Shown here in pieces: positions 1 to 64,000 of a stretch of 64,000 nucleotides of DNA. The notes under the pieces were generated by a model. It saw nothing but the letters and a program-made list of their open reading frames with translations, was not told the DNA's origin and searched no databases. Source of the stretch: Asaia platycodi JCM 25414 (GTDB taxonomy: Bacteria > Pseudomonadota > Alphaproteobacteria > Acetobacterales > Acetobacteraceae); the NCBI RefSeq assembly GCF_000614545.1, contig NZ_BAKW01000002.1, positions 62,001 through 126,000 of the forward strand, read 5' to 3'. Positions within the stretch are counted from its first letter, which is position 1; every line of letters starts with the position of its first letter. Made by a program: the position numbers and the translations under genes.

Positions 1-428
1 AGCTCATGAGCCGTTTCTTCGACGGGAGTTTTGCCGTCTGGCCAATGGACCTGCTCCAGATCGATCACGTCGGTTTTCAGGCGACGCAAAGAATCTTCGA
101 CTTCTTTACGCACACGCTCGGGGCGGCTGTCTCGATAGACTTTATGATCGTCTGTCCAGGCCAGGCCAAGCTTTGTCGCCAGCACGACGTCCTTGCGTCT
201 ACCGCCTTCCAGCGCGCGACCGATGACTTCTTCACTATGGCCAAAGCCGTAGACCGGGGCCGTGTCGATGAAGTTGATTCCGTTATCCAGAGCGCGGTGA
301 ATGGTGCGTATGGCGTTGTCGTCATCGGGGCCGCCCCACATCCAGCCGCCAATCGCCCAGGTGCCGAGGGCGATGCGAGTCACGGGTTTGTCGAGGCCCT
401 TGATGGTAATCCTGTCTGCCGTCTTCAT
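1..428 (-). CDS. Aldo/keto reductase, N-terminal part (cut by window edge)
   Basis: The 142 residues visible form the first half of an NAD(P)H-dependent aldo/keto reductase TIM barrel. The four catalytic residues of the superfamily are all present: Asp55 and Tyr60 in the FIDTAPVYGFG segment, Lys86 in ATKLG, and His128 in VHWPD. The start is the ATG at 428, which begins MKTADRITIKGL and is followed by the typical LGTWAIGGW strand. The C-terminal half lies before base 1. The substrate cannot be inferred. It is divergent from the following membrane-protein gene. Family assignment is firm. Confidence 0.85.
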   Translation of the reverse strand, partial: MKTADRITIKGLDKPVTRIALGTWAIGGWMWGGPDDDNAIRTIHRALDNGINFIDTAPVYGFGHSEEVIGRALEGGRRKDVVLATKLGLAWTDDHKVYRDSRPERVRKEVEDSLRRLKTDVIDLEQVHWPDGKTPVEETAHE

Positions 429-531
429 GATTTTGCTCCATTCAGAAATGGTGACATCGCGTTCCATACGGTTGCGCAGGGTGATCGTTGCCTCACTTGC
501 GCCTGTGCAGCGACGAGGCATCACCGTTTTC

Positions 532-1874
532 ATGACCAGAACCGATCGTTTTATGCCTGTGCTTGATCATCTCGGCCTCGGGATGACGCTGCTTTTGCCG
601 GTTTTTCTGACCCACGGCCGGATCTTTTCGGAGATCACGATGGATCTGCTGGCGCTTGGTCTGCTGGCGCGCTCCGCATTGGGGCTGGGTTGGGGCTGGG
701 CGCGTCAGTTCTGGGTGCGTTTGGCCCTGCTCTGGTGGGGATGGCAGATCGTGTGTTCTCTGCCTCATATCGGGCTGGGCTCATCCCAGGCGCTGACACA
801 GGCCGTGCTGGCCATCCGTTTTCCGCTCATGGCGGTGGCCTTGCAGGTCTGGACGCTATCGACGGGCAAGGCGCGCCGGGCCATGGCCTCGGTGCTGGTC
901 GCGTGCTGCCTCTATTTCGTGCTGCAATTCGTCGTTCAGGCGGTGTTCGGTCACAATCTCTTCGGCTATCCGCGCTATATCGACGGTACGCTGACCGGCC
1001 CCTATGCCCATCCGCGCGCTGCGGCGCCCTTTTCGCGTCTCGTTCTGCCCGTCATGATGCTCGGCTGTGCGTGGCTCGTCGCCCATGCTGGTAAAAGTGG
1101 GGTGACAGCCGATCGTACCGCAAGGTTGCGCGGTTTTCTGGCCATGAGCGTTTTGGCTATCGGTGTGGTGGCGGTGATGGTTCTTGCGGGCCAGCGTATC
1201 CCCATGGCTTTGACGGTATTGGGCATGGCCGTCTGTGCGCTGTTTTATCGTCCGCTGCGTCCCGCTGCGTTGGCTGCCCTATGCAGCTGCCGGTACTGGT
1301 GCTTCTCGCGAGGCTTTTCGCGCCACAGGCTTTTCATCACCTTGTCATTCTGGCGGCGCAGCAGCTCTCCCATTTCTGGCAGTCGCATTACGGTCTGGTT
1401 TTCACCCGAGCGGTTGTCATGGCACAGGCCCACCCTGTTACCGGACTTGGTTATGATGCATTCCGCCACGCCTGCGCGAATCCGGCCTATCAGCATGGTC
1501 TGCCCTGGCTCAGCGCGGCGCAGGACGGCGGCGGCACAGGCATATGCGTGCAGCATGCACATAATCACTACTTGCAGGCTCTGACCAATGCCGGGCTGCC
1601 GGGGCTGTTCCTCTTCGGAGGGCTCGTTTTTGCGTGTCTGCGGGCGCTCTGGCCCGTGCAGGGCACGCATCACGCCTGGCGTATCGGGTTGTTCGCCGCT
1701 TTTTTCGTGCAGGAATGGCCATTGGCGTCTGCCAGCGACTTCCTCAATCTGCCACTGGGTGGCTGGGCCTTCATGTTGCTCGGTGTGGGGCTGGCGGAGG
1801 CCATGGCGTGCGCTGCCTCTGTTCCTCCCTCGTCTGCCACCCTATATGCTGAGCCCATAGCAACCCTTCGCTAG
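532..1874 (+). CDS. O-antigen ligase/polymerase-like membrane protein (one frame break)
   Basis: A polytopic inner-membrane protein of about 447 residues with many hydrophobic segments. The C-terminal part has the HNHYLQ motif and a following glycine-rich helix typical of the Wzy/WaaL O-antigen ligase family, which transfers or polymerises undecaprenyl-linked glycans on the periplasmic side. The frame breaks near 1280: the first part reads to about [10 protein letters not shown], then continues one frame over from MQLPVLVLL. One missing base restores 448 codons. The start is ATG 532, with ATG 553 possible. The exact substrate is unknown. CobW-type gene follows 14 bp downstream. Confidence 0.7.
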
Positions 1875-1888
1875 CACCCGGAGTGCCG

Positions 1889-2850
1889 ATGTCAGAGACC
1901 AAGATTCCCGTCACCGTTCTCACAGGCTTTCTCGGTGCCGGAAAAACCACGCTGCTCAACCATATTCTCGCTACCGAGCATGGGCGCAAATATGCCGTGC
2001 TCGTCAACGAATTCGGTGAGCTTGGCGTTGATGGCGATCTGGTGGTCGATGCGGACGAAGAGGTCTTCGAGACCAATAACGGCTGTATCTGCTGCACGGT
2101 CCGAGGCGATCTGATCCGTATCCTGGGCAGTCTGCTGCGCCGTCGCGGCAAGTTCGATGGGATCATCGTCGAGACCACGGGCCTTGCCGATCCGGCGCCC
2201 GTTGCCCAGACTTTCTTCGTCGATGAAAATCTGCGTGAGAAATCCCGACTGGACGCGGTTGTTACCGTAGTTGACGCCTATAACGTCATGCAGACCCTCG
2301 ATGAGAGCCCCGAGCTGTCAGCCAGGTGGCGTTCGCCGATGTGATTATTCTCAACAAGACCGATCTGGTTGACGAGGCCGGGCTTGAAGCCATCGAGGCC
2401 CGTCTGCGCGGTATCAATGTCAGCGTACAGATTCATCGCGCCTGCCATAGTGCGGTTGCGCTGAGCAATGTGCTCGATCAGGGCGGGTTCGACCTTGAGC
2501 GCGCCCTGGAAACCATGCCCGATTTCCTCGAAAACTCTGAGCATTCACATGAAGAAGGCGTAACCAGCATGTCCTTCTCCGTGTCGGAGCCGCTCGATGA
2601 GCCGCGCTTTCAGGCCTGGATCGGTGCGCTGCTTCAGGAGCGCGGAGCCGATATCCTGCGTTCGAAGGGCATCCTGCATTTTGCCGGTCAGGAAGAACGC
2701 TTTGCGTTTCAGGCCGTGCATATGATGGCTGACGGCGATTACATCGGTAAAGGCAAGGAAGGAGACAGCAAGGAGTCCCGCATCGTGTTTATCGGGCGCG
2801 ATCTGAACCGTCCGCAGCTGCGCCGTGGTTTCGAAAGCTGCCGCGCATGA
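1889..2850 (+). CDS. CobW/COG0523 family GTP-binding metallochaperone-like protein (one frame break)
   Basis: G3E-class P-loop GTPase of about 320 residues. Walker [10 protein letters not shown] lies at residues 13-21, the metal-binding CICC motif at 66-69, the switch segment [11 protein letters not shown] follows, and the guanine-specificity NKTD occurs after the break. Members deliver or sense metals (Zn, Co, Fe); no histidine-rich tail decides which. The frame breaks near 2320, where CCAGGTGGC appears one C short of the expected AQVAFAD reading; one added base gives 321 codons. Start is ATG 1889 with GGAG just upstream. It overlaps the WD40 gene by 4 bp. Nearby cobalamin genes do not by themselves show a role in cobalt handling. 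Confidence 0.85.
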
Positions 2851-3880
2851 GCGAGATGACCGAACTCCTTGCCACGCGTGGTGCGGAAAAGTCGATCGGG
2901 TCGCCGGTTACCGTCGTTGCCTGCGCCCGTGACGGCCAGACCTTCGCGCTGGGTACGGTTGAGGGGGAGATCTTTCTCATTCCCGTGGCAGGCTCAAGCA
3001 TCCCGAGACCTGGCAGCGGGTCGAGGTCCACGATGGCGCCGTTCTCTGCCTTGCTCCCGATACGGGCAAGACCGGTTTCGTCTGCGGAGGCGAGGATAAC
3101 CGCCTGTGTCGCATCGAGACCGATGGCAGCGTTAGCGAGCTATATCGTGGACGGCGCTGGGTCGATTGCGTGGCCACGACCACGGCCAATATCGCGTTCT
3201 CGGTTGGCAAGCAGCTCGAAATTCGCGACGCTTCCGGTCAGATCACGCTGAAAACCCTCGATCATCCCTCGACCGTGACGGGCATTGTCTTTGACGCCAA
3301 GGGCAAGCGCGTGGCTGCGTCGCATTATAATGGCGTGTCCATGTGGTTTGTGGGGGCCAAGATCGACACGGTGCGCCCGCTGGAATGGAAGGGCAGTCAC
3401 ACTGCCCTCGCCATCCATCCTGGCGGTGAAGCGCTTGTGACCGCCATGCAGGAGAATGACCTGCATGGCTGGCGTCTGTCAGACAGCCATAACATGCGCA
3501 TGAGCGGCTATCCCAAGCGTGTTACCTCGCTGTCTTTCACTCGAAACGGGCGCTGGCTGGCGACATCGGGCGCGGATGCGATCGTGCTCTGGCCGTTCTT
3601 CGGTGGCGGCCCCATGGGTAAGCCGCCTACCGAGATAGCGCGTCTGCCTGGTGTTTTCTGTTCCGCTGTTTGTGCGCATCCGAAGAATGACATCATCGCA
3701 GCCGGTTTCGAAGATGGCTCGGTGCTGCTCGCAGAACTCGGTTCGGAGCGCGTTCTGCCGATCTGTCTCGGCAAACGCGGCAAGGTAACGGGCCTCGTTT
3801 TCTCGCCGCTCGGCGGGGTCATGGTGTTTGGTACCGATGACGGTGTGATCGCGGCTGTCGATCTGTCTTCTGCCGGGTGA
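2847..3880 (+). CDS. WD40-repeat protein (one frame break)
   Basis: A soluble beta-propeller protein of about 344 residues. Repeating blades are visible, for example VTSLSFTRNGRWLATSGAD followed by a W, and VTGLVFSPLGGVMVFGTDDG near the end. No enzyme motif or signal peptide is seen, so a scaffolding role is likely. The ATG overlaps the stop of the upstream CobW-type gene (ATGA), indicating translational coupling and a shared function. The frame breaks near 2990, after EIFLIPVAG; one missing base restores 345 codons. Confidence 0.75.
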
Positions 3881-3887
3881 TGTAATC

Positions 3888-4022
3888 ATGGGGCTTTGCC
3901 CCATCCCCCATCAAAGGGCAGTCGCCCTTTGGAAATCCGATTTAAAGGAATAAAAGAGGCGGCCCTTTATCTAGGAAGCGGGGCGGCGCCCTGTAGATTT
4001 TGCCCAGTTGCGGCCCCGGCGT
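3888..4022. repeat. Intergenic element, copy A, with two hairpins
   Basis: This non-coding stretch between convergent genes carries two perfect hairpins: GGGGC-TTT-GCCCC at 3890-3902 and AAAGGGC-AGTC-GCCCTTT at 3913-3930. The rest resembles a second, diverged copy at about 12780-12945. Shared blocks include a TTTGCYCC start, GGAAAYC followed by TATTT or GATTT, GGCGG-CCTTT, and a TTGCGGCC end. It probably serves as a bidirectional terminator for the WD40 gene and cobS as well as being a repeat. Confidence 0.5.
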
Positions 4023-4031
4023 TCGGGTTTC

Positions 4032-4805
4032 TTAAAACGGCAATCCGTCAAAGCCCCTGAGGCTTGCTCCTGTCAGCACCAGCAGTTCGGCGATAATGGC
4101 GGTTGCGCCAAGAACGTCGCCGGTATAGCCGCCAATTAGGCGATAGGCGACGCTGCATAGGCCAAGTGTGCCGAGGCAAGCGACCAGAAACAGCGACAGG
4201 GCGCCTAGCACGGAAAGCGAGCTGGCGATCACCGCCGTGAACAGCATGGCGATCAGAAGACAGCGTGCGGGAAGGTGTCTGAGCTGGTGGGCGAGCCCGT
4301 CTGCGCGGGCTGGGCGCAGCCACAGGAGGGGCAGCATGAGAGCTAGACGTGAAAAGGCGCCGGCTGTCATGAGGATGGAGATGATATGCAGTGGCTGGGC
4401 GGCGAGCGTGTTCATCGTGCCCGCACGCAGCAGCATCACGAGGCTGAGCGCGAGCCCGCCATAGCTGCCGATACGGCTGTCTCGCATGATTTCCAGGCGT
4501 TTCTGGGGAGTGTTTCCGCCGAACAGTCCATCCACGCAATCGGCAAAGCCGTCTTCGTGCAGGGCGCCCGTCAGAACAAGCTGGGCGACTATGGCCCAGC
4601 CGGTGGCGACGATGGCAGGCATGCCGAGCGTGATGCCAAGCACCAGAACGGCGCCGGTCAGGGCGCCGATCGCACCGCCGATGAGAGGCCAGCACCAGCT
4701 GGAGCGGGCAAGGTTGATGTCACCGTGAGCCGAGTAGAGCCAGCCCGTCGGCAGGCGCGTAAGCAGGCTCAAGCCTGCGGCCAGATCTGCGCGTATGTCA
4801 GTCAT
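4032..4805 (-). CDS. cobS: Adenosylcobinamide-GDP ribazoletransferase (cobalamin synthase)
   Basis: Integral membrane enzyme of 257 residues that joins alpha-ribazole (or its phosphate) to adenosylcobinamide-GDP, closing the nucleotide loop of cobalamin. Family motifs are clear: HEDGFADCVDG at residues 83-93, RDSRIGSYG at 108-116 and GGYTGDVLGA near the C-terminus, with several hydrophobic helices. The start overlaps the end of cobT by 8 bp, so the two are probably co-translated. No frame break is present. Confidence 0.95.
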   Translation of the reverse strand: MTDIRADLAAGLSLLTRLPTGWLYSAHGDINLARSSWCWPLIGGAIGALTGAVLVLGITLGMPAIVATGWAIVAQLVLTGALHEDGFADCVDGLFGGNTPQKRLEIMRDSRIGSYGGLALSLVMLLRAGTMNTLAAQPLHIISILMTAGAFSRLALMLPLLWLRPARADGLAHQLRHLPARCLLIAMLFTAVIASSLSVLGALSLFLVACLGTLGLCSVAYRLIGGYTGDVLGATAIIAELLVLTGASLRGFDGLPF

Positions 4806-5826
4806 CTCTCTTTATGATTATTCGTTCGCTTTTATTGTGGATTGCAACATCGCTGAAACTCGCCATACCGTTGTGACAGGCGAGTGCGGCCCGCACAAGC
4901 GGAATGGCCAAAGCCGCGCCCGACCCTTCGCCTAGTCGAAGCTGAAGGTCGAGCAGGGGATCGAGGCCGAGAAAACCGGCAAGCTGGCGATGGCCTTGCT
5001 CCTGCGATTGATGGGCAAGGCGCGTATGATCCAGCTGTCGGGTCGAGCCGGGCAAGCGGCGCAACGGCGGCGGTCACGACAAATCCATCCAGAAGCACCG
5101 GAATGCGCCGGTGGCGCGCCGCCAGTGAGGCACCCATCAGGCGGCAAGCTCCCATCCACCGTAGATGCGAGTGAGATCGAGGGGGCTGTGGTTGCGCCCG
5201 TGCAAGGCAAGTGCCCTGTCGATGACTCGGGCCTTTCGGGTCAGGCCTGCCTCATCAAGTCCAGCGCCCCGGCCTGCCCAGTATGATCCGTCCTGGCCGA
5301 AAAGTGCGGCCGCGAGGGCGGCAGCCGCGGTCGTGTTACCAACGCCCATTTCGCCAAGCGCCAGCAGATCGCAGTGTTCTGGCACGGCGTCATACCCTGT
5401 CGACACAGCGGCAAGAAAGGCCTCGGGTGAAAGCGCCGGATGAAGCGTGAAATCCGCGCTGGGTATGAGTTCGCCGATCGGTATAACATGCAGATGCGCA
5501 CCGGCGATTTTTGCGAGCTGGTTGATGGCCGCGCCCTGCTGCATGAAATTATCGACCATGGCAGCGGTCACACTGGCGGGCCATGAAGAGACATTCTGGG
5601 CAAGAACGCCGTGATTGCCGGCAAAAATGCAGAGATCGACCTGATCGACTTGCAAGGGGCGCCAGGCGCCAAACCATTCGACAAGCTCTTCCAGTCGCCC
5701 GAGGCTGCCTGCGGGCTTGGTCAGCACTGCCTCGCGTGCCTGTATCTGCGATACGGCCCGCCTGTCGGGGAGAGGCAGGGCAGTGCAGGCTGCGTGAAGA
5801 GCCTCGATCGAGTGGAAAGGTGACAT
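4798..5826 (-). CDS. cobT: Nicotinate-nucleotide--dimethylbenzimidazole phosphoribosyltransferase (two frame breaks)
   Basis: Makes alpha-ribazole phosphate from nicotinate mononucleotide and 5,6-dimethylbenzimidazole, the lower ligand that BluB (10135-10769) would supply. The N-terminus reads MSPFHSIEALHAACTALP, followed by TKPAGSLGRLEELVEW and the GEMGVGNTTAAAAL segment. The C-terminus carries LRLGEGSGAALA with the catalytic Glu. Breaks lie near 5133 (one base missing) and near 5060, where a GC appears lost from GCGC before LDHTRLAH. Adding three bases gives 344 codons. It is divergent from cobU by 48 bp and overlaps cobS downstream. Confidence 0.92.
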
Positions 5827-5874
5827 AGCGCCTTTCTGTTGAGATAAGCATTGTTCTGCAAGAGGAAGCGCGTG

Positions 5875-6369
5875 ATGAATTCCATTCTGGTTCTGGGTGG
5901 TGCGCGTTCGGGCAAGAGTCGCCACGCCGAAGCGTTGATAACGGCCCAGTCCGGGCCTTGGCGCTATGTGGCTACGGGGCGCGCCTGGGACGATGAAATG
6001 CGCGCGCGTATTGCCCTGCACCGCACGCAGCGTGGGGCAGGGTGGGAAACGATCGAGGCCCCTCTCGATCTGGTCTCTGCCTTGCATGGATCTCAGCCGG
6101 TTCTGATCGATTGTCTGACCTTATGGCTAACCAATTTAATTTTGGATGAACGCGATATTGAAGCGGCGACGGAAAGCCTGCTTGATGCGTTGCGGCACCG
6201 CGCGGCCCTGACGGTTCTCGTCGGCAATGAGGTTGGGCTTGGGATCGTCCCCGATAACGCGCTGGCCCGGCGCTTCAGGGATGAAGCCGGGCTGCTGCAT
6301 CAGAAACTGGCCCATGAAGCGCGCCGCGTGCTGTTTGTCGCAGCAGGCTGCGCATTGGAGATGAAATGA
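5875..6369 (+). CDS. cobU: Bifunctional adenosylcobinamide kinase/guanylyltransferase
   Basis: Cytosolic enzyme that phosphorylates adenosylcobinamide and then transfers GMP to it, making the substrate of CobS. Visible motifs are Walker A GGARSGKS (residues 8-15), the candidate guanylylated His49 in [15 protein letters not shown] (79-85) and [11 protein letters not shown] (116-126). At 164 residues it is slightly short but complete. The start is ATG 5875, preceded by AGAGGAAG; an in-frame extension upstream lacks family sequence. It overlaps cobO by 4 bp (ATGA). Confidence 0.95.
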
Positions 6370-6974
6370 CGGCAGAAGACGAAACCACCCGCTATCGCGA
6401 GAAAATGCAGCATCGCAAGGCGGTGCAGGATCGCGAGGTAGCCGAAAAGACGATCGAAAAAGGGCTGCTCGCCGTTCATACCGGGCCGGGAAAAGGTAAG
6501 TCCACAGCCGCTTTCGGGTTGGCGCTGCGCATGCTCGGCTACGAGCGCAAGGTGGTGGTGGTGCAGTTCATAAAGGGAGCTTGGGATACGGGTGAGCGCC
6601 GGGCGCTGATGCGCTTTGGCGATCTGGCGCAGTTTCATGCGCTGGGTGAGGGTTTTACCTGGGAGACGCAGGACCGCGCGCGCGATATTGTGGCGTGCAT
6701 CCGTGCATGGGAGCAGGCTCTGGTGGCTCTGGCGCAGGAGGATGTGGCGCTCGTCGTGCTCGACGAGCTCAATATCGCCCTGCGTTATGGCTATCTCGAC
6801 GAAGCGACCGTCATGGCGGGGCTGCGCAATCGCCCGCCACAGCAGCATGTGGTGATCACCGGGCGCAATGCGCCTGCCTGGTTGACTGAGGCTGCCGATC
6901 TCGTGACCGAAATGACGCTGGTGAAGCATCATTTCAAGGATGGGGTGAAGGCACAGCAAGGGGTCGAATTTTGA
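6366..6974 (+). CDS. cobO: Cob(I)yrinic acid a,c-diamide adenosyltransferase
   Basis: CobA/CobO-type ATP:corrinoid adenosyltransferase of 202 residues, attaching the 5'-deoxyadenosyl upper ligand. The P-loop [12 protein letters not shown] lies near residues 38-49, followed by [11 protein letters not shown] and the LDELNIAL segment, all typical of the CobA/CobO family and unlike PduO or EutT types. The start overlaps the cobU stop and its stop overlaps the beginning of cobQ, giving a tight cobU-cobO-cobQ operon. Confidence 0.95.
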
Positions 6975-6988
6975 GCTCACGTGCTCTG

Positions 6989-8421
6989 ATGTTTCAGGGA
7001 ACTGGGTCCAATGTCGCAAGTCGGTGCTGGTCGCCGGGCTTGCCCGTGCTTTGACGCGACGCGGGCTGAAAATCCGCCCGTTCAAACCGCAGAACATGTC
7101 CAATAATGCCGCCGTCACGGCTGACGGGGGCGAGATAGGTCGTGCCCAGGCCTTGCAGGCTCTGGCCTGCGGCGTGGCGCCGAGCGTTCATATGAATCCC
7201 GTCCTGCTCAAACCGCAATCGGAGCACGGGTCGCAGATCATCGTGCAGGGCAGGGTATGGGGTCAGAGGCACGCGCGTGGTTATCAGGAGGTCAAGCCTT
7301 TGCTGATGCCTGCCGTGCTCGACAGTTTCGCCCGATTGCAGGATGAGGCCGATATTGTTCTGGTCGAGGGAGCGGGGTCGGCATCGGAGGTCAATCTCAG
7401 ATGCAACGACATCGCCAATATGGGTTTTGCCGAAGCGGCAGATCTGCCGGTCATCCTGATCGGCGATATCGACAGGGGCGGAGTGATCGCGAGCCTCGTC
7501 GGCACGCAAACCGTACTTCCCTCATCGGATCACAAGCGTATCAAGGGATTCATCGTCAATCGTATGCGGGGAGATCCGAGCCTGTTCGATGACGGGATGC
7601 GGTTCATCGCCGAGAAGACGGGTTGGGCATCTTGCGGGCTCGTGCCGTTTTTCGCGCGTATGAGGGAGCTGCCGCCTGAGGATACGGGTGATCTCGCGGC
7701 AGGCTGGCAGGGCAGCGGCGCGCTGCGTATCGCCGTGCCGCTCATGCCCATGATAGCCAATTTCGACGATCTCGATGCCCTGCGTGCCGAGCCTGCGGTG
7801 TCGTTGGCATTCATATCGCCCGGCGATGCGCTGCCGCCTTGCGATCTGGTGATTCTGCCGGGATCAAAGGCCACGATAGCCGATCTGGATTTTTTCTATG
7901 CCCAGGGCTGGGATGTCGATCTCAGGACGCATTATCGACGTGGTGGACGTATTCTGGGTCTTTGCGGCGGGTATCAGATGCTCGGGCGCAGCATTGCCGA
8001 TCCAGGAGGTGTGGAGGGCATTCCACGCCAGCGCTCAGGACTGGGTTATCTGGATATCGAGACCGAACTGCAGCCGATGAAGACCGTGCGGCAGATCGGT
8101 GGCAGTCTGCTTGGGTCAGGGGCACCGGTCTCAGGATATGAAATTCATGCAGGCACAAGTTTCGGTCCGGGAACGGCGCGTCCGTTCGTCAGGTTTTCCG
8201 ATGGTCGATATGACGGGGTGCAGTCGGAAGGGGGGCAGGTCTGCGGGACCTATCTTCATGGCCTGTTCGATAGTGCCGCATCGCGTGCAACGATATTGGC
8301 ACAGTTCGGCCAGGTATCAGATCCGTTCGATAACACGCAGCGAATCCTGTCTGCGCTCGACGCCCTGGCAGATCACCTCGACGACCATTTATCGATCGAG
8401 CAGATGCTGTCGTTATGCTGA
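6989..8421 (+). CDS. cobQ: Cobyric acid synthase (one frame break)
   Basis: Glutamine-dependent amidotransferase that amidates adenosylcobyrinic a,c-diamide at four positions. The N-terminal ATPase domain starts MFQGTGSNVGKS once a missing G near 7012 is restored. The C-terminal class I glutaminase domain has its nucleophile Cys at about residue 326 in LGLCGGYQMLG and its His in YLHGLF. Reconstructed length is 477 residues, normal for CobQ. Start is ATG 6989; an in-frame TTG at 6971 overlapping the cobO stop is an alternative. Confidence 0.93.
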
Positions 8422-8455
8422 AGTTCGGGGTTTGTGCGGTGTCGGCAGAGCTAGG

Positions 8456-8926
8456 TCAGTAAGCGGGCAGTGCTCTGGCCTGCTCGGAAAACAGCATACG
8501 CACATAATTCAGGGCATCGAGCATCACACCATTCTCACGAACGGCGTAAGGGTCGCCTTTGACTGAAAGGCAGACCGTTTCCTGCTCGCTCGATGTCGCG
8601 ACCTTCGGGAGATAGACACGGCTTACATTTTCGAGAAGATTCCAGACAACTCGTACGGATACGGGCTGCTGTGCTGTCTTGTTCAGAATTTCTGTGTCGG
8701 AGTTGAGGAAGGAAATGGCCTCGCTCAGATCGTCGCTTTCGGTGGCGGTATTCTTTGAGGCGCTTTCGGTTTCAAAAACAAGATCGTCGCCGAAAACCAT
8801 TTTCGACTCATAATAGTCATTATGCAATATCGGCGAATTTTGCACCAGCTCCGAACTAATTGCCGGAGTGTTCCAGCGATTTTCCGTCATATACTGAGTG
8901 CCGCTTGGTGTATTAAAGTTATGCAT
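8456..8926 (-). CDS. Hypothetical protein, 156 residues
   Basis: No family recognised. The predicted protein is soluble, rich in Asn, Ser, Thr and Glu in its first two thirds, and has a more hydrophobic, possibly folded end around VVWNLLENVSRVYLP. There is no signal peptide or transmembrane helix. The start ATG 8926 has GGAGATCGAG directly before it, a good ribosome site, which supports expression; ATG 8890 is an in-frame alternative. Base composition is more AT-rich than the flanking cob genes, suggesting later insertion into the cobalamin locus. It is convergent with cobQ and divergent from the LysR gene. Confidence 0.55.
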   Translation of the reverse strand: MHNFNTPSGTQYMTENRWNTPAISSELVQNSPILHNDYYESKMVFGDDLVFETESASKNTATESDDLSEAISFLNSDTEILNKTAQQPVSVRVVWNLLENVSRVYLPKVATSSEQETVCLSVKGDPYAVRENGVMLDALNYVRMLFSEQARALPAY

Positions 8927-9167
8927 CTCGATCTCCGGTCTTGATTATGTATCAGTTGCCGCTTTTTCTGGTGAGACATTCGTAAATGCTGTGATACCTA
9001 CCAACGTCCTTAAAAGTGTTTAACGGAATGTAACGAGTATGATTATATCGTACATCTCTGTTGTTTCACTTTTACGTTCTTCAACCTTTGCTGAAATGCT
9101 GTGTAAAAACAAGGCCCGTTTTGGCAACGCGTTGTTCGTTTTTATCGAACGCGCTCTGTGAGAAAAA

Positions 9168-10076
9168 ATGAAAAAGAAGATCAATTTCAATGGGATGATG
9201 TATTTTATGTCGGTGGTCGAGGCGGGGTCTGTCTCTGCAGCAGCGCGAAGCCTGGGAGTGTCAAAAAGCGTTATCAGCAAGTCCATCAGCGATCTGGAAG
9301 CGACATTGCAAACCAGTCTCCTGGTGCGAACGTCAAAACAGATTTTGCCAACGCGGGCAGGCGACGCCTTTTACAAGCGGTGCAACGCCGGAATCACGGA
9401 GATCGAAACAGCTTATCTCGACGCTCAGTATCATGGCGCGTCGCCGCAGGGAGAACTGCGTGTGCTCGCAAACGCAGCTTACGGGCGCTACGTCGTTCTG
9501 CCTGTGGTGCAGGCTTTTGCTGTGCGTTATCCGGCCTGTCGTGTCAGTTTCAACCTTGCGGATGATGTGTCGGAGGCCAGGATGAGATCGTTCGACGTGG
9601 CGATCCGCACACGCAGTTTCGATGACCATGCGCTGCATGTCCGGCGGATCGGCAGCTTCAAGCGTCATCTTGTCATTGGGAAAGAGTTTCAGGAGCGATG
9701 GGGCCCTGTCGACAGTTTCGAAGCGCTGCACCGCCTGCCATTTATCGACTATGTCAATCACATCGGAGCGGCAGGCTGGATTTTCAGCGACGGCGTGTCG
9801 GAACGGAATATCCAGTTTGACTCGAGGCTGTCTCTCGGGCCGATCAATCTGGTGCTTGAGAGCGTCATGGACGGGCTTGGATTTTCGGTCATGCCGAGTT
9901 TTCTCTACGACCACCCCATAGTGCAGCCCCGGATAAAACTCCTCTTGCCCGAATGGTCGGCAGAATCGGGAAGCATTCTTGCCTACACGTATCCCGCGAG
10001 GCAGCGTTCGGCAGCGGTGCGGATTTTTGTCGACTGGGTTGCCTGTGCAGCGCAAGGCCTGCCTTTCCCGGATTGA
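9168..10076 (+). CDS. LysR-family transcriptional regulator
   Basis: Complete 302-residue LysR protein. The N-terminal winged helix-turn-helix includes GSVSAAARSLGVSKSVISK and a linker helix ending in LLVRTSKQILPT; the C-terminal effector domain is a periplasmic-binding-protein fold. It lies between cobQ and bluB and is divergent from the unknown gene at 8456-8926, which is the most likely target if it follows the usual LysR arrangement. The 241-bp divergent intergenic region is AT-rich and would hold the operator. The effector is not predictable. Confidence 0.88.
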   Translation: MKKKINFNGMMYFMSVVEAGSVSAAARSLGVSKSVISKSISDLEATLQTSLLVRTSKQILPTRAGDAFYKRCNAGITEIETAYLDAQYHGASPQGELRVLANAAYGRYVVLPVVQAFAVRYPACRVSFNLADDVSEARMRSFDVAIRTRSFDDHALHVRRIGSFKRHLVIGKEFQERWGPVDSFEALHRLPFIDYVNHIGAAGWIFSDGVSERNIQFDSRLSLGPINLVLESVMDGLGFSVMPSFLYDHPIVQPRIKLLLPEWSAESGSILAYTYPARQRSAAVRIFVDWVACAAQGLPFPD

Positions 10077-10134
10077 AGGCGGTAAGGCACTTTACCCGAC
10101 GCGCCTCGATTGCACGCGTCATGCAGGGACAGTC

Positions 10135-10769
10135 TCAGCGCATGATCCAGCGCTGTCTCTCCGGCGAGCGTTGTTCCCAGCCGCGTCGTTCCAGTTCGGG
10201 GGTGTCATGCGACTCGTCAGGATAGCCGACACAGAGATAGGCCATGAAGCGCCATTCCGGTGCGGCGCCAAGCAGGGCGTTCATATGGTTGGGGTCCAGA
10301 ATCGATACCCAGCCCATACCGACATTATGGGCCTGCGCGGCGAGCAGAAGCTGTGAATGGCCATCACAGCAGACCACTGGACGGTTTCTGGCATGGTCAG
10401 GCGGCCGAGGCCACGCCCTTGTGCAGGATCGGGATCGCAAAAAACAGCAATATGATGGGGTGCCCGGTCTAGGCCGGCCAGTTTCAGCTGTGCATAGGAT
10501 TGGCTGTCAGATTCGTTGCGTGCGTTGAGCGCCTCTGCATTGCGTTCGGCAAATTCCGCCCTGACGGCGTTCCGTCTGGTTTCGTCGTCCACGCGCATGA
10601 AGCGCCACGGCTGGCTGAGCCCTACCGAAGGCGTGGTGCAGGTCAGAGCCAGCATGTGGTCCAGGACGGTTTCAGGTACAGGATCGCGCCTGAAATGGCG
10701 AACGTCGCGACGCCACTCAAAAAGCGTATCGAGCTGGTCGCGAAAGGATTGGTCGAATACCGGGGACAT
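10135..10769 (-). CDS. bluB: 5,6-dimethylbenzimidazole synthase (one frame break)
   Basis: Flavin destructase that converts reduced FMN plus oxygen into 5,6-dimethylbenzimidazole, the lower ligand activated by CobT. The sequence shows FEWRRDVRHFRRDPVP near the N-terminus, PSVGLSQPWRFM, and GWVSILDPNHMNALL toward the end. The reading frame changes near 10370, where the AVMAIHSF reading should become VCCDGHSQLLLAAQ; one missing base restores 212 codons. Its start codon shares one base with the cbiB stop (TGATG), so cbiB and bluB are coupled. Confidence 0.92.
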
Positions 10770-11734
10770 CAGACATTTACTCCAGTCAACAGGCCCAGCA
10801 GACAGATCGCCTGAATCAAACACCCGAGGCGATACAGCCTCAACGCCCTTGCGAGATCCTTTTGCCCGGCGTCGTCTCTCCCATTCCCCATCCAGGAATC
10901 GGCAACGACAACGCCATCATACTGTCTCGGGCCTGCCAGACGCAAAGCAAGGGCTCCCGCCATGGCTGCTTCGGGCCATCCGGCGTTCGGCGAGCGGTGG
11001 CGCGCGGCGTCACGCCTTATGGCCCCGATCGCACCTCTGACCGAGCCGCCTGGGAAAAGGGCGGCGAGGCATAGCCATAATGCGGTAAGGCGTGACGCCG
11101 GGATATTGACGCAATCGTCGCAAAGCGCCGCAGCCCTGCCGAAGTCGCGATAGCGGGGCGAAAGATGGCCGATCATGCTGTCAGCGGTGTTGATTGCCTT
11201 GTAAGCGACCGCTCCGGGCAGTCCGAACACGGCCAGCCAGAAAACGGGAGCGACAACGCCATCCGAGAAATTCTCGGAGAGACTCTCGATGGCGGCGCGC
11301 ACGATTCCGGCGCTATCGAGCGTCTCCGGGTCGCGCCCGACAATCTGCGATACGGCGCGTCTCCCTCCCGCAAGGCCACCCTGCTTCAATCCCGTCAACA
11401 CGGCACGAACATGGTCATGAAGCGCACGCTGGGCGATGAGCGTGCTGGCACAAAGGGCCTCCAGGGAGAGGCAGAGGCCTCGTGGCATAAAATGATGCAG
11501 CAAAATCTGCGCCGCGATCGTGATGCCTACCGGCAGGGCAATGATCAGCCCAAGCGCGAGTAGTCCGCAGGCCCGCCCACGCAAAATGGATTTCTCTCCA
11601 CCGAGTAAGTGATCGAGCGTCGTGATCAGGCGTCCGATCCATGTTACCGGATGGCCGATCCGGCGAAAAATCGCGTTCGGATACCCGAAAGCCGCCTCGA
11701 TCAGAAGGGCGCAAAGGGTCAGGGAAAGGAACAT
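10769..11734 (-). CDS. cbiB: Adenosylcobinamide-phosphate synthase
   Basis: Membrane enzyme (also called CobD in aerobic-pathway naming) that attaches (R)-1-amino-2-propanol phosphate to adenosylcobyric acid. It has multiple hydrophobic helices and the family segments GHPVTWIGRLI, ESLSENFSDGVVAPVFW and KAINTADSMIGH. ATG 11734 gives the usual MFLSLTLCALLIEAAFGYP beginning; an upstream ATG at 11782 is possible but would extend into the divergent cobC start. Its expected partner product, aminopropanol phosphate, is made by the neighbouring cobC. Confidence 0.92.
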   Translation of the reverse strand: MFLSLTLCALLIEAAFGYPNAIFRRIGHPVTWIGRLITTLDHLLGGEKSILRGRACGLLALGLIIALPVGITIAAQILLHHFMPRGLCLSLEALCASTLIAQRALHDHVRAVLTGLKQGGLAGGRRAVSQIVGRDPETLDSAGIVRAAIESLSENFSDGVVAPVFWLAVFGLPGAVAYKAINTADSMIGHLSPRYRDFGRAAALCDDCVNIPASRLTALWLCLAALFPGGSVRGAIGAIRRDAARHRSPNAGWPEAAMAGALALRLAGPRQYDGVVVADSWMGNGRDDAGQKDLARALRLYRLGCLIQAICLLGLLTGVNV

Positions 11735-11775
11735 GAAACGAAATGACCGGGCTGCATGAGAAGGCGGACCATAGC

Positions 11776-12779
11776 ATGACACCCTGGCCGGTGCATGGTG
11801 GTCGATTGAGCGAATTGGCGCGGCTTTTCCCCGATGCTCCCGTGCCGTGGATCGATTTGTCGACTGGCATCAACCCTCACGCCTACAAACCGGCAAGGCT
11901 GGACCTGTCGCTGATGCAGCGCCTGCCAGACCCTTTGGAGGAGCAGGCCCTGCGCTTTGCCGCCGCAGAGGCGTACGGCGTCTCCCCGGACCACGTTCTT
12001 GCCGGCGCCGGTACGCAGATGCTGATCGGCCTCATGCCGGTCTTCCTCTCCCGTTTTTTCACACCGTCGGTCATCCGTATTCTCGGGCCGACCTATAGCG
12101 GTCACGGAGCCGCCTGGCGCGAGGCAGGTTTTGCAATCGACCATGCGCCTCACGGAGCGGCTCTCCCCATGCCTGCCAAGCGTATGGTGAGCGTGCTCTG
12201 CTCGCCGAATAACCCGACCGGGCATCGCCTCACCCTCGCTGAAATCGCCTCTCTTGCAGAAAGCCATGCCCGTTTCGGTGGCATGATCGTCGTCGATGAG
12301 GCCTTTGCCGATTTTTCCCCCGAGAGCGCAGCCTCTCTGCTGCCGCATCCGGGGCTCGTCATCTGTCGCTCCTTTGGCAAGGCCTATGGTCTGGCTGGAG
12401 TGAGAATCGGCTTCCTGCTCGGCTCTCATCCGGTTCTTCACGCTATGCGCGCCGCCATGGGACCGTGGCTCGTCAGCACGCCAGCCTGTCATATCGGCCG
12501 CGATGCCTTTGCGATCGTGACTGGCGCATGGCCACGGCGCCACGTCTGGAACGCGAAATGACCGCCCTGCGTCATGTGGTGACGCAGGCTGGTCTGGATT
12601 TCGTGGGAGGCACTTCCCTGTTCAGCCTTTTTCGCTCGCCCGATGCCCAGAAGATCTGGGAAATTCTCGCTCGGGCCGGTTTCCTCGTGCGTCGCTTCGA
12701 CTGGGACGATACGCTTTTGCGTTTCGGCCTGCCGCCGGATGAGACCAGTTTGCGAAGGCTCTCCAGGGCTCTTGGGTGA
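11776..12779 (+). CDS. cobC: L-threonine-O-3-phosphate decarboxylase (one frame break)
   Basis: PLP-dependent aminotransferase-fold enzyme producing aminopropanol phosphate for CbiB. It opens with MTPWPVHGGRLSELARLFP and WIDLSTGINP, has SPNNPTGH and VVDEAFADF, and the PLP lysine is near residue 202 in SFGKAYGLAG. The frame breaks near 12515, after which RDWRMATAPRLE continues one frame over; one base restores 335 codons. I chose ATG 11776 because it has AAGGCGG upstream and the usual family start; ATG 11743 is in frame. The head-to-head start codons of cobC and cbiB lie only about 40 bp apart. Confidence 0.9.
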
Positions 12780-12960
12780 GGGGCTGCTATCAGGTTTTGC
12801 TCCCTCCCGCACCAGAGATCGGTCTCCCTTCCGGAAACCTATTTGGAGGGGATGAAAGGGGGGCGGTCCTTTCCATGGGGGCAGGGCAGCACCCTGCTGA
12901 ACTCGCCCGGTTGCGGCCGGAGCGCTCAAGGGGCGTTGCCCTGCCTGATTTTTACGCGCT
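12780..12960. repeat. Intergenic element, copy B (diverged)
   Basis: A 240-bp gap between cobC and dusB contains no gene I can support. Its first part resembles the element at 3888-4022: both start GGGGCT, contain a TTTGCYCC-TCCC block, GGAAAYC followed by a T-rich step, a GGCGG-CCTTT block, and a late TTGCGGCC segment. Identity is patchy, so it looks like an old dispersed repeat. It may also terminate cobC transcription. Confidence 0.4.
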
Positions 12961-13019
12961 GCACTATGGGACGATCTCTGATTGATTCAGGCAGAATGCG
13001 TCGGTATCCTCGGCGTATC

Positions 13020-14113
13020 ATGAGCAATTCTTCTTCACCTGATGTGGCTGGGTCGCGCCGCGCCCTCGAGCTACGCCCGATCGATCTCGGCGGTGGCGTC
13101 GTTATCGAGACGCCGGTCATTCTGGCCCCGATGTCGGGGGTGACCGATCTGCCGTTTCGTCAGCTTGCGCGCGATCTGGGTGCGGGGCTGGTCGTCTCGG
13201 AAATGATCGCCTCATGGGCGATGGTGCGGGAAAACGAAAACACACTGCGCATGGCGCGTAGTGCCGAGAACGGCCCGAATTCGGTGCAGCTCGCCGGATG
13301 CGATCCCGAGGCCATGGCGCAGGCGGCAAAGATCGCAGTCGATCAGGCGCCGATCTCATCGATATCAATTTCGGCTGCCCCGTAAAGAAGGTGGCCGTCG
13401 GGCAGTCCGCAGGTTCGGCATTGATGCGTGACGAGGTGAAGGCGGCAGCCCTGCTGGAAGCCACGGTCAAGGCCGTATCGGTGCCGGTCACGCTCAAGAT
13501 GCGTATGGGCTGGGACCATCAGTCGCTCAATGCCTCCCATCTGGCTCGCATTGCCGAAGATGTGGGCATACGCTTGGTGACGGTGCATGGCCGCACGCGG
13601 CAGATGTTCTATAACGGCACGGCAGACTGGGATTTCGTCAGGACGGTGAAGGAGAGCGTGAAGCTTCCGGTCATCGTCAATGGCGATATCGTCTCTATCC
13701 AGAATGCGCGTGACGCACTGGCCGCCTCGGGCGCCGATGGCGTCATGATCGGCCGTGGCTGCTATGGCAGGCCGTGGTTTCTGGCTCAGGTCGCGCAGTC
13801 TCTTCGCTCGGGTGAAGACATGCCCGACCCCGATCTGGCGACAGAGAAAGATATTGTGCTGCGTCACTACGGTATGATGCTAGCGCATTTCGGCGAGAGA
13901 CCGGGCCTGCGTCTCGCGCGCAAGCATGTGTCCTGGTATTCGCACGGCCTGCCGGGTTCGGCGGCGTTTCGCGCCAGCATCAACAAGATGGATCAGGCGC
14001 AGGACGTCATCGATCATCTCACGGCATTTTACGATCAGCAGATTGCCAATGGAGTGATCCGCGATCGCGAGAGCACCCATCAGCGCCCTGATACGCTCGA
14101 AGAAGCAGCCTGA
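13020..14113 (+). CDS. dusB: tRNA-dihydrouridine synthase, DusB type (one frame break)
   Basis: FMN-dependent enzyme reducing specific uridines in the tRNA D-loop. The TIM barrel begins [21 protein letters not shown], followed by NFGCPVKKV with the catalytic Cys, the phosphate site INGDI-type segment (VIVNGDI), and [11 protein letters not shown]. The frame breaks near 13347, where GGCGCCGAT ([10 protein letters not shown]) has lost one G. Reconstructed length is 364 residues. It heads the ntr region, as in most Alphaproteobacteria, where the gene was once called nifR3. ATG 13020 is chosen; ATG 12996 is in frame. Confidence 0.92.
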
Positions 14114-14154
14114 ATGCGTTCCGATGACGGTCTCTTCAGCGTCCGCGCAAGTTT

Positions 14155-15088
14155 GTGAGGGGCGCGCCGCCCGGTCAGGGTAGTGCCCCGGCCAGTCTCG
14201 GCTTCGATGGGCAATCCGATTCCGTCCGGCAGCTGCGTGACGGGTTGGACGCCAGCCTGTCGGGCTTTGGGCTTCATGTGCTGACAGGCGAATCCGGTAG
14301 CGGCAGAACGCGTGCAGCGCGCTATCTCTGGACGCAATCCGGCAGGAATGGCCGGTTCGTCTCTGTCATCGACCGGCTTTCCTTCGAGGAAGCCCTGACG
14401 GATGCAACGACGGGTTGTCTTTTTATCAATGAAATCGGTCTGGCGGAGCCTGGTCTTCAGGCAGCTCTGATGCAGATGCTTCACGGCAGAGATACCGGAG
14501 CGCGCCCTGCTGTTATCTGCACGAGCTCCTGGACGCCTGCGCGTCTGGTTCAGGATCGTCGCATGGGTGGAACACTGGGCGACGTTCTGGCTTCGCGTAA
14601 CCTGTCCGTGCCTCCTGTTCGCGACAGGCATGCCGATCTGTCGGCGATCTGTGCGGTATGGATGGGGCAGGGTGGTAGTCAGCTCGTTCTGCATGACGAT
14701 TGCCTGCCTGGCTGACCCATCAGGACTGGCCGGGTAATTTCCGGCAGATGAGGCAATTGCTGCATCACGCATCTCAAAGCGCTCAGGGGGCTCTGCTCAC
14801 CGCTTCGCGCCTGGCCGATCTGCATCGCGTCGATACAACGCCCGATGCATCGTCTTTTCAGGGGCTGATGGCGCGCTATCTGCTTCCATGCTTGATCTCG
14901 AAACAGACATACAAGGCACGCTTCATGCGCGTGTGCTGGCAGAGGTCGAGCGCCCGCTTTTCCGGCTGGTGCTGAAGGCGACCGACGGTAATCAGATCAG
15001 GGCCGCAGCTCTGCTCGGAATCAACCGGAATACGCTGCGCAAGCGTTTGCAGCTTCTTGGCATTGAAGTGGGCCGTTCTCGATCATGA
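14155..15088 (+). CDS. Degenerate NtrC-like regulator lacking receiver domain (two frame breaks)
   Basis: Sits where ntrB-ntrC are expected between dusB and ntrY. The reconstructed 311 residues contain only an AAA+ remnant and a Fis-type DNA-binding end. Walker A reads GESGSGRT at residues 45-52, with Arg replacing the catalytic Lys; a Walker-B-like GCLFINEIG lies at 87-95; WPGNFRQMRQLL matches the C-terminal AAA+ motif. There is no receiver domain and no GAFTGA loop, so classical sigma-54 activation is unlikely. The C-terminal helix-turn-helix (NQIRAAALLGINRNTLRKRL) looks intact. Breaks are near 14705 and 14890. Start GTG 14155 is uncertain. Confidence 0.65.
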
Positions 15089-17490
15089 CAGACAATGACG
15101 TGTCACACCGCTCTCCCGATGAAGGCCGTATGACTGAAGAAGCTGATCCGGCACCGGGGAGTGATTTCTTCGCAATGCGCTCGCTTGTCCGGCATGTGAG
15201 CCGCCTGAAAACCGCCATGGTGCTGGCTTGCGCGGCGCTTGTCCTGCTGGTGACGACCTTTGTTGTTCTGGCGCGCGGGCTTTCCTTTGCCTATCGCCCG
15301 CAGATCGAGGCGGTCGTATTCCTGCTCGACTTCATCGTGCTGCTTCTGCTGGGAACGGCGGTCATCATCCGCGTAGGACGCATGCTGGCCGAGCGTCGCA
15401 GGGGGCTGGCAGGGGCGCGGCTCCATGTGCGGTTGATCACGCTTTTCGGTGTGGTGGCGGTGGCCCCTACCGTGGTGATCGGCGGTCTGGCAGCGCTGTT
15501 TTTCCATTTCGGCATCCAGATATGGTTTTCGAACCGGGTCAATACGGCGCTTACCGAGGCGCACGATGTCGCGGCCGGCTATTTGCAGGAGCATAACGAC
15601 AATATCCGCACAGAGGCCTTCGCCCTCGCAAATATCATCATCACGGCCAATAACGACGAGATGTATCGCCACGGCGTCGACTTGATGCGCGACCCAAGCC
15701 AGCTCGGAATGATGCTCGATGTCGAGGCGACCGAACGCGGGCTGAACGAGGCTGTGGTTTTCGATTCCTACACCAACAAAGTTGTTGCCTCGGGCGGTCT
15801 TGCGGCCCTGCAAGGCCAGCAACTGGCTTTGCCCCCCAAGGATGCCACGACGCTGGCCCGCACCAATGACGTGGCCATTCTCGACAGTCCCGATGAGAGA
15901 ACCGTGCGTGCGGTAGTGAGTCTGGGGCCAAGCTCGGGGTTGATGCTCGTCATCACCAGGCCTGTTGACGCCAAGATTCTTGAGCATATGCGGCACACCG
16001 ACGCGGTGGTGTCGGAATATCAGCGATTGAATGCCCATCGCTCGGCCATCCAGATCAGTTTCGTGCTGATCTTTGCCATGCTTGGTCTTCTGGTGTTGAG
16101 CGTTGGTATGCTGACTGGGCTCGTTCTCGCCAAGCAGATCACCCAGCCGCTGGGCCTGCTCATTCTGGCCGCAAGGCGCATCAGCGAGGGGGACCTTACT
16201 GTGCGTGTGCCTGAAGCGCGCGGCCGCGACGGGCGAAAGGACGATGAGGTCGGCACGCTCTCGCGCGCTTTCAACCGCATGACGGATCAGCTTTCGACCC
16301 AGCGTACTGAGCTTATGGTCGCATACGAACAGATCGATGAGCGCCGTCGCTTTACGGAGACCGTTCTGTCCGGCGTTTCTGCAGGGGTGATCGGTCTGGA
16401 CGCGGATCAGGTCATCGAATTGCCCAACAGGGCGGCGTCGCGTCTGTTGCAGCGCGATCTCGATGAGTGCATCGGTCAGCCTTTGAGCGATATGGTGCCT
16501 GAATTCGTCGGGATGCTCGACCGCGCGCGGTCCGAGCCCGGTCAGGCCCATACGGCCGAAATTCAGATCGACGCACCTGAAAAGAGCGCGACCCTGGGTG
16601 ACGGGCCGAGTGTCGGCAGTGCCGGGCGTACCCTGCTTGTGCGTGCGGTAGGCGAGCAGCGGAGCGACGAATCGACCGGTTATGTGGTGACATTCGACGA
16701 TATTACTGCCCTGCTCTCCGCCCAGCGCAAGGCGGCCTGGGCCGATGTGGCGCGACGTATCGCCCATGAAATCAAGAATCCGCTGACTCCTATCCAGCTT
16801 TCGGCCGAGCGGCTGAAGCGTCGCTTCATGCGCGAGATTAGCTCCGACCCCGAGACGTTCGGGCAGTGTGTCGATACGATTGTTCGGCACGTTGGCGATA
16901 TCGGCCGCATGGTCGATGAGTTCTCGTCTTTCGCCCGGATGCCACAGCCCGTGCTGAAGGATGAAGATTTGGTGCGCCTTGTGCGCGAGGCGCTGGTGTT
17001 GCAGCGCAATGCCCACCCTGAAATCGTTTACGACACAGAGTCTCTGCCGCCCAAGGGGCCGATTGTGCGCTGCGACAGACGCCTCGTAGGGCAGGCTCTC
17101 ACCAATCTGTTGCAGAACGCTGCCGATGCCATCGCCATGGTGGTGCCGGATCATGAAATTGTTTCAGTCGGGAATGGGGGTGATCCCGGCGAGGCGAAGG
17201 GGCGTATCAGGGTCTCGCTGATTGTGAACGGGGCTGAAGCTGCCGTTCAGGTGACGGATGATGGCATTGGTTTGCCTTCAGTTGACCGCCACCGCTTGAC
17301 GGAACCGTATATCACGCACAAACCGAAAGGGACGGGACTCGGGCTCGCGATCGTAAAGAAGATCATGGAGGATCACTCAGGTGGCATCAGACTGGAGGAC
17401 CGGCCGGACGGACGGGGCACCGTCTCGACGCTCACCCTGCCGGTGCGTGATCAGAGCCTCGAACCGGGTGGAGCGGGCAAGGAGCAATGA
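15085..17490 (+). CDS. ntrY: NtrY-type membrane sensor histidine kinase
   Basis: Intact 801-residue kinase, paired with the downstream regulator NtrX. Order: three N-terminal membrane helices (about residues 41-145), a periplasmic or juxtamembrane sensor region, a fourth helix near 334-356, HAMP, PAS (about 420-550), then DHp and ATPase domains. The phosphorylated His is near residue 561 in RRIAHEIKNPLTPIQL; the N box is LTNLLQNAADA, and the G boxes DDGIGLP and GTGLGLAIVKK follow. The start ATG overlaps the preceding regulator-like gene by 4 bp. In relatives NtrYX affects nitrogen use, envelope properties and redox responses. Confidence 0.93.
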   Translation: MTDNDVSHRSPDEGRMTEEADPAPGSDFFAMRSLVRHVSRLKTAMVLACAALVLLVTTFVVLARGLSFAYRPQIEAVVFLLDFIVLLLLGTAVIIRVGRMLAERRRGLAGARLHVRLITLFGVVAVAPTVVIGGLAALFFHFGIQIWFSNRVNTALTEAHDVAAGYLQEHNDNIRTEAFALANIIITANNDEMYRHGVDLMRDPSQLGMMLDVEATERGLNEAVVFDSYTNKVVASGGLAALQGQQLALPPKDATTLARTNDVAILDSPDERTVRAVVSLGPSSGLMLVITRPVDAKILEHMRHTDAVVSEYQRLNAHRSAIQISFVLIFAMLGLLVLSVGMLTGLVLAKQITQPLGLLILAARRISEGDLTVRVPEARGRDGRKDDEVGTLSRAFNRMTDQLSTQRTELMVAYEQIDERRRFTETVLSGVSAGVIGLDADQVIELPNRAASRLLQRDLDECIGQPLSDMVPEFVGMLDRARSEPGQAHTAEIQIDAPEKSATLGDGPSVGSAGRTLLVRAVGEQRSDESTGYVVTFDDITALLSAQRKAAWADVARRIAHEIKNPLTPIQLSAERLKRRFMREISSDPETFGQCVDTIVRHVGDIGRMVDEFSSFARMPQPVLKDEDLVRLVREALVLQRNAHPEIVYDTESLPPKGPIVRCDRRLVGQALTNLLQNAADAIAMVVPDHEIVSVGNGGDPGEAKGRIRVSLIVNGAEAAVQVTDDGIGLPSVDRHRLTEPYITHKPKGTGLGLAIVKKIMEDHSGGIRLEDRPDGRGTVSTLTLPVRDQSLEPGGAGKEQ

Positions 17491-17510
17491 ACGTCTGATG
17501 AGGGATGCGC

Positions 17511-18896
17511 ATGGAGCATGAAATCCTGATCGTCGATGACGAGCCGGATATCCGGCTTCTCATCGAGGGACTTCTTCGCGATGAAGGCTATGAAACGCGC
17601 GTTGCGGCAAATTCGGACCAGGCTCTGGCAGCGTTCCGGGCCCGTCGTCCGTCGCTGGTCATTCTCGATATCTGGCTTCAGGGCTCGCGTCTGGACGGGA
17701 TCGACCTTCTCAAGGCCATCAAGGCTGAAGAGCCGGGTCTGCCTGTCGTGATGATTTCAGGCCATGGCACAATCGAAACCGCAGTTTCGAGCCTGCAGCA
17801 TGGCGCTTATGACTTTATCGAAAAGCCGTTTCAGACCGATCGTTTGATTCTGGTGGCTCAGCGCGCCCTTCAAGCGGCGCGCCTTGAGCGCGAGAATGCC
17901 GAGCTGCGTTTGCGCTCCGGCAACGAAACCATGCTTTTCGGTGAAGGCCCTGGTATCAGTGCCGTGCGCGGCCAGATCGACCGTGTGGCGCCTACCAATT
18001 CGCGCGTGTTGATTACCGGCCCGGCTGGCTCGGGTAAGGAAATTGCGGCGCGGATGCTCCATTCGCGTTCACGGCGCGGTTCCGGGCCGTTTATCGCCCT
18101 GAATTGCGCCACGCTGGCCCCCAACCGCTTCGAGGAAGAACTTTTCGGTATCGAAGGGCAGGCCGACGGCACCATGCGCCGTACCGGTGTGCTGGAGCGC
18201 GCTCATAAGGGAACGCTGCTTCTCGATGAAGTGGCTGACATGCCACTCGAAACACAGGGCAAGATCGTCAGGGCGCTTCAGGATCAGACATTCGAGCGTC
18301 TGGGCGGCGCGGCACGGGTCAAGGTGGATGTGCGCGTCATTGCCACCACCAATCGCGACCTTCAGGGCGAGATTACCCTTGGGCGCTTTCGTGAAGACCT
18401 CTATTATCGTCTTGCCGTGGTGCCTCTGCGTCTGCCCTCGCTGCGGGAGCGGCGCGAGGATATTCCGGCTCTGGCGCAGCATTTTCTGCAACGCTATGCC
18501 GAAAATGCTGGTCTTGCCCCACGTGAATTGTCGGTGGATGCGTTGGCAGCACTGCAATCCTACGAATGGCCGGGCAATATCAGAGAGCTGCGCAATCTGA
18601 TGGAACGCCTGCTCATCATGATGCCGAATGGCCAGGATCTGATCCGCGCTGACATGTTGCCGAGCACTGTGAGTCAGGGCGCACCCTCGATGACCCGTCT
18701 CGATGCAGGCGCCGATGTCATGGCACTGCCGCTACGCGAAGCGCGCGATCTGTTCGAAACCCAATATCTGCAGGTGCAGCTTCTGCGCTTTGGTGGCAAT
18801 ATCAGCCGCACGGCCAATTTTGTGGGGATGGAACGCAGTGCCCTTCATCGCAAGCTGAAGCAGCTGGGCGTCACCCCGGAAGATAGGACCCTGTAG
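17511..18896 (+). CDS. ntrX: NtrX-type response regulator
   Basis: About 461 residues: receiver domain with acidic pocket Asp9/Asp10, phospho-acceptor Asp53 and Lys105; AAA+ domain with Walker A TGPAGSGKE and Walker B GTLLLDEVAD; Fis-type HTH at the end (ISRTANFVGMERSALHRKL). The GAFTGA loop of sigma-54 activators is absent, as in other NtrX proteins, so it probably acts with the main sigma factor. ATG 17511 has GAGGG six bases upstream; an ATG at 17505 is too near that site. It follows ntrY by 20 bp. Confidence 0.93.
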   Translation: MEHEILIVDDEPDIRLLIEGLLRDEGYETRVAANSDQALAAFRARRPSLVILDIWLQGSRLDGIDLLKAIKAEEPGLPVVMISGHGTIETAVSSLQHGAYDFIEKPFQTDRLILVAQRALQAARLERENAELRLRSGNETMLFGEGPGISAVRGQIDRVAPTNSRVLITGPAGSGKEIAARMLHSRSRRGSGPFIALNCATLAPNRFEEELFGIEGQADGTMRRTGVLERAHKGTLLLDEVADMPLETQGKIVRALQDQTFERLGGAARVKVDVRVIATTNRDLQGEITLGRFREDLYYRLAVVPLRLPSLRERREDIPALAQHFLQRYAENAGLAPRELSVDALAALQSYEWPGNIRELRNLMERLLIMMPNGQDLIRADMLPSTVSQGAPSMTRLDAGADVMALPLREARDLFETQYLQVQLLRFGGNISRTANFVGMERSALHRKLKQLGVTPEDRTL

Positions 18897-19016
18897 GTCT
18901 GGAAACCAGATTTCAATGAAGTTAGGATAGGGCTACAAAGCCAGAGGGACGTTGAATGCGTCTATCTCTGGTCCTCAACGGGGGCCTCCACATACCGGAA
19001 AAGAAGAAGAGCAACA

Positions 19017-19310
19017 TTGGCCAGAGCAAACCCAACCCCCGCCTCGACCGCCGCTCCGTATACGGAGTTCACCCCGGGTGAAACCGTTCAGGATCTCTTT
19101 CTGCAGCACCTGCAGGAGCATGGCCTGCCCGTGACCGTGTTTCTGGTCAACGGCGTGAAGCTTCAGGGTGTCATTCCTCGCTTCGATCACGAGACGATCA
19201 TTCTGCGTCGTGATGGCCATACGCAGCTCGTCTACAAGCATGCCGTCAGCACGATCATGCCCGTCGCTCCCCTGGCGCTGTTCGCGCAGGATGGCGAGAT
19301 CGAACTGTAA
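19017..19310 (+). CDS. hfq: RNA chaperone Hfq
   Basis: Sm-like protein of 97 residues that anneals small RNAs to mRNAs as a hexamer. Sm1 is visible as QDLFLQHLQEHGLPVTVFLVNG and Sm2 as QLVYKHAVSTIMP with the conserved YKH. The start appears to be TTG 19017, preceded by AAGAAGAAG; no in-frame ATG exists before the Sm fold. An N-terminal extension of about 20 Pro/Thr/Ala-rich residues is unusual but common in relatives. hfq before hflX matches the alphaproteobacterial order. Confidence 0.92.
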   Translation: MARANPTPASTAAPYTEFTPGETVQDLFLQHLQEHGLPVTVFLVNGVKLQGVIPRFDHETIILRRDGHTQLVYKHAVSTIMPVAPLALFAQDGEIEL

Positions 19311-19331
19311 GGGCAGGAGTTTTCCCAGAAC

Positions 19332-20641
19332 GTGTCAGTGACGACCAGTACGACGCCTCCCGCGACACGCGCCGCGGTTATTCTTCCCTGGGAGCGCCCG
19401 ACACCGAATGACGAGTTCCGCGCTGCCGAAGCCCGTCTGGAAGAGGCGGTCGGGCTCGCCTCTTCGATCGGTCTTGTGGTGGTCAGGCAGGCTGTGCTCG
19501 CCATAAGGGCCGTGCGTCCGGCAACGCTGTTCGGCAAAGGCCAGGTCGAACAGCTCGCCGAGCTTGTGGAGGAAAACGACGTCAAGGTCGTGATTGTCGA
19601 TGCCAAGCTCTCGCCGGGCCAGCAGCGCAATCTCGAAAAGGCGATGAACTGCAAGGTTCTCGACCGTACGGGCTTATTCTCGATATTTTTGGCGCTCGTG
19701 CCGCAACGCGTGAAGGCGTCTTGCAGGTTGAGCTTGCCCATCTGGAATATCAGCGATCGCGCCTGGTGAGGCTGTGGACCCATCTTGAGCGTCAGCGCGG
19801 CGGGTTCGGCTTTCTAGGCGGACCGGGCGAAACCCAGATCGAGGCCGATCGCCGCATGATCGACGAGCGCCTCGTGCGTCTGCGCAAGGACCTCGATCAG
19901 GTGCGGCGGACACGCGGCTTGCATCGCTCGGCGCGCAAGAAGGTGCCTTTCCCTGTGGTTGCGTTGGTCGGCTATACCAATGCGGGCAAATCGACGCTGT
20001 TCAATGCGCTGACAGGTTCGGCCGTGCATGCGCAGGATCAGCTGTTTGCCACGCTGGATCCAACCATGCGCGGGCTTCGCCTGCCTTCGGGCCGACGGGT
20101 CATCCTGTCGGATACAGTGGGATTCATCAGCGAATTGCCGACCGAGCTTGTTGCGGCCTTTCGTGCCACGCTTGAAGAGGTGGCTGAGGCGGATATCGTT
20201 CTTCATGTACGCGATGTGGCGCATCCAGATAGTGCCGCTCAGCGAGCCGATGTGATCAATGTGCTGGACGGCATGGTGCGCGACGGCATGCTGGACGAAA
20301 ACTGGCCCCAGCGCACGATTGAGGTGCTCAACAAGGCCGATCTCATGGGCGGGATCGAAGCTGTACCCCGCCATCCGGGCTGCGTGGCCATTTCGGCGAT
20401 CACGGGCGAGGGTCTGCCCAATCTCTATTCGAAGCTCGATCAGCATATGACCGCGTCGATGGTGCTGACACGCATTCGTCTCGAGATCACCAATGGTGCG
20501 GCGCTCGCTTGGCTGTATGAGCATGGCGAAGTGCTTGAGCGACTGGACCAGGAGGTCGAGATCCTGCTCGATGTCCGTCTTTTCGAGCAGGACCGGTCAC
20601 GCTTTGGCCAGCTTTACCCGGATTGCCTTGTATCTGCCTGA
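19332..20641 (+). CDS. hflX: Ribosome-associated GTPase HflX (one frame break)
   Basis: GTPase that splits stalled or stressed 70S ribosomes. The N-terminal HflX domain includes LFGKGQVEQLAELV and SPGQQRNLEKAMNCKVLDRTGL, then GFGFLGGPGETQIEADRR. The G domain has G1 GYTNAGKST at about residues 214-222, G3 DTVGFI and G4 NKAD. The frame breaks near 19677, where GLILDIFGARAATREG has lost one base; adding it gives 437 codons. The likely start is GTG 19332 with AGGAG about 12 bases upstream. Confidence 0.93.
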
Positions 20642-20725
20642 AATCGTCCCGATACTGCCTATGAGGGGCGATCGGGATGAAAGTCCCTCATGGGGAGGGC
20701 AGACAGGTTGAAGGCTGAGGACATC

Positions 20726-21577
20726 ATGATGACGGCACGACCCTCGGTCGTGACCCGCACGCTTCTAGACGATCTCTCCCTGATTGCCCGTGAAGCGGCG
20801 TCCCGCATCATCATGCCGCGGTTCGGGCAGCTCGCTGAAGGAGACATCCGAACCAAGACCTCGCCTTCCGATCTGGTGACTGTGGCTGATGTGCTGGCTG
20901 AAGACTATATCGCCGATAGGCTGAAGCTGCTGATGCCCGAGGCGCTTCTGATCGGTGAGGAGCGCTGTAGCCTGCATCCGGCGCTGATTGAACAGGCGGT
21001 CAAAGCCGATCTGTCGGTCACCATCGATCCGATAGATGGCACAGCAAATTATGCGGCCGGTCTGCCGGTTTTCGGGGTCATGATAGCCGTGTTAGAGAGG
21101 GGTGTACCGGTAGCCAGTGTTATTCTCGACCCGGTCACGCAATCGGCGTCGCTTGCCTTGAAAAATGAGGGGGCATGGTCTGAAGACCAGACAGGGCATA
21201 TCACCCCCCTGCATGTGGCGGCACCATTTCAGCGCATCGAGGAAATTACGGGCAAGATCGCGTGGCGTACCCTGCCTCTTGGCGACACCGTTCTGGCTGA
21301 TCATAATCTGAGGGCGATGACGGGGCTGTGGGACCTGCGTTGTGCGGCTCATGAATACCGCTTGGTCGCTGCTGGCCACGGTCATGTTCTCGCCTATAGC
21401 CGCACCTGTCCATGGGACCATTGCCCGGGTTGGCTGCTACTTCATGAAGCCGGGGGATATGGAGCGCGACTCAATGGCGCAACCTATCACGCTTCCATTC
21501 CCGGGCGCGGTCTGCTTTATGCACCCGACAGGAAGAGCTGGCATCTCATTCATGATGCACTGGCGTTGTCTTTCTGA
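20726..21577 (+). CDS. Inositol monophosphatase family phosphatase
   Basis: Mg2+-dependent phosphatase of the IMPase/FBPase superfamily, 283 residues. The metal and substrate motifs are GEE (residues 77-79), DPIDGTANY (101-109) and WDHCPG near residue 231. Family members act on inositol phosphate, histidinol phosphate or 3'-phosphoadenosine 5'-phosphate; the sequence does not separate these confidently. ATG 20726 is preceded by a GAGG; ATG 20729 is equivalent. It follows hflX by 84 bp of sequence rich in inverted repeats. Confidence 0.85.
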   Translation: MMTARPSVVTRTLLDDLSLIAREAASRIIMPRFGQLAEGDIRTKTSPSDLVTVADVLAEDYIADRLKLLMPEALLIGEERCSLHPALIEQAVKADLSVTIDPIDGTANYAAGLPVFGVMIAVLERGVPVASVILDPVTQSASLALKNEGAWSEDQTGHITPLHVAAPFQRIEEITGKIAWRTLPLGDTVLADHNLRAMTGLWDLRCAAHEYRLVAAGHGHVLAYSRTCPWDHCPGWLLLHEAGGYGARLNGATYHASIPGRGLLYAPDRKSWHLIHDALALSF

Positions 21578-21656
21578 CCAATCTTCAAGTATTTGTGTAA
21601 TCAGAAACCACGTTTACTCTTCGACGTTCTTTGTTCAGGAACAAAGGAGAGGTTTT

Positions 21657-22076
21657 ATGGCCGTTCAAGACCCAGTACTTTATGCAGTATGCGATGGCGA
21701 AAAGGCCCGCTTTCTGCGCTACGATGGCCAGCAGATGCGTACGATCCAACGTTTTGGCGCCCATGACAAGGGAACTGACGCCGCAGGTGATGTTGCCTCC
21801 ATCAAGGAACCCCGCTCGGATCCAAAGGTTCAGGTGAAAGAACGTTTCGCCCGACTGATTGCCGATGAAATCGAAGCGGCTCTCAACGGCAATCCCGCCC
21901 TTGAAGGTCTGGTTCTCGCGGCGGCGCCCCATGTGCTGCATGATATTCGCGAGCATCTGTCCAAGGCGACGAGCAAGAAGCTGATCAAAAGCGAAAGCAA
22001 GGATCTGACCAACATCCCGGATCAGGATCTGCTCTCTCACTTCGATCGTCCTGCGACTGGTTGGCCAAAACCGTAA
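21657..22076 (+). CDS. Host-attachment-type protein
   Basis: A 139-residue soluble protein resembling the 'host attachment protein' family (the name stems from an Agrobacterium attachment phenotype). Typical features are the N-terminal YAVCDGEKARFLRYDG strand, the central acidic/basic helix ending ARLIADEIEAAL, and LVLAAAPHVLHDIREHL, which resembles release-factor-like VLVF/archaeal eRF1 folds. Biochemical role is unknown. A strong ribosome site AGGAGAGG precedes ATG 21657. It is transcribed alone. Confidence 0.7.
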   Translation: MAVQDPVLYAVCDGEKARFLRYDGQQMRTIQRFGAHDKGTDAAGDVASIKEPRSDPKVQVKERFARLIADEIEAALNGNPALEGLVLAAAPHVLHDIREHLSKATSKKLIKSESKDLTNIPDQDLLSHFDRPATGWPKP

Positions 22077-22254
22077 CCGGACACATGGTGCTCCGACTGG
22101 CTGGTTCGGATATCAGTCTCGCTGAACGGTTGTCTTATGCGCGGCATCCGTTCAGCGGAAAGACCCCGGTACGCGCGCTTCTTCAAGCAGAGAGGCTTAC
22201 AACCTCATTGTCTTGATATCTGTGAGCTTACCGGCTGAGTTTCCGCCTTTTTTG

Positions 22255-22644
22255 TCAAAGGACGACATAGCGTTCCCACGCATTTTCGATTGTCGTTGAA
22301 AAGACGATCGAGCCACCATGGAGCGAAGTGGCAAGCTCAGATCCGTTGCTGATGAGGTAATAGGCGCCCTTCTTAACAAAAACTATGGTTTTTGCCTGTG
22401 TTCTCCTGTCAGGAGACAGACCTATTTTTCCGTCTTGCTGCACCAGCCTGTATTCCTCTCCAAGAAGAGTTACGCAAGCTGGCTGGTCTGTCTCATGATT
22501 CAGCGGGTCGGGATAGACAGGGATCATCGTTGGGCCGCGACCAGTAAGAGGCTCAACCGTCAGACATTTATTTTCTATATCGTAACAAACGATCCTCTGG
22601 TGGCAGTCCAGGCAAAGCGGGCCGGTAATATTATTGGCCGTCAA
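22255..22644 (-). CDS. Hypothetical protein coupled to an alpha/beta hydrolase
   Basis: A 129-residue protein without a recognised family. It has no signal sequence; the sequence alternates beta-like strands (VFVKKGAYYLISNGS) with small polar loops, and two early Cys residues in LCLDCHQRIVCYD could bind metal or form a disulfide. Its ATG overlaps the stop of the hydrolase gene (ATGA), so both are almost certainly translated from one message. Base composition is more AT-rich than the housekeeping genes nearby. Confidence 0.55.
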   Translation of the reverse strand: MTANNITGPLCLDCHQRIVCYDIENKCLTVEPLTGRGPTMIPVYPDPLNHETDQPACVTLLGEEYRLVQQDGKIGLSPDRRTQAKTIVFVKKGAYYLISNGSELATSLHGGSIVFSTTIENAWERYVVL

Positions 22645-23561
22645 GGCTCGGTCTGTATATCTTCCGGTCCGGAGACAGCCAGATTGGTCACCAGCTTGCG
22701 CTTGAGGCGTTTTGCGAGTTCGTGTTCGCCGCGCAGGGATGCCGTGTAGATGACCCCCAGAATGAAGCCGATATGGGAAAAAATGAAGATTCGGTTTTTC
22801 ATCGAATCAATCTGATCGGAGGCGAGAGCACGCGCGACAAGTTTCATATGGCGTGGCTTGGCGCGAAAAAGCCGGTTTCTCAGATTGGCCGGGTTCCTTC
22901 GACGCTGCACGCATATCTCGCGTTGCACTCGTGCAGACTGACCGCTCGATAAAGCATCGATAATGGATGAAATCGATTTCGATCCGGCCATGCTTTCGTA
23001 AACGACATGACCAGTGTGAAACGTAGGTATATGAATGATATCGGGGCTGACGTTACAGAGAAGTCTGGTGTGGTAGCTGTCTGTCTTGTCATGTGGATCT
23101 GACAGAACGAAGATTTTACCCCTGACGTCTCCCATCTTGACGGACATTCCTGTCATCTTATGTGTAAGATACTGGTGATAAGTCTCGTCGATGTCGCACT
23201 CATCAGGATGAATGGAGATTTTTGGAGACAGCGCCATGACGTAGTCGGCGGAAAGCTGTTTCGAGAACTTGATTGCGGCATAGCCGCCCATGGATTGACC
23301 GAAAACGAGCCGATCCCGTCCAAATCCGATTGTAGCGTTCATGACCTTGATGGCGGCTTGCATCTCATCGCTGAGAAACCAGTTCGGTTTCTTTGTAGCA
23401 AACCCGATGACGTCGATATCTTTTATACGCGCAACGTTCTTGAGCATAAAAAAGTCTCTGGCCGCGTTTTCGAAATTGAGGCCAGTAAAAGTAATCACAG
23501 TGTAGGGGCTGCTTCCCTTGTGATGGTGCAGTACGATCTCGTCGCCTTCATACAAGATCAT
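22641..23561 (-). CDS. Alpha/beta-hydrolase-fold protein
   Basis: 306 residues. The nucleophile elbow GQSMGG has Ser90; candidate acid Asp155 or Asp158 lies in LSDPHDKTD, and candidate His182 or His185 in FHTGHV, giving a full triad in the expected order. A basic C-terminal region of about 100 residues follows, containing a hydrophobic segment (IFIFSHIGFILGVIYTASL) that could anchor it to membrane. Substrate is unknown; distant relatives occur in polysaccharide and capsule loci. The start ATG 23561 lacks an obvious upstream partner, so this pair forms its own operon with the 129-residue gene. Confidence 0.65.
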   Translation of the reverse strand: MILYEGDEIVLHHHKGSSPYTVITFTGLNFENAARDFFMLKNVARIKDIDVIGFATKKPNWFLSDEMQAAIKVMNATIGFGRDRLVFGQSMGGYAAIKFSKQLSADYVMALSPKISIHPDECDIDETYHQYLTHKMTGMSVKMGDVRGKIFVLSDPHDKTDSYHTRLLCNVSPDIIHIPTFHTGHVVYESMAGSKSISSIIDALSSGQSARVQREICVQRRRNPANLRNRLFRAKPRHMKLVARALASDQIDSMKNRIFIFSHIGFILGVIYTASLRGEHELAKRLKRKLVTNLAVSGPEDIQTEP

Positions 23562-23813
23562 AGCTCTACGCCTCGCTTCTTATTTGTTGGCTCCTGATAA
23601 CTTGTGAATGAATGCGACAAAACAGGAAAATTGCTACCTTGTGTTGCGCTTTTTTGACGTAAGGTCGCGCCAGGCAAAGAATGTCGAATCTGAGGGGCGC
23701 GCTGGTCGCGTGCCCACTCGATTTCTTCTGACTAATCAGGTCGACAATATTAGCTCAATCAAAGCGCGCCTCGCGCCTGGTAGGTTCATCAGACGAGACG
23801 TTCTGGTTTTGCC

Positions 23814-25267
23814 TTACATGGAGAGAAGCGGCTCGTCCGATTGTTCTGCGATCAATCCATGGCGGCGGCTATGCAGCCCTTCGACGCGGACCTTGATTGA
23901 TCGTCCCTGTAGTTTGCTGACAATCTTCTCAAGAATATCGACCGAGGTGATGTCCCAGAATGTCGCATCGGCCACGTTGATTTCGACGATTTTCGCTTGG
24001 GTCTGAAAGTCGACAGCGTCATAGAGCATGTCAGCCGAGGCGAAGAAAACCTGGCCATGCACGATATAGACATCCACATCCTCGGATTTTCGTGTCTCGA
24101 TACGAAGCATGCCCATTGCCCGCCAAGCGAAGAAAACACCGCTCAGCAAAACACCGACCGCTACGCCTGCCGCGAGATCATGAGTGGTGACGGTCACAAG
24201 CACAGTCACGATCATGACAAGGCTCGACAATTTGGGGTGGCGCATCACGTCTCGTAGCGAGCCCCAGGCAAAGGTGCTGACCGAAACCATGATCATGATG
24301 GCGACGAGGGCGGCCATAGGCACTTTGGCAACGTAATCATGCAGAAGTACCATCAGAGCCAGCAGGAACGCCCCTGCCGTGAAGGTGGAAAGGCGCCCGC
24401 GCCCGCCATAGCGCAGATTGCCGACCGTCTGGCCGATCATGCCGCAGCCAGCGATGCCGCCGAACAGTCCCACGGCAATGTTCGAAATGCCCAAACCCGT
24501 GCACTCCATGCGCGGCTCGCCATGTGTGTCGGTATGGTCGTCCACTACGCCGGCGGTCATCAGGGACTCAAGCAATCCGACAGAGGCCATGGCCAGCGCA
24601 TAGGGCATGACGATTTCGAAGGTTTCGAGTGTGAAGGGTACATGCGGGAAAATGAGCGAGGGCAGGCCATTGGGCAGCGCGCCGAGATCGGCCACGGTAT
24701 GAACGGGCATCGGATGCCAGATCGTGATCAGCGTCAGCACAACGATGCAGATCAGCGGTGAAGGAATGGCCGTCGTCAGGCGCGGCAGCAGATAGATGAT
24801 GGCAAGGCCCAGGGCGATCAGGCGTAGGTATGCCAGGTAACATGAAGCATCTGCGGCACCTGTGCCGAAAAGATCATGATGGCCAAAGCGTTGACGAAGC
24901 CTGTCTGCACTTCTTTTGAGACAAACCGCATCAGCACATGCAGGCGCAGCAAACCGAAGACGATCTGCATCGCGCCAGCGATCAGCGTCGCCAGAAACAT
25001 GTAATGGATGCCATGATGATGCACGAGGGCGGCGGCAACAAGAGCGACCGACCCGGCTGCTCCCGAGATCATGCCCGGCCTGCCGCCCGTAATGGCAATG
25101 GCTACGCTGATGACGAAAGAGGCATAGAGCGACACGGCAGGAGAGACGCCTGCAATGTAGGAAAAGGCGATGACTTCGGGAATGAGCGCAAACGTGCCCA
25201 CCATGCCAGCCAGCACCTCACGCAGCGGGCTGAAAGCCCACTGTGCGCGATAAGTCGAGAGATTCAA
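23814..25267 (-). CDS. SulP family anion transporter (one frame break)
   Basis: Inner-membrane SLC26/SulP permease of about 484 residues with a C-terminal STAS domain. The N-terminus carries PLREVLAGMVGTFALIPEVIAFS and the GRPGMISGAAG segment; later come GLGISNIAVGLFGGIAGCGMIG and many helices. The STAS part includes FFASADMLYDAVDF and VEINVADATFWDITSVD. Sulfate is the default substrate, but bicarbonate and C4-dicarboxylate transport occur in the family. The frame breaks near 24830 after VTWHTYA; one base restores 485 codons. The 252 bp beyond its stop hold no gene I can support. Confidence 0.88.
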
Positions 25268-25550
25268 GGGACGACTCCTTCGGGTGAAAAACGATCAGAC
25301 TTTCTCGTCGTATTCCGGCCCGACGCGGCAATGGCGTCGCAAAGGTAGAAAGAGCCGTGCAGGATCGCAAGGGGCCGCGTAAAGGAAAGCGCGTGATGAC
25401 CTCCTGTTTACCTGTTTCTCCCGGCACTATCTTTGTATTGAGGCGCAGTATCAGGCATTCCCCGAGAGGCGTGCCGGGTCTGACAAAAGAATCTCGACAA
25501 AGGGGCTAGACGTCTGCCCTGCATTTCTCTACATCGGGCATCGCTGTGTG

Positions 25551-25626
25551 GCGGATGTAGCTCAGTTGGTAGAGCGCCGGTTTGTGGTACCGGTGGTCGC
25601 GGGTTCGAGTCCCGTCATTCGCCCCA
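25551..25626 (+). tRNA. tRNA-His (anticodon GTG)
   Basis: The sequence folds as a standard cloverleaf: acceptor GCGGATG pairing with CATTCGC, D-arm GCTC...GAGC, anticodon stem CCGGT/ACCGG with loop TTGTGGT exposing GTG, and T-arm GCGGG-TTCGAGT-CCCGT. CCA is encoded at 25624-25626. The preceding G at 25550 can supply the extra G-1 characteristic of histidine tRNAs, opposite the C discriminator. Confidence 0.97.
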
Positions 25627-26059
25627 GCATTTTCCTTGAAAATTTATTTCCTAATATACACTGGGCCAGTGTGGGCATGTGTCTCTTGCCGCCCGTGAGA
25701 GCCGGCGCAGCTTATCGTATTCATATCGGGCGTAGTTGTCGTCGCAACCACCCAGCGTCAGCCCCGATAAATACGGCGGGACCAAGATTTGTATTGCATG
25801 GATCTGACCCGAGCTCAGAGGTCATATATGGCGATGTCGGTGAAGCGACTCAGACACCGAATATCGACGACTTCCAGCTTTTCTCTGCAGACTGCCGCCC
25901 CGGGAAAAGGGTGATCGGAGCAGGTTTCATGCCCCGACCCATGTCTCACCTGTCTTCAGACGCGCCCATAACCGAAGCTGTCGCGTGCCCGAGGGGCTAG
26001 ACGGCAGCAGAGCCAGCCACTTTCACCCATGTCGGGCGTATTCTGATCTGTAGCCGGGG
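25627..26059. other. 433-bp gap after tRNA-His, no supported gene
   Basis: I see no family-like protein, strong ribosome site, or hairpin-plus-T terminator here. An open frame runs through from the tRNA but has no plausible start and no recognisable domain. I looked for a repeat of the tRNA 3' end as a sign of an integrated element and did not find one within the gap. Confidence 0.5.
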
Positions 26060-26440
26060 TCAGATAGCGTTGGGCAGCAATACGTAATGGGTGATGTGCA
26101 GTTCAGGCCCCTTGAGAAACACGTTGCGCCAGATCTTGCCATCGACCGTGTATTCCTTGAGCGTCCAGGTGCCGTCGAGCGTGTCGGAGCGATTGAACAT
26201 CATGTCTTCCGCCCAGAAAGACTGGCGATGGAGGCGGTAGCTGCCTGAACTGGCCGTCGGTGTTCCATCCAGAACCAGTTCGATCGAGATATTGCCCTGC
26301 GGCGTGGGAAGCGGGTTGAACCCGTACCAGTCACCGAAAACCGGTCCCGTGGGGTCGGTGCAGCCTGCAAGCATACCGAGCGAGGCAAGAGCGAGGGTAA
26401 GGCTGCCAAGGCGCGACAGGGATTTGAACAGGCGGGTCAT
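26060..26440 (-). CDS. Small lipoprotein
   Basis: 126 residues with a lipoprotein signal: basic start MTRLFKSLSR, hydrophobic core and lipobox LAGC near residue 26. The mature part contains GDWYGFNPLPTPQG and a beta-rich segment with several Trp and Tyr, suggesting a small beta-barrel or lipocalin-like periplasmic domain. Its start overlaps the upstream NAD(P)-binding gene by 4 bp, so it is the last gene of a three-gene operon. The molecular role is unknown. Confidence 0.7.
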   Translation of the reverse strand: MTRLFKSLSRLGSLTLALASLGMLAGCTDPTGPVFGDWYGFNPLPTPQGNISIELVLDGTPTASSGSYRLHRQSFWAEDMMFNRSDTLDGTWTLKEYTVDGKIWRNVFLKGPELHITHYVLLPNAI

Positions 26441-27335
26441 GGGTGTTTTCCGGCAGGAAGAGGGAAAGCAGCGTTCGGTTTCTGAAAGAGTTGGGCTAGC
26501 CCGTCTTTCAGGGAAAGGGGCGTAAACCCCAGGCGATCCTGCATAGGCTGTATCGAAAATGCCTTGTCTTCAAGTAGACGCCTGATTTCCGCGCGCCCGA
26601 TTGCAGGAAATCCTGGTAGTTTCGATGCCAGAGGGGCCAGAACTTCCAGAATTGCACCGGGCACAGGCAGGAAAAGGCGGCGACCCAGCCTGCGGCGTCA
26701 AGAATGGCCTCGATAAAGCCGCGATAGGTCACGGGCTGCGGCCCTGCGATAACAAGAGCTTCAGGTCCTTGCATCTGCCCGGCTTCGGCCAGATCGAGTG
26801 CCGCCACGACGGCGCGGGTGACGTCATCCTGATAGACGGGCTGAACCAGCGAGCGTCCGCCATTGGGTAGAGGTACGAGTGGCAGGCGGCGCAGCAGGGC
26901 GGCGAGGCGCTGCACATTATCCTCCCCCTCAGCCCCGTAGATCATGGTCGGATGCAGGATCATGCCGTCGCGGCCCGATTCCAGCAGGGCGCGTTCTCCC
27001 GCAAGGACGCCATTGCCATGTGCATCAGGCCAGCGCGTGAATTTCCGGGTGCTTCCGAGCGCGATGAGGCGGGCACTCGACGGAGAAGCTGTCAGAATGG
27101 CAGGAACAAGACGGGCGTGCGCGGTCGAGACGATCCTCTTCGCGTCGTGAAGGGCAGCGGTCACTGCATGCTGATCGTTCAGATCGGCCTCGCGGGCCAG
27201 ATCACGAAGCTCAGCTGACAGCTTGCCGGGGGCTCGCACAACCGGAATGACGGTCTCGCCTCGGGCCAGCAGGGCGCGGGCGATTGCTGCGCCCGAGCGG
27301 CCGGTGGCGCCGATCAGATGAACAGGTGAGAGCAT
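26437..27335 (-). CDS. NAD(P)-binding protein, atypical SDR/NDUFA9-like (one frame break)
   Basis: A Rossmann-fold protein of about 299 residues. The nucleotide motif HLIGATGRSGAAIARALL is at the N-terminus, and the ILHPTMIYG and QPVYQDDVTRAVVAAL segments match atypical SDRs related to complex I subunit NDUFA9 and quinone-associated proteins. The frame breaks near 26670 after DAAGW; the end then reads GAILEVLAPLASKLPGF and MQDRLGFTPLSLKDGLAQLF, as expected for the family. One base restores 300 codons. ATG 27335 lies 3 bp beyond the reconstructed stop of the upstream gene. Confidence 0.8.
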
Positions 27336-27337
27336 AC

Positions 27338-28756
27338 TCAGTTGAGGCTCGATGACAGGATGGGTGGCGAGGCCCAGAGCTGGACCAGGAGGGATCGGCT
27401 GAAAATTTCGGCCCAAGACGTTTGCCCGATCCGGCGCTGATCGGCTCGGGGGGATGAAAGGAGATTGTGAGACTATGACCGGATGGGGCGAGCATGAAGG
27501 CTGGCACGGCATTGAGCCGGGCACCTTCTGAATGAGCAGGGCAAGAGGCAGGGCCATCGCGCTTTTCAGCTGCGCCAAAGACTGGTTCCGTTGTGCGGCG
27601 ATACGGGTCAGCAGGCCGTCGAGATTGGAGGCGTCGTCGTGATAGGTCACATCCAATGAGTTTACTGCAGGCTCCCCACCATTTTCGACATTCATCATGA
27701 TCATCTTCCATTCGAAACTGAAAGATCCGGGGGTAGTGCCTGTGAAAGCGATTGTGCTGAGAGATGTTTTCGTATCGGTCGTGAGGTCCTGAACGAGGCT
27801 TTCGATATGGATACCATCCGGCAGAAAGGGGGCGAGGACGGAGGAGGGGGTTAAGCCCAGCGCGACGTTGCGCGACTCGCTCTTGACGAAAATCTTGTCG
27901 CCGTCTTTCCAGCGTCGGGCTGTATTCATCTCGCTTCGCGCATGGGCGCCCAGAAGGTTGAAGGCCAGCCCGTGCGATTCTGACCGGCTCGGTGTTTCCG
28001 ACACATCCGTGATAGGCGTAAGCGGCTTGTCCTGCACTGCGCCCCATGACTGATAGAGCTGTTCGCCCCAGGCGACGATGCGCGCGTATCGTGTGCCGTT
28101 CTCGTGCATGTCTTCCAGATCGAAGGCGAGCTCGGAACTGGGTAATTTGGTCAGTTCATGAAGTTTTTGTGCGGCAAGACTGTCGCTCGCGCAGGAAAAA
28201 TGAGCCCCCTGAAGCGCGCCGGCATTGCCGTCATCATGACCATAATTCTCGAGAGAAGCAGAAGCAACGTGCAGAGCACAGTGATCGGCTGTGCCCAGAA
28301 CCACGTCGTGGATCTGTCCGTGACGGAAATGTATCTGCGAGAGGGGGGGCAGCTCGTTGAAATTATGCTTTTCCCGGCTGACGGGGGGGAGGAGCAGCTT
28401 GCTCAGTGTGAGGTCGCCGATCTTGCCGCTTGCCACCCCGTCGACAGTGATGCCTTCTGCGTGGATTTTTGAAAAACTCAGCCCGGTGGTCAGATAGCCA
28501 CTCGGATTGTTGACGGTCAGCACGCGCGCGCTGAGAATCGTCTCTCCTCGTATGAAGCGGGCATTATCGAACCCTGCGCCACGTGCGAAGAAGCGCGGAT
28601 AAGCGTGGTCGTATTCGAAACGGGCATCGGGGGGGAGATTTGCGCGGAAGCTCGCCAGAGCACGCTGAAGCTCGGCCTTTGATTCGTGCGTACGCCAATA
28701 CCCCCCAAACCGACAACAACGAGGCACAGGCCTGCGACTAGCAAAGGTCTCTTCAC
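27338..28756 (-). CDS. Exported hypothetical protein, DUF2125-like (three frame breaks)
   Basis: The reconstructed protein of 473 residues begins with an uncleaved-signal-like segment MKRPLLVAGLCLVVVGLGG and continues with many short beta strands, as in DUF2125/AsmA-like periplasmic proteins; that family link is tentative. Breaks: near 28700 within a C6 run, near 27515 before LNAVPAFMLAPSGH, and near 27453 within a G6 run, after which the end reads IFSRSLLVQLWASPP and stops just before the next gene. All three correspond to single missing bases and together restore 474 codons. Without this correction the frame appears falsely fused to the downstream NAD(P)-binding gene. Confidence 0.6.
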
Positions 28757-28846
28757 GTCAGATCATCCTCAACAAGGTCCGCTTCAACAGATAGCGTGCA
28801 TGTTAGTCCGGCTTTGCAACAGGAACAATCTCGTTACTTTTTATGC

Positions 28847-28860
28847 GGTATTATAATACC
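28847..28860. promoter_or_regulatory. 14-bp perfect palindrome with TATAAT, upstream of rplM
   Basis: GGTATTATAATACC is its own reverse complement and contains a consensus -10 hexamer TATAAT at 28852-28857. It lies about 130 bp before rplM and about 90 bp before the divergent exported-protein gene. A matching -35 is not obvious at 16-18 bp. It could be a dimeric-repressor operator overlapping a promoter for either gene; this is inference from symmetry only. Confidence 0.4.
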
Positions 28861-28991
28861 TCTGCCGAAAAAGTGGCGGAATTCAGCCGTTTTCCCTGAG
28901 GTGGGAAGAGTCGAAAAAGCTTGACCTCGAGCCCCGCGGCCCTCATAACGCGCCCCCAATACCAACACATGTTGCTGGATCAGTCCGAACC

Positions 28992-29468
28992 ATGAAGACC
29001 ACACTTTCGTTGAAGCCTGCAGAGGTGACGAAAGGCTGGACCCTGATCGACGCCGAAGGGCTCGTTCTTGGCCGCCTCGCCACCATCATCGCGACCCGCC
29101 TGCGCGGCAAGCACAAGCCCCAGTACACCCCGCATGTCGATTGCGGCGACAATATCGTCGTGATCAACGCCGAGAAGATCGTCCTGACCGGCAACAAGGT
29201 GGGGCAGAAGCTGTTCCATTACCACACGGGTCATCCCGGTGGCATCAAGGAGCGCACCATCACGCAGCGCCTTGAGGGCAAGAACCCCGGCAGCGTGATC
29301 GAGAAGGCTGTCGAGCGTATGATCACGCGCGGCCCGCTCCAGCGCGCCCAGATGAAGCATCTGTACGTTTATGCCGGTGACAAGCACCCGCATGAAGGCC
29401 AGCAGCCGGTGAAGCTGGATGTTGCGTCCATGAACCGCAAGAACACCCTCAACGTGATCGAGGCCTGA
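28992..29468 (+). CDS. rplM: 50S ribosomal protein L13
   Basis: Intact 158-residue L13, binding 23S rRNA early in large-subunit assembly. Family sequence is clear throughout: [37 protein letters not shown]-like [14 protein letters not shown] and [13 protein letters not shown]. It is followed 5 bp later by rpsI, the universal pairing. The 230-bp region upstream holds the likely promoter and the palindrome at 28847. Confidence 0.98.
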
Positions 29469-29473
29469 GAGAT

Positions 29474-29959
29474 ATGTCTGAAACTCAAGAGCGCACGGGT
29501 ACGCTTCAGGACCTCGCCGGTATCGCTCCCGCCACGCAGGCTGGTCCGGTTCACGAAGTCAAGCGCGACGCACAGGGCCGTTCCTATGCAACGGGCCGTC
29601 GTAAGGACGCCACGGCACGTGTCTGGATCAAGCCTGGCAAGGGTGACATCATCGTCAATGGCCGTGCGGTCACGACGTATTTTGCTCGTCCGGTTCTGCG
29701 CATGCTGATCACGCAGCCTTTCCTGCTGACGGATCGCTACAACCAGTTCGACGTGTATTGCACGGTCAAGGGCGGCGGTCTGTCCGGCCAGGCTGGCGCA
29801 GTGCGTCATGGCATTTCGCGCGCCCTGACCCATTACGATCCCGCTCTGCGCGGCATCCTGAAGGTTGCAGGCTTCCTGACGCGTGACAGCCGCGTCGTCG
29901 AGCGCAAGAAGTACGGTCGCGCCAAGGCACGTCGTTCCTTCCAGTTCTCGAAGCGCTGA
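29474..29959 (+). CDS. rpsI: 30S ribosomal protein S9
   Basis: 161-residue S9 with the conserved core [19 protein letters not shown] and the invariant C-terminal tail [16 protein letters not shown], whose last Arg/Lys reaches the ribosomal P site. The first 35 residues form an alphaproteobacterial-type acidic extension. No frame break. It ends the rplM-rpsI operon, followed by a strong terminator. Confidence 0.98.
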
Positions 29960-30004
29960 TTTCTGCCGGGGCTTCGGCCCCGTTGGATTCGACGCCGTCA
30001 GAAA

Positions 30005-30035
30005 AACCCGCCCTCTCACGAGGCGGGTTTTTTTT
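30005..30035 (+). terminator. Rho-independent terminator after rpsI
   Basis: Stem AACCCGCC (30005-30012) pairs perfectly with GGCGGGTT (30022-30029) over a nine-base loop and is followed by a T run. A second small hairpin, CGGGGC-TTCG-GCCCCG, lies just upstream near 29967-29982. Confidence 0.92.
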
Positions 30036-30431
30036 ATTGCGCCGAGTTGTTTTTCTAATCCAAACGCGAATATACGTCATATTCGTTCACATAATTGCGA
30101 TCTGGACCTCTCAGACTCGACAAGGAAGGCTTTCAAAGCCCCGATTTGTAACGGAGATCGTAATGTATCGAATTTCGGTTCAGAGGTATGAACGTAAATT
30201 CGATTGTTTGTATTTTTATCAGGATTATAGGGAAATCATCAATCATCGTTAACCAAAACTAATAATCGACATAGAATCAAGGTCTCGCAAGTTGTCTCGG
30301 ATATAATCTGGGTCTGCGTAAATGCTGAGATCTGGTCGGTTTGAATGCGGAGGTTATGCGACCCCTTTCACACAGTTTCCTGGAGCGGAATATATTTTCC
30401 CTGCTGCGGATAATGGATGAGAAGCCGAGTT
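30036..30431. other. AT-rich leader region before the repeat/Hint gene, with a possible 29-residue ORF
   Basis: About 395 bp without a recognised gene and clearly more AT-rich than its surroundings. It contains a short open frame at 30163-30252 (+) starting MYRISVQRYERK, with GGAG seven bases before its ATG. That frame has no known relatives to my knowledge and may be chance. Otherwise the stretch probably holds the promoter and long 5' leader of the large gene that starts at 30432. Confidence 0.35.
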
Positions 30432-33400
30432 ATGACGACGTCGATCAGTGGTGTCTGGAGCGCAGTTCTTCTGAACGGAAAAACCGTTTACCAAAGCGGC
30501 GCATCCGTCATTGATGGGCCGGTTTCGTTGGCGGGAACAACCCCCCTTCTTTACGTCACAAGTGGCGCCATTGTTGCCGGCCTCATGTCTCCCATGTCGT
30601 CCTGGACGGCTCAGTGGGGAAGCGCGATTATTCAAAGTGGTGGGACGTTGCAGGACTCTGCACTTCAGAGTGTCGTAGCCATAGTCAGTTCAGGGGGGGT
30701 ACTGACAGGTAATACGCTCAATCATACTGGCGACAAGATAGCCGCAGGCGGAACTGTCACCAATAATGTCAAATATAATGGCGGTGACCTCACGGCAGGA
30801 CAGGGCGCGCAAATAGGTAATTTGTCGATCAGTCAGGGAAGCTCCCTTCTGAGTGGCGCGGTGTGGTCGGGTGGCACCGTACAATCGGGCGGTATGGTCA
30901 GCGCGACGAGCGGCAGTCTTGTGAAGGATGCGGTTGTCTCCAGTGGGGGGCAGGTGCAGGTATTCTCAGGCAGTACCGCCCAGCGTGTCCTGACCTCGGG
31001 AACAGGGTTGGGCAATGCCGGCAACGGGATTCAGGGATCTCTGATTCTGAGCACTGGTGGTAGCAGTCTCGATGCAGTAATCTAGGGAGCTACATGGCCG
31101 TGCAGGGCGCCGGTGCGCTCTCACAGAATGCCTACGTCACCTCGAATGGCTGGCAGGATGTCGGTTCGAACAATAATGGTGCTACAGGTGGTGGCACCGC
31201 GTCTTCTACGACCCTGATCAATGGCGGCGCACAATTCGTCAAGGGCGGCGTAGCGGTGAATACGCTTGTCTCGTCGGGAGGCATGCAGGAAGTCGCTGCC
31301 GCAGGTACGGCTTTTGGCGGTACCGTTTTTTCAGGCGGACTGCTTCAGATCGACGGTGGCGGTACTGGCGTCAATAATATCGTTCTTGCTGGCGGTCAGG
31401 CTGATGTTCGAGGGATCGCGCAAGCATCCAACGGCCTGGCATCGGGTCTTGCCGTGCAAAATGGCGGTTCTGCAGTCAGTTTGAGCGGCGGCACGCTCCG
31501 CGATATTTCTTTTCTCAGTGGAGCTAGAGGTATTGTTTCGTCGGGTGGCTCGATCAGTCAATCGGTTATCTCGCTTGGAGGTCAGGCGCGGATATTTTCG
31601 GGTGGAACGGCGACCAGTTTAACCGCAATCGGTAATGGCTGGTGGGGTATGGGCGCAGGTGCTGTTCTGGTTGGGTCGGGCGGCACGGCGTTCAACACGG
31701 TCCTGTCAGGTGCCTATCAGGCGGTGCAGGGGCAGGGCGCCTATACCGAAAATACTGTGGTCACGAATAGTGGCTGGCAGGATGTCGGCCTGAATTCATT
31801 TGACGGCCTGTATGGCGGCGGTGTCGCCTCAGGCTCAACGCTTGTCAGTGGTGGCAAGCAATTTGTCAGCGGTGGCACGGCCTGGACGACGATCATCTCT
31901 GCAGGCGGTACGCAGTCTGTCATGCTGAGAGGCATCGCATCTGGATCCATCATTGCGTCAGGTGGCACGATGGCTGTGCTCTCGGGCGGTACGGCTTTCA
32001 ACGCCAGTGCGGCGAGCGGCGCAATGGCGACTGTCTCGCAGGGTGGCACGGCAGTTGCATCCGGTGGCGTTGCATCCGGGGTCAGCATTCTGAGCGGTGG
32101 ATCTGCCTGAGCATCAGCGGCGGTCAGATTACTGGCTTCACGGTGCAGGGAGGTGGGCAGGCTGTTGTTTCCGGCGGCGGAACGATGAGCGACAGCTTTC
32201 TCTGGCTTGGGGGTCAGGCGCGGATACAATCGGGCGGTACAGCGTCCCAGCTCAGAGTCATCGGTAATGGCTGGTGGGGTATGGGCGCAGGTGCTGTTCT
32301 GGTTGGGTCGGGCGGCACGGCGTTCAACACGGTCCTGTCAGGTGCCTATCAGGCGGTGCAGGGGCAGGGCGCCTATACCGAAAATACTGTGGTCACGAAT
32401 AGTGGCTGGCAGGATGTCGGCCTGAATTCATTTGACGGCCTGTATGGCGGCGGTGTCGCCTCAGGCTCAACGCTTGTCAGTGGTGGCAAGCAATTTGTCA
32501 GCGGTGGCACGGCCGTTACAACGATCATCTCCGCAGGCGGTACGCAAACCGCCATGCTCGGCGGTGTCGCGTCCGGCTCTGTTGTCTCGTCTGCAGGGTT
32601 TATGACTGTCCTTTCGGGCGGCACCGCATATGGCGCCAACGCAGTGAGTGGGGGGCGCGTCCTGATCGCTGGAGGGGGTGTCCTTTCCGGGGGGATAATT
32701 GCCTCTGGGGCGACATTAAGTGGGTCAGCCGGAGCTCTGTGGACAGGAAATATCAAAGTAGGGGTGGCTGTCTCAGGGGGGAGTATCGTCTCACAGGGGA
32801 TCACGGAAATCCTTTCGGGGGGAGTGCACGCGATCTCTTCGTTGCATCGGGAGGCACTCTGCAAATCGATGCCGGGGGTACACTCATTGGGCTGGCAAAC
32901 CTTGCAGCAGGCGGTAACGCGACGTTGGATGGGACTGCTGGAGGAACCGTCAATCTTGGCGGACAGGGGTTCAGTCTCTGACCCTCACGGGAACGACAAG
33001 CCCGAATTCGATTATATCCGGCTTTAACGGGACATCCCCTGGCTCCTCGGATCAGATTGTGCTTCGGGATGTTCCGAAATCGGATATTGTCGGAGTGAAG
33101 TATCCCGATGCCGATCATGTGGAGTTTCGGCTGACCGGAGATCGCTCTCTCGTCCTGAACATCAAAGGCGTAGGAAATTACGGCTTCGATTTGAGTGCAG
33201 GACTGGATAATTCGACTGTTTTCTCGGTCTGCTTTCTGCTTGGTACCATGATCAGGACACCCGATGGAGAGCGTGCTGTCGAGACATTGTCCGCCGGTAA
33301 TCTGGTCAATGTCTATCATCGAGGTCGTGTTGAGACCCAGCGAGTCATCTGGCAGGTCATCGTTGCGTTGAGGAAAATGATAGCGCCACTTATGACGTTA

Positions 33401-34233
33401 CCGACTACCCGGTCAGAATCCAGGCAGGCGCCTTCGGTGTTGGAATGCCTTACAAGGACCTGCTGGTTACTCCGGAGCACTGCATTTTTATTGCAGGCAA
33501 TCTTGTGCCGGTGCGTATGCTCGTCAACGGTCGATCAATACGACACGATGTCACCCTGAGTACCTATAAATATTATCATATAGAAACGGAAACCCATTCG
33601 GTCGTGATGGCGGATGGTCTACTTTGCGAAAGCTATCTGGACTCAGGTAATCGGTACGATCTTACGACAGGCTCTCACGCAGTCGAGTGTACGCATGCCA
33701 GCACGGACAGCGACGATCGCAGAACGATGGCTGCGCCTCTTTGCGTATCCCGATCTTTTGTGGAGCCGATCTGGTCGGACCTGAACCGCAGCGTTGAAGA
33801 GGGCGGGGAGACCGACCGGATGCATGACCAGGACCCCATAGTCCATCTTGCTTCAGAAGATGGGCATGTGATGACCCCAATTCGGGTGGTCGGAGACCGC
33901 TACATATTCCAGATTCCTGGGCATTTCGGGGCTGTCTATCTCTGCTCCCGGTCGTCGCGCCCCAGCGACGCAATTGGCCCTTACATAGATGATCGCCGCA
34001 AGCTTGGCGTTTTGGTCGGCGCCGTGACACTTTACGATCCCTGCTCCAGCGTGGAGATAGATGTACGTGACTTCTTGCACTCGGGGCGAGGCTGGTATGA
34101 TCCAGAGGGGAGTCAGCGTCGCTGGACCAGTGGGAGAGCCTTTCTACCGCTGAGCAAGCTCGAAGGCCTGAGTACGCGGATCCTTGCGGTGCAGATCGTT
34201 GCTGGCGGTCCTTATAGTGCCGATCTGATTTGA
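30432..34233 (+). CDS. Large AIDA-like repeat protein with C-terminal Hint domain (five frame breaks)
   Basis: Reconstructed as 1,268 residues. There is no cleavable signal peptide. Residues about 20-850 are short Gly/Ser/Thr-rich beta-helix repeats of the form VLSGGTA..., like the AIDA-type adhesin stalk. A longer-period unit of about 211 residues occurs three times, marked by GGQ[AV][RQ][IV]F at 30951, 31583 and 32215. The end is a Hint_2 (hedgehog/intein-type) domain: Cys935 in SVCFLLGT, T1015-x-x-H1018 in VTPEHCIF, and GAFGVGMPYKDLL. Hint domains self-cleave or self-ligate, so the stalk may be released or modified. Breaks are near 31083, 32105, 32813, 32967 and 33354, each repaired by one added base, total 1,269 codons. 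Confidence 0.8.
31628..31882 (+). repeat. Exact 255-bp internal repeat, copy 1
   Basis: Every base from ATCGGTAATGG to GGCACGGCC is identical to 32260-32514. It encodes the GNGWWGMGAGAVLVGSGG to KQFVSGGTA part of a 211-residue unit. The flanks diverge immediately on both sides. Confidence 0.95.
32260..32514 (+). repeat. Exact 255-bp internal repeat, copy 2
   Basis: This is the second exact copy of 31628-31882, offset by 632 bp. The offset is one short of 633 (211 codons), which agrees with a single base having been lost between the copies near 32105. Confidence 0.95.
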
Positions 34234-34545
34234 AAGGCACCGGCGTAATATCCAGTAGAGAGGATTGCGCCCGCTTTTTGGCGGCTGAACCGCAGGTCAG
34301 GCCATAGGTAGCTGTTCTGACACTGACCAGGTGTCAGATGTGCAAACGCTCGACTGTATCGGGTGTCGCTGCATTCATTCACGTGACGATATCGATATGA
34401 TGTGTTTCTCGATCAAGCACTGAAAAAACGTAATTCTTAAATATTGCGTACGATAAATTATCATTATTTTCTTTGGGACAGCCTCGTTATGGAGCATGAT
34501 CGCAAGCATGGCCAAATCGGGCCATGCTCGTCGCAGAGAATCGGG
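34234..34545. other. 312-bp gap with one inverted repeat
   Basis: No gene is supported. A perfect inverted repeat CTGACAC-TGACCAG-GTGTCAG lies at 34317-34337 without a T run, so it is more like an operator than a terminator. The second half, toward the LysR gene, is very AT-rich and probably holds its promoter. Confidence 0.45.
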
Positions 34546-35496
34546 ATGAATATCGAGGGTTTTGACATTGAATCGCATAGAGCGATGAAAAATATGAAGT
34601 TAAGATACTTCAGAGTTATTGAAGAGATATTCAATGCACAATCTCTCGTTGGGGCCTCGTCGAGACTGAATCTCACACCGACGGCTGTTTCGAAAGCGTG
34701 TCTGGAAGTCGAAAATATACTGGGTGTGAAGTTGTTTACGCGGTCCAATTCCGGAATGATGCCTACTGCAATATGCCAGTCGATCGTTGAGACCAGTCGC
34801 GTCATCAAATCTGAACTTGAGAAGCTTGCTCATAAAGTAAACGAATTTAAAGAGATAAGAACTGGAACCGTTAATGTCGGCTTCCAGGCTCCTGCTCTTG
34901 AAAAGCAGATCATGCGAGGAATTGCTCAACTCAAGAAGAAAGATGAATCTTTAAAAATCAGAATCGTGTATCGTGAAAGACCCTATCTCCTGGATATGCT
35001 TGAGAGCGGCGATCTTGATTTTGCCTTTGTGGATTTTTTCCAGCTGAATAAAAATAAAAGCCTGAATATGAGTGTCATGCATCGCGACAATTGCTTTGCG
35101 GCCTCACGTGAGGCGTCTACGTCCATACCTGAGTTGCTTTCTGATTGGAGTGAAAACCGCAAGAAGCTTTGGATTTTACCCGTGAAAGGGGTGGCGTTGA
35201 GAGAGCGATTTGAGGCGACGTTATCTGCTCGCGATCTGCAGTTACCAACGAATATAATCGAATATAATTCTTCAGTCGGCCTCGAGGATTTGTTTCTCTA
35301 TACAAATGGATGGGGGATTTTGCCTTTCTATGCCATGCCAGTCGTCAAAAAGTATGTTTCGATAAAAGATCATTATGACTTGCTGGATGAAATGAATTTG
35401 GAGAGTGGCTTGATCTGGATGAAAAATCACACACGTACCCCGCACATTGAGGAAGCGATCAAGATGTTCGCAACCGGAGGTTTGAATGACAATTGA
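34546..35496 (+). CDS. LysR-family transcriptional regulator, AT-rich
   Basis: About 316 residues from ATG 34546, with the HTH in SLVGASSRLNLTPTAVSKA and the following VENILGVKLFTRSNSGMMPT, then an effector-binding domain. ATG 34585 (MKNMKLRYFRV) is closer to the usual LysR start, and ATG 34489 is also in frame, so the start is uncertain. The gene is strikingly richer in A and T, Lys and Asn than its neighbours, indicating horizontal acquisition. It follows the repeat/Hint gene in the same direction and may regulate it. Confidence 0.82.
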   Translation: MNIEGFDIESHRAMKNMKLRYFRVIEEIFNAQSLVGASSRLNLTPTAVSKACLEVENILGVKLFTRSNSGMMPTAICQSIVETSRVIKSELEKLAHKVNEFKEIRTGTVNVGFQAPALEKQIMRGIAQLKKKDESLKIRIVYRERPYLLDMLESGDLDFAFVDFFQLNKNKSLNMSVMHRDNCFAASREASTSIPELLSDWSENRKKLWILPVKGVALRERFEATLSARDLQLPTNIIEYNSSVGLEDLFLYTNGWGILPFYAMPVVKKYVSIKDHYDLLDEMNLESGLIWMKNHTRTPHIEEAIKMFATGGLNDN

Positions 35497-35768
35497 ATAT
35501 AAAAAAGGCCTTATGAATTTACGTTGTAATATTTATTACGAAAAGCAATTCTCATCCTGATTCGTATGCTTGACTCTTGATGGTGGTCAAAGCCGCCGAA
35601 GGAGCCTTTTTGATAGAGGATGGAGACGACAGCCTTTTCGGGAGGCTTGTCCCTGATCGTAGATCGTACCGCAGTCAGTATTCCGTCTCGACGATCGTTT
35701 GTCGGGTCACGCAGGATGACTTCTGGCTGCCTCTATCAGCGCGGCGCGTTATCGGAGAAGAACAAAAA

Positions 35769-35939
35769 TCATTGCTTTCGAATTGCAGCTCTACAGGCAT
35801 CGGAACAATAACGCACGTCGTCCCAGTCGCGAGCCCATTTCTTCCGCCAGGTGAAAGGTCGTTGGCAGACGGGACAGATTTTTGTGGGAAGGTCGTCCTT
35901 GGCCGGTCTTGTGGCTACGCGGCCCTTGCCTCGGCTCAT
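35769..35939 (-). CDS. DUF2256 zinc-ribbon-like small protein
   Basis: A 56-residue protein with the near-invariant DUF2256 core: Cys22 and Cys25 in [15 protein letters not shown], followed by [15 protein letters not shown] with Cys45 and Cys49. The four cysteines should bind one zinc. The family is often found beside cryptochrome/photolyase genes, though none is seen here. ATG 35939 has GGAGAG upstream. The 272 bp between the LysR gene and this one hold no gene I can support. Confidence 0.88.
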
Positions 35940-36082
35940 GATCCGCTCTCCTCTCGCTGCGACAGAGCCATAACGCGGCATGCAGGATGTATTTCATTCC
36001 AGAGCGACGAGGGAACCTGCCTTTGTCTCGTGCGCTTGCCAGAGGATTTCTGATCTGGTCACGCCACCGCGAGGAGTGTTTA

Positions 36083-36892
36083 ATGCCCTATATCACTACC
36101 AGTGACGGGACTCGCCTGCATTACGAAGAGCAGGGGCAGGGTCGCCCTTTGGTCATGATCCATGGCTGGACGTTCTCAGGTCGGTTTTTCCATCGCAACG
36201 TGCCGGTTCTGGCCGAACAGGCGCGTGTCATCACGCTCGATCTGCGCGGGCATGGTGAATCGGACAAGCCTGACCACTCCTACCGTATTCCACGTCTTGC
36301 GGCTGATCTGCGGGATCTGCTCGACACTCTGAAGCTGGAGGATGTGACGGTGCTGGGCTGGTCCATCGGCTGCCCGATCATCTGGTCTTATCTCGAGCTT
36401 TTCGGCCGGGCGCGCCTGCGCGATGCGATCTTCGTGCAGCAGACGCCCAGGCAGTATTTCTCCTCCGAGTGGAAATACGGTCATGCCGCCTGTTACGATC
36501 AGGCCGGGCTTGCCGAAACCATCCAGAAGCTCACGCTCACGCCCGAGGCGTTCGATGAGCAGAATCTCACCGACTGCCTTGCGACCGAGCTCTCTGCCGA
36601 TGAGCGCACCATGCTCCTGGCTGAAATGGGCAAAAGCCCGGCCCATGCGCGGGCTGCCATGATGGCGGATCATACGGTGCATGACTGGCGCGATGTTTTG
36701 CCTCATTTCGACCTGCCCGCCCTGATGATGATCGCCGAAAAAGATGCGGTGCTCGTGCCGGAAGGGCCGTCATGGGTGGCCGATCATATGCCAAATTGCC
36801 GTTCACTGCGTTTTGAACACAGCTCCCACATGCTGTTTCTGGACGAGACGGATAAATTCAACCGGACGGTTCTGGAGTTTCTGGCACGATGA
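36083..36892 (+). CDS. Alpha/beta hydrolase
   Basis: 269 residues with a complete fold: oxyanion segment IHGWTFSGRFF, DLRGHGESDKP, nucleophile elbow GWSIG (Ser) and a final His in FEHSSHMLFLDE. Non-haem haloperoxidase and esterase-type proteins have this layout; the substrate is open. GAGGAG precedes ATG 36083. The stop overlaps the start of the sugar isomerase-like gene (ATGA), so the two are co-translated and probably act in one catabolic step. Confidence 0.85.
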   Translation: MPYITTSDGTRLHYEEQGQGRPLVMIHGWTFSGRFFHRNVPVLAEQARVITLDLRGHGESDKPDHSYRIPRLAADLRDLLDTLKLEDVTVLGWSIGCPIIWSYLELFGRARLRDAIFVQQTPRQYFSSEWKYGHAACYDQAGLAETIQKLTLTPEAFDEQNLTDCLATELSADERTMLLAEMGKSPAHARAAMMADHTVHDWRDVLPHFDLPALMMIAEKDAVLVPEGPSWVADHMPNCRSLRFEHSSHMLFLDETDKFNRTVLEFLAR

Positions 36893-37753
36893 TCGGCTTT
36901 CCGTTCCGTTTCGGCGTTAATCAGTTCACGACCCAGCCCTGGTCGTTCGAAGAGGATGTGACGCGTTATGCGGCGCTTGGCGTCGACGCGATCGAAATCT
37001 GCGAGGTCAAGCTCGATCCGGCGCGCGCAGACGAGCAGATGCGCGCAGTCAGGGCAGCCGGGCTGGAAATCAGCGCCGTGCAGCCTGCAATTCGCACGTT
37101 TTTCGGCAGCAAGATGGCGCCACAACCCGAAGGGTGGAAGCACGTGTGGCAGCCTTTGCTCAGAGTCTGAAAACCCTCGCGCCTCATGCCGAAGGCGCGG
37201 CTTTCGTCATGAATACGGGTGCGCCTCCCGATGGCAATATGCAGCAATGTCTAGACGAAACGGTGCATCATCTGCGCCGTCTCGCACCCCTCGCGGCCGA
37301 TCTCGGCGTGAAGATCGCCGTCGAACCGCTCAACCCGACATCGATCAATGTCGAGACCGCGATATGGACCATTGATCAGGCGCTCGATCTGATCGACGCG
37401 GTAGGGCATGATTCCTGCGGCTTGTGCCTCGACTACTGGAATATCTGGCAGCAGCCCGATTGCGCCGGGGCCATTCGTCGCGCGGCGGGGCGTATTGCTG
37501 TGTTGCAGGCCAGCGACTGGCGCACGCCCTGCTCGGGTATGGACCGTCTGGTGCCCGGATCGGGCTGTATCCCGCTTGGCACCCTGCTTCATGCGACTGC
37601 GGAAGCAGGTTTCAACGGAGTCTGCACGCTGGAAATCTTCTCGTCCGGAGTCTCCGACAGCTTTATGAGGGGGATCTGAACGAGGTGATTACGCAAGGCC
37701 GTGAAGGGCTGCACCGTGCCTGGTCGTTGGTTGAGGCCCGTCGACAGGCCTGA
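36889..37753 (+). CDS. Sugar phosphate isomerase/epimerase-like TIM barrel protein (two frame breaks)
   Basis: Xylose-isomerase-like TIM barrel of about 288 residues. It starts FPFRFGVNQFTTQPWSFEEDV and has conserved metal-site segments IAVEPLN and CLDYWNIW followed by VLQASDW. The frame breaks near 37135 (after MAPQPEGW) and near 37660, after which the end reads LNEVITQGREGLHRAWSLVE. Two missing bases restore 289 codons. Members isomerise or epimerise sugars or act as hydroxypyruvate isomerases; the precise reaction is unknown. Confidence 0.75.
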
Positions 37754-37950
37754 GTTCTCGCTGCATCATCTCTGAGTGCTGGACGATTTTGCGGTCCGGC
37801 TGAAAAATTGCCCGCAAACAGTCCCTTAATCAGGCCGACAGTGCCAGCCCCTCTTGTGTCACAGCGGCGATATTTCCGTGTCATTATTGCCGAGGCGGCA
37901 GGCTGGTCGAGGCGCTGGCGCCGCGCAGCACCGCCGTCTCGCGACGAAAC

Positions 37951-39080
37951 TCAACTCGAAATGATCGCTTTCAGTTCAGTGGCTACTGCACTGCTGCGCT
38001 CGAGCTGAGGCATATGTCCGGTTTGCGGGTAAATCGTGACCCTCGCGTTGTGCTCTGCATTTCTGGCTTGGCTCGCCGGCAGAATTTCGTCATTTTCGCC
38101 CCAGAGAATGGTCGTCTTGCCCGCAAACTGTCCCAACGGCGCGATGAGCGAGATTTTCTGGTGGCCACCCTCGAAACTGGTTGCCGCCAGGGTCTTGAGT
38201 CCGTCCAGCGCGCCGTCAAGCCGTTTGAACCTGATCATCTCTTCCACCATCTGGCGCGAGATCAGGGCCTTGTCATGCACCAGCAGAGAAAGCGCAGGTT
38301 GCAATGTCTTGCGCGTAGTGGCGCTCAATACCCCGTCGATGAACGCGGCATTGATACTCTCCCCGATCCCGGCCGGTGCGATCAGGGTCAGGCTTTCAAC
38401 GGCCTCAGGGGCGAGCGCCGCCAACTCTATCGCGACGGCACCGCCGAGAGAATGACCGACGACATGCGCTTTTCGATCGACAACGCTCGAAGCAGTGCCC
38501 GCGTAACCTCAGCCAGATACGTCACCGTGCCGTCGCCAACCGATTTGCTTGATTCTCCATGGCCAGGAAGATCGAATGCGACGACCCTCGTCACTGCGGC
38601 CAGAGCGGGCTGGACCAGCATCCAGTTATCGAGTGATCCAGCAAAGCCATGGATCAGGATCACCGGCAATCTACCCGGCTGAGCAGCGCCGCTATCCTGC
38701 ACGCGAAGCCGAAGCGGGCCGAGCGTGATGACGCTGTTGGCGGGCGTTGTCTTCTCTTCGTCATCGCTTGCCGTTTCGGGCGACTGCGCTTCGAACCCCG
38801 CGATGAAAGTATCGATTTCGGCATCGGACACAGAGGGCGCCGCCACGACGCCGATCAGGGCGCCGACCGAGAGGGTTTCGCCCTGTGAAGCGAGCTGACG
38901 GCGCAAAACACCTGAGACGGGGCTTTCATAGACATTGGTGATTTTGGTGGTTTCTATTTCTACCAGTTCCTGACCTGAGGTGATGCTGTCTCCGATCGCT
39001 GCCAGCCAGCCGACGACGATACCTTCTGTCATGGCCAGGCCGAATTTGGGCATGGTGATGGGGGCAATGCGCTCTGCCAT
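37951..39080 (-). CDS. acoC: Acetoin dehydrogenase E2-type subunit: lipoyl domain plus alpha/beta hydrolase (one frame break)
   Basis: The N-terminal 75 residues are a lipoyl domain with the lipoylated Lys in EIETTKITN. A linker rich in acidic residues follows, then an alpha/beta hydrolase domain with LIHGFAGSLDNW, DLPGHGESSK, nucleophile elbow GHSLGG and terminal His in TGHMPQLE. This is the AcoC architecture, distinct from the usual 2-oxoacid acyltransferase core. The frame breaks near 38455, at an A run before AHVVGHSLGG; one base restores 377 codons. It is the last gene of acoA-acoB-acoC, 3 bp after acoB. Confidence 0.88.
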
Positions 39081-39083
39081 TGC

Positions 39084-40112
39084 TCAGGCCTCCTGTTTCG
39101 CGTCGTAGGTCATGACCGAGCGTACCGCTGCCGAAATTTTTTCTGCGTCGGGCATGTAGTGTTTTTCGAGAGTGGCAGAAAAGGGAACCGGCGTGTGGGG
39201 CGGCGTCACGCGCCGTATTGGGGCTCTGAGCGTATCGAAACCCTCTTCCGCCACGAGGGCCGCTATATCGGCGGCCATATTGCAGCGCGGGCTCGATTCA
39301 TCGACGATCACCAGACGTCCCGTTTCCGCCACGCAGTCGAGAATGGTGCCTGTATCGAGAGGCGACGTCGTGCGCGGGTCGATTACAGTGCAGGAGATGC
39401 CCTGTTTCTGCAGGCGATCGGCCGCCTGATTGGCGAAACCCACCATGCGACCGAAGGCCACGATGGTCGCGTCCTGTCCTTCGCGTGTCAGATTGGCCTC
39501 ACCGAAGGGGATGGTATAGGCCTCGTCTGGCACGTCCTCTTCCTCATCGTATATCAGCTTGTTTTCGAGAAAGATGACCGGGTCGTCGTCGCGTATGGCT
39601 TCGATCAGCAATCCCTTGGCTTCATAGGCCGAAGAGGGAATAACGACCTTGAGCCCCGGTATATGCGTGAAGATCGGATACAGCGCCTGGCTGTGCTGGG
39701 CTGCTGCCGAGAGGCCCGCGCCATACATGGCGCGTATGACCAGCGGCGTCCGCGCCTTGCCGCCGAACATGTAGCGGAACTTGGCCGCCTGATTCATGAT
39801 CTGGTCGAGACAGCACCCGACAAAATCGACGAACATCAGTTCGGCAACAGGACGCAGCCCCGTTGCCGCAGCCCCCGCAGCGGCGCCGATATAGGAGGCT
39901 TCCGTAATGGGCGTATCGAGCACACGGTCGGGGCCGAATTCGGTGTAAAGACCCTTGGTGACACCCAGCACACCGCCCCAGGCGTCGTCGACGCCTGACG
40001 TACCGCCCTTGCCGCCTGCAACATCCTCACCCATCAGAATGACGCGTTCGTCGCGGCGCATTTCCTGGCGAAGCGCCTCGTTGATGGCTTGTCTGAAGCT
40101 TTTTCTGGACAT
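39084..40112 (-). CDS. acoB: Acetoin dehydrogenase E1 component, beta subunit
   Basis: 342 residues, intact. Transketolase-like pyrimidine and C-terminal domains include ILMGEDVAGGKGGTSG, DTPITEASYIGAAAGAA and HSQALYPIFTHIPGLKVV. With AcoA it forms the thiamine-diphosphate E1 that cleaves acetoin, passing the acetyl unit to the lipoyl arm of AcoC and releasing acetaldehyde. It lies 30 bp after acoA. Confidence 0.9.
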   Translation of the reverse strand: MSRKSFRQAINEALRQEMRRDERVILMGEDVAGGKGGTSGVDDAWGGVLGVTKGLYTEFGPDRVLDTPITEASYIGAAAGAAATGLRPVAELMFVDFVGCCLDQIMNQAAKFRYMFGGKARTPLVIRAMYGAGLSAAAQHSQALYPIFTHIPGLKVVIPSSAYEAKGLLIEAIRDDDPVIFLENKLIYDEEEDVPDEAYTIPFGEANLTREGQDATIVAFGRMVGFANQAADRLQKQGISCTVIDPRTTSPLDTGTILDCVAETGRLVIVDESSPRCNMAADIAALVAEEGFDTLRAPIRRVTPPHTPVPFSATLEKHYMPDAEKISAAVRSVMTYDAKQEA

Positions 40113-40142
40113 GATATCCCCCTTTACCTGACAGGGTCAGGC

Positions 40143-41108
40143 TCAGTAGCTGACATAGACATTATCGAGCAGAGCGGCGGCTTCCGGCACGGGGGCGGCC
40201 TTGGCCTTGCTGACGGCCTGTTCGATCTCCGCACGCACGGCGCTGTCGATGACGTCGAGTTCCGAAGTCTCGATCGTGCTTATGGCGGTTACCTGCTCGC
40301 GAAAGCGCTTCAGGCAGTCCTTCTCGGCGCGTAGTTGCGTGACATCCTCCGCCCGTCGATAACTTGCGGCATCGCCCTCGAAATGCCCGTACCAGCGCGC
40401 CAGATGGACATGCATCATGACAGGGCCCTTGCCCGAGCGCGCATGGGCGATGGCCTCTCCCGCTGCCTGATGCACGGCGAAGAAATCAGACCCGTCGCAT
40501 TCGATATAGGGCATGCCGAACCCTTCGGCCCGGGCGCGCTGCGAACCGGCGCAGGCATAGGAGGAAGCTGTCGCTTCGCCATAGCCGTTATCTTCGAGCA
40601 CGAAGACCGCCGGAAGAGACCAGACGGTCGCGAGGTTAAGGCTTTCGAGCGTCGTACCTTCATTCGAGGCCCCGTCACCGTAAAAGGCGACGGCCACACC
40701 GCCATCTTTCAGCAGCTTGTGCGACAGGGCAGCCCCGCAGATCAGCGGCGGTCCGCCCCCGACAATTCCGTTAGCGCCAAGCATACCCAGAGACAGATCG
40801 GCGATATGCATCGACCCGCCCTTGCCCTCGCACACACCGGTTTTCTTGCCGTAGATCTCGGCCATCATCCCTTCGACGGCCACGCCCTTGGCAATGCAGT
40901 GGCCATGACCGCGATGGGTGCTGGCAATCGTGTCCGTCTCGCTAAGATGCGCGCATATGCCCACCGCAGAGGCTTCTTCGCCGCAATAGAGGTGCACGAA
41001 GCCGGGAATTTCGCCGGTTGCGAATTCGACATGCAATCGCTCTTCGAAATCGCGAATGGTGCGCATCGCCCGATAGGAATGCAGAAGGACGTCACGGGAA
41101 ATCTGCAT
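40143..41108 (-). CDS. acoA: Acetoin dehydrogenase E1 component, alpha subunit
   Basis: 321 residues. The thiamine diphosphate motif is visible as FYGDGASNEGTTLESLN with its closing VLEDNGYG; the phosphorylation-loop region GHFEGDAASYR follows. ATG 41108 has GGGGAGAG before it; an in-frame extension to 41252 lacks family sequence. It is the first gene of the aco operon and is divergent from the GAF-HTH regulator. No E3 (dihydrolipoamide dehydrogenase) gene lies in the window. Confidence 0.9.
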   Translation of the reverse strand: MQISRDVLLHSYRAMRTIRDFEERLHVEFATGEIPGFVHLYCGEEASAVGICAHLSETDTIASTHRGHGHCIAKGVAVEGMMAEIYGKKTGVCEGKGGSMHIADLSLGMLGANGIVGGGPPLICGAALSHKLLKDGGVAVAFYGDGASNEGTTLESLNLATVWSLPAVFVLEDNGYGEATASSYACAGSQRARAEGFGMPYIECDGSDFFAVHQAAGEAIAHARSGKGPVMMHVHLARWYGHFEGDAASYRRAEDVTQLRAEKDCLKRFREQVTAISTIETSELDVIDSAVRAEIEQAVSKAKAAPVPEAAALLDNVYVSY

Positions 41109-41239
41109 GAGACACTCTCCCCTTGGCGCGCAGGATGCAGCGCCAGCTTCTGTGAGTCGGGAAACGAGGCGATCCCGATCGGGGGATGCCTGTTCCGATC
41201 GGGACAGGGTCATCATGGGCAGAGCGGATTGAGAACATT

Positions 41240-41275
41240 TAAACGTTATCAATAACAGTTAAGTGTTATCATCGA
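41240..41275. promoter_or_regulatory. Candidate operator between acoA and its regulator
   Basis: The 256-bp divergent region contains an AT-rich patch with an inverted repeat GTTAT-CA-ATAAC (41245-41256) and a repeated half-site GTTATCA (41245-41251, and again at about 41265). Such paired half-sites suit a dimeric Fis-type regulator. I see no convincing sigma-54 promoter (TGGCAC-N5-TTGC), which agrees with the regulator lacking an AAA+ domain. Confidence 0.4.
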
Positions 41276-41364
41276 GTCAGAACTGTCGCAGAATTGCGCC
41301 AGTCAGGCAGGGGTCATGGGCAACAGCCAGGGGGAGCGGCCGGGTCTGATCTGGAGAAAGCGTC

Positions 41365-42296
41365 ATGGTCCATGCAGTCATTCGTCGCGATATGCCGGTG
41401 TCTCTGCCCGCCATGCTGAGGGAGTCCTGGGCACGGTGCAGCCGTAACGGGGGGCTTGCGTCACGGAGCGCCAGTTTGAATGACAGGCTTTGCGCTGCCG
41501 AGTTGCGTCAGGCCCGCGTGACCATGGGGGTCGCCATGCGTGCGGCCAGTATCGAACTGGATCATCTCGCCCGTCTGGTCGTGCCTCTGGGATATGTCGC
41601 TCTTCTGTCCGATCCGCACGGTGTGGTCGTGGCCCATCGTGGCAGCGAGGCGGGTGAGGCGCGTACGAGAAGATGGAATCTGCGCTCGGGCGCCATCTGG
41701 ACAGAGGCATCAGCCGGCACGAATGGCTTGGGGACCTGCCTGGTCGAGGGAAAGGCAGTCACTATCAGCGGGGGCGAGCATTGGTGCCATGCCCTTCATC
41801 GCCTGACCTGCACGGCAATGCCATTTTTCGATGCCGAGGGCCAGATCGCGGGCGCGCTGAATGTGAGCCTGTTTGCCAGCGATCCGAAAGATTCCGGCAT
41901 CATGGAAGCCCTGCTGCTGAACGCAGCCCGCGCTATCGAATGTCGGCTGTTTCAGAACAGGTTCGGTAGGGGGCGCGTTCTGCTGCTTGAGGGCGGCGAG
42001 GGGCCGTCCCAGCCTCTGGTCGCGCTCGACGAAACAGGTCGGATCATAGGTGCCAGCCGTTCGGCCAGAGACCGAGCGCTACCGAGCGTTCAGACTCCGG
42101 AAGGGGCCCAGTTCTGGCCGGGCCCGCTGATCGGTGATGAGCCTCTCGCCCCGATTTTCGTAAGGCAGAATTGCGTACCATCGAAGACGCTCTGTCTCTC
42201 ACCCAGGGCAAGATCGCCCCGGCAGCCCGCATCCTTGGGATCAGCCGCTCGACCCTGCATCGCAAGATCAAGACGCTCGGAATCGAAAACGGCTGA
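41365..42296 (+). CDS. AcoR-like GAF/Fis-HTH regulator lacking AAA+ domain (one frame break)
   Basis: 310 residues after repair. The first 200 match the sensory part of AcoR-type activators: LRESWARCSRNGG, a GAF-like domain, and WTEASAGTNGLGTCLVEGKAV followed by TCTAMPFFDAEGQIAGALNVS. The end is a Fis helix-turn-helix, IAPAARILGISRSTLHRKIK. The sigma-54-interacting AAA+ domain normally between them is missing and the linker is too short to hold one. The frame breaks near 42152 before FRKAELRTIEDA. Its position opposite acoA makes it the likely regulator of the aco operon. Confidence 0.8.
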
Positions 42297-42312
42297 ACGC
42301 CTTGCGGCAGGC

Positions 42313-43173
42313 TTATCCGTTGATGATGGTGCCGCCATTCACGTGCAGGGTCTGCCCGGTCACGAAAGACCCGTCTTCGCTGGCCAGATAGACATAGGCC
42401 GGGCCGAGTTCGGCAGGGTCGCCACAACGGTCCATCGGCACGGAATTGGCGAGTTCCGAAACCTGCTCGGGGTCGATCGGCCCCCAGCTGGCAGGTTGCA
42501 GAGGCGTCCAGACCGGGCCCGGAGCCACCGCGTTTACCCTGATGCCTTTCGAGACGAGTTCGAGCGCCAGAGCACGGGTGAAGCCCATCTCGGCGGCTTT
42601 CGTAGTCGAGTAGGCCAAAAGCCCCGCACTGCCCCGGTAAGCGTTGATCGACGAGGTGTTGACGATGGCGCTTCCCTTGCCGAGATGCGCGAGTGCGGCG
42701 CGGGTAAGGAAGAAATAGCCGTTGATATTCGTGTCCATATGACGCTGCCATTCGTCATCGGTAATGGTCGCGCTATCCTGATTGACCACCTGCCAGCCTG
42801 CGTTATTGACCAGAATATTAAGGCCGCCGAATGCTTCGACGGTCTGGGCGACCGCGTCGTTGCAGAATGCGCTCGATCTTATGTCTCCGGCAATGGCGAG
42901 CGCCTTTCGGCCTTCTTTTTCGATCAGGCGCACGGTCTCCTGCGCGTCTTCGTGTTCCTCGAGATAGAGAATGGCGACATCGGCCCCTTCGCGCGCGAAA
43001 TGCAATGCCGCCGCCCTGCCGATACCGCTATCGGCGCCGGAGATGAGCGCCTTGCGTCCGTCAAGCTTGCCGCTCCCGCGATAGGTTTCGCGAATATGAA
43101 TGGCGGCGGGGCGCATAGGCGCTTCCGTGCCTGGCTGGTGAGATTGCGACTGGGGGGGAATCTGGTCGGGCAT
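42313..43173 (-). CDS. Short-chain dehydrogenase/reductase, YghA type
   Basis: 286-residue classical SDR with a long N-terminal extension (MPDQIPPQSQSHQPG...) typical of the YghA/general-stress SDR group. Cofactor motif SGADSGIGRAAA lies near residues 45-56, NNAG follows, then the catalytic Ser and YSTTK, and the substrate-loop start APGPVWTPL. Likely an NADP(H)-dependent oxidoreductase of broad or unknown substrate. It is convergent with the regulator, 16 bp apart. Confidence 0.85.
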   Translation of the reverse strand: MPDQIPPQSQSHQPGTEAPMRPAAIHIRETYRGSGKLDGRKALISGADSGIGRAAALHFAREGADVAILYLEEHEDAQETVRLIEKEGRKALAIAGDIRSSAFCNDAVAQTVEAFGGLNILVNNAGWQVVNQDSATITDDEWQRHMDTNINGYFFLTRAALAHLGKGSAIVNTSSINAYRGSAGLLAYSTTKAAEMGFTRALALELVSKGIRVNAVAPGPVWTPLQPASWGPIDPEQVSELANSVPMDRCGDPAELGPAYVYLASEDGSFVTGQTLHVNGGTIING

Positions 43174-43367
43174 AGGGTGGCTCCTGCTCTGCTCCTCGAT
43201 AGGGGCAGTTTTTCACGGATATGTGAGAAAGCCGATCCAGCCGCGGATGTTCCTGTTTCGCGTTGCGCTCAAGGTTTTGTGAACGGATTTCGACCGAGCA
43301 AGAACGCGTATGCGAGCGTCATCGGAACAGTGTCTGTCGGGTCTTTCGCACGCTCCGAGCCCCTTGC

Positions 43368-44707
43368 TTAGCCGTTTCCGGCAGCTTGCCTTGTCGGAAC
43401 GGGGCGGGGCTGTTTAAGGCGCGCACGGCGCCGGGCGCGTCTTTTACGCTCCCAGATCAGAACCCCGGTGATCGACAGCAGGGCGGTTACCAACCCGCTC
43501 GCGCAGACGAGTATGCGGCCGGTCAATCCGGCAAGCCGCCCGCTATGGAACGGGTCCTGCAATTGTAGAATGAGATCGCCCAGCTTGCCCTCGGGCGGCA
43601 CGTTGGCCTGCACTGTGGCACCCGTATCGAGGGCGATGGTGATGAGCGGGCTGCCAAAGCCGGCAGGGATCTGCCCCGTATCGCTGAAAAGATAGAAAAG
43701 CGCCCGCTCCGGTGCATGGGTCAGCATCATGGCGGCGGGGCGCGCCTTCCAGTTCCGGTTTTCTGCGTTTTGACTTGCGAGGGCCTCGGCCTCATCAAGC
43801 GTCGGTGCATGTGGACCGCGCGGAAGGGGGATTTCGGGCGCTATCGGTGCAACCGGGAAAAGCGTGCGCACAACGGGCTGAAAAACCTGTGGCCCCAGAG
43901 CCAGCGCGACACCGCTTATTGCCATGCCGAGCAGCAGGACCCAGAGCCAAAGGCCGAAGGCGCGATGCAGGTCGAAAAACAGGCGCAGGGCATTTTTGGG
44001 ATGGGCAATCTGCCAGGCCGGTTTCCAGCCGCGCCAGAACCCCCTGCGCCAGGGCGGTGTCACCGGGGGCAGGGTCAGCAGCAGGCCGTTGACGCAATCG
44101 AGTGTCCAGATCAATGCGGTGATACCGACGATCCACAGACCTGTCGTGCCAGCCGCGAGCGAGTAATGCAGCCGATAGATAAAAGGCAGCAGGACCCGCC
44201 GGTTGAGGCAACACCCCTCGGCCACGCGCGCCCCCAGCTCATGCGCATCGCCGGGGTCGAGAAAAATCTCGTCGGGTCTCGATTTGCCTGACCGCGTTAG
44301 AGCCGGCGTGAGATAGGCGTGAAGCGTGCCACCGGGGGCGGGGCGGTATTCAAGCGCGATCAGGGCTGATCGGGATGCTTCTTTGCGATGGCGGCGACCA
44401 GTGCCGAAAGCGGCAGATGCCTGTCTTGGCTCTGGGTGGTCCAGAGATCGGGGTTGAGCATCCGGTCGAGTTCGGTGCGAAACACGCTGATACTGCCGGT
44501 GAGGCCGATCACCACCAGAAGCGGCGCCAGAACGAGCCCGACATAGCGATGCAGGGCCACCATCGCGCTGCGTGACCGGCGCAGCGGCCAGAAAGGGCTC
44601 TCACCCTTGCCTCTTGTCTTTGGGCGCGGCACGGCGCGATCTGATCTGCTGAGGATTGGCGCACTCCATTGCCACAAGCCTGTGCTCCGACCCCACGGGA
44701 TCGGCAC
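43368..44707 (-). CDS. PepSY-associated transmembrane protein (one frame break)
   Basis: About 446 residues with the PepSY_TM layout: a first helix in LHRYVGLVLAPLLVVIGLTGS, a periplasmic PepSY region, YRLHYSLAAGTTGLWIVGI, then FFDLHRAFGLWLWVLLLGMA and a last helix ending in a basic tail. Conserved His residues in these helices suggest haem or metal binding; relatives accompany siderophore uptake and ferric reduction. The frame breaks near 44362 after KKHPDQP. The start is uncertain: GTG 44707 or ATG 44563. Confidence 0.8.
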
Positions 44708-44828
44708 AGGCTCTAGAGACCGCGCAACTGAGAGTCAATCGCAACGTTGGGATAAGGCAATGGCAGCGGCGTGACTACCGGAGGCATTCGCACGCGTGAC
44801 TCGATGATATCAGACGTCTGAAAACAGA

Positions 44829-44851
44829 AACCCCGCCAGAGAGGCGGGGTT
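44829..44851 (-). terminator. Terminator downstream of the ribitol-dehydrogenase-like gene
   Basis: AACCCCGCC (44829-44837) pairs perfectly with GGCGGGGTT (44843-44851). Read on the minus strand it is followed by an interrupted T tract, so it probably ends transcription from the SDR at 44906-45634. Confidence 0.7.
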
Positions 44852-44905
44852 CTATCGGTCTTTCCACAGGCGCGAGGCGCCTTGCGGGATCGCTGAAGCG
44901 ACGTA

Positions 44906-45634
44906 TCAGACGTCGAAGCCGTTGGGCAGCAGTACCAGATCGCGCACGACCGTGCCCTTGCGACGCGTGAGCATGAAGATCAGCGCCTCTGCCACGTCGG
45001 AGGGCTGCATCATGCCGCCACCTTCGAGAGCGGCCTTGCGGCGCTCGGGGTCCCAGTCATTGATGAGCGGCGTGACGACCGGGCCGGGCTGAATGGCGCT
45101 GACGCGCACGCCGTGCGGAGCAAGCTGGCGGCGGCAGGTATGGGTAAAGGCCTGAATGGCGTATTTCGAACCGGTATAGATCGGTTCTGCGACGATCGGC
45201 ACGACGCCTGCGACCGAGCTGGTGATGACGATATCGCCGCTGCCCTGCGCGATCATGGGCACCATGGCGCAGCGCGCCGAGTGGAAAGCCGCGTTGATGT
45301 TGAGGTTGAGCATGCGGTCCCACACATCCGGGTCGCCTTCCCAGGCATTGCCACCGACATACGAGCCCGCATTGGCGAACATGATGTCGAGACGGCCCTG
45401 CTCGGCCAGAACCGTGTCCACGGCCTGCTGGATGCTGGCATGGCGGAAGAGATCGACCTCGACGCCGTGCAGCTTGTCGCCCAGCTCGGCGCGCGCCTTG
45501 TCCATGGCGGCCTTGTCACGGTCGAGAATATACACCACAGCGCCATTGGCGATGAGGTGACGGACGCATTCCAGACCGATGCCGGAAGCTCCGCCCGTTA
45601 CGGCGGCGATCTTGTCCTGAAGCGGAAGCGACAT
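44906..45634 (-). CDS. rbtD: Ribitol 2-dehydrogenase-like SDR
   Basis: 242-residue SDR. Cofactor motif TGGASGIGLECVRHL lies at residues 13-27; the middle reads FANAGSYVGGNAWEGDPDVW; the active site is YTGSK; the end is RDLVLLPNGFDV. These features closely follow enterobacterial ribitol 2-dehydrogenase, which oxidises ribitol to D-ribulose with NAD. Polyol oxidation suits an acetic acid bacterium. Start ATG 45634; an upstream in-frame extension has no family sequence. The symbol is by similarity and other polyols remain possible. Confidence 0.78.
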   Translation of the reverse strand: MSLPLQDKIAAVTGGASGIGLECVRHLIANGAVVYILDRDKAAMDKARAELGDKLHGVEVDLFRHASIQQAVDTVLAEQGRLDIMFANAGSYVGGNAWEGDPDVWDRMLNLNINAAFHSARCAMVPMIAQGSGDIVITSSVAGVVPIVAEPIYTGSKYAIQAFTHTCRRQLAPHGVRVSAIQPGPVVTPLINDWDPERRKAALEGGGMMQPSDVAEALIFMLTRRKGTVVRDLVLLPNGFDV

Positions 45635-45744
45635 GCTTGCATACCTTCTTGTGCATCGGTGCCACCCACAAGGAGGGCACCGGAGGCCCGACATTCAGGT
45701 CGCGCCTCACTATACGGGTAGTCTCGCATGTCCGTTTGGAGGTT

Positions 45745-46585
45745 CTAAATAACGATGTTGTCAATAAGGCGCACAGATTCGAGAGCAGCGGCCACCAGTA
45801 ATCGCAGCGCACCATTGTCATATTTTGTCGCGAATACAGTCTTCACCGAAGTCAGGCTCTCCGCCTCGCAACAGGCTAGATAGTCGATCGGGCCGAACCC
45901 GGCGGCGATGAGTGACTTCATACCGTTATCGAGGGCTTCTGCGATTGGCTGGCCCTGTCTGATGGTAGTCGCGATTTCCTGCAAAATGGCATGAAGGCAG
46001 GGGCGTTTTTTCTGGCTTTAGGCGAGAGACGCCTGTTGCGAGAGGACAGGGCCAGTCCATCTGCCTCGCGCAGGGTCGGGCATGCCACGATTTCGATCGG
46101 CAGGTTGAGGTCCTGCACGAAGCGCCGGACGATCTGCAATTGCTGCCAGTCTTTTTCCCCGAAAAATGCATAATCGGCTTCGGAAAGGGAGAAGAGCTTG
46201 GTGACGACTGTCGCCATGCCGTCGAAATGGCCGGGCCTGTGCGCGCCTTCGAGCGTTTCGGCCATGGCGCTGACCTTGACCGTGCTGCTGAACCCTTCGG
46301 GGTACATGGCCTCGGCGGTAGGGATGAAAATGGCGTCCACATCGCAGAAGGGCGATATCTTCCGCCTCGGTGCGCGGATAGGTGGCGAGGTCGGTCGGGT
46401 TGTTGAACTGGGTCGGATTGACGAAAATCGAGACGATCACGCGCTGCGTCCGGGCGCGCGCCTGTGTCACCAGGCTGAGATGGCCTCATGAAGGCGCCCA
46501 TGGTCGGGACGAGGCCGATCGTTTCGCCTGCCTGCTTCCATTGCCTGACGGTTCGTTTCAGAGCCGCGATATCGCGGATGATCAT
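45745..46585 (-). CDS. panC: Pantothenate synthetase (several frame breaks)
   Basis: Joins pantoate and beta-alanine with ATP to make pantothenate. Motifs are VPTMGAF with the following [37 protein letters not shown] and [10 protein letters not shown]. About five bases are missing: two single bases near 46490, a GC lost from GCGC near 46347, and one base near 46000. Restoring them gives 281 residues, close to the normal length. The start overlaps the panB stop by 4 bp. Because panB is intact and the breaks match the window-wide error pattern, I treat it as functional. Confidence 0.85.
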
Positions 46586-47400
46586 GTCCGGTCTCCGAAA
46601 CTATGCTCGGGGCCGGGAAATACCCGGCTGCGGACTTCCTGTGCGTAGGCCGCAAGAGCTTGTTCGGCCTGTTTGGCGAGCGTCGCGTAGCGTTTGACGA
46701 ATTTCGGTTTGAAATCCGCAAAAAGCCCGAGCATGTCGTCGATCACCAGAATCTGCCCGTCGCATTCCGGCCCGGCGCCGATGCCGATCGTGGGTATGGT
46801 CAGGCGGTTCGTGATATCGGCCCCGAGGCTGCGCGGCAGTTTTTCCAGGACGATGGCAAAGGCGCCTGCCTCTTCAACAGCAAGTGCATCGTCGATCACG
46901 CGTTGTGCGTCCTTATTGCGGCCCTGAACCTTGTAGCCACCGAGCACATTTACTGCCTGCGGCGTCAGACCGATATGGCCCATCACGGGCACGCCGCGCG
47001 CCACGAGAAAGGCGATGGTCTCTTTCATATGCACGCCGCCTTCGAGCTTGACGGCAGAAGCGCCGGTTTCCGCCAGCAGGCGCGACGCATTGCGAAAAGC
47101 CTGCGCGGGGCTTTCTTCATAACTGCCGAAGGGCATATCCACCACGCAAAGCGCCCGGCTCACGCCGCGCATCACCGCCTTGCCGTGCAGGATCATCATC
47201 TCCATCGTCACGCCCAGTGTCGAAGGCAAACCGTGCAGCACCATGCCGACACTGTCTCCCACCAGAACGACATCGCAGGCTGCATCGGCGAGCTTCGCAA
47301 TCGGGGTGGTATAGGCGGTCAGACAGACGACAGGCTCCTTGCCTTTGCGGTCCCGTATGGCCAGAGGTGTCAGGGTCTGGATGGGGGTTGATGCGCTCAT
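46582..47400 (-). CDS. panB: 3-methyl-2-oxobutanoate hydroxymethyltransferase
   Basis: Intact 272-residue TIM-barrel enzyme forming ketopantoate from 2-oxoisovalerate and methylene-tetrahydrofolate. Motifs include [34 protein letters not shown] and MGHIGLTPQ, and the IGIGAG segment near the active site. ATG 47400 has GAGAGGG before it. With panC it forms the first half of coenzyme A synthesis, and ilvE next door acts on the same 2-oxoisovalerate. Confidence 0.96.
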
Positions 47401-47588
47401 GAAGGCCCTCTCAAATCTTGCTGCCTGCCGCGTGATCGCAGAGCCGGGCGTCTGCGCCAAGGCGCCAACTTATCGGAAAAACCGGCCATCACGATGCAGT
47501 CAGTCACAGGTCGCGTTCTTCTCTCTCCCTTTCAAAGGGTGTCAAGATGCGGCGAACGGGATAGAGTGCCGTCACAATCGACCTGAAG

Positions 47589-48698
47589 ATGGAACAGATC
47601 ATGGTTTCCGAAAGCGCAGCGCTGCAATTTACCATCGAGCCCACGAGCAATCCGACCCCTGCGGATCACCGTGCAGAGCTGATCGCTAACCCCGCTTTCG
47701 GCCGCGTGTTTACCGATCACATGGCTATCGTGAAATACAGCGAAGGCCGCGGCTGGCATGATGCGAAAATCACCGCCCGCAAGCCGATCTCGCTCGATCC
47801 GGCCGCTTCCGTTCTGCATTATGCGCAGGAGATTTTCGAGGGTATGAAGGCCTATCGCACCGAAAGCGGTGGTATCGCGGCTTTCCGTCCTGAAGAGAAC
47901 GCCAGGCGTTTTCGCGCTTCTGCCGAGCGTATGGCCATGGCCGATCTGCCGCAGGAAATCTTCATGCAGGCTGTCGACGAACTGGTGAAGATCGACCGCG
48001 ACTGGGTGCCCGAAGGCGAGGGCAAGAGCCTCTATCTGCGTCCGTTTATGATTGCGACCGAAGTTTTCCTCGGTGTGAAGCCCGCTTCCGAATATCTGTT
48101 CATGGTTATCGCCTGCCCCGTCGGTGCCTATTTCGGCTCGGGCTGCGTGTCGGTCTGGGTGTCTGAAGACTATACCCGTGCCGCCCCCGGTGGCACGGGT
48201 GCCGCCAAATGCGGCGGCAATTACGCGGCAAGCCTCGTGGCCCAGCGTGATTCCAAGACCCATGGCTGCGATCAGGTGTTGTTCCTCGACAGTCGCGAGC
48301 AGCGCTTCGTCGAGGAAATGGGCGGCATGAATGTCATGTTCCTGCGTGACGACAACACGCTGGTTACGCCGCCTCTGACCGGCACCATTCTGCCCGGCAT
48401 CACGCGGGACGCCATCCTGCAGCTTGCAAAGGATCGCGGTCTGAAAATCGAGCAGACCCCGCTCGAGATTGACGAGATTTTCGCGGGTGCCGCTTCAGGC
48501 CGCTACAAGGAAGCCTTTGCCTGCGGGACGGCTGCTGTGATCAGCCCCATCGGCTCGCTGCGTCGCACGGGTGGCGAGGCAGTCTTTGGCGATGGCAAGA
48601 ACCCGGGAGAAGTGTCGCTCGGCCTCAAGAAGGCGCTGACTGAAATACAGGCGGGCAAGACAAATGATGCCCATGGATGGATTCACTCGATCGTCTGA
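47589..48698 (+). CDS. ilvE: Branched-chain amino acid aminotransferase
   Basis: 369-residue fold-type IV PLP enzyme of the longer bacterial/eukaryotic BCAT subgroup. It has HYAQEIFEGMKAYR, the PLP lysine in GGTGAAKCGGNYAASL, EMGGMNVMFL and the GTAAVISPIG phosphate site. It interconverts Leu, Ile and Val with their 2-oxo acids, including the precursor used by PanB. ATG 47589 is used; ATG 47601 is in frame. It is divergent from panB. Confidence 0.95.
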   Translation: MEQIMVSESAALQFTIEPTSNPTPADHRAELIANPAFGRVFTDHMAIVKYSEGRGWHDAKITARKPISLDPAASVLHYAQEIFEGMKAYRTESGGIAAFRPEENARRFRASAERMAMADLPQEIFMQAVDELVKIDRDWVPEGEGKSLYLRPFMIATEVFLGVKPASEYLFMVIACPVGAYFGSGCVSVWVSEDYTRAAPGGTGAAKCGGNYAASLVAQRDSKTHGCDQVLFLDSREQRFVEEMGGMNVMFLRDDNTLVTPPLTGTILPGITRDAILQLAKDRGLKIEQTPLEIDEIFAGAASGRYKEAFACGTAAVISPIGSLRRTGGEAVFGDGKNPGEVSLGLKKALTEIQAGKTNDAHGWIHSIV

Positions 48699-48752
48699 TC
48701 TGGCGATCCGGTTGTCCATTTAGGGAGAGCGAAACCCTCCCGCGGCTTCGCC

Positions 48753-48783
48753 AACGGGCTTGAACTCTCCTCGAAGCCCGTTT
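48753..48783 (+). terminator. Candidate terminator after ilvE
   Basis: AACGGGCTT and GAAGCCCGTT form a 9-bp stem around a short loop, followed by TT. The T tract is weak, so efficiency is uncertain; it also lies between convergent genes. Confidence 0.55.
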
Positions 48784-48831
48784 GGCAGGCAATGGTCTCG
48801 GCGGGGCTTAGCCTCGCGTCCACTCTCGCTA

Positions 48832-49143
48832 TCAGTAATTTTCGTCGATTGCTTCTGGGGGCGGGCTGTGGCGTTCAGAAGTCATCGTTCGGCTCATGGC
48901 GGCTACTTCCTCATCTTTGGAGGCAGGCTGTGGGCTGAAGCCAGGATGCTCGCTGCGGCGTTCAAGCAGGACGCTTTCCAACGCTGACGGGTCGGCGGCT
49001 TCAGCCTGACGGAAAAGCTGCTCGGCTTTTTCCTGATCGCCTTCTTCTTCCGCGCGGAGTGCTGCTTCTGCCAGGGCGCGGGCGCTCTGGTGTTTGTTGT
49101 CTTCACCGTCGAAAAGGGGTGTGTCGAACTGGTCGTTGGCCAT
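48832..49143 (-). CDS. Small acidic hypothetical protein
   Basis: 103 residues, very rich in Glu, Ala, Asp and Gln. Residues about 20-60 form a strongly helical, coiled-coil or single-TPR-like segment (ARALAEAALRAEEEGDQ followed by EKAEQLFRQAEAADP); the tail is proline-rich and probably disordered. There is no signal peptide. A good AAGGAG site precedes ATG 49143. No function can be assigned. Confidence 0.6.
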   Translation of the reverse strand: MANDQFDTPLFDGEDNKHQSARALAEAALRAEEEGDQEKAEQLFRQAEAADPSALESVLLERRSEHPGFSPQPASKDEEVAAMSRTMTSERHSPPPEAIDENY

Positions 49144-49253
49144 GATGCGTCTCCTTCTTGCCGGTTAAAACAGCGGCGGCAGGGCGTGGTTCGTTTTTCT
49201 GGACCTGCCTGCTCCCATACTTTATGAGCGGGGTTCTCTTAGTCCCGACTTGA

Positions 49254-50159
49254 ATGGATGTTATGGAAGCGGTCGGTCCCGCGGTGCAGAGGGCTCAATG
49301 GCAGGGCAGGCGCGATGCGCTCGTCACAGCAATACGGGGCGCGCATGAGACTTGCGCTCCCCTGATCATGGGCATCGTCAATGCCACCCCTGACTCATTT
49401 TCCGACGGGGGGCGGCATGACGCGCCCGATCAGGCTACCGCCCACGCACGCCGTCTTGTGGCCGAAGGCGCGGCCCTGATCGATATCGGGGGGGAATCGA
49501 CGCGGCCCGGCGCTGACTTCGTTCCAGCCTCCGAGGAAATTGCTCGCACGCGTCCGGTCATTCTCGCTCTGGCTGATCGCCCCGCTTTTCTCTCGATCGA
49601 TACCTATAAAGCGAGTGTCGCGCGCGAGGCCGTCCGAGCAGGGGCTGTCATGATCAACGATGTCTGGGGAATGCGGCGTGACCCTGCCATGGCCTCGGTC
49701 ATGGCCGAAACCGGCGCCGTGGCCGTGCTGATGCATAATCGCGAGACGGTTGATCCGGGCCTCGATCTGCATGATGAATTCCGGCGCTGTTTCGATGCGA
49801 TCATGGCTCAGGCCGAGCGCGCAGGTATCCGGCGCGAGCATATCGTGCTCGATCCCGGCGTGGGCTTCGGCAAGACAGACCCGCAAAATTTAGAAAGCAT
49901 CAGGCTGATCAGCGCTTTGCGGGCAGAATATGGCGTGCCAGTGCTGCTCGGGTTGTCGCGCAAATCGCTGTTTGGACGTCTGCTCAATAGGGCAGTGGAT
50001 GAGCGTCTGGCCGGAACGCTGGCTGCCAATCTCTGCGGCATGTCACAGGGGGCCTCCATTTTGCGCGTTCATGACGTGGCGCCCCATGTCGATGCTGTGC
50101 GGATCGCCACGCTGTTCGGTACGCCAACCCCGAAAAAAGAGAGGCCCATGCCGTCATGA
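49254..50159 (+). CDS. folP: Dihydropteroate synthase
   Basis: 301-residue TIM-barrel enzyme joining 6-hydroxymethyl-dihydropterin pyrophosphate and p-aminobenzoate; the target of sulfonamides. Signatures IMGIVNATPDSFSDGG and LIDIGGESTRPGA are intact, with LDPGVGFGKT and LGLSRKSLFG later. It overlaps folBK by 4 bp, starting a compact folP-folBK-folE folate operon. ATG 49254 or 49263 may be the start. Confidence 0.96.
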   Translation: MDVMEAVGPAVQRAQWQGRRDALVTAIRGAHETCAPLIMGIVNATPDSFSDGGRHDAPDQATAHARRLVAEGAALIDIGGESTRPGADFVPASEEIARTRPVILALADRPAFLSIDTYKASVAREAVRAGAVMINDVWGMRRDPAMASVMAETGAVAVLMHNRETVDPGLDLHDEFRRCFDAIMAQAERAGIRREHIVLDPGVGFGKTDPQNLESIRLISALRAEYGVPVLLGLSRKSLFGRLLNRAVDERLAGTLAANLCGMSQGASILRVHDVAPHVDAVRIATLFGTPTPKKERPMPS

Positions 50160-51034
50160 CCCAGTCGATTATCCGTCTCGACGGGATTCATGTTTTCGGT
50201 CGGCACGGCGTGCTGCCGGAGGAAACGCAGCTCGGGCAGAAATTCCTGATCGATCTGGTGGTCACGGTCGACACTGCACTTGCCACGAGAGACGACGATT
50301 ATCGTTTTGCGGTCTGTTACGCGGCGCTCTGCGAAAGGGTGGTGGCGCTGGCCGCAGGCGAACCGGTGCGTCTGATCGAGACGCTCGCCGATCGCATCGC
50401 GCAGGATCTTCTGGCGCATTTTCCAACAATTGCGCGGCTGACGGTTCGTGTCAGCAAACCCGGCGCACCCATTGCCCATCCTTTCGGCATGGTCAGCGTC
50501 GAGACGACGAAGGAGCGCCGCCTGCCGGTCGGGTTCTCGCTCGGCTGCAATATGGGCGATCGCAAAAGCGCTCTGGATCTTGCCGTCACCTGGCTCGGCC
50601 TGACGCCGGGGCTCGAAATCGACGCTGTTTCGAGCTTTTACCGAACGGCTCCGTGGGGCGGGGTAGAACAGCCTGATTTCTATAATCTCTGCGTCACCGG
50701 GCATACCAGTCTCGATGCGATGGCGCTCTTGCGCGTATGCAAGGAGATCGAGACCCGGCTCGGCCGCGTGCCGTCCGTGCGCTGGGGGCAGAGAGCAATG
50801 GATGTCGATCTGCTTTATCTGGGCACGCATGAAATGAATAATGCTGTGCTCACCTTGCCGCATCCCGGCATCGCGCAGCGGGCTTTTGTGCTCGTTCCCC
50901 TTGCAGAAATCGCGCCCGAACAGAAAATCAGTGGACTTTCCGTTTCGGACATGTTGGACAGGCTCCCCCGCGAGGCTGATGACGTTGTCCCCTGCGCGAA
51001 AGACCCGTCTTGCATTGCCGAGGACCAGAAATGA
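50156..51034 (+). CDS. Fused dihydroneopterin aldolase and HPPK
   Basis: One intact 292-residue frame with two successive folate enzymes. Residues about 1-118 are FolB-like: [19 protein letters not shown] and the [12 protein letters not shown] helix. Residues about 124-280 are FolK-like: [41 protein letters not shown] and [16 protein letters not shown]. The protein would convert dihydroneopterin to its aldol product and then pyrophosphorylate it for FolP. Since the frame passes cleanly through the linker, the fusion seems real, unlike the apparent queC-queD fusion. Confidence 0.93.
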
Positions 51035-51687
51035 CCAAACCGACTGCCGATCTCGTGGCGCTGGATGCCGCCCGCCACAAGGGGCAGGGTGGAGAGCGCC
51101 CCATCGCACCGATCGCTAGACCCGAAGATGCCGAAGCGCGCATCGCCGGTGCAGTGCGTGAGATCCTTCAGGCTCTGGGTGAGGACCCCGACCGTGAAGG
51201 ATTGTTCGAGACGCCGGGCCGCGTGGCGCGCATGTATCTTGACGTGCTGGGCGGTCTGCATGAAGACCCGCGCGAGCATCTGCACAAGCAGTTTCTGGCC
51301 GATCAGCATGAAGGTGCCGTGATCGTCCGCGATATCGGGTTTCATTCGATGTGCGAGCATCATCTGCTGCCGTTTTTCGGCAAGGCGCATGTGGCCTATC
51401 TGCCCGAGGGCGGCCGTCTGACCGGGCTGAGCAAGATCGCGCGCACCGTGAACGTGCTGGCGCGTCGTCCGCAGCTTCAGGAACGTCTGACGGATCAGAT
51501 TGCCGCCTCCATCATCGAGGTGCTTGAACCCAAGGCCGTCATGGTTCTGGTCGAGGCGGAGCATATGTGCATGGCCATGCGCGGCATCCGCAATGTCGGC
51601 AGCCGAACGGTGACGACAGTTGTGCGTGGCACCTGGCAGCGTGATGCTGCGTTACGTGCCGAGATCATGTCTTTGCTCAAGGGCTGA
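51031..51687 (+). CDS. folE: GTP cyclohydrolase I
   Basis: 218-residue FolE, the first committed step from GTP to dihydroneopterin triphosphate. It shows [37 protein letters not shown] with the zinc Cys and His, [11 protein letters not shown], and the second zinc Cys in [15 protein letters not shown] 51031 overlaps the folBK stop (ATGA). A leading 35-residue extension is family-typical in Alphaproteobacteria. Confidence 0.96.
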
Positions 51688-51754
51688 GCCTCACGCCGCT
51701 GTGGCTTGACGCGCCTGCCCCGATCTCTTTCATGATGGACAGGAAAGAGGGAAT

Positions 51755-52915
51755 ATGAAAACGCGTCTGGCCCTTTATGCCCTGATGACATCGGTGGCAT
51801 TTGCAGTTTCTTCCCCCGCGCCGTCGCGGCGAGTGAGAGTATTCCCGCCCCTGAAAGGAGGACAGTGTCGATCAGGGCTATGCGCCCTCGGGCAATGTCG
51901 AGATCATTGGGCGCTTTCACGAAGCACAGCCCTCGGGCATTGCCATTCTCTCCGATCATCGGCTGGTGCTGGGGTTTCCACGCAGTCTGCATGATCATGA
52001 CGGGCCGAGGCTTGCCTTGTTCGACCACGGCAAACTGACGCCGTTTCCAGATGAGGAGAGCCAGGGGCGTTTCGTATCGCCGCTGGGTATGACGGTCGAC
52101 GCAAGCGGACAGCTCTGGGTGCTCGATGAAGGCATTCTCGCTGACAAGGGCACGGTGCCGGGCGCAGCAAGACTGATTCATATCGACCCCGCCTCTGCGC
52201 GCATTATCGAGGAAATTCCTCTCGCGGCTCCTGCGCTGCGTTCTGACAGTCATCCGAATGATCTGCGTATCGACCTGACCCATGGAGATCGGGGTACGGC
52301 CTTTATCACCGATTCCTCCCTGACCGTGCATCCTGCGCTTATCGCGGTCGATATTGCCTCCGGCACGCAGCGTCGTCTTCTGGCCGATACCGAGCCGGTG
52401 ATGCCGCGGCACGGCTTTCTGGCTGTGCTTGATGGCAAGGCGTCGCGCTATGACCCGGAGCACCCGACCATGGCGCAGGCCGGGGCGAATGGTATCGGGT
52501 TGAGTGCCGATCAGCAGACGCTGTTCTGGCAGCCTCTGACCAGCCGTGAACTCTACTCGGCGCCTACCGCCGTGCTGGCCGACCCCAAGGCGAGCGAGAC
52601 CGAAATCGAGTTCAGCGTGAAGGATGAAGCGAGGCCGGTATGGGCGATGGCATGGCTACCGCGCCCGATGGACGTCTGTTCCTGACCGATATCGAGCGTC
52701 ATGGCGTTCTGGCCCGTGCGCCCGATGGCCGGATCTCGGTCATTGCCCATGACCCGCGGCTGATTGCGCCGGATGGCTTGGTCTACAGCGATAACACGCT
52801 CTACGCCACGATCGGCCAATGGTCGCGCCAGCCAGCCTTTCATGGCGGGGTGAACAAGGAGCAGGGGCCCTGGCTTCTGGTCAAGATCGCCTTGCCTGCA
52901 GCGCCAGCACCCTGA
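51755..52915 (+). CDS. Secreted MRJP/yellow-family beta-propeller protein (three frame breaks)
   Basis: Begins with a signal peptide, MKTRLALYALMTSVAFAVS. The mature part resembles the major royal jelly/yellow family (six-bladed propeller related to SMP-30/gluconolactonase), with GFPRSLHDHDGPRLALFD, LWVLDEGILADKG, HPNDLRIDLTHGDRGTAFITD and a late APDGLVYSDNTLYA. Two bases appear missing between 51810 and 51875, and another near 52640; adding three gives 387 residues. Bacterial members have been linked to aromatic or sugar-lactone chemistry, but the substrate is unknown. Confidence 0.7.
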
Positions 52916-52930
52916 AGCTGGTTGAAGGCT

Positions 52931-53740
52931 TCAGGTATCGGCGTTGAGTGAGAGCGACGCCGCCACCACACGGCTGTCCTGAATCAGGGTCGAAATCAGT
53001 GCTTCCAGTGAGCCCGGCCCGTTCGATGAGACCATGAGGCTGACATTGATGGCTGCCTGCTCGTCTTCCTCTTCACTCAGAGACAGCTTGCCGATCGTAT
53101 AATCGGCCTCTTCCAGCTGTTCCTTGAGCAGGGCGGTCATTTCCTGCACCGATTGGCGACAGGTTACGATGCGCAACGCATAACCGGCCTCCATCGATTT
53201 CGCCTGAAGCGGAATGCGGTCTATGGCCCGCACGATGGGGCGAAGCAGCGTGTTGCCTGCGATGATGAAAAAGGTGAGCAGAAACCCTTCGGCCAGCATG
53301 TCGCTGCCGACACAGGCACCAACGGCCGCAGAGCACCAGAGCGTTGCGGCTGTGTTCATGCCGCGTACCGTGGCGCCTTCCTTGATGATGGCGCCCGCTC
53401 CCAGAAAGCCGATACCTGACACCACATAGGCGATGACGCGCAGCGATTCGACATCGCCGGCGATGCGTTGGGCCAGATCGACGAAGGCCGCCCCGCCGAG
53501 GGCAACCAGAGCATTGGTGCGTACCCCCGCCGTGCGTTGTCGGTACTGTCTCTCAGCCCCGATCAGCGTGCCGAAAACAAAGGCGGCGAGCAGGCTGATG
53601 CTCGAATCCGTGAAGGAATGGAGGTCGAATGTTTCGATGAACCGCACGGGAGATCCAGTCTGTTGCAAGAGGGCTGGCCCGGCTTGTCTAATCGGTTTTG
53701 TTGTTTTCGCCCACCCGGCAGCCTTGACGTTCCGGTCCAT
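52931..53740 (-). CDS. MgtC/SapB family membrane protein
   Basis: 269 residues, intact. Four to five membrane helices occupy about 50-170 with the family core FGTLIGAERQYRQRTAGVRTN and GIGFLGAGAII; a C-terminal ACT-like cytosolic domain follows (LRIVTCRQSVQEMTALLKE). MgtC proteins inhibit F-type ATPase or support growth at low Mg2+; non-pathogen members often have general Mg2+/osmotic roles. The start is ATG 53740; later starts are possible. It is divergent from the porin gene by 114 bp. Confidence 0.83.
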   Translation of the reverse strand: MDRNVKAAGWAKTTKPIRQAGPALLQQTGSPVRFIETFDLHSFTDSSISLLAAFVFGTLIGAERQYRQRTAGVRTNALVALGGAAFVDLAQRIAGDVESLRVIAYVVSGIGFLGAGAIIKEGATVRGMNTAATLWCSAAVGACVGSDMLAEGFLLTFFIIAGNTLLRPIVRAIDRIPLQAKSMEAGYALRIVTCRQSVQEMTALLKEQLEEADYTIGKLSLSEEEDEQAAINVSLMVSSNGPGSLEALISTLIQDSRVVAASLSLNADT

Positions 53741-53854
53741 GAAACGTCGGTCTGCAACATTAAATCACGTGAATGTGAGCCTTGGCCCGGTCCAGAGTGC
53801 CGCCCGACAGAGGGCGCAGCCCTTCGGAAAGCCAGAACGTGGGGAGAAACGACG

Positions 53855-55294
53855 ATGATCGGGAAAGGCTCGGCCGTATCGGCGGCGCTGCTCGTGTGTC
53901 TGTCGGTTATGGGTTTGCACGGCGCCCATCAAGCCCATGCCGTGACGACGGCGCAGAGCCAGACGACCCAGCCCCCCTATGAGCCTCGTTCAGGCGGTGT
54001 GGCGCGGCGCAAGGCGAATCGGGGGCGTGCCGCTGTGCCAGCTGCGCCTGTGCCGGCTGCGTCCGTGCGGCCGCCCGTGTCCGAAGACTACTGGAGCGGC
54101 ATCAAAACGCATATGACCATTGAGGGGGGGATTGCCGCCAATCCCTGGACGAAATCGGGCCGAAATTTTGGCCAGTTCTTTCTCGACCGCGCGAACACGG
54201 CCACCCTCAATCAGATTCTGGGCTCTGTCTCGCATGATATCGACGACATAGGCGGCGGCTACGGGATCGGCTTTACGGCAGAAGCCATGTACGGCTCCGA
54301 TTCCCGCTTTGACGTCACGGTCGGTATGGGCGACAGGGCATTGAGCGGCATGTATCAATGGGCGCCGACACAGGCGCATGTCGATCTGCATACGCCCTGG
54401 ATTTTCAGCCGGGGGATCGATTTTCAGATCGGTCAGTCTTACGGGCTGATGGGGTCGGAAGGCCCGGCCGCGCTGTCACGTCCGTTCTACAGTTATAATT
54501 ACAGCTCCGATTTTATCGTGCCATTCCAGACGGTAGGCATTATTGCAACGGCGCATGTCGGCGCTCATGTCGATGGTTTAATCGGGATCGATGCAGGCAA
54601 TTCCACCACTTTTGGGCAGAGCGGCAATAATAACCGGCCCAAAGGCTATCTCGGTGTCTCCTTCAGCCATTTGATGAATGGACGGCTCGACGGGCATCTG
54701 ATCGGGCGGGCCGGACCGCAGGGTCATGACGGCGATCCCCGTATTTCTCCCGAAGGCTGGATCAGCGCCGGAATAGGCGATCAGGCTGTGCATCGCATGC
54801 AATATAATGCTGATCTTCTGCTCACCTATCATCTCAGCAAGGCGCTGGTTTTTACCTTTGCCAGCACCTGGCTGCATGATGAGATTCCGGATGACGAACT
54901 TTATGGCAGCACGGCCTATCTTGCCTGGTCGCTCAGTCCTTCGGTGCAGCTCAATCTGCGCGGTGAGGTATTTCGCGACAATACCGGCGTGATGATAGCC
55001 GCCTATCCGGGCACAACCGCTTTCGGCAAGCAGCTACGCAATCAACCTTATCCATTCTATGCCGCTCCTCCCACGACCTATGGCGATCTGACGCTTGGCC
55101 TGCATTACGAGCCCGAATTCGTAAACCGGCATCTGCCGCTTGGGCGTTTCGTGCTGCGGCCCGAGATCCGGGTCGATCACAGCCTGAACGGCACGAGACC
55201 GTTCAATCGCGAAGCGTCGGTGAGCGATCCTATCGTGCGGAATGGAGATTCGACCATGTTCTGGTTTTCCTGCGACATGGTCTGGACATTCTGA
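53855..55294 (+). CDS. Outer-membrane beta-barrel porin, BBP2/OmpL-like
   Basis: 479 residues. A signal peptide ends near AHQAHA (about residue 27). An Ala/Pro/Arg-rich spacer follows, then alternating amphipathic strands and a terminal aromatic residue (MVWTF), as in outer-membrane barrels. The pattern (YGIGFTAEAMYGSDSRFDVTVG, GYLGVSFSHLMNGRLDGHLIG) fits the putative beta-barrel porin-2 family, common in acetic acid bacteria. GGGGAG precedes ATG 53855. Earlier in-frame codons overlap the divergent mgtC-like gene and are unlikely to be used. Confidence 0.78.
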   Translation: MIGKGSAVSAALLVCLSVMGLHGAHQAHAVTTAQSQTTQPPYEPRSGGVARRKANRGRAAVPAAPVPAASVRPPVSEDYWSGIKTHMTIEGGIAANPWTKSGRNFGQFFLDRANTATLNQILGSVSHDIDDIGGGYGIGFTAEAMYGSDSRFDVTVGMGDRALSGMYQWAPTQAHVDLHTPWIFSRGIDFQIGQSYGLMGSEGPAALSRPFYSYNYSSDFIVPFQTVGIIATAHVGAHVDGLIGIDAGNSTTFGQSGNNNRPKGYLGVSFSHLMNGRLDGHLIGRAGPQGHDGDPRISPEGWISAGIGDQAVHRMQYNADLLLTYHLSKALVFTFASTWLHDEIPDDELYGSTAYLAWSLSPSVQLNLRGEVFRDNTGVMIAAYPGTTAFGKQLRNQPYPFYAAPPTTYGDLTLGLHYEPEFVNRHLPLGRFVLRPEIRVDHSLNGTRPFNREASVSDPIVRNGDSTMFWFSCDMVWTF

Positions 55295-55316
55295 CTGCCT
55301 GACGAAAAGCGGCCTG

Positions 55317-56096
55317 TTATCCCGGCACGGCAGCGGACCCTGCCAGCAATCCGCCATCGATCGAGAATTCGGAGCCGGTAATATAGGCCGCTTCGTCGGA
55401 GGCCAGCATCACGCAAATGGCGGCGACCTCATCGACCGTGCCGAAGCGTTTGAGAGGTGTGTCGCCCACGAAGGCCTTCATGCGTGTCTCGCGGTCTGGC
55501 CCGTCGCCGAGCATGGCTTCCCACATGGGCGTAAGAATGGCAGCTGGATGAACCGAGTTGCAGCGTATGGCCCAGCCCTTCTGGGCCGCGTAGAGCGCAA
55601 CGCTCTTGGTGTGATTGCGTATGGCGGCTTTCGATGATGCATAGGCAGCCGCACCGGGTATGCCAACGAGCCCGGAGCGCGAAGAAATATTGATGATCGC
55701 CCCTGTGCCGCGCGCTTGCATGCCACGCAAGGCATAGCGACAGCCCAGAAACGTACCGTCCAGATTGGTGCGATGTACCGCGTGCCAGTCTGCGAGGGTC
55801 GCGTGTTCGGGGTCATGAGCTACAAGCCCATTCTCGAACCCGGTAATCCCGGCGTTATTGACGACGATATCAGGGCATGGGCAGAGCGTCGAGAGCCTCG
55901 CCCAATCGCTTTCGGAACGCACATCCAGCGAAAAGAAGCGGCAAGAGAGCGCGTCGGCTTCACGCTGGCCGTTTTCTGTGTCGATATCGGTCAGAACCAC
56001 CGCGCAGCCTTCATTGCGAAAATGACGGGCAATGGCGAGCCCTATGCCCCGCGCAGCACCTGTGACGACAGCAAACTTGTTCGGAAGACGCGGCAT
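55317..56096 (-). CDS. Short-chain dehydrogenase/reductase
   Basis: 259-residue classical [18 protein letters not shown] at residues 12-26, [28 protein letters not shown] with the catalytic Ser and Tyr-x3-Lys, and [13 protein letters not shown] at the end. Close to glucose dehydrogenase, cyclohexanol and 3-oxoacyl-ACP-reductase-like enzymes; the substrate is not resolvable. It is convergent with the porin, 22 bp apart. Confidence 0.85.
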
Positions 56097-56201
56097 GAAA
56101 TTTCCAGGAAAAGTTTTGGCAGGCGGGTGAAATGATAAGGATCAACGTGCTTCTCGACGATGCATTTTTCTGCGAGGGGCAGGCGACAATATGAGGATGG
56201 A

Positions 56202-56756
56202 ATGATCGGGCCAGAGCATTTTCTACCTGTGCACTTCAAGGAGTGTCACGCGCGTCTCATTCAGGCCGAGCCACAATTCTGTCTGGATGCAGCCGCCATG
56301 TTCAGGGCCGAGGATGATCCTCTAATTCAGTTCTGCCTCGGGCTGCGTGACTTGCCCGGCCGCTTGAGGCGCGGTCAGGAAGCACATCGCTTTTCGATGA
56401 ACAGTTTTACCTCTCTCGGTCGTGAAGGAGAGAGGCGACTCTGGTTGGGCCTTATGGGGTCGTTCTGGCGATGGGATTATGGGCTGCTACCGCATGAAAC
56501 AACGAAGGCTGAGTTCTGGAAGCAGGATGCAAATGCCTGCCGTCTTTTGCTTGTTTTCGAGACCGAAAGAATCGCCTCACATAAAACCAGACTTGTCACG
56601 CGCACTCTCGTGTCATGCCCGCAGCCGGAACTGCGACGTAAAATGACACCATACTGGTATGGGATACGGCCTGTAAGTGGGCTGATCCGACGTCGTATGC
56701 TTTCGGCGATCGAGAAAAAGGCGGTCGCGCTCCAAAACAGATCATTCACCTTCTGA
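56202..56756 (+). CDS. Hypothetical protein, SRPBCC/DUF2867-like
   Basis: 184 residues from ATG 56202, which has GAGGATGGA before it (an upstream ATG at 56160 has no such site). The sequence includes EDDPLIQFCLGLRDLPGRL, ending in YWYGIRPVSGLIRRRMLSAIE, a closing helix like that seen in small SRPBCC-type lipid-binding proteins. No catalytic motif is apparent. It stands alone between an SDR and an exonuclease. Confidence 0.55.
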   Translation: MIGPEHFLPVHFKECHARLIQAEPQFCLDAAAMFRAEDDPLIQFCLGLRDLPGRLRRGQEAHRFSMNSFTSLGREGERRLWLGLMGSFWRWDYGLLPHETTKAEFWKQDANACRLLLVFETERIASHKTRLVTRTLVSCPQPELRRKMTPYWYGIRPVSGLIRRRMLSAIEKKAVALQNRSFTF

Positions 56757-56797
56757 GGCGTTCTTTCAGTCTTGGTGGAAAGCCTGTCGGAGAATGA

Positions 56798-57418
56798 TCA
56801 GGGGAAAAGCTGCTCCTGACGGTTCAGATCTTTGCCTGAGCGTAAAGCGGCGCCGCGTCGCACATGCCTGGCCTGGGTCAGTCTGAAAAGCTCATCCGGC
56901 GGGGCGAGAGCAAGCTGTCGTTGCAGGATGTGCGCGGTCACATAGGCATCGGGGCCGGCCCTGTGAGCGGGGGCGGCAAGCCTGCGGTCGAGGTCGAGTT
57001 TGAGCCAGTAGCGAAGAATCTGGTTTGTGTGGCGTGGTGCATCCGGCCAAAGTTTCTGACCGATGCGCAAAGTGCACAGCCAGGGCAGCCCGCCGGTGAT
57101 GGCATCGGTCAGAAAGTGACGCTCGAACGCGATGTGATGCGCGGCCAGCATGTCGGGGCGAGGTACGCGCTGAACGAGCGCACCAAGGGCGTCGGGTGTC
57201 GCATGGGGCAGATCGGCGGCAAAATCCCCTTCCATAAGGTGATGAACTGCCTGGGTTTCGGGCGTGAGCGGGGCAGAAGGCCGAAAAAGCTGGGTTCGAG
57301 GGGGTTCGATCTGCCAGTCGCCGTCGATCAGGACCATATCGACCGAACCGAACTCGATGACTTCAGAAGAGAGAGGATGATTTCCCGACGTTTCGAGATC
57401 AATAACACGCAGACGCAT
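56798..57418 (-). CDS. DEDD-family 3'-5' exonuclease
   Basis: 206 residues with the DnaQ/ExoX-like fold. Exo I is VIDLETSG with Asp7 and Glu9; Exo II lies around AAHHIAFERHFL; Exo III is HRAGPDA, giving the His-x4-Asp of DEDDh nucleases. Typical partners act in DNA repair or proofreading. It is smaller than the replicative epsilon subunit and lacks its C-terminal alpha-binding region, so an ExoX-like repair role is likelier. Confidence 0.8.
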   Translation of the reverse strand: MRLRVIDLETSGNHPLSSEVIEFGSVDMVLIDGDWQIEPPRTQLFRPSAPLTPETQAVHHLMEGDFAADLPHATPDALGALVQRVPRPDMLAAHHIAFERHFLTDAITGGLPWLCTLRIGQKLWPDAPRHTNQILRYWLKLDLDRRLAAPAHRAGPDAYVTAHILQRQLALAPPDELFRLTQARHVRRGAALRSGKDLNRQEQLFP

Positions 57419-57653
57419 CGAGTCGAGGGGATCCTGTTCTTGAGCACAAGGGGAGTCTTGCTTTGCCCGTTTCTTGAATGACAGAGGTTTTTACAAGAAG
57501 AGAGCCCCGTTCAGGAAAATATCGAGCGAACTTTTTGAGAAATGCAACGTTCTTTTAGAAAGGAACGCTGCAGCCGTCACGCGCCGCATTTTTTCATAAC
57601 GATGCCAGATTGACGCCATGTTCCTTTGATGTCCTGCAATAAAGGAGAAGGCC

Positions 57654-57812
57654 ATGAGCAAGAATTCGACTTCCCCCCAGAACGATGTTCCCGCTCCCGA
57701 GGCCGAGGTCAAGGCGGCCCCGCAGACCCCGAGAGATATCAAGACAGATGATCATGGTGCTTTTCGTGTCCATGTCCAGCTGCTCGGGCAGGAATGGTCT
57801 CAAACGCACTGA
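57654..57812 (+). CDS. 52-residue hypothetical protein
   Basis: A short frame starting MSKNSTSPQNDVPAPEAEVK with a strong AGGAGAAGG site just before ATG 57654. The first 30 residues are Pro/Ala/Glu-rich and likely disordered; the end reads HVQLLGQEWSQTH. It has no recognised relatives. A near-perfect inverted repeat GCAACGTTC...GAACGCTGC (57544-57571) lies upstream and could be regulatory. Support comes mainly from the ribosome site and codon use like that of its neighbours. Confidence 0.5.
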   Translation: MSKNSTSPQNDVPAPEAEVKAAPQTPRDIKTDDHGAFRVHVQLLGQEWSQTH

Positions 57813-57858
57813 TGGCAATGCCTCTCGGCAAGATATGCTTCAATGCCGCAAGCTCGGG

Positions 57859-58407
57859 TCAGGGCGATAAGGTCACGTCGGAAATCGTCGGGTCGGCACG
57901 ATGCCACCAATACGCGATGGGTTCGCCATCCATGACCGGCAGATAGGCATCGGGTGATCCTGTCAGCCTGACCGTATTGGTTGGCGTTTCTTCCAGCGTG
58001 AGGCTGGTGCAGCAGAGCATATTGCCGTCAGCACGCAGGAAAGCTTCCAGCTTGGCGTAAAGCAAAGCGGCCATCAATTCGGTGGTTGGGTCGCCGGGTG
58101 TGACGACAAGCCTGTCCGCACGCGCAGGCTCATTTTCAAGAAACCATCCGAGCAGCGGGTCAGAAGACGAGATCTGAAAAGCGTGGTCGAGGCGTGTATC
58201 GATAAAATCGTGCCAGCGGGCTTTTGCATCGGCGAAAGGCACGACCATATTGCGTGTGCCATCCAGCCGGGACGCCTCGCGCGCCTGAAGCGTGACAGTG
58301 ACGAACTCGTTATGCCCGTGGGGTATGGCACAGCGTTCGGAGCTGCCCGTGATCAGGCGATGCCCCATGCTGAAACGACGGGTAAAGCTCAGTTCAAGCG
58401 CCGACAT
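57859..58407 (-). CDS. queD: 6-carboxy-tetrahydropterin synthase
   Basis: 182 residues. The zinc-binding His residues are H16 in FSMGHRL and H30/H32 in PHGHNE; the catalytic Cys26 lies in SSERCAIP. It converts dihydroneopterin triphosphate (from FolE) into 6-carboxytetrahydropterin, the second step to queuosine. Start ATG 58407 lies inside the 3' end of queC, overlapping it by 14 bp. A missing base in queC makes the two appear fused as given. Confidence 0.88.
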
Positions 58408-59094
58408 AGCTCGACCATCCCTTCTCACGCAATTCGCAGGCAGGCAGGTGCCGCAACCATACCCCCAGTCGTGCCGGTGCGTGCGGTCGCCAAGATAGCA
58501 GCTATGGCTGTCTCGATTGATCGCTGTAACCATTTTCCTACCGCCCAGTGTCTCTGCCAGACGCCAGGTCGCGGCCTTGTCCAGCCACATCAGCGGCGTG
58601 TGCAGCACGAAGCGCGTTTCCATGCCGAGATTGAGGGCCACCTGCAATGCCTTGATGGTGTCGTCGCGGCAATCGGGATAGCCGGAATAGTCGGTTTCGC
58701 AGACGCCGGTCACGATATGGCGGGCATTGCGCCTGACACCCAGAGTAGCGGCAAAGCTCAGAAAGAGCAGGTTGCGACCCGGCACGAAAGTCGAGGGCAG
58801 GCCGTTTTCGTTCATCTCGATAGCGGCTTCACGCGTGAGCGCGGTCTCGGAAATCTGCCCGAGAACGGAGAGATCGAGCGTATGGTCCTCGCCCAGCCTG
58901 TCGCGCCATTCCGGCTTGGCGTCGATCATGGTCGTGCGTAGCGTGTCACGGCATTCCAGCTCCACCGCGTGACGTTGACCATAGGCAAAGCCAAGCGTCT
59001 CGACGTGTGCAAAGCGGTCGAGAGCCCAGGCCAGACAGGTGGCCGAGTCCTGGCCACCGGAGAACAGAACGATCGCCTTATCGTCAGAGAGCAT
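58394..59094 (-). CDS. queC: 7-cyano-7-deazaguanine synthase (one frame break near its end)
   Basis: ATP-dependent nitrile-forming enzyme making preQ0. Pyrophosphatase loop SGGQDSATC lies at residues 12-20, followed by [17 protein letters not shown] and [14 protein letters not shown]. Zinc-binding cysteines are in SCYLGD and GYGCGTC, and after adding one base near 58450 the end reads [15 protein letters not shown], the expected fourth-Cys region, and stops at 58394. Reconstructed length is 233. The start TGATG shares one base with the queE stop. Confidence 0.92.
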
Positions 59095-59735
59095 CAGGGA
59101 ATCCCGATCAGCTTGTGGGTTTGAAGCGACAGGCGCCAGCGCGGGTTTTTCAGGCAATAGGCGACGGCTTTTTGCGTGTTCTCGACACGCTCGGGGCCAT
59201 CCATGGGTTGCAGCCAGAAATGAGCGAAATCCCAGCCCTCGAAGAGGTCGGGCGGCAGGGTTTCCTGCGGAAAGACCAGCTTTAGTTCCTGCCCGGAGCG
59301 CTGGACCAGGGTGCTTGACGGTTTGGGGCTGATGCAGACCCAGTCGATGCCCTCAGGCGCCTCGATCGTGCCGTTGCTCTCGATGGCGATCTCGAACCCT
59401 GCCTTGTGCACTGCTGCAACGAGCGCCGCATCGATCTGCAACAGAGGTTCGCCCCCCGTGAAAACGACATAGCGTCGCCCTGACTCGGTCGAGGCGGCCT
59501 CCCAGCAGGTGACGAGTGCCTGCGCAAGATCTTCTGCGGTAGCGAAACGCCCGCCGCCCTCGCCATTCGTACCGACGAAATCGGTGTCGCAGAACTGGCA
59601 GGCGGCCTTGTGACGATCTTCCTCACGGCCCGACCAGAGATTGCATCCGGCAAAGCGACAGAACACGGAGGCGCGCCCGGTATGGGCGCCTTCTCCCTGA
59701 AGTGTCGCGAAGAGTTCCTTTACGGCGTATGGCAT
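59094..59735 (-). CDS. queE: 7-carboxy-7-deazaguanine synthase (radical SAM)
   Basis: 213 residues from ATG 59735, beginning [20 protein letters not shown]. The [4Fe-4S] site is the Cx14CxxC variant: Cys in FAGCNLW, then CQFC 14 residues later, a form known from Burkholderia Que[15 protein letters not shown] and SPKPSS follow. It rearranges carboxytetrahydropterin from QueD to the deazapurine used by QueC. First gene of the queE-queC-queD operon. ATG 59744 is a possible alternative start. Confidence 0.92.
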
Positions 59736-59800
59736 GCCTCGCATGTCGGCGAGCCGGGCGCTTGATGCAAGTGAAAAATGGGTCTTTTTCGCCGCAGGCG

Positions 59801-60818
59801 TTATTTGGCGCCTGTTTCCGATGTTGCGGATGATGGCGGTGCTTGATTTTCGTCGCGCGGTATCTCGGAAATATGCTGCACGTACATCGTGTTCTCGGTC
59901 GTGATCCAGACACGGTGATGACGCAGGAAATCGGCGCCGAACAGGGCATAATCGAGCGTGTCATTATCCATGATGATCACTTCAGGATTATGGATCGTAA
60001 AATCGCCGAGCGTCAGTGTCCTGAAACGGTGATGATAGGCCGTAACCTTGTCGTCGCCCACGGCCTGCACATCGGTCGTGGAGCGATCATTTTTCAGCAT
60101 GGCATCGGTGACGCCAAGCTTGCGGGCCATGCGCAGCGGTATAACGGTGCGCGAGGCACCTGTGTCGAAAACAGCGCGTATGGGTTCGCCCCCGTCGAGC
60201 GCGAAATGCAGATGCAGCTTCATGTCGTCGAGATCGCGATCGATCCGCACGGTATGCATCGTGCCTTTCCAGAGAGGCATCGGGTAAGGGCATCGCTTCA
60301 TATCGAGCAACTGCATCTGATGATGCGGCATATCGATCACAAGGTCCGTTGCCAGCAGGATCTCGGCGCCTATCATGCCTACAAGCGGCGGCAGGAGGGG
60401 GCCTGGTGGGATGGAAAGGCTGGGAGGTCATGACGAAGGCATGGTTTGTGTTGGTGGCGCCGCCCAGTCCGATATCATCTACCTGCACGATACGCTGGAA
60501 CTCGGTGCCTTTGACGCCGATAGCCCGGACCATGCCTCCCGAATAGCTCAGTTCGAGCATCCCGGCATATTCCTCGCCCAATACACTGTTATAGGCCCCG
60601 GTATCGACCTCGAACAGTACAGGATGCTTGTTGATCGTGGCGCGTACGACCGGCACATTATGAGACGAGTAGAGGGGCAGGCGTCCCAGCGTGCCAATGG
60701 TGCAGGAACCGTCTTTCACGGGCGCATCGCAGCCAGCCAGCAGATTCATGCCAAGTAGAAGAATTAAGCATGAGAGTAGTCGCGTTGCTGGCCCTGACGC
60801 GGCTTTCTTCATGGGCAT
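59801..60818 (-). CDS. Lipoprotein with two retropepsin-like aspartic protease domains (two bases missing)
   Basis: About 339 residues. A lipoprotein signal ends in LLAGC (Cys30). Two pepsin-like half-domains follow, each with a DTGA catalytic motif: Asp72 in FEVDTGAYNSVLG and Asp219 in AVFDTGASRTVIP. Each half is of gag-asp-protease size. The frame changes near 60400, where two bases appear missing before LPPLVGMIGAEIL. Two half-domains in one chain could form the active dimer internally, as in pepsin, in the periplasm. Start ATG 60818 has GGAAAGAG upstream. Substrate unknown. Confidence 0.78.
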
Positions 60819-61038
60819 GCGACGGCTCTTTCCATGCTTTTTCTGCTTCGTTCTTCTGAATTGCAACGATGATGTAACAGTCGTGCCGCGCTCGCAAGGG
60901 CGTTCTATCCGTATTGGGGGTTTTGCAGGTGAGACATGCCGGGTCTCGTCTCTGTACCTGCATCTTGCTTCGGCCGGATGATGCCGATACCTGCCGTCTT
61001 TAATGGCCTCAACGACAGGGAGGCGAGGAGAGAAATCC

Positions 61039-62040
61039 ATGCGTGCCAGGTTCAGACAAATCGCTCTCATCGGCGGGCTTCTTACGGTCATGCTTTTGCC
61101 TGCCGGACCGGCTCAGGCCAGGGGCTTCGAAGTGACGGTGCTCGGTGCGCATGGCGGGCTCGAAGACGGCAATCTGAGTGCGTATCTTGTGCGCGAGCAG
61201 GGTGCAGATGTTGGCGTGCTGCTGGATGCCGGTACAGTGATGAATGGCCTCGAAAAAGCCGACGCGGCCCATGATTTCGATCATCTCGCCCTGCCACATG
61301 ATACGAAAATCTCGCGCATCGGCCTGCTGCTCCATCATGTCATTCAGGGCTATCTGCTCAGCCATGCCCATCTCGATCATGTGGCGGGGCTGCTGGCTGT
61401 GTCGCCTGACGATACGGGTAAGCCCATCTATGCCCTGCCGTCGGTCTTGTCGGTGATGCAGGACGATCTGTTCAACCATCGCGTCTGGCCCAATCTGGCC
61501 GATCGCGGGGCAAAACCTGCCCTGGGCCTGTTTCATTACCACGATCTGCTCCCTGACCAGACCGTTCCTCTCTCAGGGACAGGGCTGAGCGTCACCGCTT
61601 TTCCGCTCAGCCATGGCGGCGTGGAATCGACGGCTTTCCTGTTGCGCTCAGGGTCCGATGCGCTGCTTTATCTCGGCGATACGGGGCCAGACCTTCTGGA
61701 AAAAGGAGACAGGCTGGCCGCGCTCTGGAAAGTCGTGGCCCCTATGATCCGCGCTCATGAACTCCGGGGTCTTGTCATCGAGTGCTCTTATGACAATAGC
61801 AGGCGCGATTCACAGCTCTACGGTCATCTGACTCCGGCCTGGCTATTGCGCGAGCTTGCGGCATTGAAGGCTGAGGCCGGTGTGCCCATGAAGGGTTTTC
61901 CGGTGCTCGTTGCCCATATCAAGCCCGTGCTCACTGGCGGCGCTTCAGCGGAATCTCTGATCGAAACCCAGCTTCAGGCAGGGAATACAGAGGGTTTTCG
62001 CTTCATCATTGCCCGGCAGGGCCTTTCTTTGTCGTTCTAG
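61039..62040 (+). CDS. Class II cyclic-nucleotide phosphodiesterase-like metallohydrolase
   Basis: 333 residues. Signal peptide MRARFRQIALIGGLLTVMLLP ends near AQA, so the enzyme is periplasmic. The metallo-beta-lactamase-fold signature of class II PDEs, SHAHLDHVAG, lies at residues 108-117, with FPLSHGG, LLYLGDTGPD and VAHIKP supplying other metal ligands. Family members such as CpdP hydrolyse cAMP or cGMP. GAGGAGAG precedes ATG 61039. It is divergent from the aspartic protease gene by about 220 bp. Confidence 0.85.
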   Translation: MRARFRQIALIGGLLTVMLLPAGPAQARGFEVTVLGAHGGLEDGNLSAYLVREQGADVGVLLDAGTVMNGLEKADAAHDFDHLALPHDTKISRIGLLLHHVIQGYLLSHAHLDHVAGLLAVSPDDTGKPIYALPSVLSVMQDDLFNHRVWPNLADRGAKPALGLFHYHDLLPDQTVPLSGTGLSVTAFPLSHGGVESTAFLLRSGSDALLYLGDTGPDLLEKGDRLAALWKVVAPMIRAHELRGLVIECSYDNSRRDSQLYGHLTPAWLLRELAALKAEAGVPMKGFPVLVAHIKPVLTGGASAESLIETQLQAGNTEGFRFIIARQGLSLSF

Positions 62041-62383
62041 GCGCGTGCCCCGCCACGCTCACCCATGGTGATCGCCCTATTCGTCAGACGAGTTGAACAG
62101 ATCTGATTTGTAGATCCGGCGCACAAGAAGACCGGCCAGAAGCGGGCCGATCGCATAGCTGCAAAAACAAAACAAATCATGAAGTAATCGGCACTTGTCA
62201 TTTCTGCGGGAGAGCCTCGATCTTTGCCCTGCGATCATAGACCAGGCTGGGGCAGCGATCCATCTGCCCTACCACCGACGATAATTTTCGGGCCACGAAG
62301 AAGGGGTTGAAGGTGCTGACCCTTGGAGTGGCGCGTCCGAAAGGCTAGAGCTTCTGCTCTGGGTCAAGCAAAGAGCGAGAAGC
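62041..62383. other. 343-bp gap with a possible small membrane-protein frame
   Basis: No firm gene. On the minus strand, 62201-62077 could encode a 41-residue single-helix protein if one base is missing: it starts MTSADYFMI and ends YAIGPLLAGLLVRRIYKSD followed by LFNSSDE and a stop. Hydrophobicity and the basic stop-transfer are convincing, but the ribosome site is weak. The rest of the gap precedes the exporter genes and likely holds their promoter. Confidence 0.3.
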
Positions 62384-63235
62384 ATGAACACGACGCAGCC
62401 AAGGGCAGGCGACAGGGAAAAGGTGCTCGATCTGTATCCTTTGTCAGGATGGGCGCGTTACCGGGCGGCATTCGTCGATCTGCGTCAGGGACTGAGCCTT
62501 TTGCCTCTCGCCATGACGCTGGGCTGGCTCGATATCAAGATGCGCTATCGCGGATCGATTCTCGGCCCATTCTGGCTGACGATCAGCACGGCGGTCATGG
62601 TGGCGGCCCTTGGGTTCTTGTACGCAGAGCTGTTCGGTATTGCTCTTGGCAACTATCTTCCATTTCTTGCCCTGTCTCTGGTTCTTTGGGGCTACATCTC
62701 AACCCTGATCACCGAGAGCACGACTGTCTTTTCGCAGGCCTCAAGCCTCATACAATCTGCCCGGACACCGTTCAGCGTCTTCGCCCTGCAGGTCATCGTA
62801 CGCAATTTTCTCGTTCTGGCGCATAACGCAGCTGTCGTGCTGGTCGTGTTTCTGATCTTTCATGTCGTGCCTCACAAGATCTGGCTGGTGGTGCCTGCTC
62901 TGGTGCTCTGGAGTGTGGACAGCTTCGCCATCATGCTTTGCCTGGGGCTTCTGGGCGCGCGGTTTCGCGATATTCCGCCGATCATCGTCTCGCTGCTTCA
63001 GGTCTTTTTCTTCATCACGCCGGTTATCTGGCGACCCGAGCTGGTCGGGCCCCTTGCGGACTGGTTGCTGCTAGACCCGTTCCATCCGCTGCTTGCCATT
63101 GTTCGCGCACCGCTTATCGGTGAAAGCCTGTCTCCGCTCATCTGGGAGGCTGCCTTGGCCCATAGCGCCATTCTGATTGTAGCGGCTGCGCTTTTCTTTG
63201 CCCGTTTCCGCGCCCGTATCGCTTACTGGGTTTGA
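62384..63235 (+). CDS. Polysaccharide ABC exporter, permease subunit
   Basis: 283 residues with six membrane helices, of the Wzm/KpsM (ABC-2) type. RQGLSLLPLAMTLGWLDIK and RYRGSILGPFWLTIS are characteristic near the N-terminus, with LGARFRDIPPIIVSLLQ later. It would export O-antigen or capsule-like polysaccharide with the ATPase that starts 2 bp after its stop. The O-antigen-ligase-like gene at 532-1874 suggests the chromosome makes surface glycans. Confidence 0.88.
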   Translation: MNTTQPRAGDREKVLDLYPLSGWARYRAAFVDLRQGLSLLPLAMTLGWLDIKMRYRGSILGPFWLTISTAVMVAALGFLYAELFGIALGNYLPFLALSLVLWGYISTLITESTTVFSQASSLIQSARTPFSVFALQVIVRNFLVLAHNAAVVLVVFLIFHVVPHKIWLVVPALVLWSVDSFAIMLCLGLLGARFRDIPPIIVSLLQVFFFITPVIWRPELVGPLADWLLLDPFHPLLAIVRAPLIGESLSPLIWEAALAHSAILIVAAALFFARFRARIAYWV

Positions 63236-63237
63236 TC

Positions 63238-64000
63238 ATGACCAGAGTTCTCGTTGACCGTCTGTGCCTGCAATTTCCGGTTTATCATTCTGAAAACCGT
63301 ACCTTGAAGCGTTCCATGGCCCAGGCCGTCGCCAACCATACGCGCCAGGGGGCGGGTAGCGCTCTGGTGGAGGATGCGCGGCATCGAGTGACGGTCGATG
63401 TGCTGAGAGAGATCAGTTTCACGCTGGGCAAAGGGGAGCGCCTCGGCCTTATCGGCGGCAACGGGGCAGGCAAAACCACGCTCCTGCGCGCTTTGGCGGG
63501 TATTTATGAGCCCGTATCGGGGCGCGTGCGCATAACGGGGTCTATCGGTACCCTGCTCGATACGCAGCTCGGCATGAATATGGAGCTTACGGGCCTCGAA
63601 AACGTGCGCCTGCGCTGCCTCTCTCATGGGCTTGGTCGGGTGGCGACAGCGCGATTCTGCAAAACGTCGTGGAATTTGCCGAACTGGGCGATTTTCTGTC
63701 ATTGCCGGTCAAGACTTATAGCAGCGGCATGCTGGTGCGCCTCGCTTTCGGGTTGGCCACAGCCATAACGCCTGATGTGCTGCTGATGGATGAGTGGTTC
63801 ATGGCAGGTGACATCACCTTCATGGAAAAAGCGCAAAAGCGTATTGAGACCCTTGTTCAGGATGCGGACACGCTCGTCATGTCGTCCCACCAACCCGAGA
63901 TCATCCGTCGCTGGTGCACACGTCTGCTCTGGCTGGAAAATGGCCAGATCCGTATGGACGGCCCGGCAGATGCGGTTCTGGACACTTATCTGGCGGCTTG
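63238..64000 (+). CDS. Polysaccharide ABC exporter, ATPase subunit (partial, one frame break)
   Basis: Wzt/KpsT-type ATPase running off the window. Walker A GGNGAGKTT is at residues 73-81; GSIGTLLDTQLGMNMELTG is the typical exporter Q-loop region; after a frame break near 63640 come the signature YSSGMLVRLAF, Walker B VLLMDEW and the switch VMSSHQPE. The reading continues to base 64000 without a stop, so a C-terminal carbohydrate-binding domain, if present, is not visible. Confidence 0.85.

Follow-up and report, generated by a model that had tools for sequence, protein, structure and literature searches.

Profile searches found Aah/TibC-type heptosyltransferases in a genome without a match to the autotransporter barrel PF03797, and in relatives the genes for such enzymes often lie close to stalk-Hint genes; this link is what is new here. 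The target gene (Table 1) lies in a window of Asaia platycodi, the window being the whole stretch of 64,000 nucleotides that was analysed, and is not unique but one member of a large Acetobacteraceae Hint_2 family. With about even confidence we propose that its product would be a heptosylated stalk with a Hog-like module, which would cut before Cys935 and either release the stalk or join it to a nucleophile.

Table 1. Features of the target gene and its flanks, numbered from the first letter of the window
Feature	Position	Strand	Remark
rplM and rpsI neighbours	28992..29959	+	fix the syntenic position; by eye and plasmid matches
Whole target gene	30432..34233	+	several frames in the present assembly; start inferred from intact orthologs
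ORF 1, N-terminal stalk	30417..31085	+	weakly AIDA-I-like (NF033176, E 2.7e-4)
ORF 2, stalk	31094..32110	+	Pfam AIDA and TIGR04415 repeats
300-nt internal duplication, copy 1	31533..31832	+
ORF 3, stalk	32143..33027	+	TIGR04415 repeats; Pfam AIDA below cut-off
300-nt internal duplication, copy 2	32165..32464	+	89% identical to copy 1
Pre-Hint stretch	33059..33229	+	by eye resembles that of several relatives (e.g. L046, L048, L033)
Hint_2, N-terminal piece	33227..33361	+	profile 1-45; Cys1 at 33230-33232, counted by hand
Hint_2, C-terminal piece	33355..33642	+	profile 41-145; TPEH at 33469-33480, counted by hand
Conserved C-terminal domain	33652..34230	+	without Pfam match; predicted mostly beta
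LysR-type regulator, 3' of target	34444..35496	+	adjoins intact orthologs too; by eye

Stalk, heptosyltransferase and export

The stalk consists of AIDA-type strand-loop-strand repeats, as found in profile searches of the open reading frames (ORFs) taken singly. TIGR04415 matched both ORF 2 (62.1 bits) and ORF 3 (31.9 bits) above its cut-off of 30. Pfam AIDA matched ORF 2 above its cut-off of 27 (38.7 bits) and ORF 3 below it (19.9 bits), and ORF 1 gave a weak AIDA-I match of 18.5 bits. The intact ortholog of the congener G083 reached 53.3 bits against TIGR04415 (cut-off 30) and qualifies as a strand-loop-strand passenger. Both Hint_2 (PF13403) pieces also lie above cut-off (82 and 35.6 bits; cut-off 28.4). 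The AIDA and Hint_2 searches suggested in an earlier, sequence-only reading of this DNA bear out the stalk and the Hint_2 domain seen there.

Three TIGR04414 heptosyltransferase genes occur in the present genome, two of them whole (600 and 556 bits; cut-off 200) and one in pieces. The C22 copy matches TibC with 415 bits. In a hand-counted alignment, D110, K230, R286 and W305 of TibC, as named in PMC4358343, are aligned with Asp, Lys, Arg and Trp of this copy, and T226 is aligned with Ser. The deposited TibC chain in that alignment has Ala at 110. At two loci of relatives, L046 and L037, the heptosyltransferase gene ends 3 and 34 bp, respectively, upstream of the stalk-Hint gene on the same strand (predicted ORF ends). 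When 32 heptosyltransferase places were merged into 27 loci, 12 of the 27 had a Hint_2 gene no more than 12 kb away versus 1.84 expected, a value calculated for loci spread evenly along the genome with contig ends left out of account; the other 15 had no Hint_2 gene within this distance. Heptosyltransferase matches above cut-off were found in 20 of the 80 genomes, all of which carry Hint_2 (P 0.004, kinship ignored) and 10 of which are without a PF03797 match, and none of the 32 places lies within 12 kb of such a match. The cluster of four heptosyltransferases in the small genome G032 has no Hint gene within the fetched stretch. The target gene does not itself adjoin a heptosyltransferase gene; the enzyme is encoded in the same genome and is linked to other stalk-Hint genes.

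Six stalk proteins that adjoin heptosyltransferases were scanned with TIGR04415, which matched above cut-off in three, below it in two and was absent from one. The sole stalk protein found at L154 and the nearest one at L158 lack a Hint domain and, because of these two, the Hint domain is, judging by gene content, not needed for the partnership of heptosyltransferase and stalk. An Aah/TibC-type heptosyltransferase is a likely modifying partner of the stalk. Partner and export route had both been called undescribed; no paper on the export route was found in open-licence PubMed Central, and for the partner this likely candidate is present in the genome.

The earlier statement that neither a Sec signal nor a barrel is visible also stands. 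PF03797 had no match in the present genome or in the target pieces, with positive controls in E. coli and Caulobacter, and a Sec-like N-terminus was not seen by eye in the target (MTTSISGVWSAV...). In a crude hydrophobicity test, from which GTG and TTG starts were dropped, such an N-terminus was found in one of 67 ATG-start Hint proteins versus 56 of the 279 remaining ATG-start ORFs of at least 300 aa. The stalk would be exported independently of Sec, and our guess for the route is type I secretion. One alternative to the mechanism proposed above, tentative and on balance unlikely, is that plain hydrolysis by the Hint domain sheds the stalk after export and that the C-terminal domain is a type I signal, which is then discarded. 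The scarcity of Sec-like N-termini among Hint proteins favours this alternative, as do the HlyD gene of the present genome (327.7 bits), next to which an ABC gene was recognised by eye, and the RTX-like repeats seen by eye before the Hint domain of a more distant Hint_2 protein from Fuscovulum; type I substrates are typically built in this way. However, type I HlyD is present in 77 of the 80 genomes (E <= 1e-50), Hint or no Hint, and because of this its presence says nothing on export; in addition, the draft genome G004, one of the three without HlyD, has four Hint_2 matches. On these grounds HlyD presence was rejected as a discriminating test for type I export. Moreover, a discarded tail would not need a conserved C-terminal domain, unless that domain is the signal.

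A broken frame and intact orthologs

In the present assembly no single open frame spans the target gene. Its region is divided among ORFs 1 to 3, ORF 4 (33059-33559) and ORF 5 (33445-34233), and two frame changes and four stops separate it from the intact G083 ortholog. Such damage might mean that the target is a decayed pseudogene with no current function in the present strain. We regard this as unlikely, because 13 of the 29 other window genes compared with G083 are broken too, because genome completeness is 85.9% versus 88-100% in eight congeners, and because the gene is intact at the syntenic position in two congeners. With the target included, frame changes or stops affect 14 of 30 window genes (32 breaks in 29.6 kb). 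Given this proportion and the low completeness, sequence error is a likelier cause than true decay; the same proportion, taken with the two intact in-place orthologs, indicates that the stalk-Hint gene is real and the assembly probably rich in errors.

Syntenic orthologs were sought by best match, and four loci were fetched from the eight congeners: those of G083 and G087 are syntenic, those of G086 and G080 are not. Among the named loci, the DNA match with the highest score was to the Asaia astilbis locus L065, at 71% over 4.5 kb. The two intact orthologs (1268 aa in G083, 1271 aa in G087) are flanked, like the target, by rpsI and the LysR gene, and confirm that stalk and Hint_2 are fused in one protein. 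The repaired length of 1,268 residues with the Cys at about 935, as earlier predicted, agrees with the open frame of the G083 ortholog, where the Cys is at 935. Between the two orthologs dN/dS is ~0.11, alike in stalk and Hint (dS saturated). As judged from their sequences, the intact orthologs are under purifying selection.

The Hint_2 domain, its companion domain and the family

Taken by ORF, Hint_2 profile positions 1-45 fall in ORF 4 and 70-145 in ORF 5, both above cut-off; a PHROGs scan of the two pieces gave no match. Cys1 and TxxH, which the sequence-only reading had pointed out, are present in the window and conserved in all 92 complete relatives (84 from named loci and 8 from the own genome, the 14 incomplete ones among 106 Hint ORFs being set aside). 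Cys1, the T and H of TxxH and one Glu are invariant in this set, in which the N-terminal parts differ greatly. The residue preceding Cys1 is Val in 51, Ala in 18, Ile in 9, Thr in 6, Pro in 5 and another in 3. Beta-branched residues or Pro at this place slow intein cleavage and, because they are frequent here, the Hint reaction may be slow, controlled or absent. In the extreme case, the Hint domain would be catalytically silent, and a repeat protein inside the cell or at its surface would carry it as a folded cap or as a module for binding. Val, Ile or Pro precedes Cys1 in 65 of the 92, which would suit such a silent domain; the idea nevertheless appears quite improbable to us in view of the invariant Cys1, Thr and His next to highly divergent N-terminal parts and of a Hint dN/dS that equals that of the stalk.

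The ends of the structural alignments indicate where inteins have their C-terminal His-Asn, and near this site 87 of the 92 relatives have Glu-Ser and 5 have Glu-Thr. An HN dipeptide occurs within 15 residues of this site in one of the 92, downstream. Because of the Glu-Ser or Glu-Thr, C-terminal cleavage or splicing by the Hint domain is unlikely. A HINT fold was found in an AlphaFold model (mean pLDDT 86.7) of the relative L046, not of the broken window copy. VIA-align matched this model to the bacterial intein-like 2lwy (Z 13.3, 122 residues, rmsd 2.2) and to Hedgehog 1at0 (Z 10.2, 118 residues, rmsd 2.6), and a profile search of PDB sequences gave 2lwy (E 6e-4), an intein (E 0.06) and nothing else to E 10.

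A dedicated conserved domain of ~190 aa comes after the Hint domain; it had not been set apart before and has 12 invariant columns across 71 aligned sequences. Hint domains are known in polymorphic toxins (MafB), and the present one might likewise set free a toxin at the C-terminus. This reading was rejected as highly improbable, since the post-Hint part is this single conserved domain and not variable, and no neighbour gene of at least 100 aa is shared by most of the Hint loci. Fold searches with the C-terminal domain found nothing significant (best Foldseek E 0.08; best VIA-align Hikeshi, Z 5.9 over 86 residues). Several carbohydrate-binding beta sandwiches ranked below Hikeshi, again without significance, and a sugar-binding role of the domain would be a guess.

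The present genome has 15 Hint_2 genes, and some acetic acid bacteria have 15 to 22 Hint_2 matches; for the collection scan, a nine-sequence alignment was too divergent and was replaced by three rows. Thus, the stalk-Hint fusion, which the sequence-only reading had thought might give an unusual adhesin, is real but not a lone oddity. Clustering of neighbour ORFs of at least 100 aa (80 named and 11 own loci) revealed no partner shared by every Hint gene. ABC ATPases of mixed kind, at 13 loci, formed the largest group apart from the Hint genes themselves. At some loci there are, in addition, genes for acyl ligases and for a reducing polyketide synthase. On the best reading, the Hint-C-terminal module would be a common tail of many different N-terminal cargoes in these bacteria. 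Public annotation of the family is mostly 'Hint domain-containing' or 'outer membrane protein', and no papers on its function were found in open-licence PubMed Central. In a cellulose over-producer, a Hint gene carries a missense change that PMC11999647 lists as function unknown.

Proposed mechanism and known systems

According to the proposed mechanism, the product would be a surface or secreted fibre whose beta-helix stalk of strand-loop-strand repeats would be modified by a TibC-type heptosyltransferase while still in the cytoplasm. The Hog-like module, made up of Hint and the dedicated C-terminal domain, would replace the autotransporter barrel. Cys935 would attack the preceding peptide bond (N-S acyl shift), and the thioester would then be hydrolysed or be attacked by a nucleophile that the C-terminal domain helps to present. 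The stalk would then be freed, or its new C-terminus fixed to another molecule. Within this mechanism we infer the cleavage, the nucleophile, the heptosylation of this stalk and its Sec-independent export. A Hedgehog-like conjugation would go further and is a long shot: Hint-C-terminal modules would move barrel-less heptosylated stalks to a lipid-type nucleophile, and in clusters that encode acyl ligases together with a fully reducing polyketide synthase lacking a thioesterase, the nucleophile would be derived from the synthase product and would anchor the stalk in the outer membrane.

Like AIDA-I, TibA and Ag43 with their Aah/TibC enzymes, the system combines a strand-loop-strand stalk (AIDA, TIGR04415) with a heptosyltransferase of the TibC type, whose gene immediately precedes the stalk gene in two relatives. 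In contrast to these proteins, neither a Sec signal nor a beta-barrel was seen here, and Hint and the C-terminal domain stand at the barrel end. To our knowledge, AIDA-type heptosylated adhesins are known only as autotransporters. Hedgehog Hog and nematode Hog proteins likewise have a variable N-terminal cargo, a Hint domain with Cys1 and TxxH and a following domain; the Hedgehog fold is the same by the Z score given above, and the absence of the C-terminal His-Asn is also that of a Hog-type module. However, Gly precedes Cys1 in Hedgehog and in none of the 92 relatives, and the fold search did not relate the C-terminal domain to the sterol-recognition region. BIL domains are also bacterial and provide the best fold match, 2lwy. 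However, inteins and A-type BILs have a C-terminal His-Asn for C-cleavage, near the place of which the present relatives have Glu-Ser or Glu-Thr. PMC7664689 reports that BILs cleave instead of splicing. The RTX-Hint_2 proteins of Rhodobacterales (Fuscovulum) also carry Hint_2 behind a secreted-type repeat region, but have RTX-like repeats, a short post-Hint tail and ~31% identity over the Hint part only. A beta-group type-1 polyketide synthase cluster of acetic acid bacteria with acyl ligases, an O-heptosyltransferase and, in Asaia, hint-domain proteins is described in PMC8776678; section 16 of that paper treats it as a metabolite cluster, does not connect Hint, stalk and heptosyltransferase, and names Hint proteins in Asaia, not in other genera.

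If the proposed mechanism is true, the barrel-free, Hog-tailed version would be a different way to display or release a glycosylated fibre, and a function would be at hand for a family that is so numerous in some acetic acid bacteria. One could then also test to which partner prokaryotic Hog-like domains join their cargo, and what purpose the orphan beta-group polyketide synthases may have in these bacteria.

The stalk-Hint gene and its intact orthologs

The sequence-only reading had proposed a fusion of an AIDA-type stalk to a Hint domain, and this is borne out by profile matches obtained in pieces. When the stalk ORFs were searched singly, TIGR04415, a repeat described as an O-heptosylation target, scored above cut-off in two and Pfam AIDA in one, and the last third of the gene matches Hint_2 in two pieces. 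A 300-nt duplication lies inside the stalk, its copies 89% identical. The C-terminal domain had no match in a Pfam search; its model, calculated alone from 71 sequences (mean pLDDT 80.9), is mostly beta and found no significant match in a fold search.

The 3.15 Mb genome (35 contigs, completeness 85.9%) belongs to the acetic-acid-bacterium group of the Acetobacteraceae. Loci from four of eight congeners were compared, of which two are syntenic and carry intact copies between rpsI and a LysR gene (1268 aa in G083, 1271 aa in G087); the repaired length of 1,268 residues and the nucleophile position, Cys935 (Cys1), given by the earlier reading both agree with the G083 ortholog. In a gene-by-gene comparison with G083, a frame change or stop was found in 14 of 30 window genes, target included (32 breaks in 29.6 kb). 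The target itself has six breaks in 3.8 kb, and both ribosomal protein genes are unbroken. Sequence error is a likelier cause of the broken frame than decay of the gene. The dN/dS values of the two intact orthologs (stalk ~0.11, Hint 0.105, C-terminal domain 0.25) are rough because dS is saturated. The original observation is confirmed, and its interpretation is supported in part. Besides the target, 13 of 29 compared genes are frame-broken relative to the congener, so other repaired or split genes from this window are best regarded as likely sequence errors too.

Coordinates of the target gene and of loci discussed in the text
Feature	Location	Description
Stalk-Hint gene	window 30432-34233 (+)	several frames; flanked by rplM-rpsI and LysR gene
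C-terminal domain after Hint	window 33652-34230	~190 residues
Region with many frame-broken genes	window 25959-63998	
Ligase-PKS cluster, own genome	contig C35 ~327-346 kb (L009:1469-19255)	
Cluster near rplM, small genome G029	L173:8098-14761	heptosyltransferase-PKS-Hint
Stalk protein without Hint	L154:3425-9169	
Plasmid-borne Hint protein	L123:7224-9038	
Cupriavidus plasmid locus	L119:5491-12894	
Sinorhizobium meliloti Hint protein	L120:5797-6639	

The Hint_2 family and its expected reaction

The gene is not a lone oddity, being one of 15 Hint_2 genes in its own genome (16 pieces, two from the target) and a member of a large family. The 14 paralogs have the Hint domain in common and most have the C-terminal domain, and their N-terminal parts differ widely. 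Several are incomplete at one end, probably due to frame breaks. In a survey of one genome per genus of the Acetobacteraceae, Hint_2 was present in 63 of 80 genomes, with up to 22 matches each. Named genomes yielded 365 related stretches, and the 80 used are all from Acetobacteraceae genera. Proteins with Hint and C-terminal domains were also seen on many Acetobacter and Gluconobacter plasmids (L123 and other records), the smallest of 3.9 kb; plasmid records mostly annotate relatives as 'Hint domain-containing protein', while 'outer membrane protein' is the label in some.

Cys1, the Thr and His of the TxxH motif, and one Glu are invariant in the 92 complete proteins among 106 Hint ORFs. For L046, the relative from Acetobacter farinalis, an AlphaFold model based on 75 sequences, which starts 75 residues ahead of Cys1 and runs to the C-terminus, reached a mean pLDDT of 86.7. 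Its Hint part best matches bacterial intein-like domains (2lwy, Z 13.3, 122 residues, rmsd 2.2), followed by inteins and then Hedgehog (1at0, Z 10.2, 118 residues, rmsd 2.6). Whereas inteins end in His-Asn, the family has Glu-Ser (87/92) or Glu-Thr (5/92) near the same place, as read from the ends of the structural alignments; an HN dipeptide within 15 residues occurs in one of the 92, downstream. Thus, the N-terminal half reaction alone would be expected, as in Hedgehog. In Hedgehog the residue before Cys1 is Gly, whereas here it is mostly Val (51) or Ala (18), followed by Ile (9), Thr (6), Pro (5), and others (3). Val or Ala at this position suggests that the reaction may be slow or triggered.

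Heptosyltransferase neighbors and ligase-PKS clusters

The autotransporter barrel, already reported missing, had no PF03797 match in the genome in a profile search in which both positive controls gave matches. Heptosyltransferases of the Aah/TibC type (TIGR04414), which modify AIDA-I and TibA in Escherichia coli, are encoded by three genes, two of them whole, at 600 and 556 bits against a cut-off of 200, and one in pieces, and Hint_2 genes lie within ~6 kb of all three. By hand count, TibC residues D110, K230, R286, and W305 correspond to Asp, Lys, Arg, and Trp in the heptosyltransferase on contig C22, and T226 to Ser, in an alignment where the deposited TibC chain itself has Ala at 110; these five TibC residues are named in PMC4358343.

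Among 80 named and 11 own loci, a heptosyltransferase was found in five (L009, L018, L035, L037, L046), and all five have a Hint gene nearby. Six stalk proteins from these loci were scanned. The AIDA-I model matches every one of them at E 2.3e-5 or better, and TIGR04415 is above cut-off in three, below in two, and absent from one. The heptosyltransferase ends 3 bp upstream of the stalk-Hint gene in A. farinalis and 34 bp upstream in Acidomonas methanolica (L037), on the same strand in both. In the 80-genome survey, the 20 genomes with a heptosyltransferase above cut-off all have Hint_2 (P 0.004, uncorrected for kinship). A Hint_2 gene lies within 12 kb of 12 of 27 heptosyltransferase loci (1.84 expected) and within 6 kb of eight (0.94 expected); the survey overlaps the named loci, as two of its loci (G030, G037) share coordinates with L046 and L037 and look like the same records. 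No barrel gene above cut-off occurs within 12 kb of a heptosyltransferase at any of 32 places, and a barrel match is absent from 10 of the 20 genomes. Against the association, 15 of 27 loci lack a Hint_2 gene within 12 kb. At L154 and L158, moreover, the stalk protein closest to the heptosyltransferase has no Hint domain, although at L158 a Hint protein of another kind lies further on. The L154 neighbor is a 1914-aa strand-loop-strand protein with neither Hint nor barrel seen at its end. The partner had been called undescribed; a candidate, the heptosyltransferase, is present in the genome. No paper uniting stalk, heptosyltransferase, and Hint as one system was found in the open-licence PubMed Central literature.

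In the cluster on contig C35, genes for an acyl ligase and two heptosyltransferases are followed on the opposite strand by a pair of stalk-Hint genes, another acyl ligase gene, and a type I PKS gene. Two of these genes, that of the PKS and one of the heptosyltransferase pair, are in pieces; the ligases and the PKS were identified by similarity to scanned examples. Hint, ligase, and PKS genes in the same direction with gaps below 130 bp also occur in Acetobacter sacchari (L042), A. nitrogenifigens (L044), and Gluconobacter frateurii (L050). Of four small genomes, three (G029, G040, G061, not G032) have large proteins adjoining a PKS-ligase-heptosyltransferase run, and the Hint and C-terminal domains of the family form the end of all five that were tested (339-379 bits). 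The two PKS scanned, both from relatives, are fully reducing (KS-AT-DH-ER-KR-ACP) and gave no thioesterase match. Section 16 of PMC8776678 already presents the cluster as a metabolite cluster with acyl ligases, a constant O-heptosyltransferase, and, for Asaia, hint-domain proteins, and likewise remarks on the missing thioesterase. At most, these clusters suggest a lipid-like adduct. The G029 cluster lies beside the rplM neighborhood (identified by eye), as the target does, but on the other side of rplM.

Export and proposed mechanism

Because TibC and Aah act in the cytoplasm in E. coli, the stalk would be heptosylated there. The protein would then leave by a Sec-independent route, since 66 of 67 ATG-start family members lack an N-terminal hydrophobic signal by a crude test, in agreement with the missing Sec signal noted before. 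Type I secretion is the obvious candidate, given RTX-like repeats in a distant Hint_2 protein of Fuscovulum and the genome's own ABC-HlyD pair; its near-universal presence in the genomes surveyed has no discriminating value, and in one draft genome Hint_2 occurs in the absence of a type I HlyD. A Cupriavidus plasmid encodes a Hint protein whose C-terminal domain is related; its gene adjoins type II secretion (gsp) genes and has a filamentous haemagglutinin gene upstream, which hints at another export route for the family outside the Acetobacteraceae. In Sinorhizobium meliloti, a Hint protein starts with what by eye is a twin-arginine-like leader, unlike the Acetobacteraceae members seen.

The Hint domain would form a thioester at the stalk C-terminus, which a nucleophile would open. 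The C-terminal domain is conserved in complete relatives and may select or position this nucleophile, as an analogy to the Hedgehog region that follows Hint would suggest. The protein is a new arrangement of known domains in which a Hog-like tail replaces the autotransporter end, and it belongs to a large unstudied family for which the heptosyltransferase is a plausible glycosylation partner.
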